The notes under the pieces are model-generated. The model was not told the origin of the DNA and did no database searches. It saw only the letters and a program-made list of their open reading frames with translations. A DNA stretch of 53,017 nucleotides from Acidobacteriota bacterium (GTDB taxonomy: Bacteria > Acidobacteriota > Terriglobia > Terriglobales > Acidobacteriaceae): the NCBI GenBank assembly GCA_021793405.1, contig JAJYSV010000025.1, forward strand, positions 1 through 53,017, in the 5' to 3' direction. Made by a program: the position numbers and the translations under genes. Positions 1 to 53,017 of the stretch are shown piece by piece (within the stretch, counting starts at the first letter, position 1; each line of letters starts with the position of its first letter).

Positions 1-87
1 CCATCCAGATTCTCCTTTGCGTGTGCTTGGCGGCTCACGTCTCGGAGTTTCTTGGATGGACTCCCGTATCTGTCAAACTTCTACTGC

Positions 88-108
88 CTCCCCGGCAGAG
101 CCGGGGGG
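88..108. terminator. GC-rich hairpin downstream of mqnD
   Basis: A perfect 7-bp stem (CCCCGGC at 90-96, GCCGGGG at 100-106) closes on a 3-nt AGA loop and can be extended by two weaker pairs on each side. It lies about 35 bp beyond the stop codon of the minus-strand mqnD-like gene. No T-run follows on the minus strand, so it is at best a weak or Rho-assisted terminator. Confidence 0.35.
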
Positions 109-143
109 TCTCCCGGTTGTACTAGAGCAATAAGTCCGCCGCC

Positions 144-1001
144 TTATTCGGCGAAGTCCACCCGCACCGGATGGGGAATTACGCCGCGTTCGTATCCCAT
201 GGCAAGCAGGCGGCGTATTGCCTCTTTTCCGTCTTCGCCGTAGTCCAGGGTGCGCTCATTGACATACATGCCGACGAAGCGGTTTGCGGAAGGAGTATCG
301 AGATCGCGTGCGTACTGCATGGCATGAGCAAGCGCCTCTTCGCGATGCTGGAGGGCATAGCTGACACTGTCGCGCAGGGCCTGGTTCATCATGCGATGCA
401 CGGAGATGCCCAGATCCCGTCGAATCGCATTGCCTCCCAAAGGGAGCGGCAGGCCAGTCTGTTCGCGCCACCATGTTCCCATATCGAGCACACAGGTCAG
501 GCCATCGCGAGCATACGTGAGCTGGCCTTCGTGAATGATGAGTCCCGCGTCATATTTTCCAGCAAGTACCTGGGGAATGATCTGATCGAACGGAACCAGT
601 TCCGTGGTCACGCCTGGCAGCGCCATCTGCAACACCAGATTGGCTGTAGTTAACTGGCCGGGAATGGCGATGCGCAGGCGGCGAACTTCACCCAGAGAGT
701 AGGCGCGCTTCGCGACGATCATCGGGCCATAGCCCTCGCCTACGCTGCCGCCGCATGGCATCAGAGCGTACCTGTCCTGGACGTAAGGATACGCGTGGAA
801 GGAGATCGCGGTCACATCATAAAATGCTTCCCGCATCGCCTTCTGGTTCAAGGTTTCAATGTCTGTCAGAGTATGGGTAAATTCATAGCCGGACACAGTG
901 ACTTTGCCGGTTGCCAATCCATAAAACATGAAGGCGTCATCGGAATCAGGACTGTGGGCGATGCTGATTTGTCGTACTGCAGCTTCGGTCTGCGTTGCCA
1001 T
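144..1001 (-). CDS. mqnD: MqnD-like 1,4-dihydroxy-6-naphthoate synthase
   Basis: This is a 285-residue protein of the MqnA/MqnD periplasmic-binding-protein fold. MqnD converts cyclic dehypoxanthine futalosine to 1,4-dihydroxy-6-naphthoate in the futalosine route to menaquinone. The N-terminal motif SPDSDDAFMFYGL and the later GGSVGEGYGPMIVAK segment match the family. A longer frame reaches 1121, but the ATG at 999-1001 has a good GGGAG ribosome-binding site five bases upstream, and the upstream extension looks like an unrelated hydrophobic stretch, so 1001 is preferred. No other menaquinone gene is visible nearby. The gene implies menaquinone as respiratory quinone, which fits the complex I operon and hydrogenase in the same window. 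Assignment to MqnD rather than MqnA rests on the SPDxDDAFMF motif and was not tested by alignment. Confidence 0.85.
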   Translation of the reverse strand: MATQTEAAVRQISIAHSPDSDDAFMFYGLATGKVTVSGYEFTHTLTDIETLNQKAMREAFYDVTAISFHAYPYVQDRYALMPCGGSVGEGYGPMIVAKRAYSLGEVRRLRIAIPGQLTTANLVLQMALPGVTTELVPFDQIIPQVLAGKYDAGLIIHEGQLTYARDGLTCVLDMGTWWREQTGLPLPLGGNAIRRDLGISVHRMMNQALRDSVSYALQHREEALAHAMQYARDLDTPSANRFVGMYVNERTLDYGEDGKEAIRRLLAMGYERGVIPHPVRVDFAE

Positions 1002-1272
1002 AATTACTCCCAGACTTAAGAGTAAAGCAACGAGAACAAACAGCGTACATACCCCAGGGAATCGTGGGGCGTGGATTTTCAGTTGGCTGGATTTCGGCGC
1101 TCGACCAAGGTCGCTCCCCATTCATCCGGGCTGAGGTCTCGGGAATGCTGAGAAAAGAGCCAGCTGTGCCTAGCACGGTATGGGTTGGCACGGAAAGGTT
1201 ATTCGACATATGTCAAGATGCAATCCATCCATGGCCAGAAGAACCGTTGGAATCCGATAGCTGGCTACGATG

Positions 1273-1938
1273 TCATGCGACTTGATCGGAAGACTGTGCG
1301 GACTTGGATCGCGCGGTGCTTCTCTGCGTTCGTATCAACACGAAGATGGATACCCCAAGCAGCAAACATTCCAGCAAATAGTTGTATTCAAAAGGCAAAT
1401 GCGCGGCTATTCGGGCGCGCCGCGTTGGCGGGACTGGAGCAACGATTTCCTGATTTTCCACGATCTCAGCCGAAGGGACGCTTTCCGGCGTCTCCACCGA
1501 CGTTGGCTCCGGCGTCAGTAGAGCCTCCCAAACCTCGTCCGCTGGCGTCAGCACAGCCTCCTGAACCTCGTCCTCCGGCGTCAGCACAGCTTCCTGAACC
1601 TCGTCCTCTGGCGTCAGCACAGCTTCCTGAACCTCGTCCTCTGGCGTCAGCACAGCCTCCTGAACCTCGTCTTCCGGCGCTATCACGGTTGATACGGCGA
1701 AATTCTCGGGAATCGACGGGGGTTCAACATATTCGCGCTCAGGGGGAGGAAACATCGCCATATCTACGGGATTTAATTGAACATCCGATTCGTACGACTC
1801 GATAGCGCTCTTCAAATGCGTCAACGAGAGTTCGCCACCGAAAGCTGGCTTCGAGCGCAAGACTCGGCGCGACGTTGAAAACAGAGCAACGCACAGCACG
1901 GAAATAGCAATCATGGCGGTTACGTACAGGATCTGCAT
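1273..1938 (-). CDS. Membrane protein with tandem acidic 11-residue repeats
   Basis: The function of this 221-residue protein is not recognised. Residues 1-20 (MQILYVTAMIAISVLCVALF) form a membrane segment, followed by basic residues. The middle carries five copies of an 11-residue acidic unit with consensus DEVQEAVLTPE, the last one degenerate. A basic stretch and a second membrane segment near residues 185-200 (LLECLLLGVSIFVLIR) precede a polar tail. The repeats would form a negatively charged linker between the two membrane anchors. No enzymatic motif is visible. The ribosome-binding site at 1938 is weak. The opposite strand is also open across the repeats (PPEPRPLASAQ units), but it has no hydrophobic segments, so the minus reading is preferred. 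Confidence 0.6.
   Translation of the reverse strand: MQILYVTAMIAISVLCVALFSTSRRVLRSKPAFGGELSLTHLKSAIESYESDVQLNPVDMAMFPPPEREYVEPPSIPENFAVSTVIAPEDEVQEAVLTPEDEVQEAVLTPEDEVQEAVLTPEDEVQEAVLTPADEVWEALLTPEPTSVETPESVPSAEIVENQEIVAPVPPTRRARIAAHLPFEYNYLLECLLLGVSIFVLIRTQRSTARSKSAQSSDQVA
1511..1675. repeat. Five tandem 33-bp coding repeats
   Basis: Five adjacent 33-bp units begin at 1511, 1544, 1577, 1610 and 1643, each starting GGCGTCAG on the plus strand. Units at 1544-1675 are nearly identical and differ at a few C/T positions. The unit at 1511 is more diverged. The period is a multiple of three, so unit gain or loss keeps the minus-strand gene in frame. Confidence 0.95.
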
Positions 1939-2068
1939 TGGCAGGCACCTACGTGAGGGAGAATGTATGCTAGAGCAGCCATTTTAGCAACATTGATCCG
2001 ATTTTGGATTGCACTTTCTGCTCTCCACGTGGGGCGGGGAACCAAAGTAGCAACAGCCTGCGCGATGC

Positions 2069-4366
2069 TTATCGTGCTTCGACGGCCTGCCGCGGAGGAT
2101 GGACTGCTGCGAATGAGCCCAATTCCCCTGGAGTGGCGGCCGAAGCGGGCCAGGAAGGATTCGGCTCGGCGGACATTTCGAAGACCAGCTTGCCCCCGTG
2201 GACAATCTCCGAATGCCGCAACCAGAACCGATTCAGCGGCACTCCATTCAGCGTGGCGGACCGAATGTAGAAGTTTTGCGCAGAAAGATTATTCGCGACA
2301 ATTTCGAACTGTTTGCCATTGGGGAGAAAAATCGTCACTTTGGGGAAGTGTGGTGTGCCGATTGCATAGGCCGGAATTCCAGGGGTGACAGGGTAAAAGC
2401 CAAGTGCGCCAAAGATATACCATGCGGACATCTGTCCGGCATCGTCGTTGCCGGGGAGCCCATCCGGACGATCTTGATAGAGCGTGCTTAGGATGTCGTG
2501 CACATGTTCCTGCGTCTTGGGAGCAGCCCCCGCATAGTCGTAGAGATAGGCGATGTGATGACTTGGTTCGTTGCCCTGGTTGTAGAGGTTACGGCGGAAG
2601 AGTTCATCCAGTTTGGCAACGAACATGGAGTTTCCATGTTCCAGATGGATGAGTCCAGGAAGGTCTTGCAGGACGTAAAATGTGAATTGAAACGGCACGC
2701 CCTCTGTAACGAAATTTGCAGGCCTGGCTGGATCGAAGGGGGTAATCCAAGTGCCGTTCGCATACCGGCCGCGGGCGAAGCCTGTTTCCGGATCGATCAC
2801 GTTGCGGTAGTTCTGGGCGCGTTTCGCCAGAATGGCAGCGTCCTCGTTTTTGCCGAGGGACCGTGCAACCTGGCCGAGGACATAATCGTCGTAGGCGTAA
2901 TCCATTGTGCGAGCCACTTGCTCGTTCTTGTGAAACGCTTCGAGGACATGATCTTCAAGCGGGATGTAGCCGTATTTCAGATAGGATTGGAGCGCGCGAC
3001 GGCCCTTTCCATCTGCGTAAGCTTCGGGCGTTGGAGATTCGAAGGCATTCTTGCGCATGAGCGCGTACGCCTTTTCGATGTCAAAGCCGCGGATTCCCTT
3101 CAGCCATGCGTCACCAATAATGGAGACACCGTGGTCTCCGTCCATTTCAGCGGTATAGCTATTCCAGGCCGGGAACATAGGGAGGAATCCGCCCTGCTCA
3201 CCTTTATCGACGAGCGATTGCACCATCTCGCTATCCATCTGTGGGTCAAGAATCGTGAACAGGGGGTGGACGGCGCGAAAAGTGTCCCAGATGGAAAAGT
3301 CGTCATAGTAAGTGTGAACATGAGCAGTTTCGATAGAAGCGCCACCGCCAAATTGTGGATATGTGCCGCTGACGTCGCTGTAGATGCGCGGCAGCAGCAT
3401 CGCGTGATAAAGCGCTGTATAAAAGATGCGCTCGTCATTGGAAGAGCCGGAGACGCGGATTTTTCCCAGTTCATGGTTCCACTGGGCGGCCGCGTGCTGT
3501 TTCACTTCTTCAAAGTTCCAACCCGGAATTTCTGCGCGAAGATTTCTTCTGGCTTCGTCGAAACTGGTGAAGGAAGTGCCAATGCGCACATGGACGATTT
3601 CACCAGGCTTGAGATTGAAGAAGACATAGCCGCCCGGCCAGCCACCATCGGAACTCTGTACCGTGCTTCCTGCGCTCATGCTCTTTGCTGACGAAGTTCC
3701 ACCCACTTGAAAGGGATGATCGAACTGCACAACGGCATAGCCGGAAAATCCAGCCAACTGACCGGTTCCGGCAAAGAAACGACGGACAGCGCTTCGGCTC
3801 GTGATCTCTTGCCGGTCCTTATCGATGGCGATAGAGCCGTCACCGGGCTGCGCAAAATTCTCCACCAGAATCCATGACTTGCCACCACGCAAGAATTGAA
3901 GGCGGAGAATTCCGCAGCGTGCCGTTCCCGTGACTGCAGCCTTGATGTCGGAGTCGGGAAGCGTGACGCTGTAGAGGTAGGGAGTTGCATGCTCCGCCGC
4001 ATGGGAGAACGATGCGGTCGGAAATCCATTGGTGAAATCGGGTTCGCCCTCGCCCATCATGATCTGAACGCTGCCATACTCCGGAGCGTCCGAGCCGGAC
4101 AGGTAGTGCGAGCCTCGAAATCCATGAAAGCTTGTATCTGTGAAGTAGTACGGCACGACCGCCTTCTTCTGACCATCGGTGGTAGCAGGTGTCCACTGGG
4201 TCATGGCGAAGGGAACGCCGGCAGAAGGAAAGGTCTGTCCTTCATTGGCTGTGCCAACAAGAGGATTCACGAGATCCGCAGGCTTCACCGGCATCTGCGC
4301 GCGGGCAACGACAGGAGCGAACAAAACTAAGAGCAGGAAACGGCTAAGGTCGCGAATTCTTTTCAT
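2069..4366 (-). CDS. Secreted GH92 family glycoside hydrolase (alpha-mannosidase family)
   Basis: This 765-residue protein begins with a signal peptide (MKRIRDLSRFLLLVLFAPVVARA). The GH92 hallmarks follow: VNPLVGTANEGQTFPSAGVPFAM near residues 36-58, GFRGSHYLSG, and the C-terminal signature DGLPGNDDAGQMSAWYIFGALGFYP around residue 640. GH92 enzymes are calcium-dependent exo-acting mannosidases, mostly active on alpha-1,2-, 1,3- or 1,4-linked mannose. The linkage cannot be told from sequence alone. The frame is open upstream to 4498, but the ATG at 4366 directly precedes the signal peptide and is chosen for that reason. The ribosome-binding site is weak. The epimerase-like gene upstream and the TonB-dependent receptor further upstream on the same strand suggest a polysaccharide or glycan utilisation cluster. 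Confidence 0.92.
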   Translation of the reverse strand: MKRIRDLSRFLLLVLFAPVVARAQMPVKPADLVNPLVGTANEGQTFPSAGVPFAMTQWTPATTDGQKKAVVPYYFTDTSFHGFRGSHYLSGSDAPEYGSVQIMMGEGEPDFTNGFPTASFSHAAEHATPYLYSVTLPDSDIKAAVTGTARCGILRLQFLRGGKSWILVENFAQPGDGSIAIDKDRQEITSRSAVRRFFAGTGQLAGFSGYAVVQFDHPFQVGGTSSAKSMSAGSTVQSSDGGWPGGYVFFNLKPGEIVHVRIGTSFTSFDEARRNLRAEIPGWNFEEVKQHAAAQWNHELGKIRVSGSSNDERIFYTALYHAMLLPRIYSDVSGTYPQFGGGASIETAHVHTYYDDFSIWDTFRAVHPLFTILDPQMDSEMVQSLVDKGEQGGFLPMFPAWNSYTAEMDGDHGVSIIGDAWLKGIRGFDIEKAYALMRKNAFESPTPEAYADGKGRRALQSYLKYGYIPLEDHVLEAFHKNEQVARTMDYAYDDYVLGQVARSLGKNEDAAILAKRAQNYRNVIDPETGFARGRYANGTWITPFDPARPANFVTEGVPFQFTFYVLQDLPGLIHLEHGNSMFVAKLDELFRRNLYNQGNEPSHHIAYLYDYAGAAPKTQEHVHDILSTLYQDRPDGLPGNDDAGQMSAWYIFGALGFYPVTPGIPAYAIGTPHFPKVTIFLPNGKQFEIVANNLSAQNFYIRSATLNGVPLNRFWLRHSEIVHGGKLVFEMSAEPNPSWPASAATPGELGSFAAVHPPRQAVEAR

Positions 4367-4500
4367 CAGGGAGTCTCTCAAGTGCAGTGGCAGGGGCGTG
4401 ACGGTCGATCGAGCGCCGTCACGCCGAGGTTGTTTGCAGAAGCTAGGTGCCCCGGGTTCCAGAAACTTGGAGTCCTGTTCTATTCCATTGAAGAACAACT

Positions 4501-5436
4501 CTAGGCGTGGAGCTTGCGCATATACTCCGCGTTAATTTTCAGTTCCTGCATGGGGGGCATGTTGTATTGCTCCTGCTCGACAAAGCAATGTTTTATATGC
4601 CCGGTCTGGGCTGCGGCTTTGAAAATTGGACCATAGTCGATAGAACCTTGACCCAATGCGGTGGAAGTCGGATGCTCTCCGAAGGATGGAGGATTTCCAG
4701 TTTTATTGAAGTCTTTGACGTGCAGCATGGAAATGCGTGTCGGGTAGCGCCGGAGCAACTCAATTGGATCCCCACCACCCACGACCACCCATCCGCAATC
4801 CATCTCCATGGTGACGTACGCAGGGTCAGTCAAACGCATGAGTTCGTCATAGGGCAAAATGCCATCCTGCTTTCGGAACGACATCGTATGGTTGTGAAAG
4901 CCAAATTTCAATCCGGCAGCGTGTACTTTCTTCCCAATTTGGTTGAATTGATCGGCATTCCAGCGCCACTCCTCCAGCGTGAAGGCAGGAGCCTGCCCGC
5001 GAGGATGCGTACCTCTATATTGCAACGGATTTTTGTGAGAAGGGGAGGGACAAATTATGTAGTTGAGTCCAACCTCTTTAGCGAATGCGATGGTCTGATC
5101 GAACTGCGTAGTGAGGTCGGTGTAGGAATAATGCCCGCTGACGCAGCGAAGACTCGCTTGCTGCATCGCCTGTTTTACCTGGCTGGCGCTGTGGTTATAA
5201 AATCCAGCCGCCTCTACTTCCCGGTAGCCGAGGTCTGCAATTTGTTTCAGCGTACCTTCATAGTCGGTGGGTAGCAGATCTCGAACAGAGTAGAGCTGTA
5301 TACCCAAGGGTAAGTTCAGGTACTGTCCGCCATGCTTGCTCTCTGCGGTCAGTGGGGAATTGCGGAAAACAGTGGATCCGCAGAGTAGAGCGGCAGTTCC
5401 AGTTTTAAGAAAATCTCTTCTTGTATTCATTGCCAT
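4501..5436 (-). CDS. Tat-exported sugar phosphate isomerase/epimerase-like TIM-barrel protein
   Basis: This 311-residue protein belongs to the xylose-isomerase-like TIM-barrel superfamily. The start at 5436 gives a twin-arginine leader (TRRDFLKTGTAALLCGS) and has a GGGGAAG ribosome-binding site, so it is preferred over the upstream extension to 5571. Family features include LGYREVEAAGF near the first strand, GFHNHTMSF, EMDCGWVVVGGGDP and MLHVKDFN, which carry the usual Glu/His/Asp metal ligands of the barrel. These exported members are common beside glycosidases in Acidobacteriota and Bacteroidota; the substrate is not known. It precedes the GH92 gene by about 135 bp, so the two may be co-transcribed. 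Confidence 0.85.
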   Translation of the reverse strand: MAMNTRRDFLKTGTAALLCGSTVFRNSPLTAESKHGGQYLNLPLGIQLYSVRDLLPTDYEGTLKQIADLGYREVEAAGFYNHSASQVKQAMQQASLRCVSGHYSYTDLTTQFDQTIAFAKEVGLNYIICPSPSHKNPLQYRGTHPRGQAPAFTLEEWRWNADQFNQIGKKVHAAGLKFGFHNHTMSFRKQDGILPYDELMRLTDPAYVTMEMDCGWVVVGGGDPIELLRRYPTRISMLHVKDFNKTGNPPSFGEHPTSTALGQGSIDYGPIFKAAAQTGHIKHCFVEQEQYNMPPMQELKINAEYMRKLHA

Positions 5437-5608
5437 CGATTTCTTCCCCTCAGTTGGAGCACCGGCGTCGGCCGCGATGCGTATCGTTTTTGCACTACCC
5501 GGATAGAAGACACCAGTCCAGCGCTCTGAATGTTCAGGCAGACGGCGTAGCCGCCTTTCCGCCGGCACCATGATACATCAGGCGCCTGTGACTGGAGTCA
5601 TGCGGTGG

Positions 5609-7255
5609 TTATGGTGAACTGTTCAGATCACGCAGCACCGTCATGGCGGCGTTGCGGCCGTTGATGCCGATGACACTACCGCCGGGGTGCGTACACGCGC
5701 CGCACAGGTAGACTCCCTTCATCGGAGTTCTGGCCGATAGGCGGTTGCTCCACATGTAGGCGGGCAGGCATTCACCCTGGAAGATGTGGCCCCCCGTCAG
5801 GCCCACCTTTTCCTCGATGTCTGGAGGCCCGAGCACCTGTGCATCGACGACGGCCTCTTCCAGGTTGCTGCAAAATCGTCCGATAGAGCGGAATGCCAAT
5901 GCGCGGACCTCATTGCGCCGATCGTCCCAACTGCCCGCGGCAAAGGCATACGGCACATACTGCGCGAAGACGCTCATGGTGTGCATGTCCGTGGGAACCG
6001 CGCTCGCATCATGCACGCTTTGAAAGTAAAGCTCACACCAGAGTTGCTCTGGAAGACATCCAGCCCGGGCAGCGGCATACCCTGCCTTCCAATCCGACTT
6101 TGTCAATGGAGCATTGATCTGGCCATAGTGATGCGCTTCGAGCATTCCGGGGCGGGAAATGAAGTTGGGCAATTCGCGCAGCAGCACGTTCAACTTTACG
6201 GTGCATCCCTCAATGGGCACGGAGCGCACTTTCCGCGCCCAGGCTGCATCTGCGGCGGTGTCCAGCATGTTCAACGCGCGAATCGGATCGGCATTGCAGA
6301 TAACAATCGGCGCCGTAATGCGTTCTCCCCCTTCCAACAGCACGCCCTCCTCTGGCAGGATGCGTGACACGCCTATGCCTGCTGCGACCGTGGCTCCGGC
6401 TTCGCGGGCAGCATCGCAAAAGTAAAAAGAGACCATCCCCATGCCACCCTTCACATATCCCCACATGCCTGGCATGCCGCCAAGCCGACCTGAGGCGTGA
6501 TGGAAGCGAATGGAGGCGGTTCCCGCGTCAAATGGGCTTGCGTTGGTGCCAATCACACCCTGGCCCAGATAGGCAGTCTGCAAGCGCTCGTCGACGAGAT
6601 ATCGCTCGACAAACTCTGCCATCGACCAGTCGAAGAGAAGACTGTGCGCTTCGGAATCGCCAGCGAGGAGATCTTCAAGCTGCTCCTGGCTGGGTGCATC
6701 GCCAATCCACAGATCCTGCAGATTCCCAGCTGCACTGCTACCCATCATGCCGCTCGCCGGGCGAACCAAATCTCGCAACCGGCGGAGCACATCATTCATC
6801 GCGCGCCAGCCCGCAACATCCTTGGGCGAAAAACGGCGCACCTCTTCTTCGCAGCGGGTGTCGTCATCCCAAAGCTGAATGCTGCTGCCGTCCAGGAATG
6901 GAACAAACAGTCCGTTCACCGCTGGTGTCCACTCAAATCCCCGGCTTGGCAGCCCGAGTTCCTCGACAACCAGTGGGTGCAGTAGTCCCGCGAGATATGC
7001 GCAGGGGGACATGCGTACACCTGGGAAGGGCTCTTCAATCGTGCAGGCACCGCCAATCCGTTCGCGGCTCTCGATTACCAAGACGCGCTTTCCTGCTCTG
7101 GCCAGATACGTGGCACAGGCCAGCCCGTTGTGTCCCGCCCCGACGACAATCACATCCCAGGGGCGCGCAGAGATTTCCTTCAATGGCGCTGGTAGACCGA
7201 TTTTTCCTGCTACGGCTGCCGTTGCGGACATGAAGACAGTATCTACGACCGGCAT
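5609..7255 (-). CDS. Phytoene dehydrogenase-like FAD-dependent oxidoreductase
   Basis: This 548-residue flavoprotein of the CrtI/PYROXD2-like family carries an N-terminal dinucleotide-binding motif VVGAGHNGLACATYLARAG (residues 38-55), followed by ESRERIGGACTIEE, which contacts FAD. The C-terminus carries a second FAD motif, GVYLCGACTHPGGSVIGINGRNAA. The N-terminal 30 residues before the Rossmann fold are atypical and the start is uncertain: ATG at 7255 and ATG at 7231 are both possible, and neither has a clear ribosome-binding site. No crtB or other carotenoid genes are nearby, so carotenoid desaturation should not be assumed. PYROXD2-like members have unresolved substrates. Confidence 0.85.
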   Translation of the reverse strand: MPVVDTVFMSATAAVAGKIGLPAPLKEISARPWDVIVVGAGHNGLACATYLARAGKRVLVIESRERIGGACTIEEPFPGVRMSPCAYLAGLLHPLVVEELGLPSRGFEWTPAVNGLFVPFLDGSSIQLWDDDTRCEEEVRRFSPKDVAGWRAMNDVLRRLRDLVRPASGMMGSSAAGNLQDLWIGDAPSQEQLEDLLAGDSEAHSLLFDWSMAEFVERYLVDERLQTAYLGQGVIGTNASPFDAGTASIRFHHASGRLGGMPGMWGYVKGGMGMVSFYFCDAAREAGATVAAGIGVSRILPEEGVLLEGGERITAPIVICNADPIRALNMLDTAADAAWARKVRSVPIEGCTVKLNVLLRELPNFISRPGMLEAHHYGQINAPLTKSDWKAGYAAARAGCLPEQLWCELYFQSVHDASAVPTDMHTMSVFAQYVPYAFAAGSWDDRRNEVRALAFRSIGRFCSNLEEAVVDAQVLGPPDIEEKVGLTGGHIFQGECLPAYMWSNRLSARTPMKGVYLCGACTHPGGSVIGINGRNAAMTVLRDLNSSP

Positions 7256-7461
7256 TCGACAGGAAACACATAACGATCCGGCACCGGCATATTTCTCTCA
7301 ATCGGAACCGAGTCGATCCCCAAAGTTTGGACCGGTATTAAGACAGGACAGGGCCGAGCATCCTCTATCGAGCAAATCCGGCATAAGATCGAATCGATAC
7401 CAGGAGAAAGTTTCGCTGCAAAATCTAAGCATTCAAGGGACGAGAGCGCCTAGAAATAGCT

Positions 7462-9777
7462 CTAGAAATCGGTGCTGAGGCGGACGGCAAAGCTTCGCGG
7501 GGGTCCGATCGCGTTGCCGGAAAACAGACCGCCAAAATCAATCACGTTCAAAACATTGGTCAGGTTCTGGCCGTCCGCCTGAAGATTCATATTCACGCGA
7601 CGTGACTGATAAACGGTTGCGCCGGCCGATGCGTTCACTTGAAATGCAGGATAAATCCGACCGCGGCTGAAGTTGATGCGATCCAGGACCTGTTGGCCAT
7701 ACTCCGCGAGCACAGTTGCGGGGTCTCCATCAAACTGGAAGGGAAGCCCCGAGTCGTACTGAATGCCGCCGGCGATCCAGAAGCGAGGTGTGATTTGATA
7801 GCGAACGCGGCTGCGAACGGTGTTGCGCTGGTCCTGCGAATCCGGAAAATGTCCTGACAGTTGCGAAGCGGCAGCACTGGCATTCGAGCCGAGAAAGAGA
7901 CCGCCGGTCACGGGAAACCAGACATTCCCGACAATATAGGAGTAACTCGCAAATCCGGAAAAATGATGCCAATCGGGAAGATCAAGTTTTGCTTCCACGC
8001 CGTAGAGAATTGCTTTCCTAAATGAGATGGGAAAACTGATCGTCGTATTTCGAATCTGATCGTCATCCGCGTAGTTATCCAAAAATCGGCGAAAATAATT
8101 CGTATCCAATCTAAATTTCTGAAAGAAAACCTTGGTCAGGCCCCCTTCGTAGTAGTCTCCCTGGGAGGGCTGAACCGGCAGGCGCAGAAAATTCTGTGGA
8201 TCGATAGACTCCACCTCCGTTGAACTGGAGAGCAGGATGTTCTCGAATGCCGGCGTCTGAAAAACCCGGTCGTATGAGAAGTGCAATACTGAGTCGGTCG
8301 ACCGAAAATAGTGGGAAACCGCAAAACGCGGTTCCACCGCCTGCCGATTCACGAGCAGTTGATAGTGGTCCCATCGCAGGCCGGCGTCGATGGTCCAATG
8401 ATGCAGGCGGATCAAGTCCTGAATGAAAGCTGCCTGCTCCAGATCTGGGCGATTTCCCTTAAAGGCGAAGGTGGAAGGCGTGTCCGGGTCGAACTGGGTT
8501 GAATCTGTGATGATGTATTTGAAATTTTCATTGAGAAAAGTGTTGTCGGACTCGACGCCGGCTTTCCATTCGTTGCGACCGTGATCGATGGTCAGGTTGG
8601 CTTTGAAATATCCTTCGCGAAACCAATTATGCTGAAAGACCTCGATCGGCGTTGACTTGGGGTTGGAATAGAAGTCATTCGCATTGTCGCGAACCATTCC
8701 GCGCACATCGGCTAGGGCATAGGTCGAAAATGTATGCTGGTAAGACGCAATCCCCATCGTTTCCGCATTATCTGCAGTTTGGCGTTGTCCCGCGGCTTGC
8801 TGAACCAACTCGTTCGGAATGTCGTAGCGCGAGAACTCGTGTCGGAGGATGACGCCAAACTGGTCGCCTTGCGCCAAGTTGCGCCGGTAGTGGAGTGAAA
8901 AGTCGCCCAATGTACCTGTATTCGAGTAGTTTTGTGGAACGACCGGGTTCAAGTAGCGCCCAGTCATGTTCCCACTGGCGCTACCGGCGAACGTATTTTT
9001 TCCAGAGACATACTGCCCTCGTGCAAAGGCGCCGGCAGTGTCGAAGCTGCCGCCAGACAGCACGGATTGTCCATGGAAACCAGGCTGTGAGTCCTGGAGC
9101 GTGTTGATCTCGACTACACCGCCCATCTTTCTGCCGTACTCCGCAGGAATGCCGGCGGTGTAGATGCTCATCGACTCGACATCGTTCGCCGCGATCTCGG
9201 GACCGAAGCTGGGTGAGCGGTTATCCGTGAGAGGAATTCCATCGATCACAAATTGCGTCTGATATTCCGAACCGCGTGGATGCAGCACTGCGTTGCCCTC
9301 ATAGAGCCAACCTGGCTGTGAATTCACCAGGTCCTGAATGGAACGGCCGGGGAGCGAGCTGAGCCTGTGTTGAATCTGCTCTGACCCAATTTCATTCACG
9401 GAGCCAGCCTGGTCAGGATCAATCAAGGTATCGGTGGTCTTGACGATGACAGACTGCTTCAACGATGAGAGCTTGAGTTGAATCGAATCATATGTCGGAA
9501 TTGAGGAGCGAATCTCAATAATCTGAGATATTTCTGCGAATCCAGGTTGCCGCAATAGTATGTGGTAGACACCGTATGGCAAGTGCTGCGCCACCACATT
9601 TCCTGCAGAATTGGTAGTCAGAGTGTTCGAATATTGATTGGCCTCACTCACAATGTGGACTGAAGTCTTTACCCCGAGGCCAGACGGATCGGTTACCTTG
9701 AAGCGCAGCTCTCCTTCATTCGCCTGGCTCAACACCGGTATCGCCACAGACAGAAAAAGAATCAGAAGCGTTCTCAT
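7462..9777 (-). CDS. TonB-dependent receptor with carboxypeptidase-regulatory-like N-terminal domain
   Basis: This 771-residue outer-membrane receptor has a signal peptide (MRTLLILFLSVAIPVLSQA), then an Ig-like carboxypeptidase-regulatory domain (about residues 22-105). The plug domain includes LVNSQPGWLYEGNAVLHPRG and QFVIDGIPLTDNRSP, and a long beta-barrel ends in a terminal Phe (RLSTDF), the usual outer-membrane assembly signal. The ATG at 9777 is chosen because it begins the signal peptide; an upstream TTG at 9801 adds only eight residues. Such receptors import large or scarce substrates using TonB energy. The GH92 gene downstream on the same strand suggests glycans but does not prove it. 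Confidence 0.9.
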   Translation of the reverse strand: MRTLLILFLSVAIPVLSQANEGELRFKVTDPSGLGVKTSVHIVSEANQYSNTLTTNSAGNVVAQHLPYGVYHILLRQPGFAEISQIIEIRSSIPTYDSIQLKLSSLKQSVIVKTTDTLIDPDQAGSVNEIGSEQIQHRLSSLPGRSIQDLVNSQPGWLYEGNAVLHPRGSEYQTQFVIDGIPLTDNRSPSFGPEIAANDVESMSIYTAGIPAEYGRKMGGVVEINTLQDSQPGFHGQSVLSGGSFDTAGAFARGQYVSGKNTFAGSASGNMTGRYLNPVVPQNYSNTGTLGDFSLHYRRNLAQGDQFGVILRHEFSRYDIPNELVQQAAGQRQTADNAETMGIASYQHTFSTYALADVRGMVRDNANDFYSNPKSTPIEVFQHNWFREGYFKANLTIDHGRNEWKAGVESDNTFLNENFKYIITDSTQFDPDTPSTFAFKGNRPDLEQAAFIQDLIRLHHWTIDAGLRWDHYQLLVNRQAVEPRFAVSHYFRSTDSVLHFSYDRVFQTPAFENILLSSSTEVESIDPQNFLRLPVQPSQGDYYEGGLTKVFFQKFRLDTNYFRRFLDNYADDDQIRNTTISFPISFRKAILYGVEAKLDLPDWHHFSGFASYSYIVGNVWFPVTGGLFLGSNASAAASQLSGHFPDSQDQRNTVRSRVRYQITPRFWIAGGIQYDSGLPFQFDGDPATVLAEYGQQVLDRINFSRGRIYPAFQVNASAGATVYQSRRVNMNLQADGQNLTNVLNVIDFGGLFSGNAIGPPRSFAVRLSTDF

Positions 9778-10505
9778 AGCGGCCAAAGCCAAGACACACA
9801 ATGGGACTCATGTTCGTTACAGATGTTCAAGTGATCAGCGCCGCTTCTTATTCCAAACAATATGATTCCGATGAAGTGATGACGGGTTAACAGACGAAGA
9901 AGGAGCACATGCTGGTTTTCAGTCGAAACCCGAGAAAAATCGATTATCTCATTGGACGCACATCTGAATTGTTGGACGGATTCAAGATTTAGGAATGACA
10001 TGATGCGATTGGGGAGATGCTGCCGTGCGTTTACTAACTATGCTCTGCGGCCCCAGCGAAAGACATGGAGGAAAGTTCCTGGATGAATCGCCCCTTGAAC
10101 GAGTCTCATTGTGACGATAGCATCCAGCGCGCCACATGGGTCGCTGCTTGACAGCGAAGGAAGAACTTCATTCCAGCCATCCTCCAGCATCGAAGAAGGT
10201 TTCGACGAACTGTTTGTGTCCGGTCCCGCAATACGGCAGGTCGACATGGTTCCGGATGAGATTTTCATCCGCCAAAAATGGCCGCACTTGTTTTTTAGAT
10301 GTCCGGCAATCTTGTTTTTCAGGTTGGTTATTGGCGTAGTTCGCCGAAAGCATGAACTCGTCGGGAGTAGTGATCTGTCCAGTTTTCCAATTCGTTATGC
10401 ACAGATACCTGTGATACTACCGATTCAACGATGGCTGCTGACTATGTCGAAGTTGCTTAGATTAATCTTTCCAGGGCGTCGGACCGTTCTATTGGTTCTG
10501 GTGAA
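9778..10505. other. Gap without a confident gene
   Basis: About 730 bp separate the receptor from the DUF2934 gene. Only short frames with no recognisable domain or ribosome-binding site cross it, on both strands (for example 10111-10581 plus, and 10038-10268 and 10168-10353 minus). It should contain the receptor promoter, but no clear -35/-10 pair was identified. Confidence 0.5.
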
Positions 10506-10745
10506 TCATGTAGGGAACCCGACAACTGTCTGTCTCCGTTGTAGCTCCTGCTCCGCCCGGAGCCAATCCTGCTCGGCATAACCATCCTTGTAGCCGCGTT
10601 GTGCCCACAACTCCTGCGCAAGTTGCGCGATCTCTTCATGGGACGGGCGGTTCATTGCCGCTGCCACAAACGTGTCTTTTTGTCTCGCGTTCTTCCGTGA
10701 CTTCGCGGGTGACTTTGCCTTCTTTGTTGTCTCTTCCATTCGCAT
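10506..10745 (-). CDS. DUF2934 family protein
   Basis: This small 79-residue protein has a Lys/Arg-rich N-terminus (TKKAKSPAKSRKNARQK) followed by the DUF2934 signature EEIAQLAQELWAQRG, YKDGYAEQDW and RAEQELQRR at residues 35-70. DUF2934 proteins are common in Acidobacteriota and Proteobacteria, often in several copies per genome, and their function is unknown. The basic tail suggests nucleic-acid contact, which is inference. An alternative start two codons downstream is possible. Confidence 0.8.
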   Translation of the reverse strand: MRMEETTKKAKSPAKSRKNARQKDTFVAAAMNRPSHEEIAQLAQELWAQRGYKDGYAEQDWLRAEQELQRRQTVVGFPT

Positions 10746-11113
10746 CTCACTTTCTCAATTGGTCTCAAGCGTAGAACTATTTCTTAGATGCGAGATTTGC
10801 CCATGGAGGAAGCTTGCAAACGATGATCTATCCCAGCGGTTCTGAAATGCAGGAGAAAGTGACGCAATCTGCCATAATCGGCCGCGCGGGTCGGCTTAGA
10901 ATCAATGCCAAGCAGCTATGAGCAAGAGAAAGAGTTAGCGAAGGAAGTTGACTGACTTGTGGCATAGCCCATGCCGGACGGGCGTGTTCTATGAGGGCTC
11001 GAAACTCCCAGAGGTGCGGCAAAAGGATAACTGGCACTCAATCAAAAGAGCAGTCTCTCGAGTCGGGTTGTTTTCCGCGGCACATAGGACAACCCGCTGG
11101 CTATAGAGACGAA
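10746..11113. other. Gap downstream of the hydrogenase operon
   Basis: About 370 bp lie between the DUF2934 gene and the last hydrogenase-operon gene. No frame here has both a credible ribosome-binding site and recognisable protein features. The promoter of the DUF2934 gene and the transcription end of the hydrogenase operon must lie here, but neither was identified. Confidence 0.4.
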
Positions 11114-11218
11114 TTACATCGATCTCATGTGCATATAGCGTTTTACGTCAGGCGCAACTACAGCGATCGCGATGATTGCGATCACGCCAATTGCTGAGCA
11201 TACGATCTTCCATGCCAT
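11114..11218 (-). CDS. 34-residue membrane peptide, DUF6893-like
   Basis: This is a tiny gene in the hydrogenase operon. The peptide reads M-A-W-K then a hydrophobic stretch (IVCSAIGVIAIIAIAVVA, residues 5-22), then PDVKRYMHMRSM to the end. A strong GAGGTGA ribosome-binding site lies five bases before the ATG. It follows the maturation protease gene by 21 bp on the same strand. The layout of one membrane helix followed by Pro-Asp, Arg-Tyr and a terminal Met matches what I recall of the DUF6893 small-protein family, found mainly in actinobacteria. That family match is from memory and needs a profile search. It may anchor or assist the hydrogenase at the membrane, which is inference. Confidence 0.7.
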   Translation of the reverse strand: MAWKIVCSAIGVIAIIAIAVVAPDVKRYMHMRSM

Positions 11219-11239
11219 TGCATCACCTCGTCAATAATT

Positions 11240-11752
11240 TTATACCGTGCACATACCGGAGTTGGCCCGGATCTGCCCAACAACATCCTCTAACATCCGG
11301 ATGGCACGTTCTATCGATGCCTGCACTGTCTCCGACAATCCCATCCTACCTTCCAGTTCATCCCCAAAATCCTTTGGTTCGCAGCCCACTACAACCACAC
11401 GCGCGCGGACAGTGCCCATGGAAAATGCGAGTTGAAGGACTCGCATCGGGTCCATTCCGTGAGGGTTGATCAGGGTTTCTGGAACCGGAGATTCTCCCAT
11501 GCGGCTCAGGTCTGGCTCCAGCGTATACAGCGTTCCTGGCGCTCCGCCGCGTGGCAAAGCATCGACAATCACAACAGCATCCCATGGGTCCAGAAGTGCA
11601 TAGGCGAGATCGAAACCGCGGATGCCATAATCGACGGCTGTAACGCCTTCCGGGAGTGGGCGCATGGCTAGCGCACGCACCGCTTCCACTCCGAAGGCAT
11701 CATCGCCCAGAAAGATATTTCCCACGCCGGCGATCAGGATCGAAGGATTCAT
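11240..11752 (-). CDS. NiFe hydrogenase maturation endopeptidase (HyaD/HycI/HoxM family)
   Basis: This 170-residue protease would remove the C-terminal extension of the hydrogenase large subunit after nickel insertion. The family motif GVGNIFLGDDAFG is at residues 9-21. The three metal-sensing positions of HybD (Glu16, Asp62, His93) correspond to Asp18, Asp64 (VIVDA) and His98 (NPHGMD). The first is conservatively changed from Glu to Asp. The start overlaps the end of the upstream gene by four bases (ATGA), indicating translational coupling. Its substrate is presumably HhyL, encoded four kilobases upstream in the same operon, which still carries a 23-residue tail after its last cysteine motif. 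Confidence 0.92.
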   Translation of the reverse strand: MNPSILIAGVGNIFLGDDAFGVEAVRALAMRPLPEGVTAVDYGIRGFDLAYALLDPWDAVVIVDALPRGGAPGTLYTLEPDLSRMGESPVPETLINPHGMDPMRVLQLAFSMGTVRARVVVVGCEPKDFGDELEGRMGLSETVQASIERAIRMLEDVVGQIRANSGMCTV

Positions 11753-13053
11753 GCTTGTTCCTCGACATTCGCGTCTTCGAGCGGCTCAACTTCTTCCACG
11801 GAGAAGAAGAAGCGGTGGCCCGGCTGCCGCATCATCCCGAACTCGCGACCCGGATCGTCATCCACGACAACCGCCAGTTGAATGTTGTCCTCAAAATCCT
11901 GCTCGATGGCCTCGATCACACCGGTCTTTCCTTCCAGCGCCATGTCCATGATGTCAGCCTGCTTTTGCGGCCACAGGCGAACCCGGCTTCCTACCTTCAA
12001 CTCGCTACCGAAGACGCGGACACTTTCGGGCGCGGATTTTTCCGCCAACGGATTCCAATCTCCGATCGGGAAAGTCTTCGCGCTTGGCTCGCGAGCAGCA
12101 GGACTCCCGGAGACTGTGCGAAGCCCCCGAATCGCGCCATGCACCTTCATCAGGAAATCCTGGGGAAGGGTTTCGGTTCTTTCTAGAATTTTGCGGGCAC
12201 GATCGTCGACATTTCGCATCTCGTCTTTTTCCTCGTCGGTCAATGTCAACACACGCAGCGCCAGCATTTCATCCATCTCCGTACCATCGAAGAAATCACC
12301 CTCGCTTTCCGGCGCAATTTGCGGGTAGTCGTAAAGAATGATCGGCGAACACAGTAGCATCGACCGCTCACTCTCATTCCCGACCAGGACAGGGAATACG
12401 CCAACATTCTGGCAGGCTGCAACATCTGCGCGAAATTCCTCAGGCGGATCCAGCAGGGAGACGAACTCGCCTCCAGTCACGCTCAGGAGTATGTGCGCAG
12501 AGACAAAAGCTCGTAGCATCGCCTTTTGACGGACACATTCGGCGGCATTTTCCACTGGTGTCGTATTTCGTACCTGCAACGATACTTTATGCAGTCCGTT
12601 ACGAACTGGTCCAATCCGAATTTCCACGCTCCCAGAGATATCGTGCGACGGAGAGCAGTTGATGACGGAATCTGTAACCGTGTCAGTTGCCTGAAATGAA
12701 AAGGGGTGTCTGAGCAGTTCAGATGTGAGCTCTCCTGGCGCCAAATTGCCCAGTTCAACAGACCGCTCGACACCTTCTTCCCATTCCTGCCAAGTGCTGC
12801 CAGCTCGTCGGCGCACCAATTGGAGGAACCGGACGCGAACATCTAACCGCGTCTCCGCATCTGCGATGACTAAGAATTCGGTAAGCAGGAAGAATGACTC
12901 AGCCGGACGCTGCTCCTCGGCATATTCCTGCGGATAGAGAGTGCCAAAGTTCCACCGCTGCGCGTTCTTCGTGGACGTGGCCCGATACGGATACAAGATG
13001 TATCCCTCATACAGGACCGCAGCGGCAATTCGTTCCGCGGTCGCGAAGTTCAT
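11749..13053 (-). CDS. Conserved hydrogenase-operon protein of unknown function
   Basis: This 434-residue protein sits inside the group 1h hydrogenase operon, overlapping both neighbours by four bases. The N-terminus (MNFATAERIAAAVLYEGYILYPYRA) leads into a mixed alpha/beta region without recognised catalytic motifs. The C-terminal 80 residues (VRVFGSELKVGSRVRLWPQ, then GKTGVIEAIEQDFEDNIQLAVVVDDDPG and RQPGHRFFFSVEEVEPL) look like a small beta-barrel of KOW type. I recognise the general sequence from other group 1h hydrogenase loci, where it is a conserved hypothetical. No signal peptide or membrane segment is visible, so it is probably cytoplasmic. A role in assembly or partner recognition is inference. 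Confidence 0.8.
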   Translation of the reverse strand: MNFATAERIAAAVLYEGYILYPYRATSTKNAQRWNFGTLYPQEYAEEQRPAESFFLLTEFLVIADAETRLDVRVRFLQLVRRRAGSTWQEWEEGVERSVELGNLAPGELTSELLRHPFSFQATDTVTDSVINCSPSHDISGSVEIRIGPVRNGLHKVSLQVRNTTPVENAAECVRQKAMLRAFVSAHILLSVTGGEFVSLLDPPEEFRADVAACQNVGVFPVLVGNESERSMLLCSPIILYDYPQIAPESEGDFFDGTEMDEMLALRVLTLTDEEKDEMRNVDDRARKILERTETLPQDFLMKVHGAIRGLRTVSGSPAAREPSAKTFPIGDWNPLAEKSAPESVRVFGSELKVGSRVRLWPQKQADIMDMALEGKTGVIEAIEQDFEDNIQLAVVVDDDPGREFGMMRQPGHRFFFSVEEVEPLEDANVEEQA

Positions 13054-13703
13054 GCGGGCACCTCATCGGCTTCCTTGCCGGCGACTAGCTTGTCGAGCAG
13101 TTGCTCCCAAGTTGGGATGCCATTCCTTACTTTGTATTCATGGAGGCGGTCGAAGGTATCTCGCTCGAGGCATAGCCATGCCGAGTTGGGATAGTGTTGG
13201 TCCATCATCTGTTTCCAAACTTCGACAGGCAAACGGTAATTGGCCTCGCGATCCCAGGGAATTTGGGTTACCTGCAGTGCTCCGTCCTCGCCACGATAAA
13301 ACACGGTGCCGCTGAACAGAATGCAAAGCGGAATATCTCCCGATTCCAGGGCATGAAAATATTTCGTGGTCGCAATGTTGAAGTCGAACGTACAGGGCAA
13401 CTGTAAGTCGGCCACCGTTGTGCCGGTGAAACCAGGAATAGCCATGCTGATGTTCATCCACAAGAGGGAACGGACGGTTCTACTCCAGCGGTCGGGCTCT
13501 CCGAATAGATCGCGGAGTTTTTCTTGCTCCGCTCCAACGTATCGGCGGCGCGTCGGCTCGATCTGTATTTGACACCGCAGCGATAGCGTATGGATGGCAT
13601 GGTTGTCAGGGACGTTTGTGATGCGCAGCTTTAAGGCAAGCAGCGGCGCAGCAGCATGCTGAACGGCTTCTGCGCCTTCAATTTGAAACTGGAGATCAGG
13701 CAT
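13050..13703 (-). CDS. DUF6084 family protein, hydrogenase-operon associated
   Basis: This 217-residue soluble protein reads MPDLQFQIEGAEAVQHAAAP at its start, with a later segment around VRSLLWMNISMAIPGFTG and FNIATTKYFHALESGDIPL. These match what I know of DUF6084, a family found in group 1h (group 5) NiFe hydrogenase loci. There are no cysteine clusters or cofactor motifs. The gene overlaps the next one by four bases and the previous one by eight, so it is translated as part of the operon. The function is not established; a chaperone or structural role for the hydrogenase is inference. Confidence 0.8.
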   Translation of the reverse strand: MPDLQFQIEGAEAVQHAAAPLLALKLRITNVPDNHAIHTLSLRCQIQIEPTRRRYVGAEQEKLRDLFGEPDRWSRTVRSLLWMNISMAIPGFTGTTVADLQLPCTFDFNIATTKYFHALESGDIPLCILFSGTVFYRGEDGALQVTQIPWDREANYRLPVEVWKQMMDQHYPNSAWLCLERDTFDRLHEYKVRNGIPTWEQLLDKLVAGKEADEVPA

Positions 13704-14361
13704 GCATCATCTCAACGTTATTGCTGGTATGAGTTGAAGTCGACCGCAATCGCAATTCGGTAAAGAAGTGTTCGATTTGTTTCCACACTTCGGTGCCGCC
13801 AGAGAAGCCTTTCCAGTGCATTCGGATAAGCCCGACGAGGCGGAAACACTCGTCGATAGGAACGACAAAGTTTTCCGCGTTGGACCCAGCGCGATTCATC
13901 AGGAATGCTTCCACATCTGGTTCCATTTTCTGGAGGGCATGATTTTGTGAGCGGATATCCTCCCAGGAGTCCAAGCTCAGCAATGATTCCGTGGCGCCTG
14001 CTGGACTGGGATACATGGCAATCATTTTCGCGCGAGAGCTATCGTAATAAAAGAACGCGAGATTTATAGGAATCATCAAGGCTTCCCATTGCATTTCGGT
14101 CATTTGAAAGTTGGGAAGCACGCGAATACGTCTTGGGATGCGCAGATAACGGACGCCGGCTTGTCCGCAGAACAGCAACGCGCAGGCCTCACACGCACAA
14201 AGTATTTGGCGTTCGGAAGGCTCCAGTAAGTGGGAATGTGCAGGCCCCAGTTCTGCGCTGCACAGGTCGCAACGCTCCGCGGTGGAGCGACGACGAGAAA
14301 ATTGGCGCAGGACGGCGGGTATGGCGTCCTGGCCAAACGTGTTGGTGGGAATCTCACTCAT
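13696..14361 (-). CDS. DUF5947 family protein with Cys/His metal-binding motif
   Basis: This 221-residue protein matches DUF5947. The chosen ATG at 14361 has an AGGAG ribosome-binding site five bases upstream; the frame is open to 14496, but that part overlaps the stop of a short upstream gene. Near the N-terminus it carries C31-x2-C34, H42/H44 and C55-x-C57-x2-C60, consistent with one or two bound zinc ions or an iron-sulfur cluster. The rest (RVLPNFQMTEMQWEALMIPI, LAFFYYDSS) is family-typical. It lies between the NifU-like gene and the DUF6084 gene in the hydrogenase operon. Electron transfer or metallocentre assembly is a plausible but untested role. Confidence 0.82.
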   Translation of the reverse strand: MSEIPTNTFGQDAIPAVLRQFSRRRSTAERCDLCSAELGPAHSHLLEPSERQILCACEACALLFCGQAGVRYLRIPRRIRVLPNFQMTEMQWEALMIPINLAFFYYDSSRAKMIAMYPSPAGATESLLSLDSWEDIRSQNHALQKMEPDVEAFLMNRAGSNAENFVVPIDECFRLVGLIRMHWKGFSGGTEVWKQIEHFFTELRLRSTSTHTSNNVEMMHA

Positions 14362-14425
14362 TACACTCCTGAGAATAGAGTGGCGATATGCTTGAGGTGC
14401 TGGACATCCCTGCCAGGCAAACCGC

Positions 14426-14584
14426 TTATGCTGGGGGAGCGCTGGGCATACGCGGATCAATCGGACCGCGCTGGTCGACGTTGATTCCGGTTGCATCGCT
14501 GGCTGGTCGGCCCTTCGGAGAAGGTGTGGGAGAGGGCTTATGGGGGCGGGTGGAGGCGGAGGGTCTATCGTTGATCGTCGCCAT
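14426..14584 (-). CDS. 52-residue proline-rich peptide in hydrogenase operon
   Basis: This short gene lies between the NifU-like and DUF5947 genes. The ATG at 14582-14584 has a GGAG ribosome-binding site eight bases upstream. The peptide is rich in Pro, Ser and Arg (ASTRPHKPSPTPSPKGRPAS) and ends VDQRGPIDPRMPSAPPA before the stop. There is no predicted membrane segment. Position, strand, ribosome-binding site and the tidy C-terminal motif argue for a real gene, and without it the operon would have an unexplained 250-bp gap. The function is unknown. No family was assigned, and a comparison with the same slot in other hydrogenase operons would settle whether it is conserved. Confidence 0.6.
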   Translation of the reverse strand: MATINDRPSASTRPHKPSPTPSPKGRPASDATGINVDQRGPIDPRMPSAPPA

Positions 14585-14611
14585 GGAGAATTCTCCTTCT
14601 GCGAAAATGCT

Positions 14612-15166
14612 CTACTTTAATACGACAAGCTTTGAGGAATTCAATTCAGACTTGCCGGTTTCAGCTTCAATTCTTTCGATATCCGGCGCGGCTTCATAGA
14701 GCGCTTCTTCCACCGCGTTTTTCAAAGTGACGGATGAAGAAGGGCAGCTTCCACAACTGCCGAGCAGCTTCAGTCGAACAACTCCGTCTGCAACGCTCAG
14801 AAATTCCACATCTCCGCCATGCGAATGGAGGTAGGGGCGCACTTTGTCCAGCGCGCGCAATACTCGGGTTTCCATTGAGTCCGGATGCAAGCCGTGCAAT
14901 AAAAGAACACTCGCCACCAGATTGTCCTCGAGTGCTTCATCGAGCGCAGCTTCGCCTTCAGGGGTTTGTGCAATGCTCTCCAGCATCCGTTCCAAGGCAG
15001 CCCCGTGCAGTTCCATCACACACTGTACGAGTTCCAGTGCGACAGCACGCAGCTCCGGGTCACGAGAGCTGTCGAGTCGCTTGGCCAGCTTCTCGACTCG
15101 CTCCGTGTGGACGCGAAATTCACGCCGCTGCGAGGCATCTGTGATCGGTTCTACGCTGGTCGCCAT
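14612..15166 (-). CDS. NifU C-terminal-domain iron-sulfur scaffold protein
   Basis: This 184-residue protein starts at 15166, where its ATG overlaps the stop codon of the large-subunit gene by one base (TAATG). An N-terminal helical region (residues 10-90) precedes a NifU-like domain at residues 98-160: RALDKVRPYLHSHGGDVEFL, then LLGSCGSCPSS with C138 and C141. NifU-type domains carry or transfer [4Fe-4S] clusters. In this operon it probably supplies or transfers clusters, or electrons, for the small subunit, which needs three clusters. An upstream extension of the frame to 15259 is rejected because it lies inside the large-subunit gene. Confidence 0.88.
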   Translation of the reverse strand: MATSVEPITDASQRREFRVHTERVEKLAKRLDSSRDPELRAVALELVQCVMELHGAALERMLESIAQTPEGEAALDEALEDNLVASVLLLHGLHPDSMETRVLRALDKVRPYLHSHGGDVEFLSVADGVVRLKLLGSCGSCPSSSVTLKNAVEEALYEAAPDIERIEAETGKSELNSSKLVVLK

Positions 15167-16968
15167 TATTTGTGCTCCGCCGCGCCAAACATGGGCGAAT
15201 GGCGCGTCTCCAGAACCTTGCCATCGCCCAGATACATATGCACACCACACGGTAAGCAAGGATCGAAGCTGCGGACCGCACGCATAATGTCGATGCCCTT
15301 GAATTTGTCCGGCCTGTTTTCCTCAAAGATTGGAGTGTTCTGCACCGCGTCCTCATAGGGGCCTGGCGTTCCATAGACGTCCCGCGGATTCGCGTTCCAC
15401 GGTGTGGGTGGATAGGGATGGTAGTTGGCAATCTTGCCGTCCCGAATCACGACATGGTGCGACAATACGCCCCGTACCGCTTCGTGGAAGCCACAACCGA
15501 TGGCCTCCTCCGGAACCTTGAAGTCCGTCCATGTGCTGGTGTGTCCGGCGTGCAATTCTGCCAGCGCCTTCTCCATAAAGTGGAGCGCCATGGCTGCGGC
15601 GTAGGCCTGGAAGTACGTGCGCGCCCGGTCGCGTTCGATCGCGTTGCTCCACTTCGGAATTTTCCATTCGAACTCCGCCTCTGGCTTCAGCGCAGTTTTG
15701 GGCAGGTTAATCTTCACGCTATGACCAGTGGCTTTAACATACCCGACATCCACTAACCCAGAAAGGGCGGTCGCCCAAAGGCGCGCAATGGGACCTCCGC
15801 CCGTATCAATGGCTAAATGGTCGTTGGTCCGCTGGTCGAACCAGCGCGGCGACATCACCCAGGTGTAGTTGCCATTAAAGTTTCGCTTTTGTGGGCGCGG
15901 GATTGTTGTTTGATTCCATGGATGGTTTTTATCGATAGGATTGCCCAAGGGATCTTTCTTGACGAAGGTTTCCGCGTTCTGCCAGCCATCATAATAGGAA
16001 CTGCCCAGCAGAATCCGGATGTTGAGATTGATGTCAACTAAATCGTTGGTCACCAGCTGACCATCCACAATGATGCCGGGCGTGACAAACATCTTGCGTC
16101 CCCAGTCACCCATCTTCTTGTAGGCGTAGTCGCAGTGGTCGGGGTCATTGAACGATCCCCAACAACCCAGCAGGATGCGTCGTTGGCCAACTTTTTCATA
16201 GCCGGGCAACGCCTCGTAGAAGAAGTCGAAAAGATCATCGTGCAGCGGAACAACTTTCTTCATAAACTCGACATATTTCATCAGGCGAACGAGATAGTCG
16301 GTGAAAAGCTGGACCGTCGGAACTGTCCCTACTCCACCCGGATACAGTGTGGAAGGATGGACGTGGCGACCTTCCATCAGGCAGAACATTTCGCGCGTCA
16401 TCCGGCTTACTTGCAGCGTTTCGCGATAGAACTCACCGGTAAACGGATTGAGCGCCGTCATGATGTCGGCAATGGTGCGATAGCCGTGCTTGTCCGCGTT
16501 CGGCGCAGCCGTTCCCTGGGCTTTGTCCCACACGCCAGGGTTGGTTTCCTTCACCATTTGCTCGCAGAAGTCCACGCCGACGAGGTTGTCCTGAAAGATG
16601 TTGTGATCGAACATGTACTCGGCGGCTTCTCCCAGGTTGATGATCCATTCGGCAATGGGCGGAGGCTTGATGCCAAAGGCCATGTTTTGCGCATACACCG
16701 CGCAGGTTGCATGATTGTCTCCGCAGATTCCGCAGATGCGGCTGGTGATGAAGTGGGCGTCTCGTGGATCTTTGCCCTTCATGAAAATGCTATAGCCGCG
16801 AAAGATCGATGAGGTGCTGTAGCACTCCGCAACTTCGCGATTTTCAAAATCGATCTTCGTAAAAATTCCCAGACTGCCCACAATCCGAGTGATCGGATCC
16901 CAGTTCATTTCCACCAGATTGCGTTTCTTGCTCGGATTTTCAGGCAAAGTCTCTACGGTAGTGGCCAT
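15166..16968 (-). CDS. hhyL: Group 1h NiFe hydrogenase large subunit
   Basis: This 600-residue catalytic subunit carries the NiFe(CN)2CO site. The N-terminal nickel motif is RICGICGDNHATC with C79 and C82. The C-terminal motif is FDPCLPCGVH with C571, C574 and H577. Residues 578-600 after His577 form the tail normally removed by the endopeptidase, which is encoded downstream. Overall sequence and operon content place it in the high-affinity, oxygen-tolerant group 1h (group 5, actinobacterial-type) class, which oxidises atmospheric H2. The gene starts 15 bp after the small-subunit stop, with AAAGGA upstream. The neighbouring NifU-like gene overlaps its stop codon. Confidence 0.96.
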   Translation of the reverse strand: MATTVETLPENPSKKRNLVEMNWDPITRIVGSLGIFTKIDFENREVAECYSTSSIFRGYSIFMKGKDPRDAHFITSRICGICGDNHATCAVYAQNMAFGIKPPPIAEWIINLGEAAEYMFDHNIFQDNLVGVDFCEQMVKETNPGVWDKAQGTAAPNADKHGYRTIADIMTALNPFTGEFYRETLQVSRMTREMFCLMEGRHVHPSTLYPGGVGTVPTVQLFTDYLVRLMKYVEFMKKVVPLHDDLFDFFYEALPGYEKVGQRRILLGCWGSFNDPDHCDYAYKKMGDWGRKMFVTPGIIVDGQLVTNDLVDINLNIRILLGSSYYDGWQNAETFVKKDPLGNPIDKNHPWNQTTIPRPQKRNFNGNYTWVMSPRWFDQRTNDHLAIDTGGGPIARLWATALSGLVDVGYVKATGHSVKINLPKTALKPEAEFEWKIPKWSNAIERDRARTYFQAYAAAMALHFMEKALAELHAGHTSTWTDFKVPEEAIGCGFHEAVRGVLSHHVVIRDGKIANYHPYPPTPWNANPRDVYGTPGPYEDAVQNTPIFEENRPDKFKGIDIMRAVRSFDPCLPCGVHMYLGDGKVLETRHSPMFGAAEHK

Positions 16969-16983
16969 GGCACGCGGGTCCTT

Positions 16984-18045
16984 TCATCTGTAGGTTTGTG
17001 GACGATAGCCGGTGGTCAACTGTGGATTGCGGTGCCGCCACTTGGGTTCCTTGTTGACCGTCGTGTTGGTGAGGCCGCGGAGAGTGCGCAGCATGTGGCC
17101 CCACCCAGCAATTGCGTTCGTGGAAATTTTGGCGCCGGTAGGCTCATCCATGAATGGCATGAACTTGTCTGGGAAACCGGGCATGGTGCAGCCAATGCAA
17201 ATGCCACCGACGTTCGGACAGCCGCCAATTCCAGCCATCCAGCCGCGCTTGGGGACATTGCAGTCCACCACTGGTCCCCAGCAGCCGAGTTTCACCAGGC
17301 ACTTTGAACTGCCATACTCCAAAGCGAAGTCGCCTTGCTCGTAATAGCCGGCGCGGTCGCAGCCCTCGTGGACCGTCTTGCCGAATAGCCACGTGGGCCG
17401 CAATTGCTTGTCCAGTGGAATCATTGGCGCCAGGCCAGCCACCTGATACAGTAGGTAGAGGACGGTTTCCATAAAGTTGTCTGGTTGCACCGGGCATCCC
17501 GGCACGTTGATAATCGGGAGGCCGGCTTTTGACCTCCAATTCCACCCCAGATAATCGGCCAGTCCCATGCATCCAGTGGGATTGCCTTGCATGGCGTGAA
17601 TCCCGCCGTACGTAGCGCAGGTGCCACAACCCATTACGGCCAGCGCTTTGGGGGCGAGTCGATCGATCCAGTCACAGGTAAGGATCGGTTGCCCGGTATC
17701 AGGATTCGTACCCAGACCTGCCCAGTATCCTTCCTTCTTGATCTTCTCGTTCGGAATCGATCCTTCTACCACTAGTACAAAGGGATCGATCTCGCCCTTT
17801 TCCGCCTGGTAAAAAAACTTCATAAAGTCGTCGCCATTTTCATACGCCAGCACCGGATTGTGTAGGTGTACTTTCGGCAGACCAGGGATTGCCCCCAGAA
17901 GTATGTCTTCAACGCTAGGCTGCGTGGCTGCTGTGATCGAGACGCTGTCTCCATCGCAGCCGAGACCCGCTGTGATCCAGAGGATATGAACGTCTGTCAC
18001 GGGCGACGCTGCCTGCACCTTGGCACTGGAAATAGGTTCCGCCAT
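16984..18045 (-). CDS. hhyS: Group 1h NiFe hydrogenase small subunit with Asp-ligated proximal cluster
   Basis: This 353-residue subunit relays electrons through three iron-sulfur clusters. The usual CxxC of the proximal cluster reads C30-D-G-D33, so Asp33 replaces the second cysteine. This 3Cys-1Asp ligation is a known trait of group 5/1h enzymes. The other proximal ligands are probably C143 and C184. The distal cluster is probably H226, C229, C249 and C255. The medial cluster ligands lie among C262, C276, C283 and C286. There is no Tat signal and no C-terminal membrane helix, so membrane attachment must be indirect. A strong AAGGAGG ribosome-binding site precedes the ATG. It is the first gene of the operon. 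No hyp maturation genes are in the window. Confidence 0.96.
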   Translation of the reverse strand: MAEPISSAKVQAASPVTDVHILWITAGLGCDGDSVSITAATQPSVEDILLGAIPGLPKVHLHNPVLAYENGDDFMKFFYQAEKGEIDPFVLVVEGSIPNEKIKKEGYWAGLGTNPDTGQPILTCDWIDRLAPKALAVMGCGTCATYGGIHAMQGNPTGCMGLADYLGWNWRSKAGLPIINVPGCPVQPDNFMETVLYLLYQVAGLAPMIPLDKQLRPTWLFGKTVHEGCDRAGYYEQGDFALEYGSSKCLVKLGCWGPVVDCNVPKRGWMAGIGGCPNVGGICIGCTMPGFPDKFMPFMDEPTGAKISTNAIAGWGHMLRTLRGLTNTTVNKEPKWRHRNPQLTTGYRPQTYR

Positions 18046-18923
18046 AAGGCCCTCCTTGTTGCGCGATTTTCTCGGTTATGCGGTTTTGCGGCGTAGTGAT
18101 GTGCGTCACCAACTCCGCAGCTTGGGCCGCCAGGTTGGCGATGTCTGAAATCCGCGTTGGGTGGGAATGCAAAAGTCGGGTAGTGCCGGGATCATGAAAG
18201 CAGGCTGGATTCGAAAGGTGATCCTGCAGATCCACAGGGAGAGAATTGCTGAATGTCGAAGCGATGTCGGGTGTGTGACGGATCACATTGCACCTCGCAC
18301 TTCTCAGGAAAAACGGCTGCAAACGAAGGCCGAAATTTCACTTGAGCAACATTACGCTGCCGATGGTCAAAACGTCAAATTCGGCAGTTCACTGATTCAT
18401 CCTTGTTCGGGGACTAGCAGCTTCCTTCAGTTTGGCCGCAGGAGATGATATCCGAAAGATGGGATGCGATGTTGTCTAAAATGGTGGCTGATGCTGCAAT
18501 TGACTGGATTAAATTTCCAGTAATCAGGGAAATCCAGAGGCAGTCGTGAGCGAGGCTCTGAATTTCACGAGAGGAGGTTTCGGGCGTAGATTTACGGTAT
18601 CTTTACGACTGTGCGATCGAAGGTTCCTGGGCCTCGATTTGGCGAATGTTTTGTGGAGCAAATGCAAGCCGCAGGGGCGTCATATCGGTTTACTCCGGCT
18701 GGCATTCAATTTCGACAGGGCGGGTAGATTTGTCGGAGCGAAAGTTGCAGATGTGAAGCAGATTCCCCAGCGTCCAGAGCCAACCGCAAACTCTGACTAG
18801 AACATCAACACGGGTATCGTGAAGTGTTTGGGGCAGCCTTTGGGACACATGTCTGCTGAGCCGCATGATGCTGTTGGTGCTCGCCGATGTCACAGATATA
18901 CTCGCGTTGCGAAGGTGATTGAA
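18046..18923. other. Long divergent intergenic region upstream of hhyS and def
   Basis: About 880 bp separate the hydrogenase operon (minus) from peptide deformylase (plus). Short frames cross it (18046-18322 minus, continuing into hhyS out of frame, and 18546-18800 plus), but neither has recognised features. The region should hold the promoters of both units. One Crp-like palindrome close to hhyS is annotated separately. Confidence 0.5.
18096..18109. promoter_or_regulatory. Crp/Fnr-like palindrome upstream of hhyS
   Basis: The sequence GTGATGTGCGTCAC forms a GTGA-N6-TCAC dyad centred about 58 bp upstream of the hhyS start codon. This resembles the core of Crp-family operators (TGTGA-N6-TCACA), although the outermost T and A are not kept. 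The position would suit regulation of the operon promoter, but a dyad of this length can occur by chance. Confidence 0.3.
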
Positions 18924-19517
18924 GTGCGTTTGAAAATTGTGACCGTTGGGGAACCGGGCTTGAGGGCTATCGCTCAAGAGCTTTCCACGAAACAAATCCG
19001 AAGCTCATCGATCCAAAACTTGATTGGATACATGAGGGAGACCCTTCGCGATGCTCCGGGAGTGGGACTTGCCGCACCGCAGGTTGGAGAATCGCTGCAG
19101 CTCGCCGTAATCGAAGATAAGGCTGAGTATCAAAAGGCGCTTAGCGAAGCGGACCTGATGGAACGCGGTCGAACTGAGGTCCCATTTCACGTCATTGTGA
19201 ACCCGACAATTGTATGGCTTGGAAAGCCGGCTGCGACATACTTCGAAGGCTGCTTGAGCTTGCCGGGATTCACCGCCCTCGTGCCCCGGGCGAGGGAAGT
19301 GCGCGTCACTTGTCTCGATCACCACGGCAAGTCTCGGGTCATCGAAGCTTCCGGATGGTATGCCCGTATTCTCCAGCATGAAATCGATCATTTGCGCGGC
19401 AAACTCTATATCGACCGAATGCATGCGCGGAGTTTCTCTTCACTTGAAAATTACACGCGACACTGGAAAGACCAGCCTGCTGAGTCGCTGATCTCTCTTA
19501 GTCTGCGCGAGATATAG
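18924..19517 (+). CDS. def: Peptide deformylase
   Basis: This 197-residue metalloenzyme removes the formyl group from nascent N-terminal methionine. All three motifs are present: GVGLAAPQ (46-53), EGCLSLPG with C110, and QHEIDHLRG with H152, E153 and H156. The GTG start at 18924 is chosen because AAGGTG sits about six bases upstream and the protein then begins MRLKIVTVGEPGL, as usual for the family. A longer frame from 18819 would add 35 atypical residues. The protein is somewhat longer than typical deformylases. The usual partner fmt is not adjacent. Confidence 0.93.
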   Translation: MRLKIVTVGEPGLRAIAQELSTKQIRSSSIQNLIGYMRETLRDAPGVGLAAPQVGESLQLAVIEDKAEYQKALSEADLMERGRTEVPFHVIVNPTIVWLGKPAATYFEGCLSLPGFTALVPRAREVRVTCLDHHGKSRVIEASGWYARILQHEIDHLRGKLYIDRMHARSFSSLENYTRHWKDQPAESLISLSLREI

Positions 19518-19551
19518 CGCGGCAGTGAGCTCGGTGGCGCGCTATATCTCG
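19508..19551. terminator. 14-bp inverted repeat at the end of def
   Basis: Two perfect 14-base arms (CGAGATATAGCGCG at 19508-19521 and its complement at 19538-19551) enclose a 16-nt loop. The left arm overlaps the def stop codon. No T-run follows. It lies between convergent genes (def plus, cytochrome c minus) and may act as a transcription or mRNA-stability structure for either. A partial third copy of the arm (CGCGCTATA) lies near 19582. Confidence 0.45.
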
Positions 19552-19625
19552 ATCCGCAACTGTTCCACCAACGAATCGCGGGGCGCGCTATAGCGACCGT
19601 CTACGCCGAAAGCGGGCTGCCCAGG

Positions 19626-19946
19626 TTATTTCTTCTGAAGCTCACGAATGTGGGAAATGAGACTTTCGATCTGGGGAGAAGTCAAGCTGTTGCCGAATGC
19701 CGGCATCATGTTTTTTCCTTTGCGAATCACAGTTGCCATCTCGGCGTTACTCAGCTTCCTGACCGCGGGACTGTGCAGGTTTACCACTTTCAAGGCAGCA
19801 CCGGTGGGCGTTCCTTTTCCATCAGCACCGTGACACATGACGCAGCGCGACTGGAACAGCGTGGCTCCGTTATTCTGCCCACTCGCAACCCCAGACAGGG
19901 AGCAAACGACCGCTGCCGCCGAAAAAAATACCGTCAACATTTTCAT
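19626..19946 (-). CDS. Periplasmic monoheme cytochrome c
   Basis: This 106-residue class I cytochrome c has a signal peptide (residues 1-23, ending VASGQ), one heme site C35-V-M-C38-H39, and a probable axial methionine in NMMPAFG (M81). An AAGGAGA ribosome-binding site lies just before the ATG. It is downstream of the pentaheme cytochrome and the GMC dehydrogenase on the same strand, with a gap of about 75 bp. It is therefore a likely soluble electron acceptor for that module, or the small-cytochrome link to a terminal oxidase. That link is inferred from gene order. Confidence 0.92.
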   Translation of the reverse strand: MKMLTVFFSAAAVVCSLSGVASGQNNGATLFQSRCVMCHGADGKGTPTGAALKVVNLHSPAVRKLSNAEMATVIRKGKNMMPAFGNSLTSPQIESLISHIRELQKK

Positions 19947-20022
19947 AGAATCTCCTTGTTCGTATCAATAGAAATCTTTGAATTGGAAAATGCATTCTTA
20001 AATTCTACTAGCCCGAGGCGAA

Positions 20023-20637
20023 TTACTGGTCCAGTATGTGGCAGGTATTGCATTCAATGTTGGCTTTCTTTTCGCGGTGGCAATTTACGCAACCGGCCAT
20101 CGATATGTCCGTTTCCTTGAAGAGCTGTACCCGGTCGGCGACAGGTCCATGGCATTGCTGGCAAGGAATGCCTTGTGCCAGGTGGGTTTTGTGGCTGAAA
20201 GAAACAAACGAAGGCAGCTCGTACACACGCACCCACGGAATTGGATTGTTGGATTGGGCGTAGTTCGCAAGTTTCTGGACGCCAGGATCGTTGGTGGCCA
20301 TTGTCTGGTGACACTGCATACAAAACGTAGCCCGCGGAATGGACAAGGTTTCGCCCGAACGCGAAGGAACATGGCAGAACTCGCATGGCAGCTTCAACAT
20401 GCCCGCGTGTTGCTTATGGCTAAATGGAATGGGTTGTACGGGTCCAGGCAGGTGCGCTTGCGTGGGATTTTGTGTTGGTGTGCTGCTCGGCGTTTGGGCG
20501 CTGTTTTGCGCTGGCGCGGCAGCCGAGGCGGGTGCAGAAGTCTGAACACTTTCAGTTGAAATTCGCGAAGTGCGCAAGGCCGGTTGTGTCCAGAAGGCCA
20601 TCAGCGCGAGCAACGCAAACATGCGCCATGCGTCCAT
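20023..20637 (-). CDS. Pentaheme cytochrome c (c3/c7-like)
   Basis: This 204-residue exported or membrane-anchored protein has an N-terminal hydrophobic segment (residues 6-20) and a long Ala/Pro/Thr/Gln-rich linker (30-68). A heme domain with five CxxCH motifs follows at residues 85, 106, 159, 183 and 196. HKQH and SHKTH segments supply likely distal ligands. The heme spacing resembles cytochrome c3/c7 proteins and the pentaheme subunit of alternative complex III. The ATG lies two bases after the stop of the GMC gene, with an AGGGGAA ribosome-binding site inside that gene's end, so the two are translated together. It probably accepts electrons from the flavoprotein. Confidence 0.88.
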   Translation of the reverse strand: MDAWRMFALLALMAFWTQPALRTSRISTESVQTSAPASAAAPAQNSAQTPSSTPTQNPTQAHLPGPVQPIPFSHKQHAGMLKLPCEFCHVPSRSGETLSIPRATFCMQCHQTMATNDPGVQKLANYAQSNNPIPWVRVYELPSFVSFSHKTHLAQGIPCQQCHGPVADRVQLFKETDISMAGCVNCHREKKANIECNTCHILDQ

Positions 20638-20639
20638 AA

Positions 20640-22211
20640 CTAGACGTTCCCCTGACGCATCTCTTCCGCCAAATGTTCTGCAGCACGCATGGAAAGGGCC
20701 AGAATCGTCATGGTGGGGTTCTGCCATCCGCTGCTGACGAAACTGCTGCCATCGACCACATACAGATTCTTGATGTCATGGCTCTGATTCCACTTGTTCA
20801 AAACGCTGGTCTTCGGATCGTCTCCCATCCTGCATGTGCCCAGTTCGTGAATGCTATAGCCCGGAGGGTTGGGATCATAATTCCTGGAGAGCACTTCAAA
20901 GCCCGCGGCTTCAGCCATTGCCACGCCTGTGTCGACTGCGTCGCGCGCCATGTTGAACTCGTTGTCTGTGTAACTCGTTTCCACGTGCAGAACAGGGATG
21001 TCCCATGCATCGACTACGTTTTTGTCAATGCTGACATGGTGTTTATAATGCGAAAGAACTTCGCCCATCATGCCCATGGAAAACCCGCTTCCTTGATAGC
21101 TGTCCAGTTTCTTTTGCAAGTCAGCGCCATAGGCTGCAAAGTTTCGCGGGTCCATAGGTCGCGTGCTGCTCGACACGTTCAGGGCATAGCCTCGAATGAA
21201 GTTCTTTGCTTTGGTGTTGATATTGCGGAAACGCGGTATCAGTGCCCCGCCTCCCATCAAATCCGGCGTCGCCTTGCCATCGCGCGCCTCCGGTACAGAG
21301 CAGACCACGCCGGGACCGTATACGTTATCGATTAAATAATGGCCCAGCACGCCGCTGGAATTCGCCAATCCGGAGTTCAGCAGCAGTCGTGTGCTTTCCA
21401 GACATCCAGCCGCCAGAATCACCACACGCGCATTCACCGACATTTCTCGCCGTGAATGGCGATCGACAAAGAGTGCTCCATTGGCCAGGCCAGAGTTCTT
21501 GTCGATGGTGATCTGGCGCACGACCACATTCGGGACGGCCGTAAACTTTCCAGTTGCGATCGCATCCGGCAGCAGAAGATTGATCGAGCTGGCCAGTCCA
21601 TCGCGACCCATGGCGCTGCGCGGCTTGCAGACCGGAACGTTCAATTTTTTGCCAGCCGCTATGAAGCGCTGCATGGACCCCGACCAGGGAGAGTCATTGA
21701 CGACAAAATTGCCGTCGGGATATTGCGGCAGCCCATCCGGGTGCCCGCTCACCCGGAAGATTTCCTCCACACGGGAGTAATAAGGCGCCAAGTCGGCTAG
21801 GCTAATGGGCCAGTTGTCCCCGAATCCATCGTGGTCCTTGGCTTTGAATTCGTAGTCGCTGAGACGGAAGGATTGACGCGACCAAAAGAGCGAACGCCCC
21901 CCGAACAGTCGCACCCGCACCCAGTTATAAGGATTTCCCTGATCGTATGTGTATGGAACTTCTTTTTCATCGACCCATGTATTGGCGTTAAACTCGGTCG
22001 CCTGAAAAACGTGCTCCAGCCGCCCTGGCATTTTGAAGCCTCGATAGGGCAATTCATAGGCAGGTTTGAGTTCGCGGTCTTTTTGGAAATCGACGATAGG
22101 TCCGGCATTCAACATCAGGCAGGAGATGCCTTTTTCTGTCAGAACCTTGGCTACCATCCCGCCAGAATGACCCGAACCAATAATCAATACGTCGGCTTGT
22201 GCCTCCGTCAT
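20640..22211 (-). CDS. GMC-family flavoprotein dehydrogenase (gluconate 2-dehydrogenase-type large subunit)
   Basis: This 523-residue FAD enzyme has the Rossmann motif [16 protein letters not shown] at its N-terminus. The C-terminal catalytic region includes [12 protein letters not shown] and [21 protein letters not shown], characteristic of the dehydrogenase branch of GMC enzymes (gluconate, 2-ketogluconate, fructose or sorbitol dehydrogenases). It has no signal of its own and is probably exported by hitch-hiking on the Tat-signal subunit 3 encoded immediately upstream. A GAGGAG ribosome-binding site precedes the ATG. Together with the pentaheme cytochrome downstream it forms a three-part periplasmic sugar or polyol dehydrogenase. 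The substrate is not identifiable from sequence. Confidence 0.9.
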
Positions 22212-22230
22212 GGGAATTTAGCTCCTCTTC

Positions 22231-22923
22231 CTACACATACATTTCGATGTCCGGATCGATCGGAGACCAGTACAGACCGATTCCGGGCGCTCGCTCCCCG
22301 GCGGAAGTCGCTGCGATGCTCCATATCTGTGAGTTCATCGTCGCGGTACGAATATCCTCATGTGCCAGATTGATGAACTGGGCAAAGGGTTCTGCGGGCG
22401 GATGGTCACGCATCCAGACTCTCAGCCAAGGTCGCAGCAGCGCATCTGCCTGTTCGGCGTTCACGTCCGCAAAGGGAACCGCGAACCGTTTTTCCGCATC
22501 CGCATTCAACTGGTCCAACCCTGACCGATACATGTGCTGGCGTTCGGCTGGCGAGACGCTGATTAAAAAGTCAATAAACTCCGGCGCAGACGCCTGCGCC
22601 GATCCGGGATATCCATTGAGTGGCGGCAGGAGTATGTCGCCGAGTTTGCGTAGCGTCGCCATCTGCCGGGCATCAAAGAAATGCCCTTCTGTCGTTGCGA
22701 TTGCATCTGGAACGGTGGCGGGAATCACTGGACTTTGAAAACCGAAACTCCCCCGCTGGTCGATGGATCTGGGGGCGGTATCCGCCGGTGGAACCGTCGA
22801 AGTGGAAGAAGTTTGCGGCGCTGAGGTTTTCTCTCCAGAAGGAGCCGTCGTGGTCTGCCCGAACATCGATGTGGCCGTCACCGGAACAGCCACAATCGCT
22901 TTCACAAAATCTCGTCTGCGCAT
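22231..22923 (-). CDS. Gluconate 2-dehydrogenase subunit 3 family protein with Tat signal
   Basis: This 230-residue protein starts with a twin-arginine leader (MRRRDFVKAIVAVPVTATSMFG), then a Ser/Thr/Pro linker to about residue 60. The family domain follows: FFDARQMATLRKLGDILLPP and FIDFLISVSPAERQHMYRSG, ending IDPDIEMYV. Subunit 3 of these dehydrogenases binds the GMC large subunit and carries the export signal for the complex. It lies 19 bp upstream of the GMC gene on the same strand. No ribosome-binding site is obvious. Confidence 0.88.
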   Translation of the reverse strand: MRRRDFVKAIVAVPVTATSMFGQTTTAPSGEKTSAPQTSSTSTVPPADTAPRSIDQRGSFGFQSPVIPATVPDAIATTEGHFFDARQMATLRKLGDILLPPLNGYPGSAQASAPEFIDFLISVSPAERQHMYRSGLDQLNADAEKRFAVPFADVNAEQADALLRPWLRVWMRDHPPAEPFAQFINLAHEDIRTATMNSQIWSIAATSAGERAPGIGLYWSPIDPDIEMYV

Positions 22924-23021
22924 CGCAATCAGACTAGACTGAGCCCGATGGACAAGTCAATGAATCCGATGGATTCTTAAGTTGGCTGCCGGCGCGTAAG
23001 CGTTACACAGAGAGGAGAACA

Positions 23022-23352
23022 ATGGAGCGAGCCATGAAGCGGTATGCTTTTGTCCTTCGATTGCGCAAAAGGCGCTGCGGAGGAGTATGAGAAGGCCCAT
23101 CGCGAAGTCTGGCCTGAGATGCTGGCGTTACTAAAGAGCGCAGGCATTAGCGAGTATTCCATCTACCGCAGGGACGAGTTGCTGATTCTGACGCTGAGAG
23201 CGATGGACTTTGAGGCTACCCGGAGCCAGATCGACAAACATCCGGTCAACGTGCGTTGGCAGCAGGCTATGGCGCCATTCTTTGCGCCTATGGAGGGATT
23301 GCGTCCTGGCGAGCGATTTCCCATGATGGAAGAAGTCTTTTATCTTCCATAA
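23022..23352 (+). pseudogene. rhaM: L-rhamnose mutarotase, frameshifted
   Basis: The product belongs to the L-rhamnose mutarotase family (about 105 residues), which interconverts the alpha and beta anomers of rhamnose. The natural start is the ATG at 23022, with AGAGGAG upstream, giving MERAMKRYAFVLRLRK. The family sequence then continues in another frame as KGAAEEYEKAHREVWPEM through the conserved GISEYSIYRRDELL to MMEEVFYLP. The break is at a run of four A at 23067-23070; removing one A restores a single frame. This is either a true null allele, a sequencing error in a short homopolymer, or a slippage site. The remainder is intact, which argues against old decay. No other rhamnose gene is adjacent. 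Confidence 0.8.
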
Positions 23353-23536
23353 GTCACTTCACAGCTGCAAGGCCGCAAAACGGTGAAATGCGAAGACCCG
23401 GCGGCTGCCCTAGTTTGGATTTTTCAAATATTCCTCGCAACGTTGTTGCGCAAACTGCATTATCTTCTTGAAGCGCGATCAACCGCACTCCATTCTCATG
23501 GGGTCGTAGGGTGATTCCTTGTGTTGTCCGGGAGTA

Positions 23537-23842
23537 ATGATGTCATTTTCTGCGCAAGCCTGGCCATTGCCTCTATTGCTGGTCCTGTCCCTCGCACTGG
23601 GTGTGTATCCATCGCCGACTGAGAACGAGTCTCCGTCCGTCCCGACGCTAGCACGATCCGACTCGTCGATTCCAGATTCCACGGCGAGGACGACGAGCGA
23701 CAAGGCATCTCTCAAAGGAGATGCGCGGATTCTCCATGCCTTGGATCGGCTAACCTTTGGTCCGCGTGGACATTACTCGGGAACGCTGCTCTTCACGCTA
23801 CTCGGCCTAAAGTCTTGGGTTGCATCTCCATTGAGTCGATAG
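23537..23842 (+). pseudogene. Remnant of a DUF1800 family gene
   Basis: The frame encodes a signal-like hydrophobic N-terminus (SAQAWPLPLLLVLSLALG), a Ser/Thr-rich linker, and then RILHALDRLTFGPR, the usual opening of DUF1800 proteins. The family normally continues for about 450 more residues. Here it runs on as HYSGTLLFTLLGLKSWVASPLSR and stops. GLKSW resembles the next family element, so a short frame disturbance plus a large deletion is likely. A GGGAG ribosome-binding site precedes the start. It might still yield a short secreted peptide, but a truncated gene is the simpler reading. Confidence 0.55.
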
Positions 23843-23925
23843 AATTTCGATGGTGAGCACCGAATTTCTCCTGTCAGTACGGCCGGAAATCGCGTCGCCC
23901 TCATTCTTGTGCGGTGAATCCGCTG

Positions 23926-24993
23926 TCATCGGCGGACAGCCCACGCCAGCCCGTCAGGTCCGCCGCCTGCTGAAATATGGCCGGTGACTTTCAGCGTGTG
24001 CAGGTCGATGACGGCAACGTAGTTGTCGGGCCCGCAGGACACGAAGGCACGCGTACCATCCGGCTGCACCAGCACGCCGCCGGAGCCGTGGCCAATGGGA
24101 ATGCGCTTCACAACCTTGCGTGTGCTCGCATTGAGCACGACCAATTCCGGCCCACTCGATACCAGCACCCGCCCACCATCAGGAGTGAATTTGAGTCGGT
24201 TCGCACCTCGAACATCGACAGCCAGTGTCTGGATCACCTTCTTCTCCGGGTAGTTAATGATTGAGATGGTGCCGTCCTGCGCGTTCGCGACCCAGATCTC
24301 TTTGCCATCTGGTGAAACGTCGAAGCCCTCAGAGCCATTGCCCACGCGTACTACGGTCTCGTTCCAATCGATACGAGGCATCTGACCGCCCCGTGGGCCC
24401 GGTCGTCGCATTCCGTCACCTGAAGGCGGACGCGTTCCCGGTGGTGGTCCTGGCATGCGGACCGGCCCTTGGTCAATGATGCTTACCGTCCCGGAATTGA
24501 CATTCGTGGTGACAATGTTCCGCCCGTCCTTTGAGACGTAGATCATGTGGGTACGATTCTGTCCGGTACCGAGAATCCAGTCGACTTTATGACTGGCTGG
24601 ATCGTATCGCGCAATCGCTTTGGCAGCTTCTGCTGTGAACCAGGTCTTGCCGCCCACAAACGTCAGCCCGTGAGGACCGCGCAGGGGGCCGAGGTCAATC
24701 GAAGGAAGTGCTTTCTCACCGATCAGGTCAACAACGGCGAGTGTGTTGTAAGCGCCGAAGCCATAGTTGGAGATGTACGCCGTGGCGCCATCGGTCGAAG
24801 CAATCACCTCGTGGGGATCGTTGCCTACCGGAACTTTCCCAACAACTTGCAGGCTGGAAGCGTCGACGATGCTGAGGGTATGGTCCTGTTTGGAAAGCAC
24901 GAGCAGGGATGCAGAGGGCGTGCTTTGCCCATGGACGACGCTAGCACAACCAAGGTAGAGAATCGGGACGGCCGCGCGTAAAAAAACTCTCAT
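23926..24993 (-). CDS. Secreted YVTN/YncE-type beta-propeller protein
   Basis: This 355-residue protein has a signal peptide (MRVFLRAAVPILYLGCASVVHGQ) and repeated propeller blades of the YVTN family, for example TLSIVDASSLQVVGKVPVG, PHEVIASTDGATAYISNYG, GSEGFDVSPDGKEIWVANAQ and GGVLVQPDGTRAFVSCGPD. A Pro/Gly/Arg-rich loop (PGPPPGTRPPSGDGMRRPG) interrupts the middle. Such proteins are periplasmic or surface proteins with binding roles, and no enzyme site is evident. The start at 24993 is chosen for the signal peptide; the open frame to 25251 is ignored. It is divergent from the kinase gene next door. Confidence 0.85.
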   Translation of the reverse strand: MRVFLRAAVPILYLGCASVVHGQSTPSASLLVLSKQDHTLSIVDASSLQVVGKVPVGNDPHEVIASTDGATAYISNYGFGAYNTLAVVDLIGEKALPSIDLGPLRGPHGLTFVGGKTWFTAEAAKAIARYDPASHKVDWILGTGQNRTHMIYVSKDGRNIVTTNVNSGTVSIIDQGPVRMPGPPPGTRPPSGDGMRRPGPRGGQMPRIDWNETVVRVGNGSEGFDVSPDGKEIWVANAQDGTISIINYPEKKVIQTLAVDVRGANRLKFTPDGGRVLVSSGPELVVLNASTRKVVKRIPIGHGSGGVLVQPDGTRAFVSCGPDNYVAVIDLHTLKVTGHISAGGGPDGLAWAVRR

Positions 24994-25197
24994 CAGCCGA
25001 GCGTAACTCCAACTCGCAACCGAATGCCACAAGAAAAAGGGCTGAATGGGCCATCTAGTTGGCGCAATCCGTGTGTCTCGGGAGGTCAAGATTCTAGCCA
25101 GTAGCGACAACGTTGCCGGAGCCATGTCTACGGCTTGCGTGCGTTCTCTCGGCTGGGTATCTTTGGGAAGCGGCCTCAGCAATTCTGGAAAGGATTC

Positions 25198-26625
25198 ATG
25201 GACATTTTGAAACGGCTTTTCGAGCAGCATTTCGAGTTGCCCGCCGAACATGTGCGGCCGCTACAGGGTCAACTCGGTGGCTCGGGGCGCGCCATTGTCC
25301 GGCTAACCGGCGGAGGATTGAGCGCCATCGGGATTGTGTATCCGGTTCGGGAGGAGAACGTCGCTTTCGTTGAGTTCTCCCGGCATTTTCGTCGGCATGG
25401 ATTACCGGTGCCGGAAATTTATGCAGAGGATTTGAACCAGGACGCCTACCTGGAAGAAGACCTGGGCGACACGACACTGTTCGAATTTCTCAGCAAAAAT
25501 CGTACCCGTGAGGCGATCGCTTCGCCGGCGGTGGAAGCATATCGCAAAGTTGTGTCCGTGTTGCCTCGTTTTCAGGTCGAGGCAGGACGCGATTTGAATT
25601 ACAAAGTGTGCTATCCGCGCGACAAGTTCGATCGCCAGTCCATCGCCTGGGATTTGAACTATTTCAAGTATTATTTTCTGCGGCTCACGGGTCTACCTTT
25701 CAACGAACAAGCGCTGGAGCATGATTTTGGCCGCTTGACGAAGTTTCTGCTCGGCGCCAACCAAGATTATTTTCTCTATCGGGATTTTCAATCGCGCAAT
25801 GTGATGTTGCGCGACGGGCAGCCGTTTTTTCTGGATTACCAGGGCGGCCGCAAAGGCGCGCTGCAATACGACATCGCGTCTCTGCTCTATGATGGCAAGG
25901 CCGATCTGCCGCCCGAGCTGCGCCAGGAATTGCTCGACTACTATCTCGACTGTCTTGCCGGTTTCACCGAGGTTGATCGCGAAGCGTTCATGGAGCACTA
26001 TTACGCCTACGTGTACGTCCGCATTCTGCAGGCGCTAGGGGCGTATGGTTTTCGAGGTTTTTACGAGCGCAAGGTCCATTTTCTGCAGAGCGTGCCGTAC
26101 GCGCTGAAGAATTTGCGCTGGTTGGCGGATCACGTTAAGCTGCCGGTCGCCCTGCCGGCGCTGATGGACGCCTTCCAGGGCATGTTGCAATCGGAGAAAC
26201 TGCTAAGTCTCGCTTCTCCGGCGGTGGGGCTGACGGTGCGTATTTTCAGTTTCTCATTCCATGGAGAAATGCCCGCGGATGAGTCTGGGAACGGCGGCGG
26301 ATTTATCTTCGATGCCCGCAGTCTGCCGAATCCTGGGCGGGAAGAACAATTCCGGTCGTTGACCGGCAAGGACGCGGCGGTGATTGACTACCTGAATCAA
26401 CAAGAAAGCGTGCACCAGTTTCTTGCAAGCGCGCTGTCGCTGGTGGATGCAAGCGTGAGCCGGTATCAACGCCGCGGTTTCAACAGTCTGATGGTGTCGT
26501 TCGGCTGCACCGGAGGCCAGCACCGCTCAGTGTATCTGGCGGAGCAGTTGGCGAAGCATTTGCGTGGCAATAGCGGGTTGGAAGTGATAGTTCGGCATAT
26601 CGAGCTGGAGAAGATGGGCAAGTGA
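25198..26625 (+). CDS. Fusion of AmgK-like sugar kinase and RapZ C-terminal domain
   Basis: This 475-residue protein has two domains. Residues 1-330 are an aminoglycoside-phosphotransferase-type kinase similar to AmgK (N-acetylmuramate/N-acetylglucosamine anomeric kinase). The catalytic loop is YRDFQSRNVML with D196 and N201, and the metal-binding Asp213 is in FLDYQGG. Residues 346-470 are the RapZ C-terminal domain, with VRIFSFSFHG and SFGCTGGQHRSVYLAEQLA; this domain senses amino-sugar phosphate in enterobacteria. The ATG at 25198 has AAAGGA upstream and matches the kinase domain start. The next gene overlaps by four bases and encodes the expected nucleotidyltransferase. The pair probably recycles peptidoglycan amino sugars to UDP-MurNAc, bypassing MurA. 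Confidence 0.85.
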   Translation: MDILKRLFEQHFELPAEHVRPLQGQLGGSGRAIVRLTGGGLSAIGIVYPVREENVAFVEFSRHFRRHGLPVPEIYAEDLNQDAYLEEDLGDTTLFEFLSKNRTREAIASPAVEAYRKVVSVLPRFQVEAGRDLNYKVCYPRDKFDRQSIAWDLNYFKYYFLRLTGLPFNEQALEHDFGRLTKFLLGANQDYFLYRDFQSRNVMLRDGQPFFLDYQGGRKGALQYDIASLLYDGKADLPPELRQELLDYYLDCLAGFTEVDREAFMEHYYAYVYVRILQALGAYGFRGFYERKVHFLQSVPYALKNLRWLADHVKLPVALPALMDAFQGMLQSEKLLSLASPAVGLTVRIFSFSFHGEMPADESGNGGGFIFDARSLPNPGREEQFRSLTGKDAAVIDYLNQQESVHQFLASALSLVDASVSRYQRRGFNSLMVSFGCTGGQHRSVYLAEQLAKHLRGNSGLEVIVRHIELEKMGK

Positions 26626-27374
26626 AGGCGATGATTCTTGCCGCTGGCCTGGGTACGCGTCTGCGGCCGTTGACTGACGACCGCCCAAAGGCGCTGGTAG
26701 AGGTTGCGGGCCGACCGCTATTGGAGATTGCCCTGACCCGGCTGCGCGCCTTTGGCATCCGCGAGGTAATCGTGAATACGCATCATTACGCAGACATGAT
26801 TCTCAAGTACCTCGAAGCCAACGATGACTTCGGCATGCACATTGAAATCTCTCGCGAGGAGGTCCTGCTGGACACCGGCGGCGGCTTGAAAAAGGCCGCC
26901 TATTTCTTTCTTGACCATAGCGGGAGTTCGCACGAGCCTTTCATTTTGCACAACGTCGACGTCATCAGCACCATCGACCTGGGGCGCATGATGCGGTTTC
27001 ATACGGAACAGGATGCCCTCGCCACCCTGGCAGTTCAGGACCGGGAGACTTCGCGCCATCTCCTCTTCGACGAGCACGGTCAGCTCTGCGGTCGCCGAGC
27101 TGGTCGCGATGGAAATGTTGAATGGGCGCGGTCTGCGCTTGAGGTGCAGGCTCTGGCATTTTCTGGCATCCACATCATTTCTCCCGATCTGCTTACAAGG
27201 ATGGACGAGGAAGGCGCTTTTTCCATCATTTCCGCCTATATGCATCTCGCGGCCCAGGGAGAAAAGATCATCGCATTTCGCGCGGATGAATACTATTGGC
27301 GGGATCTGGGCCGACCAGAGAATGTACGGCAAGCCGCCATGGATCTGGAGAGCGGAAAATACTCCGAGACTTGA
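26622..27374 (+). CDS. MurU-like sugar-1-phosphate nucleotidyltransferase
   Basis: This 250-residue enzyme of the sugar nucleotidyltransferase family carries the nucleotide-binding motif MILAAGLGTRLRPLTDDRPKAL at the N-terminus. Further elements are VNTHHYADMILKYLE, LLDTGGGLKKA and a metal-binding Asp in HNVDV. MurU makes UDP-MurNAc from MurNAc-1-phosphate. The GTG start overlaps the stop of the kinase fusion gene (GTGA), so the two are coupled. Specificity for UTP and MurNAc is inferred from the AmgK-like partner; a GDP-mannose or heptose pyrophosphorylase cannot be excluded by sequence alone. Confidence 0.85.
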   Translation: MKAMILAAGLGTRLRPLTDDRPKALVEVAGRPLLEIALTRLRAFGIREVIVNTHHYADMILKYLEANDDFGMHIEISREEVLLDTGGGLKKAAYFFLDHSGSSHEPFILHNVDVISTIDLGRMMRFHTEQDALATLAVQDRETSRHLLFDEHGQLCGRRAGRDGNVEWARSALEVQALAFSGIHIISPDLLTRMDEEGAFSIISAYMHLAAQGEKIIAFRADEYYWRDLGRPENVRQAAMDLESGKYSET

Positions 27375-27446
27375 CGGAGCGCAAAAGGGATTCTTCAGCC
27401 AATACCGCTCTCCGTCACGCAGGGCTGGAGCAGCGGCAATTCCGGA

Positions 27447-28136
27447 TCAGCCGCGATAGGCATGGACTCGGTCACAAACCAGTCGGAGCTTATCTTCGAG
27501 GTTGCCAGAGGCAGTTTTAAAGGAATCAGCATCGATGGTGAGAGGAGCGCCAAGAACAACGAGAGGAGCTCCGTATTCGGGAGTGCGGATCGCCTGCTCA
27601 ATCGAAAGACCGCCTACGGCCTGAACAGGAACCCGGACAGCCGCGACGACCTCTCGCAACTGATCGAGAGGACTGGGGTATGGCTTTCCCGCCGCCGCGA
27701 GGCCGCGACGCTCATCGTAGCCAATATGATGAATCACGAAATCGCAGCCGAATTCCTCCAGACGCATTGCCGCTGCTATCATGTCCTCCGCACCGAGGTT
27801 GTCTCCCATAACCTTTACACCAAAATCCTTTCCGGCTTGCACGACCATTTTGATCGTTTCCGGATGTGCGCGCTCCATAACCACGACATGGGTAGCTCCG
27901 GCTTCTGCCATTAATTGGGCCTCAAGCCAACCGCCGTCCATAGTTTTCAGGTCGGCGACGATGGGAACCTCGGGAAACTCGGCGCGCAGGGCACGAACGC
28001 CGTTCATTCCTTCGGCGATGATGAGGGGTGTGCCTGCCTCCAACCAGTCGACCCCGGAACGAATGGCGAGGTGTGCCGTTTCGAGCGCCTCAGGGATCGA
28101 GGTGAGGTCCAGGGAAATTTGTACGATGGTCTTCAT
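27447..28136 (-). CDS. Hexulose-6-phosphate synthase-like / OMP decarboxylase superfamily enzyme
   Basis: This 229-residue TIM barrel of the HUMPS/KGPDC branch of the orotidine-monophosphate decarboxylase superfamily carries the diagnostic D-x-K-x-x-D motif in VADLKTMDGG (D62, K64, D67). It also has an Asp at the end of strand 1 (SLDL) and VGGLSIEQA near the phosphate site. Family members either condense formaldehyde with ribulose-5-phosphate or decarboxylate 3-keto-6-phosphogulonate. There is no hexulose isomerase gene adjacent. It is the last gene of a four-gene carbohydrate operon, so a sugar-acid or polyol catabolic step is more likely than formaldehyde fixation. The ribosome-binding site is weak. 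Confidence 0.82.
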   Translation of the reverse strand: MKTIVQISLDLTSIPEALETAHLAIRSGVDWLEAGTPLIIAEGMNGVRALRAEFPEVPIVADLKTMDGGWLEAQLMAEAGATHVVVMERAHPETIKMVVQAGKDFGVKVMGDNLGAEDMIAAAMRLEEFGCDFVIHHIGYDERRGLAAAGKPYPSPLDQLREVVAAVRVPVQAVGGLSIEQAIRTPEYGAPLVVLGAPLTIDADSFKTASGNLEDKLRLVCDRVHAYRG

Positions 28137-28211
28137 AATGAATTTGTCTGGTGATCAACTCCGCATTGGTTGCAAAACCTGATGAGCACTGCTTGAAATT
28201 AGGATTCCAAT

Positions 28212-29108
28212 TTAATCCCGGAAGTGGCGGTCAATTTTGGCTTTGAGAAAATGAACTGATTCTCGCAACTCATCCATCCCACCCAGGCCGTCTTCGATGG
28301 AAATCCATGAGAGAAACCCAACCGCATGGAGCGTCGAGAAGATCGTATCGTAATCGTTCATTCCTTTCCCTATAACGCCGTGGGATAGGCGACTGGCGTA
28401 ACCGACCGAGTCTTCCTCCTTGCGTAGATCCTCGATTGCGCCACTTTTCAAATATCGATCGCTCGCATGCATCGTGACGACGCGGTGCTTGACGCGTTCG
28501 AGTAGCACCAGCGGATCCTCGCCCGCCAGGATCGTATTGGAAGGATCGAAATTGACGCCAAACCAAGGGGAATCGATTTGCTCCACGATTTCGACAAAGA
28601 CATCCGACTTCTGGGCGAATTCCGGATATTGCCAGTAGTTATCCTTGTAGTGGTTCTCCATAGTCAAGACGACACCATGCTGTTCAGCGAACGGCAACAG
28701 ATCCCGAAAGACTCGAACAACCTGAGCGATGCCGTTTTCCCGGGTGAGTCCCGGGCGGCGTTGGCCGGAGAGAACACGGCAAAAACGACCGCCGAAAAAT
28801 GAGGTGATCTCAATCATCCGCTTTTCGCGATCGATCTCTTTTTGAAGGAGGAGGGGATCGAGCTGAGTGAAATCGGGAGAGCAGCAGAACATCGGCATGG
28901 CAAGTTTGTGTCGTTCGAGAGCAGCCTTAACCCTGTCGAGGAAGTTATCGTCATCTTCCACAAAGCCAGAGTAGAACTCAAGTCCCTCGACGTCGAGCGT
29001 GGCGGCAAGTTCGATCCACTCGAACAGCGTCATGGTTCGATCAACGCATAGCTGGTCCATAAAACACTTTGGAAAAACGGCCAGCTTGGGCTTCACCAGG
29101 GTATTCAA
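28212..29108 (-). CDS. Sugar phosphate isomerase/epimerase-like TIM-barrel protein
   Basis: This 298-residue xylose-isomerase-like TIM barrel has no export signal. Conserved elements are EWIELAATLDVEGLEFYSG, MFCCSPDF, VLTMENHYKDNYW, VNFDPSN and VVTMHASDRYL, which together supply Glu, Asp and His ligands for a divalent metal. The chosen start is the TTG at 29106-29108, which overlaps the stop of the SDR gene (TTGA) and has AAGGAAG five bases upstream. A GTG four codons later is an alternative. The frame is open further upstream only through the SDR gene. The substrate is unknown; the operon context suggests isomerisation of a keto sugar. Confidence 0.82.
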   Translation of the reverse strand: MNTLVKPKLAVFPKCFMDQLCVDRTMTLFEWIELAATLDVEGLEFYSGFVEDDDNFLDRVKAALERHKLAMPMFCCSPDFTQLDPLLLQKEIDREKRMIEITSFFGGRFCRVLSGQRRPGLTRENGIAQVVRVFRDLLPFAEQHGVVLTMENHYKDNYWQYPEFAQKSDVFVEIVEQIDSPWFGVNFDPSNTILAGEDPLVLLERVKHRVVTMHASDRYLKSGAIEDLRKEEDSVGYASRLSHGVIGKGMNDYDTIFSTLHAVGFLSWISIEDGLGGMDELRESVHFLKAKIDRHFRD

Positions 29109-29884
29109 TGGACTTCCTTGTTTGGGTTCCGTCCGATGAGCGGGAATTGCTCCACGTCGAGAATCGAGCCGTTGATAAGAGCCGCCTCGTCGGAAAGAAA
29201 ATAAATTGCAGCCATGGCGACTTCCTCTGGGGAGTGGATCCGACCTGAGGGAGCGACGCTCTTCGGCAACTTGGAGGGCCAATCCGCGGGCATGCCGTCC
29301 TTGAGTTTCAATGCGTATTCATTCTGCGTAAGTGTCCAGCCGACGTTGAGCTGGTTGATCTGGATTCCTTCGGTTGCATGGGCGTCAGCCAGGTTCCGAG
29401 TCATGGTCATCAGGCCGCCCTTTGACATGGAATACAGCAGGTACGTCGGTTCGCCGCAATAGGCGTTGATCGAACCGATGTTCAGTACACGGCCTCCGCC
29501 GTTTTTCCGAAAGTGGGGGAGAGCGGACTGGATCAGCAGAAGTGGTGCCCGCAAGTTGATCGACATCGTGCGGTCAAACGTCTCTGGATTTGCATCTTCG
29601 AGAACGCCGCGGGTAATCACAGCCGCATTGTTCACAAGACCGTCGATTCGACCAAAGCGAGCGATTGTTTCAGCGATAAGCTTTGGGGCAGTTTGCGGGT
29701 CTTCGAGCGCGCCGATGACGAAAGATGCACGCTCCCCTACCTCTGCAGCCAGTTCTTGCGCTGCATCTTTCCGTCTTCCATGGATCATGACCTGAGCGCC
29801 TTCGCGGGCGAAGAGACGAACCATGGCTTCGCCGATGCCGGTGGTCGAGCCGGTCACCAGGATGACTTTGTCCTTTAAGCGCAT
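29105..29884 (-). CDS. Short-chain dehydrogenase/reductase
   Basis: This 259-residue classical SDR has its cofactor motif TGSTTGIG at residues 11-18, NNAA at 85-88, and the catalytic Ser138, Tyr151 and Lys155 (YSMSK). The ATG at 29884 gives a normal family length; upstream extension to a TTG at 29956 overlaps the dehydrogenase gene. The product probably oxidises a sugar or polyol with NAD(P). It follows the zinc-type dehydrogenase gene by 22 bp, and its stop overlaps the start of the epimerase gene, so it is within a tight operon. Confidence 0.88.
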   Translation of the reverse strand: MRLKDKVILVTGSTTGIGEAMVRLFAREGAQVMIHGRRKDAAQELAAEVGERASFVIGALEDPQTAPKLIAETIARFGRIDGLVNNAAVITRGVLEDANPETFDRTMSINLRAPLLLIQSALPHFRKNGGGRVLNIGSINAYCGEPTYLLYSMSKGGLMTMTRNLADAHATEGIQINQLNVGWTLTQNEYALKLKDGMPADWPSKLPKSVAPSGRIHSPEEVAMAAIYFLSDEAALINGSILDVEQFPLIGRNPNKEVH

Positions 29885-29906
29885 ACAAGAGCGGGATGCA
29901 GGTTGT

Positions 29907-30941
29907 TCATGGCTGGAGTACTCCTTTAACGATTGCACCGGAATGCATCTCCTCAAAAGCCTCGCGCCATTCGCTGAGAGGAGAAATCCGATTCAGTATC
30001 GGGCTGGGATCGATCTTGCCGCTAGACAAGAGGGAAAGAACCTTTTCCCAAATCATCCAATTGTGGGAAAAGCTGCCTTGAAGCGTGGCCCCCTTCTGGA
30101 CAAGCTGATCGAGAGAAAAATTGAGCGGTTGCGGGCCCCATCCCACCTTGGTGATTTGACCCGCCGGACGAACAATATCGAGCGCGATTTTGAGCGCTGC
30201 GGAAACTCCTGCGGCGTCGATGACCAAGTCGAATCCATAGCCATCGCCAAAATTCTTTACCCAGTCGGCAACATCTTCGCCCTGGGCTCCAAGAACCGTG
30301 TCCGCACCCATCTGCTTCGCAACTTGCAATCGCTTTACATCGGCGGGAGTGCCAACTACGAGAAGATGTCCGGCTCCAGAAAGCTTTGCCATCGCGGCAC
30401 AAAGCAGGCCGATCGGGCCTGGCCCAATCACTGCGACTGTGTCACCGGGGCGCACGCGCGAGTTGACGCAGACGGCGTTGTAGGCCACACAGCATGGCTC
30501 GGTCAGCGCGGCCTTTTCCAGCGCCAAAGAGGCTGGAACGTCATGAAGACAGCGCGCCGGAACTTTGACGAACGTTGCCATCGCTCCGTCGACCCCATAT
30601 CCGAAACCGAGCCGCTTGGGTTCTAAATTGTATAGCCCCTGACGAATAAATGCCGAATCCGGAGGGAGCAGCGCCGCTGTCTCGCTCACCACCCTGTCGC
30701 CTACCTTGAAGCCACGCACGCGGCGGCCAAGTTCAGCAATCGTGCCGGCGAACTCGTGTCCGAGGACGACGGGGTAATTCACCTTCCAACTCTGCTTGCC
30801 TGCATATTGATGCAGGTCGCTACCGCAGATGGATACAGCGTGCACCTTGAATAAAACGTCATCCTCACCAATTTCAGGAACAGGAATTTCCCGAAGCTCT
30901 ACCGAGTGGGGCTCCTGCGCGTAGTTGACTAGTCCAACCAT
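29907..30941 (-). CDS. Zinc-type medium-chain alcohol/polyol dehydrogenase lacking structural-zinc cysteines
   Basis: This 344-residue MDR-family enzyme has catalytic zinc ligands at C39 (SICGSD), H62/E63 (GHE) and E148 (TEP). The NAD-binding GPGPIG is at residues 173-178. The loop that normally holds four structural-zinc cysteines (CGxCxxC...C, residues 92-107 here) reads LPPDSAFIRQGLYNLEPKR, with all four cysteines replaced. The surrounding residues remain family-typical (SETAA, RLGFGYGVDGAM). The start at ATG 30941 gives MVGLVNYAQEPHSVELREIP, usual for the family. It is the first gene of the operon 30941-27447. It probably oxidises a polyol or sugar alcohol. Confidence 0.87.
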   Translation of the reverse strand: MVGLVNYAQEPHSVELREIPVPEIGEDDVLFKVHAVSICGSDLHQYAGKQSWKVNYPVVLGHEFAGTIAELGRRVRGFKVGDRVVSETAALLPPDSAFIRQGLYNLEPKRLGFGYGVDGAMATFVKVPARCLHDVPASLALEKAALTEPCCVAYNAVCVNSRVRPGDTVAVIGPGPIGLLCAAMAKLSGAGHLLVVGTPADVKRLQVAKQMGADTVLGAQGEDVADWVKNFGDGYGFDLVIDAAGVSAALKIALDIVRPAGQITKVGWGPQPLNFSLDQLVQKGATLQGSFSHNWMIWEKVLSLLSSGKIDPSPILNRISPLSEWREAFEEMHSGAIVKGVLQP

Positions 30942-30995
30942 AGTGGCCTGCTCGCAATCACTCCTATTTATCACTTAAATATTATCAATGACTAG

Positions 30996-31018
30996 ATTGG
31001 CGGAGGGAGAGGGATTCG
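30996..31018. repeat. Direct repeat of tRNA-Ser 3' end, copy A (att-like)
   Basis: These 23 bases are identical to 31729-31751, which cover the 3' terminal acceptor and T-arm portion of the intact tRNA-Ser gene plus two flanking bases. The separation is 733 bp. Such duplications arise when an integrase recombines an element into a tRNA 3' end. A further 12-base match to the tRNA anticodon arm (31777-31788) occurs at 31095-31106. No integrase gene is present between the copies. Confidence 0.85.
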
Positions 31019-31101
31019 GAAGTCTGGTCCGTATTGAAAACAGGCAACTTACTGTGTTTTCAGTATCGCTACATATGCACAAAACGGCAGATACGCGGTT
31101 T

Positions 31102-31124
31102 TCAAGTACGCTATAAGTACACGA
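31102..31124. repeat. 23-bp imperfect direct repeat, left copy
   Basis: The sequence begins TCAAGTACG and ends GTACACGA. It matches 31684-31706 at 19 of 23 positions. The two copies lie inside the interval bracketed by the tRNA-Ser 3' end duplications, one near each end. Confidence 0.7.
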
Positions 31125-31128
31125 GTTT

Positions 31129-31350
31129 TCAGCGATCCTTTTCCCATTCTTTGATGCCTTCGAGAATCGCCCTCTTCTCTTCGACCTCACTCTCGAATGA
31201 ATAATCTTCAAGCTTACTCAGTAGGAAATCCGCAACTTTTTCGTCGCCGTTATACACGCACAAATGAGCCCCCTTTTCCTCGAAGCGAGTTGCCTCGATC
31301 CGGCGGGGTTTATCTTCGTATTCTTTCTTCACGAGCAGGTATTTCGCCAC
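31129..31350 (-). CDS. Small protein of unknown function
   Basis: This 73-residue soluble, charged protein starts MAKYLLVKKEYEDKPRRIEA and ends in an acidic/basic helical tail (EEKRAILEGIKEWEKDR). A very good AGGAGGAAT ribosome-binding site precedes the ATG. The gene has lower GC than its neighbours and lies inside the interval bounded by the duplicated tRNA-Ser 3' end. No family is recognised. Confidence 0.7.
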   Translation of the reverse strand: MAKYLLVKKEYEDKPRRIEATRFEEKGAHLCVYNGDEKVADFLLSKLEDYSFESEVEEKRAILEGIKEWEKDR

Positions 31351-31393
31351 GATTCCTCCTGGGGATAAGTCTACCTTGCAATACCTCGTAGAA

Positions 31394-31411
31394 ATGCTTT
31401 GATTAAAGCAT
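31394..31411. promoter_or_regulatory. 7-4-7 inverted repeat between two divergent small genes
   Basis: ATGCTTT-GATT-AAAGCAT forms a perfect palindrome in the 98-bp gap between the divergent small genes at 31129-31350 and 31449-31649. It could be an operator controlling either gene. The gap is AT-rich, so chance occurrence is possible. Confidence 0.35.
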
Positions 31412-31448
31412 CTTCGTTCTTTGAAAACTTGGGGTAAATAAAAATATT

Positions 31449-31649
31449 ATGAATGACGCTTTAACGCCGATGCCTTCGGCAAGTTCGGTGGGATACCAAA
31501 GCAACAACACACCTACGAACGTAACCCTGCAAAAGATTGACAACGGATTCATCATCTCGTATTGGGATAATCGTGGCCAACATCAGTTTCACTGCGCAAA
31601 TCTCAGTTTAGTGAAAGATCAACTCGAATCATTGTTCGATAAAAAATAA
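31449..31649 (+). CDS. Small protein of unknown function
   Basis: This 66-residue protein has a Ser/Asn/Thr-rich N-terminal part and a compact C-terminal part (NGFIISYWDNRGQHQFHCAN, then LSLVKDQLESLFDKK). The ribosome-binding site is poor. The gene is AT-richer than the surroundings and divergent from the small gene at 31129-31350, within the tRNA-bracketed interval. No family is recognised. Confidence 0.55.
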   Translation: MNDALTPMPSASSVGYQSNNTPTNVTLQKIDNGFIISYWDNRGQHQFHCANLSLVKDQLESLFDKK

Positions 31650-31683
31650 ATCTAATCGCCCCACGTTTTCAGGAATTGCGAAC

Positions 31684-31706
31684 TCAAGTACGTATTAGGT
31701 ACACGA
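31684..31706. repeat. 23-bp imperfect direct repeat, right copy
   Basis: Partner of 31102-31124, identical at 19 of 23 positions. It lies about 25 bp from the tRNA-Ser 3' end. An octamer GTTTTCAG occurs just before it (31665-31672) and also near the other end of the interval at 31056 and 31125. Confidence 0.7.
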
Positions 31707-31728
31707 ATCCCGTAAGTCATTGATAAAT

Positions 31729-31751
31729 ATTGGCGGAGGGAGAGGGATTCG
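31729..31751. repeat. Direct repeat of tRNA-Ser 3' end, copy B (within the tRNA gene)
   Basis: This is the copy of the 23-base repeat that forms the 3' end of the intact tRNA-Ser gene. It is identical to 30996-31018, and the two copies bracket two small genes. Confidence 0.85.
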
Positions 31752-31820
31752 AACCCCCGTTACCCTTGCGGGTAAAGCGGTTTTCAAGACCGCCTGTTTC
31801 AACCACTCACACATCCCTCC
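31731..31820 (-). tRNA. tRNA-Ser (UGA anticodon)
   Basis: The minus strand folds as a class II tRNA. The acceptor stem GGAGGGA pairs with TCCCTCC, followed by discriminator G and an encoded CCA. The anticodon loop CTTGAAA carries TGA, the variable arm is long (TTTACCCGCAAGGGTAA), and the T-loop reads TTCGAAT. The long variable arm and the anticodon identify it as serine. Its 3' end is duplicated at 30996-31018. Confidence 0.96.
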
Positions 31821-32101
31821 GCAGGAGAGCATGTTTTCTATGCTCATTGTATGACGACTTGAGTGAAGGAGACGCAGCATGGCAATGTGTGGCGCACTCA
31901 GTCGACACCGATCAGGCTTCGATCTTCCGCGACAAATTCGCCCAATACGTGATGATCGCGGGCAGCGGTAGGAATCCAGTTGCTACCCTTCCTGCTGCAA
32001 TTTAAAAGGGCCGGCGATTCGCAAATTGTTCCGATTCGCTAAACCCGTCTGATTGGCACGGCGCCGAAACAATGCCTATCCAACCGGCGTGCCACATACG
32101 A

Positions 32102-33631
32102 TCACTGTTTCGTTTGCAATTGTGCAATGGCGGGTGATGAAGGGGGCACGCTGCGGTCTGCAAACGTTGCCGCACCTGCGCGCGCGAGACGCAGAGCGCG
32201 CCCCGGAAAAATCCCCAGCACGAAGACCGCTAGCACTAAAATCGCCATACCGAGCACAAACGAGGGTCGCGCATGGGCTGTATCCGGCTCCCGCGCTGGC
32301 TCTTCGGGCAGCATATACATCTGTCCCAGAAGACGCAGGTAATAGAACGCGGCCACGCCGCTGTTCAGCAAGCCCACTACCGCCAGCCAGGCATGGCCGG
32401 AATCGATTGCTGCGGTGAAGACGTAAAACTTGCCGAAGAAGCCCGCCGTGAAGGGAATTCCGATCAAGGAAATTAGAAAGACTGCAAATGCGGCAGCGGC
32501 CACTGGATGACGTCGGGCAGCCCCGGCATAATCGCTGAGGTTGGTGCGAGCTTCGTTATAGCCGGACAGATAACTAATGATGCCGAACGCGCCCACGTTC
32601 ATTGCCGCATAGGCAGCCGTGTAAAAGCTGGCGGCCGCAATTCCCATGGGCGCCAGCGCGGTGAACGCAACCAGGAGATATCCAGCGTGAGCAATTGAGG
32701 AATAAGCCAGCATTCGTTTGACATTGCGTTGGGTGAGCGCACCCAGGTTGCCGATGGTCATCGATAGGACCGCCAGGATCCAGACCAGGGGCATCCAAAT
32801 GTGCGTCGCGGTTCCGTAGGCTCCATAGGTAATGCGCAAAAGCACCGCGAAGGCAGCGGCCTTCGGCGCAGTGGACATCAATCCAACAACAGGTGCGGGC
32901 GCGCCTTCGTAGACATCCGGCGTCCAAACGTGAAAAGGCGCCAACGACACCTTGAAGCCAAGACCAATCAGCATCATGCCAAAGGCGACTGTCAGCAGCA
33001 GCGGCGACGCACCGCCCGCGACACCCTTCGCGATGTCGTAGATGTTGGTCGAGCCGGTTGCGCCGAAGCATAGCGCGATGCCATAGAGGAAAAATGCGGT
33101 TGCGAACGAGCCCAGCAAAAAGTACTTGATGGAGGCTTCGGGGCTGGTCGCGCTCCGTTTTCGATAGCCCGCCAGAATGTAAGTGGAGATGGAAGAAATC
33201 TCCAGGCTGATGAAGACCATCAGCAGTTCCACCGAACTTGCCATCAGCATCATGCCGGTCGCGCCAAACAGGATCAGCGCATAGAATTCGCCGACGTTGT
33301 TCGTGTGACCCTCGAAATAATCGAGTGAAATGAGAAGCGTCACCAGCACGATGCCGCCAATCACCAGATGAAAAAAGACACTGAAGGCATCCGACTGCAC
33401 GGTGCCGAAAAAGGCGGTTCCGGCGGGAAGATGCAGTTGATACAGGCTGGCCCCGAGTGCTGCGAGTGTGCCAAGAATTGCCAGGATGCCGAGAGGCTTG
33501 CGGCTGGTTTTCGGTTTCAGCACGGCCTCGAGGAGCATGACCAGAACTCCGGTCAATGTCATTACGATTTCAGGAAGAAGCCGCAGTGCGGGCGCAACGG
33601 AAATTATCGATGTGTTCACGGCGTCGTTCAT
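32102..33631 (-). CDS. nuoN: NADH-quinone oxidoreductase subunit N
   Basis: This 509-residue polytopic membrane protein is one of the three antiporter-like proton-pumping subunits of complex I. NuoN-typical segments include [64 protein letters not shown] and [20 protein letters not shown], with the conserved lysines and glutamate of the channel. The start overlaps the nuoM stop (ATGA). It is the last gene of the nuo operon, and about 280 bp without a recognised gene separate it from the tRNA. Confidence 0.96.
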
Positions 33632-35172
33632 CGGGTCATGCCTCGCGTCGGGTTCAAAGTTGCGTAGGCTGACGTCGGTGTGACCGCGGCCCCCAACGAA
33701 ACCTTATTGGGGGCCATGCCCGGCACAGAAAGATCGATGGCGTGCATCCAGAAGACGGAGGCCACGCCCATCGCAATCATCAACGCAATAGTCGGCCATA
33801 CGGCGGCGCGTTCGCGCCAGTTCACATCCGCGGGCGACAAAGCAGCCACGCTGGTCGAGGGCTTGCCGTAAAATACCCGTTGCACCATCCACAGCATGTA
33901 GGAGGCAGAAAGAATCACTCCCACCGTGGCCGTGCCTGCGATGCGGGGATGGGTCTGGAAGCTGCCGCTCAGGATCAGAAATTCTCCAACAAAGACATTG
34001 AGTGACGGCAGTCCGATCAAGGACAGTGTTGTGATGACGAACAGCACTGCGAGCCCTGGCATCTTGGTAGCAATGCCGCCCAGCTGGCCCATATCGTAGG
34101 TTCCATACCGTTCATACAGGATGCCCAGCAGCATGAAAAACGCGCTCGCTGAAATGCTTTCGTTCAGAATTTGATACGCCGCTCCGTCCATGCTTGCCGC
34201 GGTGAAGGCATAGATTCCCAGCACGATGAAGCTGACCGCACTCAGCGTGGCATAGGCAGCCAGACGTTTCAAATCCGTCTGCACCAGTGCCATCAATGCT
34301 CCATACAGAACACCTGTGGCTCCCAGGGCCACCATCAGCGGCGCAACATGCGCGGCTTCCGTGGGGAAAAGCCCGACGTGCCAGCGCAGAAGGGAATAGA
34401 GACCCAGCTTGCCGGCCAGAATCATCGCGACCGCCGTGGGCGCTTCGCTAATACCATCGCGCAGCCAGCCGTGCAGTGGAAACACTGGCACCTTAACGGC
34501 GAAGGCCAGCAAGAAGGCCAGCGAGGTCAACCACAAGCCCGCCGCATGGGGGCCAGTACTCCAACCATGCATTTGCTGCTGCAGCTGCACCAAGTCGAAC
34601 GTCCCCGTCTGTCCATACAGCCAAAGCATTCCAACCAGCAGCAACGCGGATGGAATAAACGCGTAGAGAAAAAACTTAATCGCCGCGCGGCGTCCATCGT
34701 TACGCCCGTACATGCCAATCAGCAGCGCCAGAGGGACGATCGACAGCTCCCAAAATGCGTAGTACAGGATCAGATCGAGCGAGATGAACACGCCATACAT
34801 TGCCGTTTGCTGCAGCAGCAAGAGCGCATAAAATTCGCGTTTGCGATCTTCGATCGCCCGCCAGGAGATGAGCACGCCCAATGGCGCAAGGAAGGAGACC
34901 AGCACCACCAGCCACATCGATAGCCCATCTACGCCGACGTGGTAATGGATGGCAGGGCTGCTGATCCATGGAACATTCAGCTCATATTGAAATCCCTGCT
35001 GCTGGTGATAGTTGAAGTGCGCGGGCAGATGGAGGGCTAGCAAGAAGAAAGCCAGCGTCAGCAGCAGAGTGAAACCCTCAGCAGCGCGACCCCGCCTCGG
35101 CAGCAACAGAACCACCAACGCGCCCGCTACAGGCAGGAAGGTGAGCCACGTCAGAATGCTTGCGTTCAACAC
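33628..35172 (-). CDS. nuoM: NADH-quinone oxidoreductase subunit M
   Basis: This 514-residue antiporter-like subunit of complex I shows the family segments [45 protein letters not shown] and [20 protein letters not shown]. The start is a GTG at 35172 with AGGAAGGAC upstream, 14 bp after the nuoL stop. An open upstream extension to 35295 lies within nuoL and is ignored. It couples quinone reduction to proton translocation in the membrane arm. Confidence 0.95.
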
Positions 35173-35186
35173 AAAGTCCTTCCTCT

Positions 35187-37163
<1,977 letters not shown>

Positions 37164-37185
37164 AATCTCATCAAATCGAAAATTG

Positions 37186-37491
37186 TCATAGCTTCATCAA
37201 GTTGATCTGGTCGACGTTCAATGTGTTCCGCGAGCGGAACAGAGAGATGATAATGGCAAGACCGACAGCCGCCTCCGCAGCGGCGACGACCATCACAAAG
37301 AACACGAAAATCTGACCGCTCACCTGGTGCCAGTGGTTGGCAAAGGCGACAAACGCCAGGTTCACGCCGTTCAGCATCAGCTCAATCGACATGAAAATGG
37401 TGATGATGTTGCGCTTGATCAGAAATGCAAATATGCCGATCGAAAACAGCGCGGCGCTCAGTATCAGATAGCAGACCATCGGAACTGCCAC
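37186..37491 (-). CDS. nuoK: NADH-quinone oxidoreductase subunit K
   Basis: This 101-residue protein has three transmembrane helices and conserved membrane glutamates in [10 protein letters not shown] and [11 protein letters not shown]. The GTG start at 37491 is preferred because AAGGAG lies about eight bases upstream inside the end of nuoJ; the ATG at 37479 is an alternative. It begins one base after the nuoJ stop codon. Confidence 0.94.
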
Positions 37492-37492
37492 G

Positions 37493-37987
37493 TCAATGCT
37501 CCTTCCGCGCCAGCACAACAGCGCCCATGATCGCCACCAGAATCAAAACGGAAGTGACTTCAAATGGCAGCAAAAGATTCCGGAACAACACCCGGCTGAG
37601 ATCGCTGGTTGTGGCCACAAACGCGCCCAGCCGCGCATTTCCAAAGCTGTTGCGCAGCGTAAAAAACGTGGAGGCCAAAACCGTAAACAGCGCCAGCGCT
37701 CCAGGAATACCTGCCAGATACGCGACTTGGCTGCCATGGGTACGCTCTTCCTCGCCGGCATTCAACAACATAATGACGAAAACAAACAGCACCATAATCG
37801 CGCCGGAGTAGACGATGATCTGCGCCGCGGCAAGAAACTCAGCGCCCAGCAACAAGTACAGAACGGAGAGCGAAGACATGACTACGATCAGTGACAGCGC
37901 ACTGTTGATCGGGTGCCGCTGCAGCAGAAGGTTCAGCGCTCCGCCCAGGCAGAGGAGTCCGAAGAGGATGAAGATCGCGAGATTCAT
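37493..37987 (-). CDS. nuoJ: NADH-quinone oxidoreductase subunit J
   Basis: This 164-residue protein has five predicted membrane helices. Characteristic segments are NPVNSALSL-like [44 protein letters not shown] and [20 protein letters not shown]. It follows nuoH directly, with only 33 bp between them. In the canonical order nuoI should lie here, and it is missing. Confidence 0.95.
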
Positions 37988-38020
37988 CTCGTTCCAACTC
38001 CTACGGACTGTAGGGAAGGT

Positions 38021-39067
38021 TTACCCATGGAAGGCCAGGACCAGACTGGTTGCCATCACATTCACAATGGCAATCGGTAAAAGAAATTTCCAGCCGAATC
38101 CCATCAGCTGGTCATAACGGAAACGCGGCAATGTTCCGCGGACCCAAACATAGAGAAACAGGAAGCAGAAAACCTTGGCGACGAACCAGAATACTGGAAG
38201 AAGGGCCTGCACGACCACGCCGCCGAAGGCTGGAAGCAGGTTGCCGAAGGGGCTCGACCAACCGCCTAAGAAGAGCAGGGTGGCCACGCAGCCCACTGTG
38301 ATCATGTTGGCGTATTCGGCCATGAAGAACATGGCGAATTTCATGGAACTATATTCGGTGTGATATCCGGCCGTCAGTTCGCTCTCCGCTTCCGGCAGGT
38401 CGAATGGAGTGCGGTTGGTTTCTGCAAACGCGGCCGTCAGATAGATGAAGAAAGCAACGATCTGCACGCCTCCGAAGATGTTCCACGACAAGATTCCATG
38501 CGTGTTTTGTAGGTTCACAATATCGCGCAAACGCAGCGATCCGGTGCGCAGCACGACCCCAATTACGGATAGGCCGAGCGCCAGTTCATAACTGATCATC
38601 TGCGCCGTCGAGCGCAGTGATCCCAGTAGAGAGTATTTGTTGTTCGACGACCAGCCGGACAGTGCAATTCCATACACGCCTATGGAGGTGACGCCCAGGA
38701 TGACCAACAGCCCGACATTGACGTCGGCGATCTGAAACATATCCACGCCATGCCAATGGATGTTTTCCCCAAACGGAATCACGCCAATGGAAATCAAAGA
38801 GCAGGAGAGCGCGATGATTGGCGCCAGAATGAAAAGCGGACGGGAGACCGCCGTCGGCATCAGGTCTTCCTTCAAAAAAAGCTTCAGACCATCGGCCAAT
38901 GGTTGCAGCAGCCCGAAGGGGCCAACGCGGGAAGGACCCCAGCGGTTCTGAATGCGGCCTACGAGTTTGCGTTCCAGTAGCACCGTATAGGCCACTGCCA
39001 TCAAGAAGATGACAGTCACCACGGCCACTTTCAACAAGCTTAAGAGAACAAAGATCAGAATATTCAC
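38021..39067 (-). CDS. nuoH: NADH-quinone oxidoreductase subunit H
   Basis: This 348-residue membrane subunit forms the quinone entry chamber. The hallmarks are LLERKLVGRIQNRWGPSRVGPFGLLQPLADGLKL, AETNRTPFDLPEAESELTAGYHTEYSSMKFAMFFMAEY and RGTLPRFRYDQLM. The GTG at 39067 (MNILIFVLLSLLKVAV) is used as the start. A TTG at 39094 would add nine residues, and ribosome-binding signals do not decide between them. Confidence 0.94.
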   Translation of the reverse strand: MNILIFVLLSLLKVAVVTVIFLMAVAYTVLLERKLVGRIQNRWGPSRVGPFGLLQPLADGLKLFLKEDLMPTAVSRPLFILAPIIALSCSLISIGVIPFGENIHWHGVDMFQIADVNVGLLVILGVTSIGVYGIALSGWSSNNKYSLLGSLRSTAQMISYELALGLSVIGVVLRTGSLRLRDIVNLQNTHGILSWNIFGGVQIVAFFIYLTAAFAETNRTPFDLPEAESELTAGYHTEYSSMKFAMFFMAEYANMITVGCVATLLFLGGWSSPFGNLLPAFGGVVVQALLPVFWFVAKVFCFLFLYVWVRGTLPRFRYDQLMGFGWKFLLPIAIVNVMATSLVLAFHG

Positions 39068-39155
39068 GTTCGTATCATTTCCACTTTGACCCAATTGCCG
39101 AGTCGCGCACTGCTCCGGTGCGGCAATTTCTACGTCCGAACCGACGTTTCAATTG

Positions 39156-41504
39156 TCAGTCAGCCGCCACCATACTTTTCTTCGTTTGAAATACTTCCAC
39201 TTCGTTCAGCTTTTCGCTGTAATGACCTAGCGTGCCAGAGGTAAACAGGGTGTCTCCTGAAGGCAGAATCCCATCCGGACGGTCGGCCAGCTGGGAGATG
39301 CCGATTAGGCCATCGCCCGCGGGCTGCACTTGCTGGCTCGTTCCACCCAGCAGGTCGAGTCGATCGAAGTCATAGCCCGGCACAAGACGTTGAATTTCAT
39401 CGAGCAACGCATTGGGATCGAACGGGCTCAGCTTCGGCTCGAGATTGTGCGCCGCGAGCCAAATCCCATGGCGATCGGCTTCGCCGGACTGCGCGCCTCG
39501 CGACTGTCCCATATCCGCGCGCACGCCTTTGCCGAATGGGACCAGGGTGTGCACATCTTCTCCCATGGTGTCTGCGATGCGGACGATCAATTCCAGGTCA
39601 GTGCGAACACCAGCGCGGTCCGCAGCCTTCTTGACCAATTGCAGATCGCCGAATGTATTGGTAACGGTGCCGGATTTCTCGTACAGATTCGCCGTCGGCA
39701 GCACCACGTCGGCCAGCTTCGCCGTCGCGGTCATAAACATGTCCTGCACCACGAGAAATGTATTGTGCAATGTTTCCTCGGCAATGCCTAGTCGTTCCAC
39801 TGGATCGTCTCCGACCACGTAGAGCGCTGCGAGTTCGTTGCGCGCCGCCGCTTCGAACATCTGCGCAAGATCCAGTCCGGATTCGCGAGGAATGCCATCG
39901 CCGTATTCCGCACGAATGGCGCTATTGCCATGGATGGGTTGATAGCCTGGAAGCAGATCGGGATAGAGTCCCATGTCGGCCGCGCCGCGCGAATTGACAT
40001 AATCTCCTAGGCAGGCAAATTTCGTATCGGGCAGGGAAAATCCGAACTTCACTAAAGCCGAAATAGCTGTGCCGCGCAATTCCGAGCCAAAGACAATGAG
40101 TAGATTTTGCTCCTGACGCAGCGAGTCTCTCAGCGCGATCGCATCCGCGCCAAAGCTACTCGCCTCGTCGCCGCCCAGAAAGTGCGCAAAAGCTTCGTAC
40201 CCATCTGCAGGAATTTGAATAAATGATTTCGCTTGTCGGTGCAGTTTTATTTTACGATGATTCGCCAGGTAGATGCGGGCGCCATTGTGGCGAACATTCG
40301 TGCGCACGTTCCATGCCAGCAGAGGATGCTGTTCTGTCGGATCGTTGCCGAGTATCAAGATGGCGGGGGCGGAGCCTGCATCCGCAATGCTGGCAAAGCG
40401 ATTCTTTTGGCCGTCAAGCGCGCGAACGATGCCAACATAGTCCGTGGTCCGGTGATGGTCGATATTGTTGGTGCCGAAGGCGCTGCGCGCGATCTTCTGC
40501 AGCAGGTATGCTTCTTCGTTGGTGATGCGGGTTGAGCCTATGACGCCGATGCTGCGGCCGCCACGCTCGTCGCGTGCTGCGCGGAACCGTTTGGCAACAA
40601 CCTTGATTGCATCCTCCCAACTGACAGTCGCGAATTCGCCATTGGGCTGGCGGACAAGCGGCTGCGTCAGGCGTTCTGAGCTGTTGGCGAAATCGAATGC
40701 ATACCGGCCTTTGACGCAGAGAAATTCGCCATTCAATCCACTCTTATCGCGATTGTCGCCACGAACAATCTGCATACCGTCGTCGCTGCGGCGCACGCCC
40801 AAGGTTGTTTTGCAGCCATCGCCGCAATGGGTGCAGATGGTGCCAACGTGCGTCATTTCCCACGGCCGCGTTTTATAGCGATAGGTGTCGGAGGTGAGCG
40901 CGCCTACGGGGCAAATGTCGATGCACATGCCGCACTGCTCGCAGTCGAGCGAGGTGATGTCGTTGGGCGCGATGACGGAGCCGACGTTGCGCTGCTGGAT
41001 GCCCAGCGCCGCGACATCCATCCCTTCATTGCAGACGCGCACGCAGCGATAGCAGAGAATGCATCGCGGACGGTCGAAGAAGACCACCGGGGACCACTGC
41101 TGCTCCTCGCGATGGTTCTTGATTTCGACGAACTGGGAACCGCCCGCTCCGTACTTGAAAGTCATGTCCTGCAATTCGCACTCGCCGCCGGCATCGCAGA
41201 CCGGGCAGTCAAGCGGATGGTTGGCGAGCACCAGTTCCAACATGGCCTTGCGCGCCTGCTTGATCTCGTCCGTTTCCGTCGACACGATCATGCCTTCGGC
41301 TACGGGCGTGGTGCAGGCAGTCTGCAGTTTGGGCATTTTCTCAATGCGCACCAGGCACATGCGGCAAGCCGCCTGCAACGACAGGCCGGGGTAATAACAG
41401 AAGGCAGGGATTTCGATTCCGACCTTGCGGCAGGCCTCAAGCAGCAGCGTCCCCGCAGGGGCCGTGATCGTCTTGCCGTCGACCGTGAGTGTTACATCAG
41501 CCAT
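39156..41504 (-). CDS. nuoG: NADH-quinone oxidoreductase subunit G
   Basis: This 782-residue iron-sulfur subunit of the hydrophilic arm has a [2Fe-2S] ferredoxin domain (C36, C47, C50, C64), a His/Cys cluster segment HPLDCPVCDAGGECELQ, two [4Fe-4S] motifs (CILCYRCVRVC and CEQCGMCIDICP) and a molybdopterin-oxidoreductase-like domain. That domain opens with CTHCGDGC and a later Cys, the ligand pattern of the additional N7 cluster. The C-terminal two-thirds shows no catalytic molybdenum ligand. The gene is separated from nuoF by 31 bp. Confidence 0.95.
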   Translation of the reverse strand: MADVTLTVDGKTITAPAGTLLLEACRKVGIEIPAFCYYPGLSLQAACRMCLVRIEKMPKLQTACTTPVAEGMIVSTETDEIKQARKAMLELVLANHPLDCPVCDAGGECELQDMTFKYGAGGSQFVEIKNHREEQQWSPVVFFDRPRCILCYRCVRVCNEGMDVAALGIQQRNVGSVIAPNDITSLDCEQCGMCIDICPVGALTSDTYRYKTRPWEMTHVGTICTHCGDGCKTTLGVRRSDDGMQIVRGDNRDKSGLNGEFLCVKGRYAFDFANSSERLTQPLVRQPNGEFATVSWEDAIKVVAKRFRAARDERGGRSIGVIGSTRITNEEAYLLQKIARSAFGTNNIDHHRTTDYVGIVRALDGQKNRFASIADAGSAPAILILGNDPTEQHPLLAWNVRTNVRHNGARIYLANHRKIKLHRQAKSFIQIPADGYEAFAHFLGGDEASSFGADAIALRDSLRQEQNLLIVFGSELRGTAISALVKFGFSLPDTKFACLGDYVNSRGAADMGLYPDLLPGYQPIHGNSAIRAEYGDGIPRESGLDLAQMFEAAARNELAALYVVGDDPVERLGIAEETLHNTFLVVQDMFMTATAKLADVVLPTANLYEKSGTVTNTFGDLQLVKKAADRAGVRTDLELIVRIADTMGEDVHTLVPFGKGVRADMGQSRGAQSGEADRHGIWLAAHNLEPKLSPFDPNALLDEIQRLVPGYDFDRLDLLGGTSQQVQPAGDGLIGISQLADRPDGILPSGDTLFTSGTLGHYSEKLNEVEVFQTKKSMVAAD

Positions 41505-41535
41505 AAGGTTGTTCTCTCGCTTGCAGTCTCAGCAG

Positions 41536-42867
41536 TTACGAAACGGCAATCAATTCTGGCGTCGTTGCTTTGGTTCCAGAATGTCTTCCATACGGGCAAG
41601 GCTTGCCGTTCAAGTGGTCTTCAAATTCCTGTCGAAACTTTTTCACAAAGGCAATGGTTGGCATGGCGGCAGCATCGCCCAGCGGGCAGAAAGTGCGGCC
41701 AAGCATGTTTTCCGCCAGGTAACGGATGTTGTCGATGTCTTTGGCTTCGCCGCCGCCTGCATGGAAACGGGTGAGTGTCTTCTTAAGCCAGTCCGTACCC
41801 TCGCGGCAGGGAATGCACCAGCCGCAGCTTTCGTGCTGGTAGAACTGAATGGTGCGTAGCGCAAACTCGACCATGCAGACGGTTTCATCCAGCACCACGA
41901 CGCCGCCGGAGCCCAACATGCTGCCAGCCTTGCCCACCTGATCGAAGTCCATGCCAATATCAATTTCGTTCGGCAACAGGACCGGCGTGGACGAACCGCC
42001 GGGCACGACGGCCTTCAACTGACGTCCGCCGCGAATGCCGCCGGCTACCTCATAGATCATCTTCTTCAGGTTGTAGCCCATGGGCAGTTCGTACACACCG
42101 GGGCGCTCGGCATGGCCGCTGATGCAGAACAGTCTCGTGCCGCCGTTGCGAGCGGAGCCGATTTTGGCATAAGCCTCGCCGCCCATGCGTAGAATGTGGG
42201 AGACAGACGCAATGGTCTCCGCATTGTTGATAACCGTGGGCCCGCCGTACAGACCCACCACGGCAGGGAATGGCGGCCGAATTCGCGGAACGCCGCGCTT
42301 GCCTTCGAGCGACTCCATCAGCGCGGACTCTTCGCCAACCTCATATGCGCCGGCTCCGGTCTGCGAGATGACCTCAAAGTCGAAATTCGAGCCAAAGATT
42401 CCTTTGCCCAGAAAGCCCTTGGCATAGGCGTCGGCGATGGCTTTTTCCATGATCTTGAGAAGGTAACGATACTCTCCGCGCAGATAGATAAAACCTGTTT
42501 TTGCACCTACAGCGATGCCGGCGACGATGGCTCCTTCGATGACCGCGTGCGGATCGTGCAGGAAAATCAAATGATCTTTGCAGGTGCCGGGCTCGCTTTC
42601 ATCGCCGTTGACCAGAACATATTTTGGCTTTTCCGATTGCTTGGGGACGAAGGACCACTTCATGCCGGTGGGAAACCCTGCGCCGCCACGGCCACGCAAG
42701 TTGGAAGCTTTCATCTCGGAGATGATCCAGTCTGGACCTTTCTCGATGGCCTGACGCACCGCCTCATAACCGCCCAGCTCAATATAACGGTCGATCTCGG
42801 TCGCACCCTTGCCAAAGCGGCTGCTGACGATCTTGACTTCATCGGGATGAGAAACCAATGTGGGCAT
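41536..42867 (-). CDS. nuoF: NADH-quinone oxidoreductase subunit F
   Basis: This 443-residue subunit binds NADH, FMN and a [4Fe-4S] cluster. The FMN/NADH glycine motif RGRGGAGFPTGMKW begins near residue 58. The cluster motif ESCGWCIPCREG and a later FCPLGDAA cysteine supply the four ligands. It starts five bases after the nuoE stop codon. It accepts electrons from NADH and passes them to NuoE and NuoG. Confidence 0.96.
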   Translation of the reverse strand: MPTLVSHPDEVKIVSSRFGKGATEIDRYIELGGYEAVRQAIEKGPDWIISEMKASNLRGRGGAGFPTGMKWSFVPKQSEKPKYVLVNGDESEPGTCKDHLIFLHDPHAVIEGAIVAGIAVGAKTGFIYLRGEYRYLLKIMEKAIADAYAKGFLGKGIFGSNFDFEVISQTGAGAYEVGEESALMESLEGKRGVPRIRPPFPAVVGLYGGPTVINNAETIASVSHILRMGGEAYAKIGSARNGGTRLFCISGHAERPGVYELPMGYNLKKMIYEVAGGIRGGRQLKAVVPGGSSTPVLLPNEIDIGMDFDQVGKAGSMLGSGGVVVLDETVCMVEFALRTIQFYQHESCGWCIPCREGTDWLKKTLTRFHAGGGEAKDIDNIRYLAENMLGRTFCPLGDAAAMPTIAFVKKFRQEFEDHLNGKPCPYGRHSGTKATTPELIAVS

Positions 42868-42871
42868 TTTC

Positions 42872-43396
42872 TTATTGACCGGCCTTGCTTCGATATTCGT
42901 CCAGCAGCGCGTCCATTGCTTCGGGCGTCAGATTTTCATGGAAGTCATAATTGACTTGGACTGCGGGCGCCCAACTGCAGGCACCGATGCATTCGACTTC
43001 TTCCAACGAAAAGATGCCGTCGGATGTGGTCTGTTTGTGGCCGATGCCGAGGCGTTTCTTGCAATGCTGAAAGAGTTCCTGGCCGCCGCGTACCATGCAG
43101 CTGATATTCGTACAGACCTGCACGTTGTATTTACCGATGGGGTTGGTACGCAGCATCGAATAGTAGCTGAGCACGTTGCGCACGTCCAGCACGGTGAGGT
43201 CGAGCCGCTGGGCGATTTCCGCGATGGCAGCATCCGATACATATCCAATTTCATCCTGCGCATATAGCAGCATGGGAATGAGCGCGGAGCGGCGAACTGG
43301 ATAGAGTGTAACCAGCTTGTCAAAACGTGCGGCCAGTTCAGGAGAAAAGATTGTGCTGCCCGGCTTTGGATTCTCGGAAATCTTTGTCAGACTCAT
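42872..43396 (-). CDS. nuoE: NADH-quinone oxidoreductase subunit E
   Basis: This 174-residue thioredoxin-like [2Fe-2S] subunit has ligands C95, C100 (VCTNISC), C136 and C140 (CIGAC). The start is the ATG at 43396, which overlaps the stop of the preceding small gene (ATGA). The long upstream open frame to 43777 lies antisense to no gene but within that neighbour, and is rejected. NuoE partners NuoF in the NADH-dehydrogenase module. Confidence 0.95.
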   Translation of the reverse strand: MSLTKISENPKPGSTIFSPELAARFDKLVTLYPVRRSALIPMLLYAQDEIGYVSDAAIAEIAQRLDLTVLDVRNVLSYYSMLRTNPIGKYNVQVCTNISCMVRGGQELFQHCKKRLGIGHKQTTSDGIFSLEEVECIGACSWAPAVQVNYDFHENLTPEAMDALLDEYRSKAGQ

Positions 43397-43770
43397 GCTT
43401 GTACCTTGCGCAGCAAATTGTCGACCGACGCTTCCATGTCCAGCGCGCGATCCAAAGCTGCAAAGTGGAGCAAACCGTCTTCGGTAAAGAAAAATGTATC
43501 GTACTCGTCCCCAAGCTCGCCCGCTTCCGGCCGAAACTCCGTAACGCCCGTGCCGGATGCGTCGGGTGCAAGAATGGTGAGCTTGCCGATGGGGCCGAGC
43601 ACATCCAATCGAGCGTTGGAACTGGAGTGGATTCGCAATTTTCCCTCGGGCTTCGCGATGGAATGCATGGCGACGTGCGAGCGGAGCAGGGAAGCGAATG
43701 ATATCCAAAACTCCGCTGCCAGCAGCGGAGAAGCGGGTGACGCCACGGAAGCCTCGGCAGTTGCGCTCAT
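43393..43770 (-). CDS. Unknown 125-residue protein inserted in the nuo operon
   Basis: This gene lies between nuoD and nuoE and overlaps both by four bases (ATGA at each end), so it is translated as part of the operon. The protein starts MSATAEASVASPASPLLAAE, then FWISFASLLRSHVAMHSIA, a beta-rich middle (GKLRIHSSSNARLDVLGPIG) and an acidic segment (GELGDEYDTFFFTEDGLLHF). It has no cysteine pairs, cofactor motifs or membrane helices. It is not one of the fourteen canonical complex I subunits. An accessory or assembly factor is inferred only from its position. Confidence 0.8.
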   Translation of the reverse strand: MSATAEASVASPASPLLAAEFWISFASLLRSHVAMHSIAKPEGKLRIHSSSNARLDVLGPIGKLTILAPDASGTGVTEFRPEAGELGDEYDTFFFTEDGLLHFAALDRALDMEASVDNLLRKVQA

Positions 43771-44975
43771 CGGTCAATCTCTCCCAGCACGATATCGATG
43801 GAGCCGATGGCGGCGACCACGTCGGCGATCAAGCGGCCCACGCACATTTTCTCGATGGCCTGCAAGGTGGCGAAGGTAGGGTTGCGCATGTGCACGCGAT
43901 ACGGTTTTGCGGTGCCGTCGCTGACGACGTAGTAGCCCATCTCGCCGCGGGAGGACTCGATGGCCTGATAGACCTCGCCGGCAGGAACACCGAAGCCTTC
44001 AGTGACGATCTTGAAATGATGGATCAGCGCCTCCATCTGCGTCTTCATCGCCTCGCGATCGGGGAGAACGATTTTGGGCGCATTTGCTTTGATCGGGCCT
44101 TCCGGCATCCCGTCCAGCGCCTGGGTGGCAATCTTGACCGATTCGCGCATCTCCTGCACGCGCAGTACGTAGCGCGACCATACGTCGCAGCCGGTCGACA
44201 CCGGCACCTTGAATTGAAATTTCTCGTAGCTGGAGTAGGGCATGTCGCGCCGTAAGTCCCAGTCCACGCCGCTGGCGCGCAGCGGCGGTCCCGTCACTCC
44301 CAGGGAAATGGCATCTTCGGCGCTCAGCAGACCGACACCCTTGATGCGATTGATAAAGATTCGATTGCCGGTGAGAAGATTTTCGTATTCGTCGATTTTC
44401 TCCGGCATCGTCTTCAGGAAAGCGCGGACGCGAGGGAAAAAATCCAGCGGCGGTTCCAGCGCGAGGCCGCCAATGCGGAAGTACGACGTCATCATGCGCT
44501 GACCGGCGAGGTCATCAAAGAGGCGCAGAATCTGTTCGCGTTCGCGGAAGCAATAGAGGAACACCGTCAGCGCGCCAATATCCATGGCGTGGGTGCCCAG
44601 CCAGATCAGATGCGAATTAAGCCGCGTCAACTCGCTCAGCAGGACGCGCAGCCACTGGGCGCGCTCTGGGATTTCCAGTTGAAGCAATTTCTCGACCGCG
44701 AGACAGTAACAAAGATTGTTGTGCATGGGGCTGCAATAATCGATGCGGTCGGTGAGCGGCACAACCTGTTGGTAGAATTTCGCCTCGCAGGTCTTCTCAA
44801 TGCCCGTGTGCAGATAGCCTATGTCAGGCGCGACGCGAACGACTACTTCGCCGTCGATTTCCAGCACCAGGCGTAGAACGCCATGTGTGGATGGATGCTG
44901 CGGGCCCATGTTCAAAATCATGGTGCGGTCTTCGCTGGAATCGACAACGGTAGGCGCAGTGAGAAGCTCCGACAT
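43767..44975 (-). CDS. nuoD: NADH-quinone oxidoreductase subunit D
   Basis: This 402-residue 49-kDa-type subunit is related to NiFe hydrogenase large subunits and forms part of the quinone site. The start includes NMGPQHPSTHGVLRLVLEIDG with the quinone-binding HPSTHG. The end is IVLGEIDR, the family C-terminus. It is separate from nuoC, unlike the fused form in enterobacteria, and its ATG overlaps the nuoC stop by one base (TGATG). Confidence 0.96.
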   Translation of the reverse strand: MSELLTAPTVVDSSEDRTMILNMGPQHPSTHGVLRLVLEIDGEVVVRVAPDIGYLHTGIEKTCEAKFYQQVVPLTDRIDYCSPMHNNLCYCLAVEKLLQLEIPERAQWLRVLLSELTRLNSHLIWLGTHAMDIGALTVFLYCFREREQILRLFDDLAGQRMMTSYFRIGGLALEPPLDFFPRVRAFLKTMPEKIDEYENLLTGNRIFINRIKGVGLLSAEDAISLGVTGPPLRASGVDWDLRRDMPYSSYEKFQFKVPVSTGCDVWSRYVLRVQEMRESVKIATQALDGMPEGPIKANAPKIVLPDREAMKTQMEALIHHFKIVTEGFGVPAGEVYQAIESSRGEMGYYVVSDGTAKPYRVHMRNPTFATLQAIEKMCVGRLIADVVAAIGSIDIVLGEIDR

Positions 44976-45475
44976 CAGCGATAGCCCTCCACCGGGAAGT
45001 CTTTGCGTAGCGGATTGCCTTGATAGTCTTCCGGCATCAGCAGGCGTCGCAGATTGGGATGGCCGCCGAAGCGAACTCCAAACAGGTCGAAGACTTCACG
45101 CTCATAGAAGTTCGCGGCCGGCCATACCGATGTGATGCTGTCGACGGAAGGATCGCCCTCGTCCACAAAAACCGCGAACCGGATGCGCTGCTTCAGCGTG
45201 TGCGACAGAATATGATAGGAAATCTGAAATCGGGGTTGATTCGGATACCAGTCGACGCCGGTGACATCGACAAGAAAGTTATATCCGGCGGTCTGCACAG
45301 TGCGACATGCGGAAATAATCGCTTCGCGGGCGATAGTTAGAGTCAGTTCTCCGCGGTCGTATTTTGCATTCTGGATGGCGTCGGGCAATTGTTCCGTCAG
45401 GGCTGCGATCGCCCGATGGTCGGGGTGAGCCGCGAGAACAGCCTCCTTACTCTGATTTTCTCCAGCGTCTGTCAC
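44975..45475 (-). CDS. nuoC: NADH-quinone oxidoreductase subunit C
   Basis: This 166-residue 30-kDa-type subunit carries the signature ANFYEREVFDLFGVRFGGHPNLRRLLMPEDYQGNPLRKDFPVEGY. It starts 12 bp after nuoA. In the usual order nuoB lies between nuoA and nuoC, but there is no room for it here. Confidence 0.95.
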   Translation of the reverse strand: MTDAGENQSKEAVLAAHPDHRAIAALTEQLPDAIQNAKYDRGELTLTIAREAIISACRTVQTAGYNFLVDVTGVDWYPNQPRFQISYHILSHTLKQRIRFAVFVDEGDPSVDSITSVWPAANFYEREVFDLFGVRFGGHPNLRRLLMPEDYQGNPLRKDFPVEGYR

Positions 45476-45487
45476 AAATCCCGTGCC

Positions 45488-45910
45488 TTAGAGGTCTGCC
45501 TGGTCTTTGGACCATTCGAGAATGCCCTTTTTCCTGATATAGAAGAAGCCAACCAGGACAAAGCCGATGTACACCAGCATTTCCCAGAAGCCGAAGAAAT
45601 GAGAACCGGTGATCGCCGGCAGCCTGCGGTAAATGACTGCCCAGGGAAACATGAACACGGCTTCCACATCGAACAAGATAAAGAGCATAGCCACCATATA
45701 GAATCGCACGGAAAAGCGCCCGCGCGCGTCCCCCTGCGGAACCATGCCGCACTCATAGGTAGAAAGTTTCACTTTTCCGGGCCGGTGACGTCCGATCAGC
45801 CAGGAAGCAACGACGATGATGCATGAAAGGCCTACAGCGGCCAGGATTTGAAGCAGCAACGGCAGGTAATTCCAGAAATAATTAGGAGTTTGCATGAGGG
45901 CCGCAGTCAT
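45488..45910 (-). CDS. nuoA: NADH-quinone oxidoreductase subunit A
   Basis: This 140-residue membrane subunit has three helices. Conserved segments are STYECGMVPQGDARGRFSVRFYMVAMLFILFDVEAVFMFPWAV and WEMLVYIGFVLVGFFYIRKKG. The first gene of the complex I operon, it may start at 45910 or at the ATG five codons later (MQTPNYFW). Confidence 0.95.
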   Translation of the reverse strand: MTAALMQTPNYFWNYLPLLLQILAAVGLSCIIVVASWLIGRHRPGKVKLSTYECGMVPQGDARGRFSVRFYMVAMLFILFDVEAVFMFPWAVIYRRLPAITGSHFFGFWEMLVYIGFVLVGFFYIRKKGILEWSKDQADL

Positions 45911-46270
45911 CGACGCACAACAATACTCCGTCGCCGCCTATAGCTCGACTGTAAGGTTCAAACGGCAGGACTGTCAAGCCGCGGGGCGGAGTGTAGTGCG
46001 AACGGAATTGCGTGAGAGGTGTATCCGAATTAGAGGCTGAACGCAATCGAGAAGACTGCTGACGGCGACGGCAAGCAAGCAGGTTCTGAGTTTAGCGTGC
46101 AGTCCACTTCAGGAACGGCTCGCGCTGGCGCTAAGAAAAACTTAAGTAACTGTTGTGATTTCCATTTTGGAGCGTTGTCCCAATTTGATGTTGACAATGT
46201 TCAGAAGCTTGTTTTCCAGTACATCCTGCTCGCGGAAAACGTCACTATTACTAGAGAAGAGAGGATTCCC
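45911..46270. other. Divergent intergenic region upstream of the nuo operon
   Basis: This 360-bp region lies between nuoA (minus) and an unknown gene (plus). It should hold promoters for both. A TTGACA at 46191-46196 faces the plus-strand gene, but no convincing -10 hexamer is found at the expected distance. No other structure was recognised. Confidence 0.4.
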
Positions 46271-46774
46271 ATGGCGACTCACCCCAGTGTCGACACAAAC
46301 CTGAAGATCGATCAAAAACGCGTTCCGAAGATGCGCCAGGCGAGCGAGTTACCCAGGCTGGAAGAGATAGGCGAGACTCTGCCTTTTCGGGCGCAGCCCG
46401 ATGTTGCCCCCGTGGCAGTTATCCCAATCGCACTCGCCGACAAACCGGCGCGTCAAAACCTGCGCAGAATCATGACGCGGGAACAGGGGCGAGTGCTTGA
46501 GATGATCGGTCATGCCGTCGACTATCTGAATGATTGCTATCTGCGCGAAGGCGATGAGGATGAAATCATCAATGTGAGAAGCTCCTCCACCGAGGCGATT
46601 CAGATTCTCATCTCGCTTCGGTGGCAGATCCTGCAGTCCTTGCCGCTGCAAAAACCGAGAATGCACCGTCTATGGAATGCCTTGTTTCATCGCAGCTCCG
46701 GTCGCATATCCCGTGCCCGGGCCAACCGCGAATCCAAGCCTATTTCCGTGGTACCCTTGTCGTCGTCTCGGTAA
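46271..46774 (+). CDS. Unknown 167-residue protein
   Basis: The function is not recognised. The ATG at 46271 has AGAGAGGA upstream. The N-terminal half is polar; the central part is helical and acidic (EQGRVLEMIGHAVDYLNDCY, then EGDEDEIINVRSSSTEAIQI). The C-terminus is basic (RMHRLWNALFHRSSGRISRARANRESK). There is no signal peptide or membrane segment. It precedes the thiS-like gene by 34 bp on the same strand and might share a transcript. Confidence 0.65.
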   Translation: MATHPSVDTNLKIDQKRVPKMRQASELPRLEEIGETLPFRAQPDVAPVAVIPIALADKPARQNLRRIMTREQGRVLEMIGHAVDYLNDCYLREGDEDEIINVRSSSTEAIQILISLRWQILQSLPLQKPRMHRLWNALFHRSSGRISRARANRESKPISVVPLSSSR

Positions 46775-46808
46775 AGCAGCCGGGAAGAACAAGGACACTG
46801 CCCATCGA

Positions 46809-47021
46809 ATGAAATTGTCCATCAATGGCCGCGATCGCGAATTTCCAGAATTGGACTCTGACCCTAGGCTTCGCCATCTCATCGAACTTCTCCAACTGAA
46901 GGCCGACCGCATCGCCATTGAGCGTAATGGCGAGATTGTTCCGCGCTCAAACTGGGCTCAGGTCAGCGTGCAACATGGAGACAAGCTTGAAGTTGTGCAG
47001 TTTGTCGGCGGCGGTCGATAA
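46809..47021 (+). CDS. thiS: ThiS-like sulfur carrier protein
   Basis: This 70-residue ubiquitin-like protein starts MKLSINGRDREFPELDS and continues ADRIAIERNGEIVPRSNW and GDKLEVVQFVGGGR. ThiS accepts sulfur as a C-terminal thiocarboxylate for thiamine thiazole synthesis. Family members normally end in Gly-Gly; this one ends in Gly-Gly-Gly-Arg, so the last residue would have to be removed or the protein may not work as a carrier. No other thiamine gene is adjacent. A ribosome-binding site is not obvious. Confidence 0.8.
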   Translation: MKLSINGRDREFPELDSDPRLRHLIELLQLKADRIAIERNGEIVPRSNWAQVSVQHGDKLEVVQFVGGGR

Positions 47022-47183
47022 CGCCGCGCCTCCTGGGATGGAGCATTCCCGACCGACGTCCTGTTGGGCGGCGTTGCGGGATGGCTTGTCGGGTTAACCC
47101 AGGTGTGGAACAAATTGACTCTATCCCCTGCTTGGCGTATCGTTTTTTCGGAAGTAACAATTCTTCCGCGCACGGAGTAAGCC

Positions 47184-47873
47184 ATGATCGTTCTATCCCG
47201 TTTGATCAGTCGTGTGTCGCCAATCCTCGCCGCTCTTTGCATCATCGCTCTTTCTACGGGCACAATTGCGGCTCAGAGCCCGGCACTTCAACCTGGTCCC
47301 ACGTGGTCGCAGGAGGACACCCTCCGCATCGCCAGGGAAGTGCAGAAAAAGCTTGGCAGCCTCCCCAATTACAGCGTCTTCGACTGGATTACCTTCGGTT
47401 TTCACGGCAAATCCGTTGTCCTGAAGGGCTATGCATCGCTTCCCACCCTCAAACGCGACGCCGCCAAAGTCCTCCAAGGTATTCCTGGAGTCAAATCGGT
47501 CGACAATCAGATCCAAGTCCTGCCCGTGTCACCCATGGACGATCGCATCCGCGTGGGCGTCTACAACCGCATCTACACCCAGCCCTCATTACGTAAATAC
47601 AACGCCAACCAAGGTACTGTGGGGCAGGCTATTGGGCCTGGTCTGAGCATCGCCCGGATGGCTGGCGGCATCACGTACGATCCACCTATAGGCTTCCATG
47701 CCATCCACATTATCGTGAATAACGGTAATGTCATCCTCTACGGCGTTGTTCTCAATGAGAGCGACAGAGCGTTCGCTGGGATGCAGGCCAACTCCACACC
47801 CGGCGTCTTCAGCGTCGATAACGATCTTATAGTGGAGGGATCTACCGCCAAACCAGCAACAAAAACAAAGTAA
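47184..47873 (+). CDS. Secreted BON-domain protein
   Basis: This 229-residue protein has a signal peptide (residues 1-30, ending TIAAQ) and two BON-like domains. The first runs about residues 46-112 (LRIAREVQKKLGSLPNYSVF, VLKGYASLPTLKRDAAKVLQGIPGVKSVDNQI). The second runs about 115-218 (DRIRVGVYNRIYTQPSLRKY, then IHIIVNNGNVILYGVVLNESD and VFSVDNDLIVEG), interrupted by a Gly/Ile-rich loop. BON domains bind membranes or associate with envelope complexes. A GGAGTAA ribosome-binding site precedes the ATG, and a strong hairpin follows the stop codon. Confidence 0.87.
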   Translation: MIVLSRLISRVSPILAALCIIALSTGTIAAQSPALQPGPTWSQEDTLRIAREVQKKLGSLPNYSVFDWITFGFHGKSVVLKGYASLPTLKRDAAKVLQGIPGVKSVDNQIQVLPVSPMDDRIRVGVYNRIYTQPSLRKYNANQGTVGQAIGPGLSIARMAGGITYDPPIGFHAIHIIVNNGNVILYGVVLNESDRAFAGMQANSTPGVFSVDNDLIVEGSTAKPATKTK

Positions 47874-47878
47874 GTTCA

Positions 47879-47917
47879 CCTACGAGGCACCGGTGCACAA
47901 CTCCGGTGCCTCGTAGG
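47879..47917 (+). terminator. Intrinsic terminator-like hairpin after the BON gene
   Basis: A perfect 15-bp stem (CCTACGAGGCACCGG at 47879-47893 with its complement at 47903-47917) encloses a 9-nt loop and is followed by ATATTTTGG. It starts five bases after the stop codon of the BON-domain gene. The U-tract is short but the stem is very stable. Confidence 0.8.
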
Positions 47918-47996
47918 ATATTTTGGATATAGAACACTGTTGCGCGGCGACGACTCTCATACAGAATTTTTCCTCACGTTTTTCTCACATCAACAG

Positions 47997-48173
47997 ATGA
48001 CACGATGTAAAGTGTCCTTTACTGTAGCCGAGTTCGGTGAGCGGATTGGCGTTTCATGCCAGACGGTCTATGCCGTTGAGATTGTCAAATACGATCCCAG
48101 TTTGCCGCTCCCAATTCGGATTGCGAAAACATTCGGCCGACGGATTGAGGGTATGTTTGATCCGGCAGGCTAG
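47997..48173 (+). CDS. Degenerate XRE-type HTH regulator
   Basis: This 58-residue reading frame keeps the second half of a small XRE-family regulator: GVSCQTVYAVEIVKYDPSLPLPIRIAKTFGRRIEGMFDP. Typical relatives read GVSRQTVxAIExGKYDPSLPLAFxIAxxFGxxIExIF. Here the recognition-helix Arg is Cys, the conserved Gly of EKGKY is Val, and the N-terminal first helix is shortened (MTRCKVSFTVAEFGERI). No ribosome-binding site is visible. It is probably a decaying gene; a functional minimal regulator cannot be excluded. Confidence 0.5.
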   Translation: MTRCKVSFTVAEFGERIGVSCQTVYAVEIVKYDPSLPLPIRIAKTFGRRIEGMFDPAG

Positions 48174-48198
48174 CCCACGCGGGAGTTACTGCGCCCAG

Positions 48199-48954
48199 CT
48201 ATTGTGCCAGCAGCAGCAAGCCGAATAAGAATAGCCAGAGGACACCCATGACATGCCAGTACCAGGCGGCCATGTCGACGATGATCTGGCGGATTTCCAT
48301 GCGTCGGGATGACCATAAGGCAGCCAGCGCGACCAGCAGGGCAGCCGCGCCAAGAATCAGGTGCAGGGTGTGAGCGCCGGTGATCAGATAGAAAAAGTGG
48401 CTGTTGGGATTGGCGGCAAAGTAGACGCCCTCCATGTAGAGTTGCCGCCACGCGATGCATTGGCCCGCAATAAACAAGCCCCCGAGAACCAGGGTCGCGG
48501 CGAGCCAGGGAAGCGCACGCCGGGAGATAGGACGCCCCAGGCCGAGCCATTCCTCCATTACATCCAGTTCACGGAAGACGCTGCGGCGCGCCATTTCCAT
48601 GGTCCAGCCGCTGAGCAGCAGAATTGCTGTGTTGATCCAGAGAATCGGCGGCAGGGTCAGCGGTCTCCAATCGAGGATATATTCATTGTCCACGCTGATG
48701 TGACCCACATTGCGTTGCGCGTAGAACGCCAAGATAAGGGTGATGAAGAAAATCACATCGCCGGCCAGCGCGAAGCCCAGCCCCATGCGGCAGCGGGTCA
48801 GCAACTCACGCGGACCACGGCGAGGTTGACCCTTTCCCCAATTTTCATCACCACCACCGCCCCCCGTAGGGCGGCGAGGAACGGGCGGGCGGCCGCCGCT
48901 GCCTGGATCTTTTCGTTCAACGTCGATCGGAGCTTGAGTAAAAGTGGCGGGCAT
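48199..48954 (-). CDS. coxC: Heme-copper oxidase subunit III
   Basis: This 251-residue membrane protein carries subunit III features: GFALAGDVIFFITLILAFYAQR, WINTAILLLSGWTMEMARRS, GVYFAANPNSHFFYLITGAHTLHLILG and IVDMAAWYWHVMGVLWLFLF. An N-terminal cytoplasmic extension of about 50 residues is rich in Gly, Pro and Arg. No subunit I or II gene is adjacent, so the rest of the oxidase must be encoded elsewhere. It contributes to a terminal oxidase that would receive electrons from the quinone or cytochrome c pool. Confidence 0.9.
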   Translation of the reverse strand: MPATFTQAPIDVERKDPGSGGRPPVPRRPTGGGGGDENWGKGQPRRGPRELLTRCRMGLGFALAGDVIFFITLILAFYAQRNVGHISVDNEYILDWRPLTLPPILWINTAILLLSGWTMEMARRSVFRELDVMEEWLGLGRPISRRALPWLAATLVLGGLFIAGQCIAWRQLYMEGVYFAANPNSHFFYLITGAHTLHLILGAAALLVALAALWSSRRMEIRQIIVDMAAWYWHVMGVLWLFLFGLLLLAQ

Positions 48955-49168
48955 GGCTGTTCACTTCCGCGAATATAGCCAGTCTACTCTTGATTGGATG
49001 CTGCTTCGAAGGAAAAACTTCGAATGATTGGGTGTATAAATTGTTGCCCGGAGCAAGCTAACCTGCAAAGGTCGGTATGGTATGGAAAAAAGTCAGCGCG
49101 GCATCCAAGTCGATGAAGTTTGACCGTGAGGAAACTGTCCGACCTGCCACTCGCCACAAATTACCGCA

Positions 49169-49879
49169 TTATTCGCGGTCAGCCGCGGTTGTCTGGGCCG
49201 GGTGTTTGTGCGCCTCTGAAGCGCCGCTGCGTGCCTGGCGCGAATACTCTTCGACCATCTGCGCAAAGTAGCGATGCACGCGCCGATCCGGATGTTCATC
49301 CTCATTATCGGATATATGTTCATCGCCATTTTTCGACATACCGTAGGCGTGGGAGAGTTCCGGATGAAATGTCGCTGCCAGAATATTCATCTGGCGCACC
49401 AGAACCGGCGAGCCTTCGCGCTGTGCCAGAACCTCCACACTGTTGCCCAGCTCGACAATACGCGGGGCGCGGATGAAGACCATTTCCAGCGGACCGCCAG
49501 GGAGAGAAGTCGGCCCGGTCAAAATTTCGCTGTCAATCTGTCGGCCGTAGGCATTGCGTTCCACGGTCGCGTCGAGCACGCCCAAGCTTTGCTGATTCGG
49601 ACGCGTGACCCGCTTCGCCAAAAGAATGCATCCGGCGCAGGTGCCAAAGGTGGGCCGGGTGCGGACGAATTGTTGCAGCGGAAGGAAGAGTTCTTCGCGC
49701 TCCAGCAGTTTCAGAAACGTGGTGGATTCGCCGCCGGGGATGATCAATCCCTCGACCTGTTCTAAATCCTTGGCGGTGCGCACCATTTTGGGCTGTGCGT
49801 TCACCTGTTCCAGTGCGCGCGCGTGCGATTCGTAATCCCCTTGCAGGGCCAGCACGCCGATGACAGGAAAACGCTGCAT
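49169..49879 (-). CDS. pdxT: Pyridoxal 5'-phosphate synthase glutaminase subunit PdxT
   Basis: This 236-residue class I glutaminase releases ammonia for PdxS. The nucleophile is C81 in TFGTCAGCILLA, and the catalytic His172 and Glu174 are in ATFHPEL. GVLALQGDYESH at the start and IPGGESTTF are family signatures. After HPEL, about 22 extra residues rich in Asp, Glu and His (SHAYGMSKNGDEHISDNEDE) precede the normal RVHRYFAQMV, and the C-terminus is also extended by about 25 polar residues. It lies 54 bp downstream of pdxS. Confidence 0.94.
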   Translation of the reverse strand: MQRFPVIGVLALQGDYESHARALEQVNAQPKMVRTAKDLEQVEGLIIPGGESTTFLKLLEREELFLPLQQFVRTRPTFGTCAGCILLAKRVTRPNQQSLGVLDATVERNAYGRQIDSEILTGPTSLPGGPLEMVFIRAPRIVELGNSVEVLAQREGSPVLVRQMNILAATFHPELSHAYGMSKNGDEHISDNEDEHPDRRVHRYFAQMVEEYSRQARSGASEAHKHPAQTTAADRE

Positions 49880-49933
49880 GAGGAACTCTCGATGATTTTG
49901 TTGGCTACGAGCGGCCAGAACTGCGACGATCGA

Positions 49934-50887
49934 TTACCAGCCGCGCGTCTGCATCATGGAGGCGGCATCCATCGCAGCCACGGCCAGGCCCTTCATGGCT
50001 CCAGTGCATTCCGCGCTGGCTTCGGCCAATACCTTGGGGTCGTCGAAGAACGTGGTGGCGCGGACGATGGCGCGGGCGCGTCCGGTTGCTTCCTCAATAC
50101 TAGCCAGAGTGGTGGAGTCGCGCATAAAAATGCCGGAGCCGACAAACACTGCCTCTGCGCCTAACTGGCGAACCAGAGCGGCATCGGCAGGAGTGGCGAT
50201 GCCGCCGGCGGAGAAGTTGGGCACTGGAAGTTTGCCGGTTTGCGCCACCATGCGAATCAATTCATAGGGAGCGCGGTGATCCTTGGCGGCTGCGAAAAGC
50301 TCTTCCTCGCTCATCACAGTTAGCTGACGCATGTCTTTGACGATCTGACGCAGATGCTTGACTGCATGGACGACGTCGCCGGTTCCGGCTTCGCCCTTAG
50401 TTCGAATCATGGCAGCGCCCTCGGCAATGCGACGCAGTGCTTCGCCCAGGTCGCGCGCGCCGCAGACAAAGGGCGTCTTGAAGGCGTGCTTATTCACGTG
50501 ATGGAGTTCGTCGGCTGGAGTCAGGACTTCCGATTCGTCAATAAAGTCGACGCCCAGCTCTTGCAGCACCTGAGCTTCGACAAAATGTCCAATGCGGCAT
50601 TTCGCCATCACAGGGATGGAGACCGCAGCCATAATTTCTTTGATGATTGCCGGGGAAGCCATGCGGGCCACGCCGCCTTCGGCGCGAATCTGCGCCGGAA
50701 CTCGCTCGAGCGCCATTACGGCAACCGCGCCGGCTTTTTCGGCGATCTCTGCCTGCTCGGCGTTGATGACGTCCATGATGACGCCGCCTTTCAACATTTC
50801 CGCCAAGCCCACTTTGAGGCGCAGTCCGTGATTAGTTCCTGAATTGGAGTCGCGATTCGCGCTCCCGTTGCTTTGAAGATTTGTCAT
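49934..50887 (-). CDS. pdxS: Pyridoxal 5'-phosphate synthase subunit PdxS
   Basis: This 317-residue (beta/alpha)8 synthase makes PLP from ribose-5-phosphate, glyceraldehyde-3-phosphate and ammonia. Signatures include [50 protein letters not shown] and [16 protein letters not shown]. An AAGGAG ribosome-binding site lies before the ATG at 50887, which is preferred over the frame start at 50929. The first 20 residues form a Ser/Asn-rich lead. It forms an operon with pdxT. Confidence 0.96.
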
Positions 50888-50934
50888 GGTGCTGCTCCTT
50901 GCCAATACGAATCTCTCGTGGAAATACAAGTTTA

Positions 50935-51465
50935 TCAGCTTCGCCCGCTCTGACCATTGGGAGTACCAAGCCGTTGCCCGTACTTGCGATACATCTCCGC
51001 TGGTTCGACGGCGACAAACATGCCTTCGCTACGGGCGAGGACTGTCCCATCGAGCGCGCGGATTTCTCCGGCATGAAAATGCTTGCGGCCATCCACTTTT
51101 ATCGGCCAGCCCACGGCATACAGCTTGGTTGCCAGCGGAACGGGCTGGAGATAGTCAATGGACATGTTGCGGGTGAGCGCGACCACCCCCTTGTGGCGAT
51201 TCACCTTACCCATGGCCTCATCGAGAATTGTGGCGATGACGCCGCCATGGACATGGCCCGGCGGACCCTCAAAGCGACGCGGGACACGAAATTCGCACTC
51301 TACACCGGCGTTGTGCGGTGTTTCCTGGAAGCGCAGATGCAGTCCGTACCTGTTCTCCGGCGCGCAACCGAAGCAATGGTGCGTGACTCCGAACATGGTA
51401 CTACCGAGGGTATGGCCGACGCCGGGAACACGTGTGCGTTTTGGGGCGTGCTGAGGAGTCTTCAA
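50935..51465 (-). CDS. PaaI/YbgC-type hotdog-fold thioesterase
   Basis: This 176-residue protein has hotdog-fold motifs: [38 protein letters not shown] (the usual catalytic HGG and downstream acid) and [16 protein letters not shown]. It probably hydrolyses an acyl-CoA or similar thioester; the substrate is unknown. It lies 47 bp upstream of pdxS and may be on the same transcript. Confidence 0.85.
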
Positions 51466-51480
51466 ATGGCTTCCATTCTT

Positions 51481-52134
51481 TTAAGGGGAACTCAATGGTT
51501 GTTGCGCGATCAACTCCGCAACACCTTTTTTCGCGACTGTTTCGTTGTAATGCAGAATCCTCATGCCGCGGTAGACTTCCAGCAATTCTTGTGAGCGCAG
51601 GAGATGTTCAGGATTGCGTGGTCCGCGCGGATTGCCGAGCCGCTCATTGTCTTCGGTGTAGGTGCGGTAGAGCAAAATGCCGCCGTGGATGAGAATCTTC
51701 GGGAGCCAAGGCAGTACAGCGCGATCCAGAAAAAATGAGACCAGCACAAATCCGAAGCGGCGTTCACGCTGGGCAGATTGAGTAACGACATCGAGTGCTG
51801 TGCCCTGCACGATTTCTAGAGGAAGACTGTTCGCTGCCGCCTTTTCTTTCGCGATCTCCAAGGCAGGCTCGGACCAGTCCGCCAAGGTCATGCGCCAACC
51901 TTGCTGCATCAGCCAGATAGCGTGATGACCCGCGCCTCCGGCCAGGTCGAGTCCAGTGTGAGCGTCCGGCGCATCACTCTCGAGCAGAAGCGGCTCCAGG
52001 TAATTCTTGTGCGTTTCCATGACGAACGGGTCGGGTTCGCGAAAGCCAAATTCTCCTGCAAGATAGCGCTGATTCCAGTGTTGCTGATCGCTGCCCGCCA
52101 TCTCTTTCAGTCTATCTGGGATCGGGTGCCCCAT
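51481..52134 (-). CDS. Class I SAM-dependent methyltransferase
   Basis: This 217-residue protein has the SAM-binding motif LDLAGGAGHHAIWLMQQGW and a post-I acidic position (LADWSEPALEIAKEKA). The sequence WNQRYLAGEFGFREPDP resembles the thiopurine or tellurite-resistance methyltransferase type. The substrate is unknown. Its first ATG overlaps the stop of the upstream gene by one base (TAATG). A second ATG 11 codons downstream is possible. Confidence 0.85.
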   Translation of the reverse strand: MGHPIPDRLKEMAGSDQQHWNQRYLAGEFGFREPDPFVMETHKNYLEPLLLESDAPDAHTGLDLAGGAGHHAIWLMQQGWRMTLADWSEPALEIAKEKAAANSLPLEIVQGTALDVVTQSAQRERRFGFVLVSFFLDRAVLPWLPKILIHGGILLYRTYTEDNERLGNPRGPRNPEHLLRSQELLEVYRGMRILHYNETVAKKGVAELIAQQPLSSP

Positions 52135-52874
52135 TAAGGCCGCTCGTCTGGATGAAGCACGAAGCGCAGGAACTGTACGCCCATAGTGGTGATCGTCTCA
52201 CCCGTCGGAAAGGGCAGGGTCAACGCAGGAAGCTTGGAGAATCCGCGGCTTCTGAGATCACTCAAAATGTACTCTGTTAATGCACCTTGACCCTTCAGTT
52301 CCGGAACCAGCAACTCAATTGCGGCACCGTAGTTCCTCGCATTTATGGGGACACGGTTTTGATCCCAAAGAGTGCCAGCCATCTGGCTTGGCCCGCGCCA
52401 GAGAACATCCAAAACGCGGACATGGGATGCCGTAAAGGCATCCACGATATTCAAGAAAATCTGTTGGGTGTCCTCATCAGGCCCCTGTCCCAGAGCAACG
52501 TTAAGCAAGGCATTACGAAGTATCTTACGCTTCTCTTCCTTGTGCGTGCCAGCTGCAATCCGCGTGGCCTGGATCGTGGCCGATACGAATGCTTCATTTT
52601 GAGCAAGGTCTTCGATTTTGAAGTTGTCTAACTTTTTCTTCACCTCTTCCACTACATCCGCCAACTCTTTGAACCACTCATCTCTGCGTCGGCTTACGCT
52701 AGGTGCCAATATCAGCGAAAGAAGCTCATCAATCGAGCCACCCGCAACTGGAATCAAGGAGACAAGGCCACGAGTAGCCGCGTGGACCACGTCCGCGTCG
52801 CTGGGCTGCGGATACCGCTCGGACATGGAAGAGAACAGCTTGATAGGTTCCTCTGACATAGACACCGCCGACAT
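52134..52874 (-). CDS. Unknown 246-residue protein
   Basis: No family was recognised. The N-terminal region holds GLVSLIPVAGGSIDELLSLI, an amphipathic or weakly hydrophobic helix, then a charged helical stretch (VSRRRDEWFKELADVVEEVK). The middle part (EEKRKILRNALLNVALGQGP) and later sequence look soluble. The gene is coupled to the methyltransferase by a one-base overlap. Helical proteins with the LIPVAGG motif occur next to defence or signalling genes in some bacteria, but nothing here supports such a role. Confidence 0.7.
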   Translation of the reverse strand: MSAVSMSEEPIKLFSSMSERYPQPSDADVVHAATRGLVSLIPVAGGSIDELLSLILAPSVSRRRDEWFKELADVVEEVKKKLDNFKIEDLAQNEAFVSATIQATRIAAGTHKEEKRKILRNALLNVALGQGPDEDTQQIFLNIVDAFTASHVRVLDVLWRGPSQMAGTLWDQNRVPINARNYGAAIELLVPELKGQGALTEYILSDLRSRGFSKLPALTLPFPTGETITTMGVQFLRFVLHPDERP

Positions 52875-53017
52875 AGTTTCATCTTATGTTCGCCGGGTGG
52901 CCCTCGATAAGGACGAAGGCTTTGTCAAGGCGCAAATAACCCGGGCGGTGCGGCTGCATCGCTTGTCTTTCCAGAGGGGTTGAGGACCAGAGTTCTGGTA
53001 GATTCACGCTGCATCAC

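Follow-up and report, generated by a model that had tools for sequence, protein, structure and literature searches.

The window analysed here, the whole 53,017-nt stretch of contig JAJYSV010000025.1 (GCA_021793405.1; coordinates on the forward strand), derives from a soil-type Acidobacterium whose genome, assembled in 137 contigs, is referred to as G000. A single tRNA gene is found in the window by ARAGORN, a tRNA-Ser(UGA) located on the minus strand, so that its 3′ end faces left, and the exact 23-base copy of this end that had been proposed from a sequence-only reading of the window is confirmed at 30996-31018 by a repeat search and ARAGORN. The two copies are 733 bp apart start to start, with 710 bp in between, and the locus is organised as follows:

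30996-31018, plus strand: distal copy of the tRNA-Ser 3′ end, attL-like; exact 23-bp direct repeat
31019-31123, plus strand: conserved family left end (nhmmer model from five left ends)
31034-31063, plus strand: inverted octamers TGAAAACA...TGTTTTCA within the left end (by reading; kept in G818 and G654)
31056-31063, plus strand: GTTTTCAG octamer (motif count)
31102-31124, plus strand: left arm-type repeat TCAAGTACGCTATAAGTACACGA (repeat and arm-pattern searches)
31125-31132, plus strand: GTTTTCAG octamer (motif count)
31129-31350, minus strand: cargo gene 1, 73 aa (ORF; GTG start, AGGAGG upstream)
31358-31437, no strand: middle region between both genes (blastn patches and side-by-side sequences)
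31394-31411, no strand: palindrome ATGCTTTGATTAAAGCAT between the two genes (by reading)
31449-31649, plus strand: cargo gene 2, 66 aa, orphan (ORF)
31644-31672, plus strand: right-end segment, 90% identical to G818, containing GTTTTCAG at 31665-31672 (blastn)
31684-31706, plus strand: right arm-type repeat TCAAGTACGTATTAGGTACACGA (repeat search; 31686-31707 identical to G818 at 22/22 positions)
31712-31723, plus strand: GTAAGTCATTGA junction adjoining the tRNA 3′ end (single site in G000)
31729-31751, plus strand: tRNA-proximal core copy, attR-like, inside the tRNA 3′ end; exact 23-bp repeat
31731-31820, minus strand: tRNA-Ser(UGA), the target gene (ARAGORN)

By sequence, the element is flanked by attL- and attR-like repeats with arms, and the tRNA 3′-end repeat is accompanied by a target gene that is left whole, as in tRNA-targeting integrative elements. 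The unit and its tRNA-Ser(UGA) are each present once in G000, and the repeat is not a common genomic motif, a possibility that had been raised against its significance: the 20-bp core occurs at three sites in G000 (≤1 mismatch), namely the pair belonging to the unit and another tRNA-Ser. A perfect 12-bp inverted repeat (TTATCAATGACT / AGTCATTGATAA) is found at 30982-30993 and 31715-31726, directly left of each core copy, that is, once outside and once inside the element.

The second pair of 23-bp repeats noted earlier, as well as the octamers near the two ends, also proved to be real. The arm-type repeats at 31102-31124 and 31684-31706 are 83% identical, and the best 23-nt direct repeat within the 710-bp interval (19/23) was reached by none of 200 shuffles; GTTTTCAG occurs three times between the core copies, a count reached by 0 of 1000 dinucleotide shuffles (mean 0.018), and six times over the whole window against a shuffled mean of 1.75. 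The enclosed DNA is AT-richer than its surroundings, as had been observed, with a GC content of 0.430 for 31019-31728 that is undercut by just 4 of the 52,308 710-bp windows; the lowest of these (0.428) starts at 31020, and the mean across windows is 0.555. A second low-GC patch is present at 9201-10610 (710-bp windows starting at 9201-9901, GC 0.48-0.50). The description of two divergent small genes with a palindrome between them and no integrase holds as well: both ORFs and ATGCTTTGATTAAAGCAT are present, and a six-frame phmmer search of the window with 15 queries (14 tyrosine integrases and one serine recombinase start) returned no recombinase-like frame at E 0.001.

The tRNA-Ser locus and its junction

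In the closest relative (G009), two contigs are syntenic with the window, one up to position 30954 and the other starting from 32048, and both depart from it past these points. At ≤1 mismatch the G009 assembly contains no tRNA-Ser(UGA) end, and with the two flanks on separate contigs an empty site was not seen. As far as the assembly can be read, the closest relative is without the arrangement at these flanks, which is not the vertically inherited, common arrangement that would have spoken against an inserted element. In the congeners G001-G004 and G007, other genes lie beside nuoN, and the tRNA-Ser(UGA) is found on another contig. The 3′ ends of tRNA-Ser genes are integration hot spots in these bacteria: tyrosine integrases (Pfam) adjoin the tRNA-Ser 3′ end in G007, G072, G032 and G015, and in G000 itself at tRNA-Ser(CGA). 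Among 37 tRNA records examined ahead of the search for related elements (32 distinct; 1 to 31,730 bases downstream), the tRNA-Ser(UGA) of G000 is the only one whose 3′ 20 bases recur in the DNA examined.

The right junction of the G000 unit (GTAAGTCATTGATAAAT) is without the palindrome of G654, G247 and G276 and resembles ordinary phage junctions. Window positions 31706-31759 are 83% identical (blastn) to phage ST64B, the integrase gene of which lies ~90 bp from the match, and positions 31713-31759 are 87% identical to phage SerU-LTIIb; the junctions of these two phages are GTAAGTGCTTGA and ATAAGTCATTGA, respectively. The pattern GTAAGTCATTG-N4-20-GGCGGAG is found in 5 of 300 related genomes (reversed control, 0), in four of them at an ARAGORN tRNA-Ser and in the fifth, G166, at a core-like copy without a called tRNA, and the GTAAGTCATTG junction is found in 17 stretches of viral contigs, four of which adjoin a called tRNA-Ser. 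The occurrence of GTAAGTCATTG and of phage-like junctions at tRNA-Ser ends supports a true attachment half-site at this position and does not define a family; as a family mark GTAAGTCATTG was rejected, since it is general at the tRNA-Ser ends of many elements. In the viral contigs L155, L159, L160, L161 and L166, GTAAGTCATTG lies beside GGCGGA-type repeat runs at which ARAGORN calls no tRNA.

Related elements at tRNA and tmRNA genes

Relatives of the unit were sought by means of its arm repeat, with one genome per species in all cross-genome comparisons. At ≤2 mismatches the repeat was found in 11 of 300 related genomes, compared with 28 for the reversed control, and because the number of matches was not above this control the step rested on adjacency to RNA genes. 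Five of the 11 sites outside G000 are at RNA-gene ends or copies of such ends (two in G276 and one each in G262, G247 and G008), and six of the 13 two-mismatch sites (G166, G222, G224, G232, G081 and G135) were dropped for having no adjoining tRNA end, with tRNA ends only being considered. The arm consensus RRGTACGYWWYARGTACACG, built from the RNA-gene-associated sites, is present in 6 of 399 genomes of the class (reversed control, 0). Four of these six had been used to build it; G654 at a tmRNA and G818 at a tRNA-Ser were newly found, and each contains an exact 21-bp core copy. The resulting prevalence is a floor, derived from pattern searches rather than from a profile. The members are as follows (repeat length and spacing in bp):

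G000, complete: tRNA-Ser(UGA); repeat 23, spacing 733
G818, complete: tRNA-Ser(UGA); repeat 21, spacing 862
G654, complete: tmRNA; repeat 21, spacing 923
G276, complete: tRNA-Phe; repeat 24, spacing 1550
G262, partial: right end at tRNA-Lys; 17 kb searched without finding a core copy
G247, partial: right end at a gene sharing 3′ bases with the G654 tmRNA; cut by the contig start
G008 (congener), partial: left end beside a copy of a G654-type tmRNA end; cut by the contig end

All four complete elements are of low GC. An assembly artefact or a chance duplication of the tRNA end, which the 137-contig assembly of G000 and the break of flank synteny with G009 at this point might suggest, is highly improbable, given that G818, G654 and G276 show this anatomy again, within contigs of 6.8 Mb, 3.2 Mb and 53 kb, respectively.

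In the left core copies of G000, G818, G654, G008 and G276, identity to the RNA gene stops in the T-arm region and is followed by TCG/GA. Over the 105 positions of the left end, pairwise identity is 66-78% among four members (70-74% for G000 against G654, G008 and G818) and 51-59% against G276. In leave-one-out searches, with each row taken in turn out of a single shared alignment and E values scaled to 4.6 Mb, four of the five left ends were recovered at E 3e-18 to 4.5e-21 (4.5e-21 for G000), the match of G276 was weak (E 0.08) and reversed loci gave no match. Independent matches to the left-end model were obtained in G013 (E 6e-8, the best, among 20 loci chosen solely for their tRNA-Ser core content), G166 (E 9e-5) and G072 (E 0.03). 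Nine of 52 core sites lie outside an ARAGORN tRNA and four of these nine have a left-end match, two of them (the window and G818) having trained the model and two (G013 and G072) not.

The right end is common to G000 and G818 (31644-31672 and 31686-31707). Palindromes at the right end differ in strength between members: G654, G247 and G276 have pronounced ones and G818 a weak one, and G000 and G262 have none. As a consequence of this uneven distribution they are not called a family feature. At the right ends of loci L186, L201 and L183, arm-core palindromes with different letters and similar size are observed (TGTCCGCTA-AGTA-TAGCGGACA, TTCCATTA-AATA-TAATGGAA and CCTAATCA-TC-TGATTAGG, respectively), which suggests a kept hairpin.

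Two other loci are of interest for their layout. In L143 (G166:C349), region 7458-7609 holds a core copy at which no tRNA is called; the GTAAGTCATTG junction borders it on one side and a family-like left end (E 9e-5) on the opposite side, an arrangement reminiscent of two elements in tandem. In L057 (G002:C83), at 1427-1639, a tRNA-Ser with anticodon UGA, perhaps a replaced tRNA, is preceded at a distance of ~105 bp by an 18-bp sequence nearly identical to the tRNA-Ser(UGA) end typical of the genus, and this near-copy is followed by a stretch that resembles, by eye, a degenerate left end.

Cargo genes and the shared middle region

Between these ends the members carry different genes. The cargo of G000 encodes 73 aa (minus strand) and 66 aa (plus strand), and that of G654, arranged alike, 139 aa (minus) and 62 aa (plus); the second slot of G818 holds a 92-aa ORF (plus), and G276 carries a 211-aa ORF (plus) together with a YopX-like gene (minus; Pfam 6e-15, phrog_98 5e-24). 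No pair of cargo proteins from different members shows homology at E <0.05, and the same cargo was not seen in two members. A middle region is common to G000 (31358-31437), G818 and G654 and contains TGGGGATAA, CTTGCAAT and TGCTTTR, in that order, with TCGTTCTTTGAAAACTTGGGG being present in G000 and G818; it is supported by blastn matches between G000 and G818 (E 5e-6 and 0.03) and between G654 and G818 (E 0.001). No match to it was seen in G276, and in G818 and G654 the counterpart of the G000 palindrome ATGCTTTGATTAAAGCAT is not palindromic. This region may drive expression. In G818 the shared middle region lies within an 81-aa minus-strand ORF, which is for this reason probably not a gene and was rejected as such; the first slot of G818 is thus uncertain, its more likely occupant being a plus-strand ORF of 53-60 aa.

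The 73-aa protein is predicted to adopt a small beta-barrel with a C-terminal helix (AlphaFold mean pLDDT 85) and the 66-aa protein a beta-beta-beta-alpha arrangement (pLDDT ~85 in residues 31-60). Fold searches with the two proteins gave no match at E ≤0.001, and matches to an Hfq-like fold were too weak to use; Pfam, PHROGs and NCBIfam yielded matches solely at E >0.01, and PADLOC nothing at 0.1. Relatives of the 73-aa protein are found in G009 and G166 only among 199 other genomes, and none in 395 other genomes of the phylum sample. Since those in G009 and G166 lie outside such elements as far as seen, the 73-aa gene is no family marker. The 66-aa protein has no relative in 199 other genomes, viral contigs, genome contigs or phages.

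The YopX-like phage gene of the G276 element, as well as the similarity of the G000 junction to the tRNA-Ser attachment regions of ST64B (83%) and SerU-LTIIb (87%), which is mostly due to the tRNA end, would be compatible with a phage satellite, the left end of which would be a packaging or helper-recognition site, with a helper phage supplying integrase and capsid. Such an identity is unlikely, however, as arm-pattern searches of IMG/VR gave 0, 1 and 0 stretches, the 11 viral stretches with the left-end pattern reach at best E 0.19 by the left-end model, and neither of the two G000 cargo proteins has a match in the phage collection. The single viral arm-pattern match (L205), which falls in coding sequence of a phage and has no called tRNA, was dropped as a chance occurrence.

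Source of the recombinase and comparison with known systems

A recombinase was found in none of the four complete members, and integration or transfer genes are absent from them by these searches, as in CIMEs; nor was an integrase of its own, of the kind carried by phage satellites, found in the unit. No Pfam recombinase is present among the cargo ORFs scanned, and phmmer detects no recombinase-like frame in L183, L201, L202, L259 and L260 or in the 15-19-kb loci around G818, G654 and G276. Neither in these loci nor in the 53-kb window was a recombinase frame found that would point to an adjacent integrated element for mobilisation in cis.

Recombinase genes are found elsewhere, in G013 and on other contigs of G000. 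In G013 (L218 / L237; G013:C50, reverse complement) the family left end opens an element of >10 kb and is followed by HD-domain dGTPase-like and VirD4/TraD-like genes (NCBIfam 2e-11 each, below curated cut-offs). After ~9.9 kb the contig ends in a serine recombinase gene (Pfam Resolvase 4e-19) of which only the start is present; with the sequence stopping there, that this gene belongs to the left-end element is unproven. The 352,807 bases covered of the G000 mobile-element contigs include a 579-aa large serine recombinase at 9886-11625 on the minus strand of L258 (G000:C3; Pfam Resolvase 1e-31, plus Recombinase), which is a possible candidate helper and is not claimed as the helper, its likeness to the G013 recombinase being distant (E 7e-8). 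At L118 (G000:C58:14000-27519), positions 9953-12640, tRNA-Ser(CGA) has a tyrosine integrase gene on either side (Pfam Phage_integrase in both cases): the first ends immediately ahead of the tRNA, and the second begins ~125 bp beyond its 3′ end. As for the class of enzyme, the arm-core anatomy and the phage-like junction would favour a tyrosine integrase, and the linked G013 gene a serine recombinase.

Mobilisation by a resident tyrosine integrase of G000, for example that at tRNA-Ser(CGA) on contig C58, appears quite unlikely. The C58 integrase (Pfam) and the tRNA-Ser(UGA) integrase of G032 share 32% identity over 403 aa (E 1e-62), and the tRNA-Ser(UGA) junction of G032 shares GTAAGTCATTGA with the 733-bp element; the C58 enzyme, however, has its own attachment region with different repeats, as judged by eye, and the family arm pattern is absent from G000 outside the 733-bp element.

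The reading that we favour, with a probability of roughly 0.6, is that the 733-bp unit is a non-autonomous integrative mini-element, one of an Acidobacteria family residing at tRNA and tmRNA 3′ ends and moved in trans. A recombinase encoded elsewhere would recombine an attP, in which the tRNA 3′ end is present as a copy, with the T-arm end of tRNA-Ser(UGA), and this integration would keep the tRNA whole and leave the 23-bp repeat at the far side. In the family, the conserved left end and the arm repeats flanking the unit on either side would enclose two slots of exchangeable cargo, with the shared middle between them, and the ends would serve as recombinase sites; members are found at the ends of tRNA-Ser, tRNA-Phe, tRNA-Lys and tmRNA genes. 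No helper was found, the arm pattern occurring in G000 solely inside the 733-bp unit, which counts against this reading. The original suggestion of attL and attR sites bounding a minimal element mobilised in trans has in this respect gained support, since in other genomes these ends enclose other cargo at several RNA genes, and none of the four complete members yielded a recombinase. We also entertain, at slightly less than even odds, a broader proposal in which an integrase-less family of 0.7-1.6 kb spreads among Acidobacteria tRNA and tmRNA genes, its conserved end being served in trans and its cargo being swapped like cassettes in two slots around the shared middle. Small forms may spread as such, a point against which is that no cargo was seen twice.

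The deletion scar that the sequence-only reading had offered as an alternative would require that larger, integrase-bearing elements lost their middles independently in each lineage, leaving CIMEs as remnants that are immobile or depend on a neighbour for movement. Decay of this type is documented, CIMEs that keep attL and attR being a known product in the text available of PMC5704250 and PMC3146451, and the first cargo slot of G818 may be degenerate. Furthermore, a decay model too predicts a large relative such as that in G013, a >10-kb element that shares the left end and has a VirD4/TraD-like gene along with a serine recombinase start, and it is the existence of this element that leaves the deletion scar only weakened. 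On the other hand, all four complete members are 0.7-1.6 kb long with both ends kept, and no recombinase fragment was detected in them or in the flanks examined. A common middle between two slots of unrelated cargo, as seen in G000, G818 and G654, would not result from independent deletion, and decay is considered somewhat unlikely.

With CIMEs, which in the available text of PMC5704250 retain attL and attR and lack integration and transfer genes, and with the 15 ssrA islands without an integration module described for Dehalococcoides in that of PMC3146451, the mini-elements share the presence of attL and attR at an RNA gene and the lack of recombinase or transfer genes. They differ from CIMEs in their length of 0.7-1.6 kb, in a 105-bp end conserved across genera, in the middle shared by three members and in their several targets, and no integrase element was found in the flanks examined; the 733-bp unit may function in the manner of a CIME or a satellite, although nothing resembling a helper element was detected next to it. 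The likeness to phage satellites (P4-like, PICI, PICMI) consists of small size, site-specific insertion, presumed helper dependence and one phage-type cargo gene. In contrast to the mini-elements, phage satellites need satellite-encoded integrases for excision according to the portion available of PMC10803314, and PICMI115, with 6,110 bp the smallest satellite with characterised activity named there, is about eight times the length of the 733-bp unit, in which no integrase was found. If the small form does spread, a site-specific element would be reducible to an attachment site and two small genes, at a length ~8x shorter than this smallest characterised satellite. No terms for integrase-less elements were found in the available text of a review of mobilizable elements (PMC11389934), and a literature search, with most subscription papers outside it, gave no description of such an Acidobacteria family among the matches listed.

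Searches anchored on integrases would, if it is the small form that spreads, miss elements of this kind, and the 105-bp end combined with an arm repeat at RNA-gene 3′ ends provides a handle with which to count them, to find their helper and to gather small orphan genes carried by mobile DNA. Tycheposons, like the mini-elements, target tRNA genes and carry variable cargo. MITEs, which belong to DDE transposases, are similarly short and enzyme-less, with conserved ends and presumed mobilisation in trans, whereas the mini-elements target RNA-gene 3′ ends site-specifically and carry genes. Should the cassette-like proposal be true, the family would represent a counterpart, based on site-specific recombination, of MITEs or integron cassettes.
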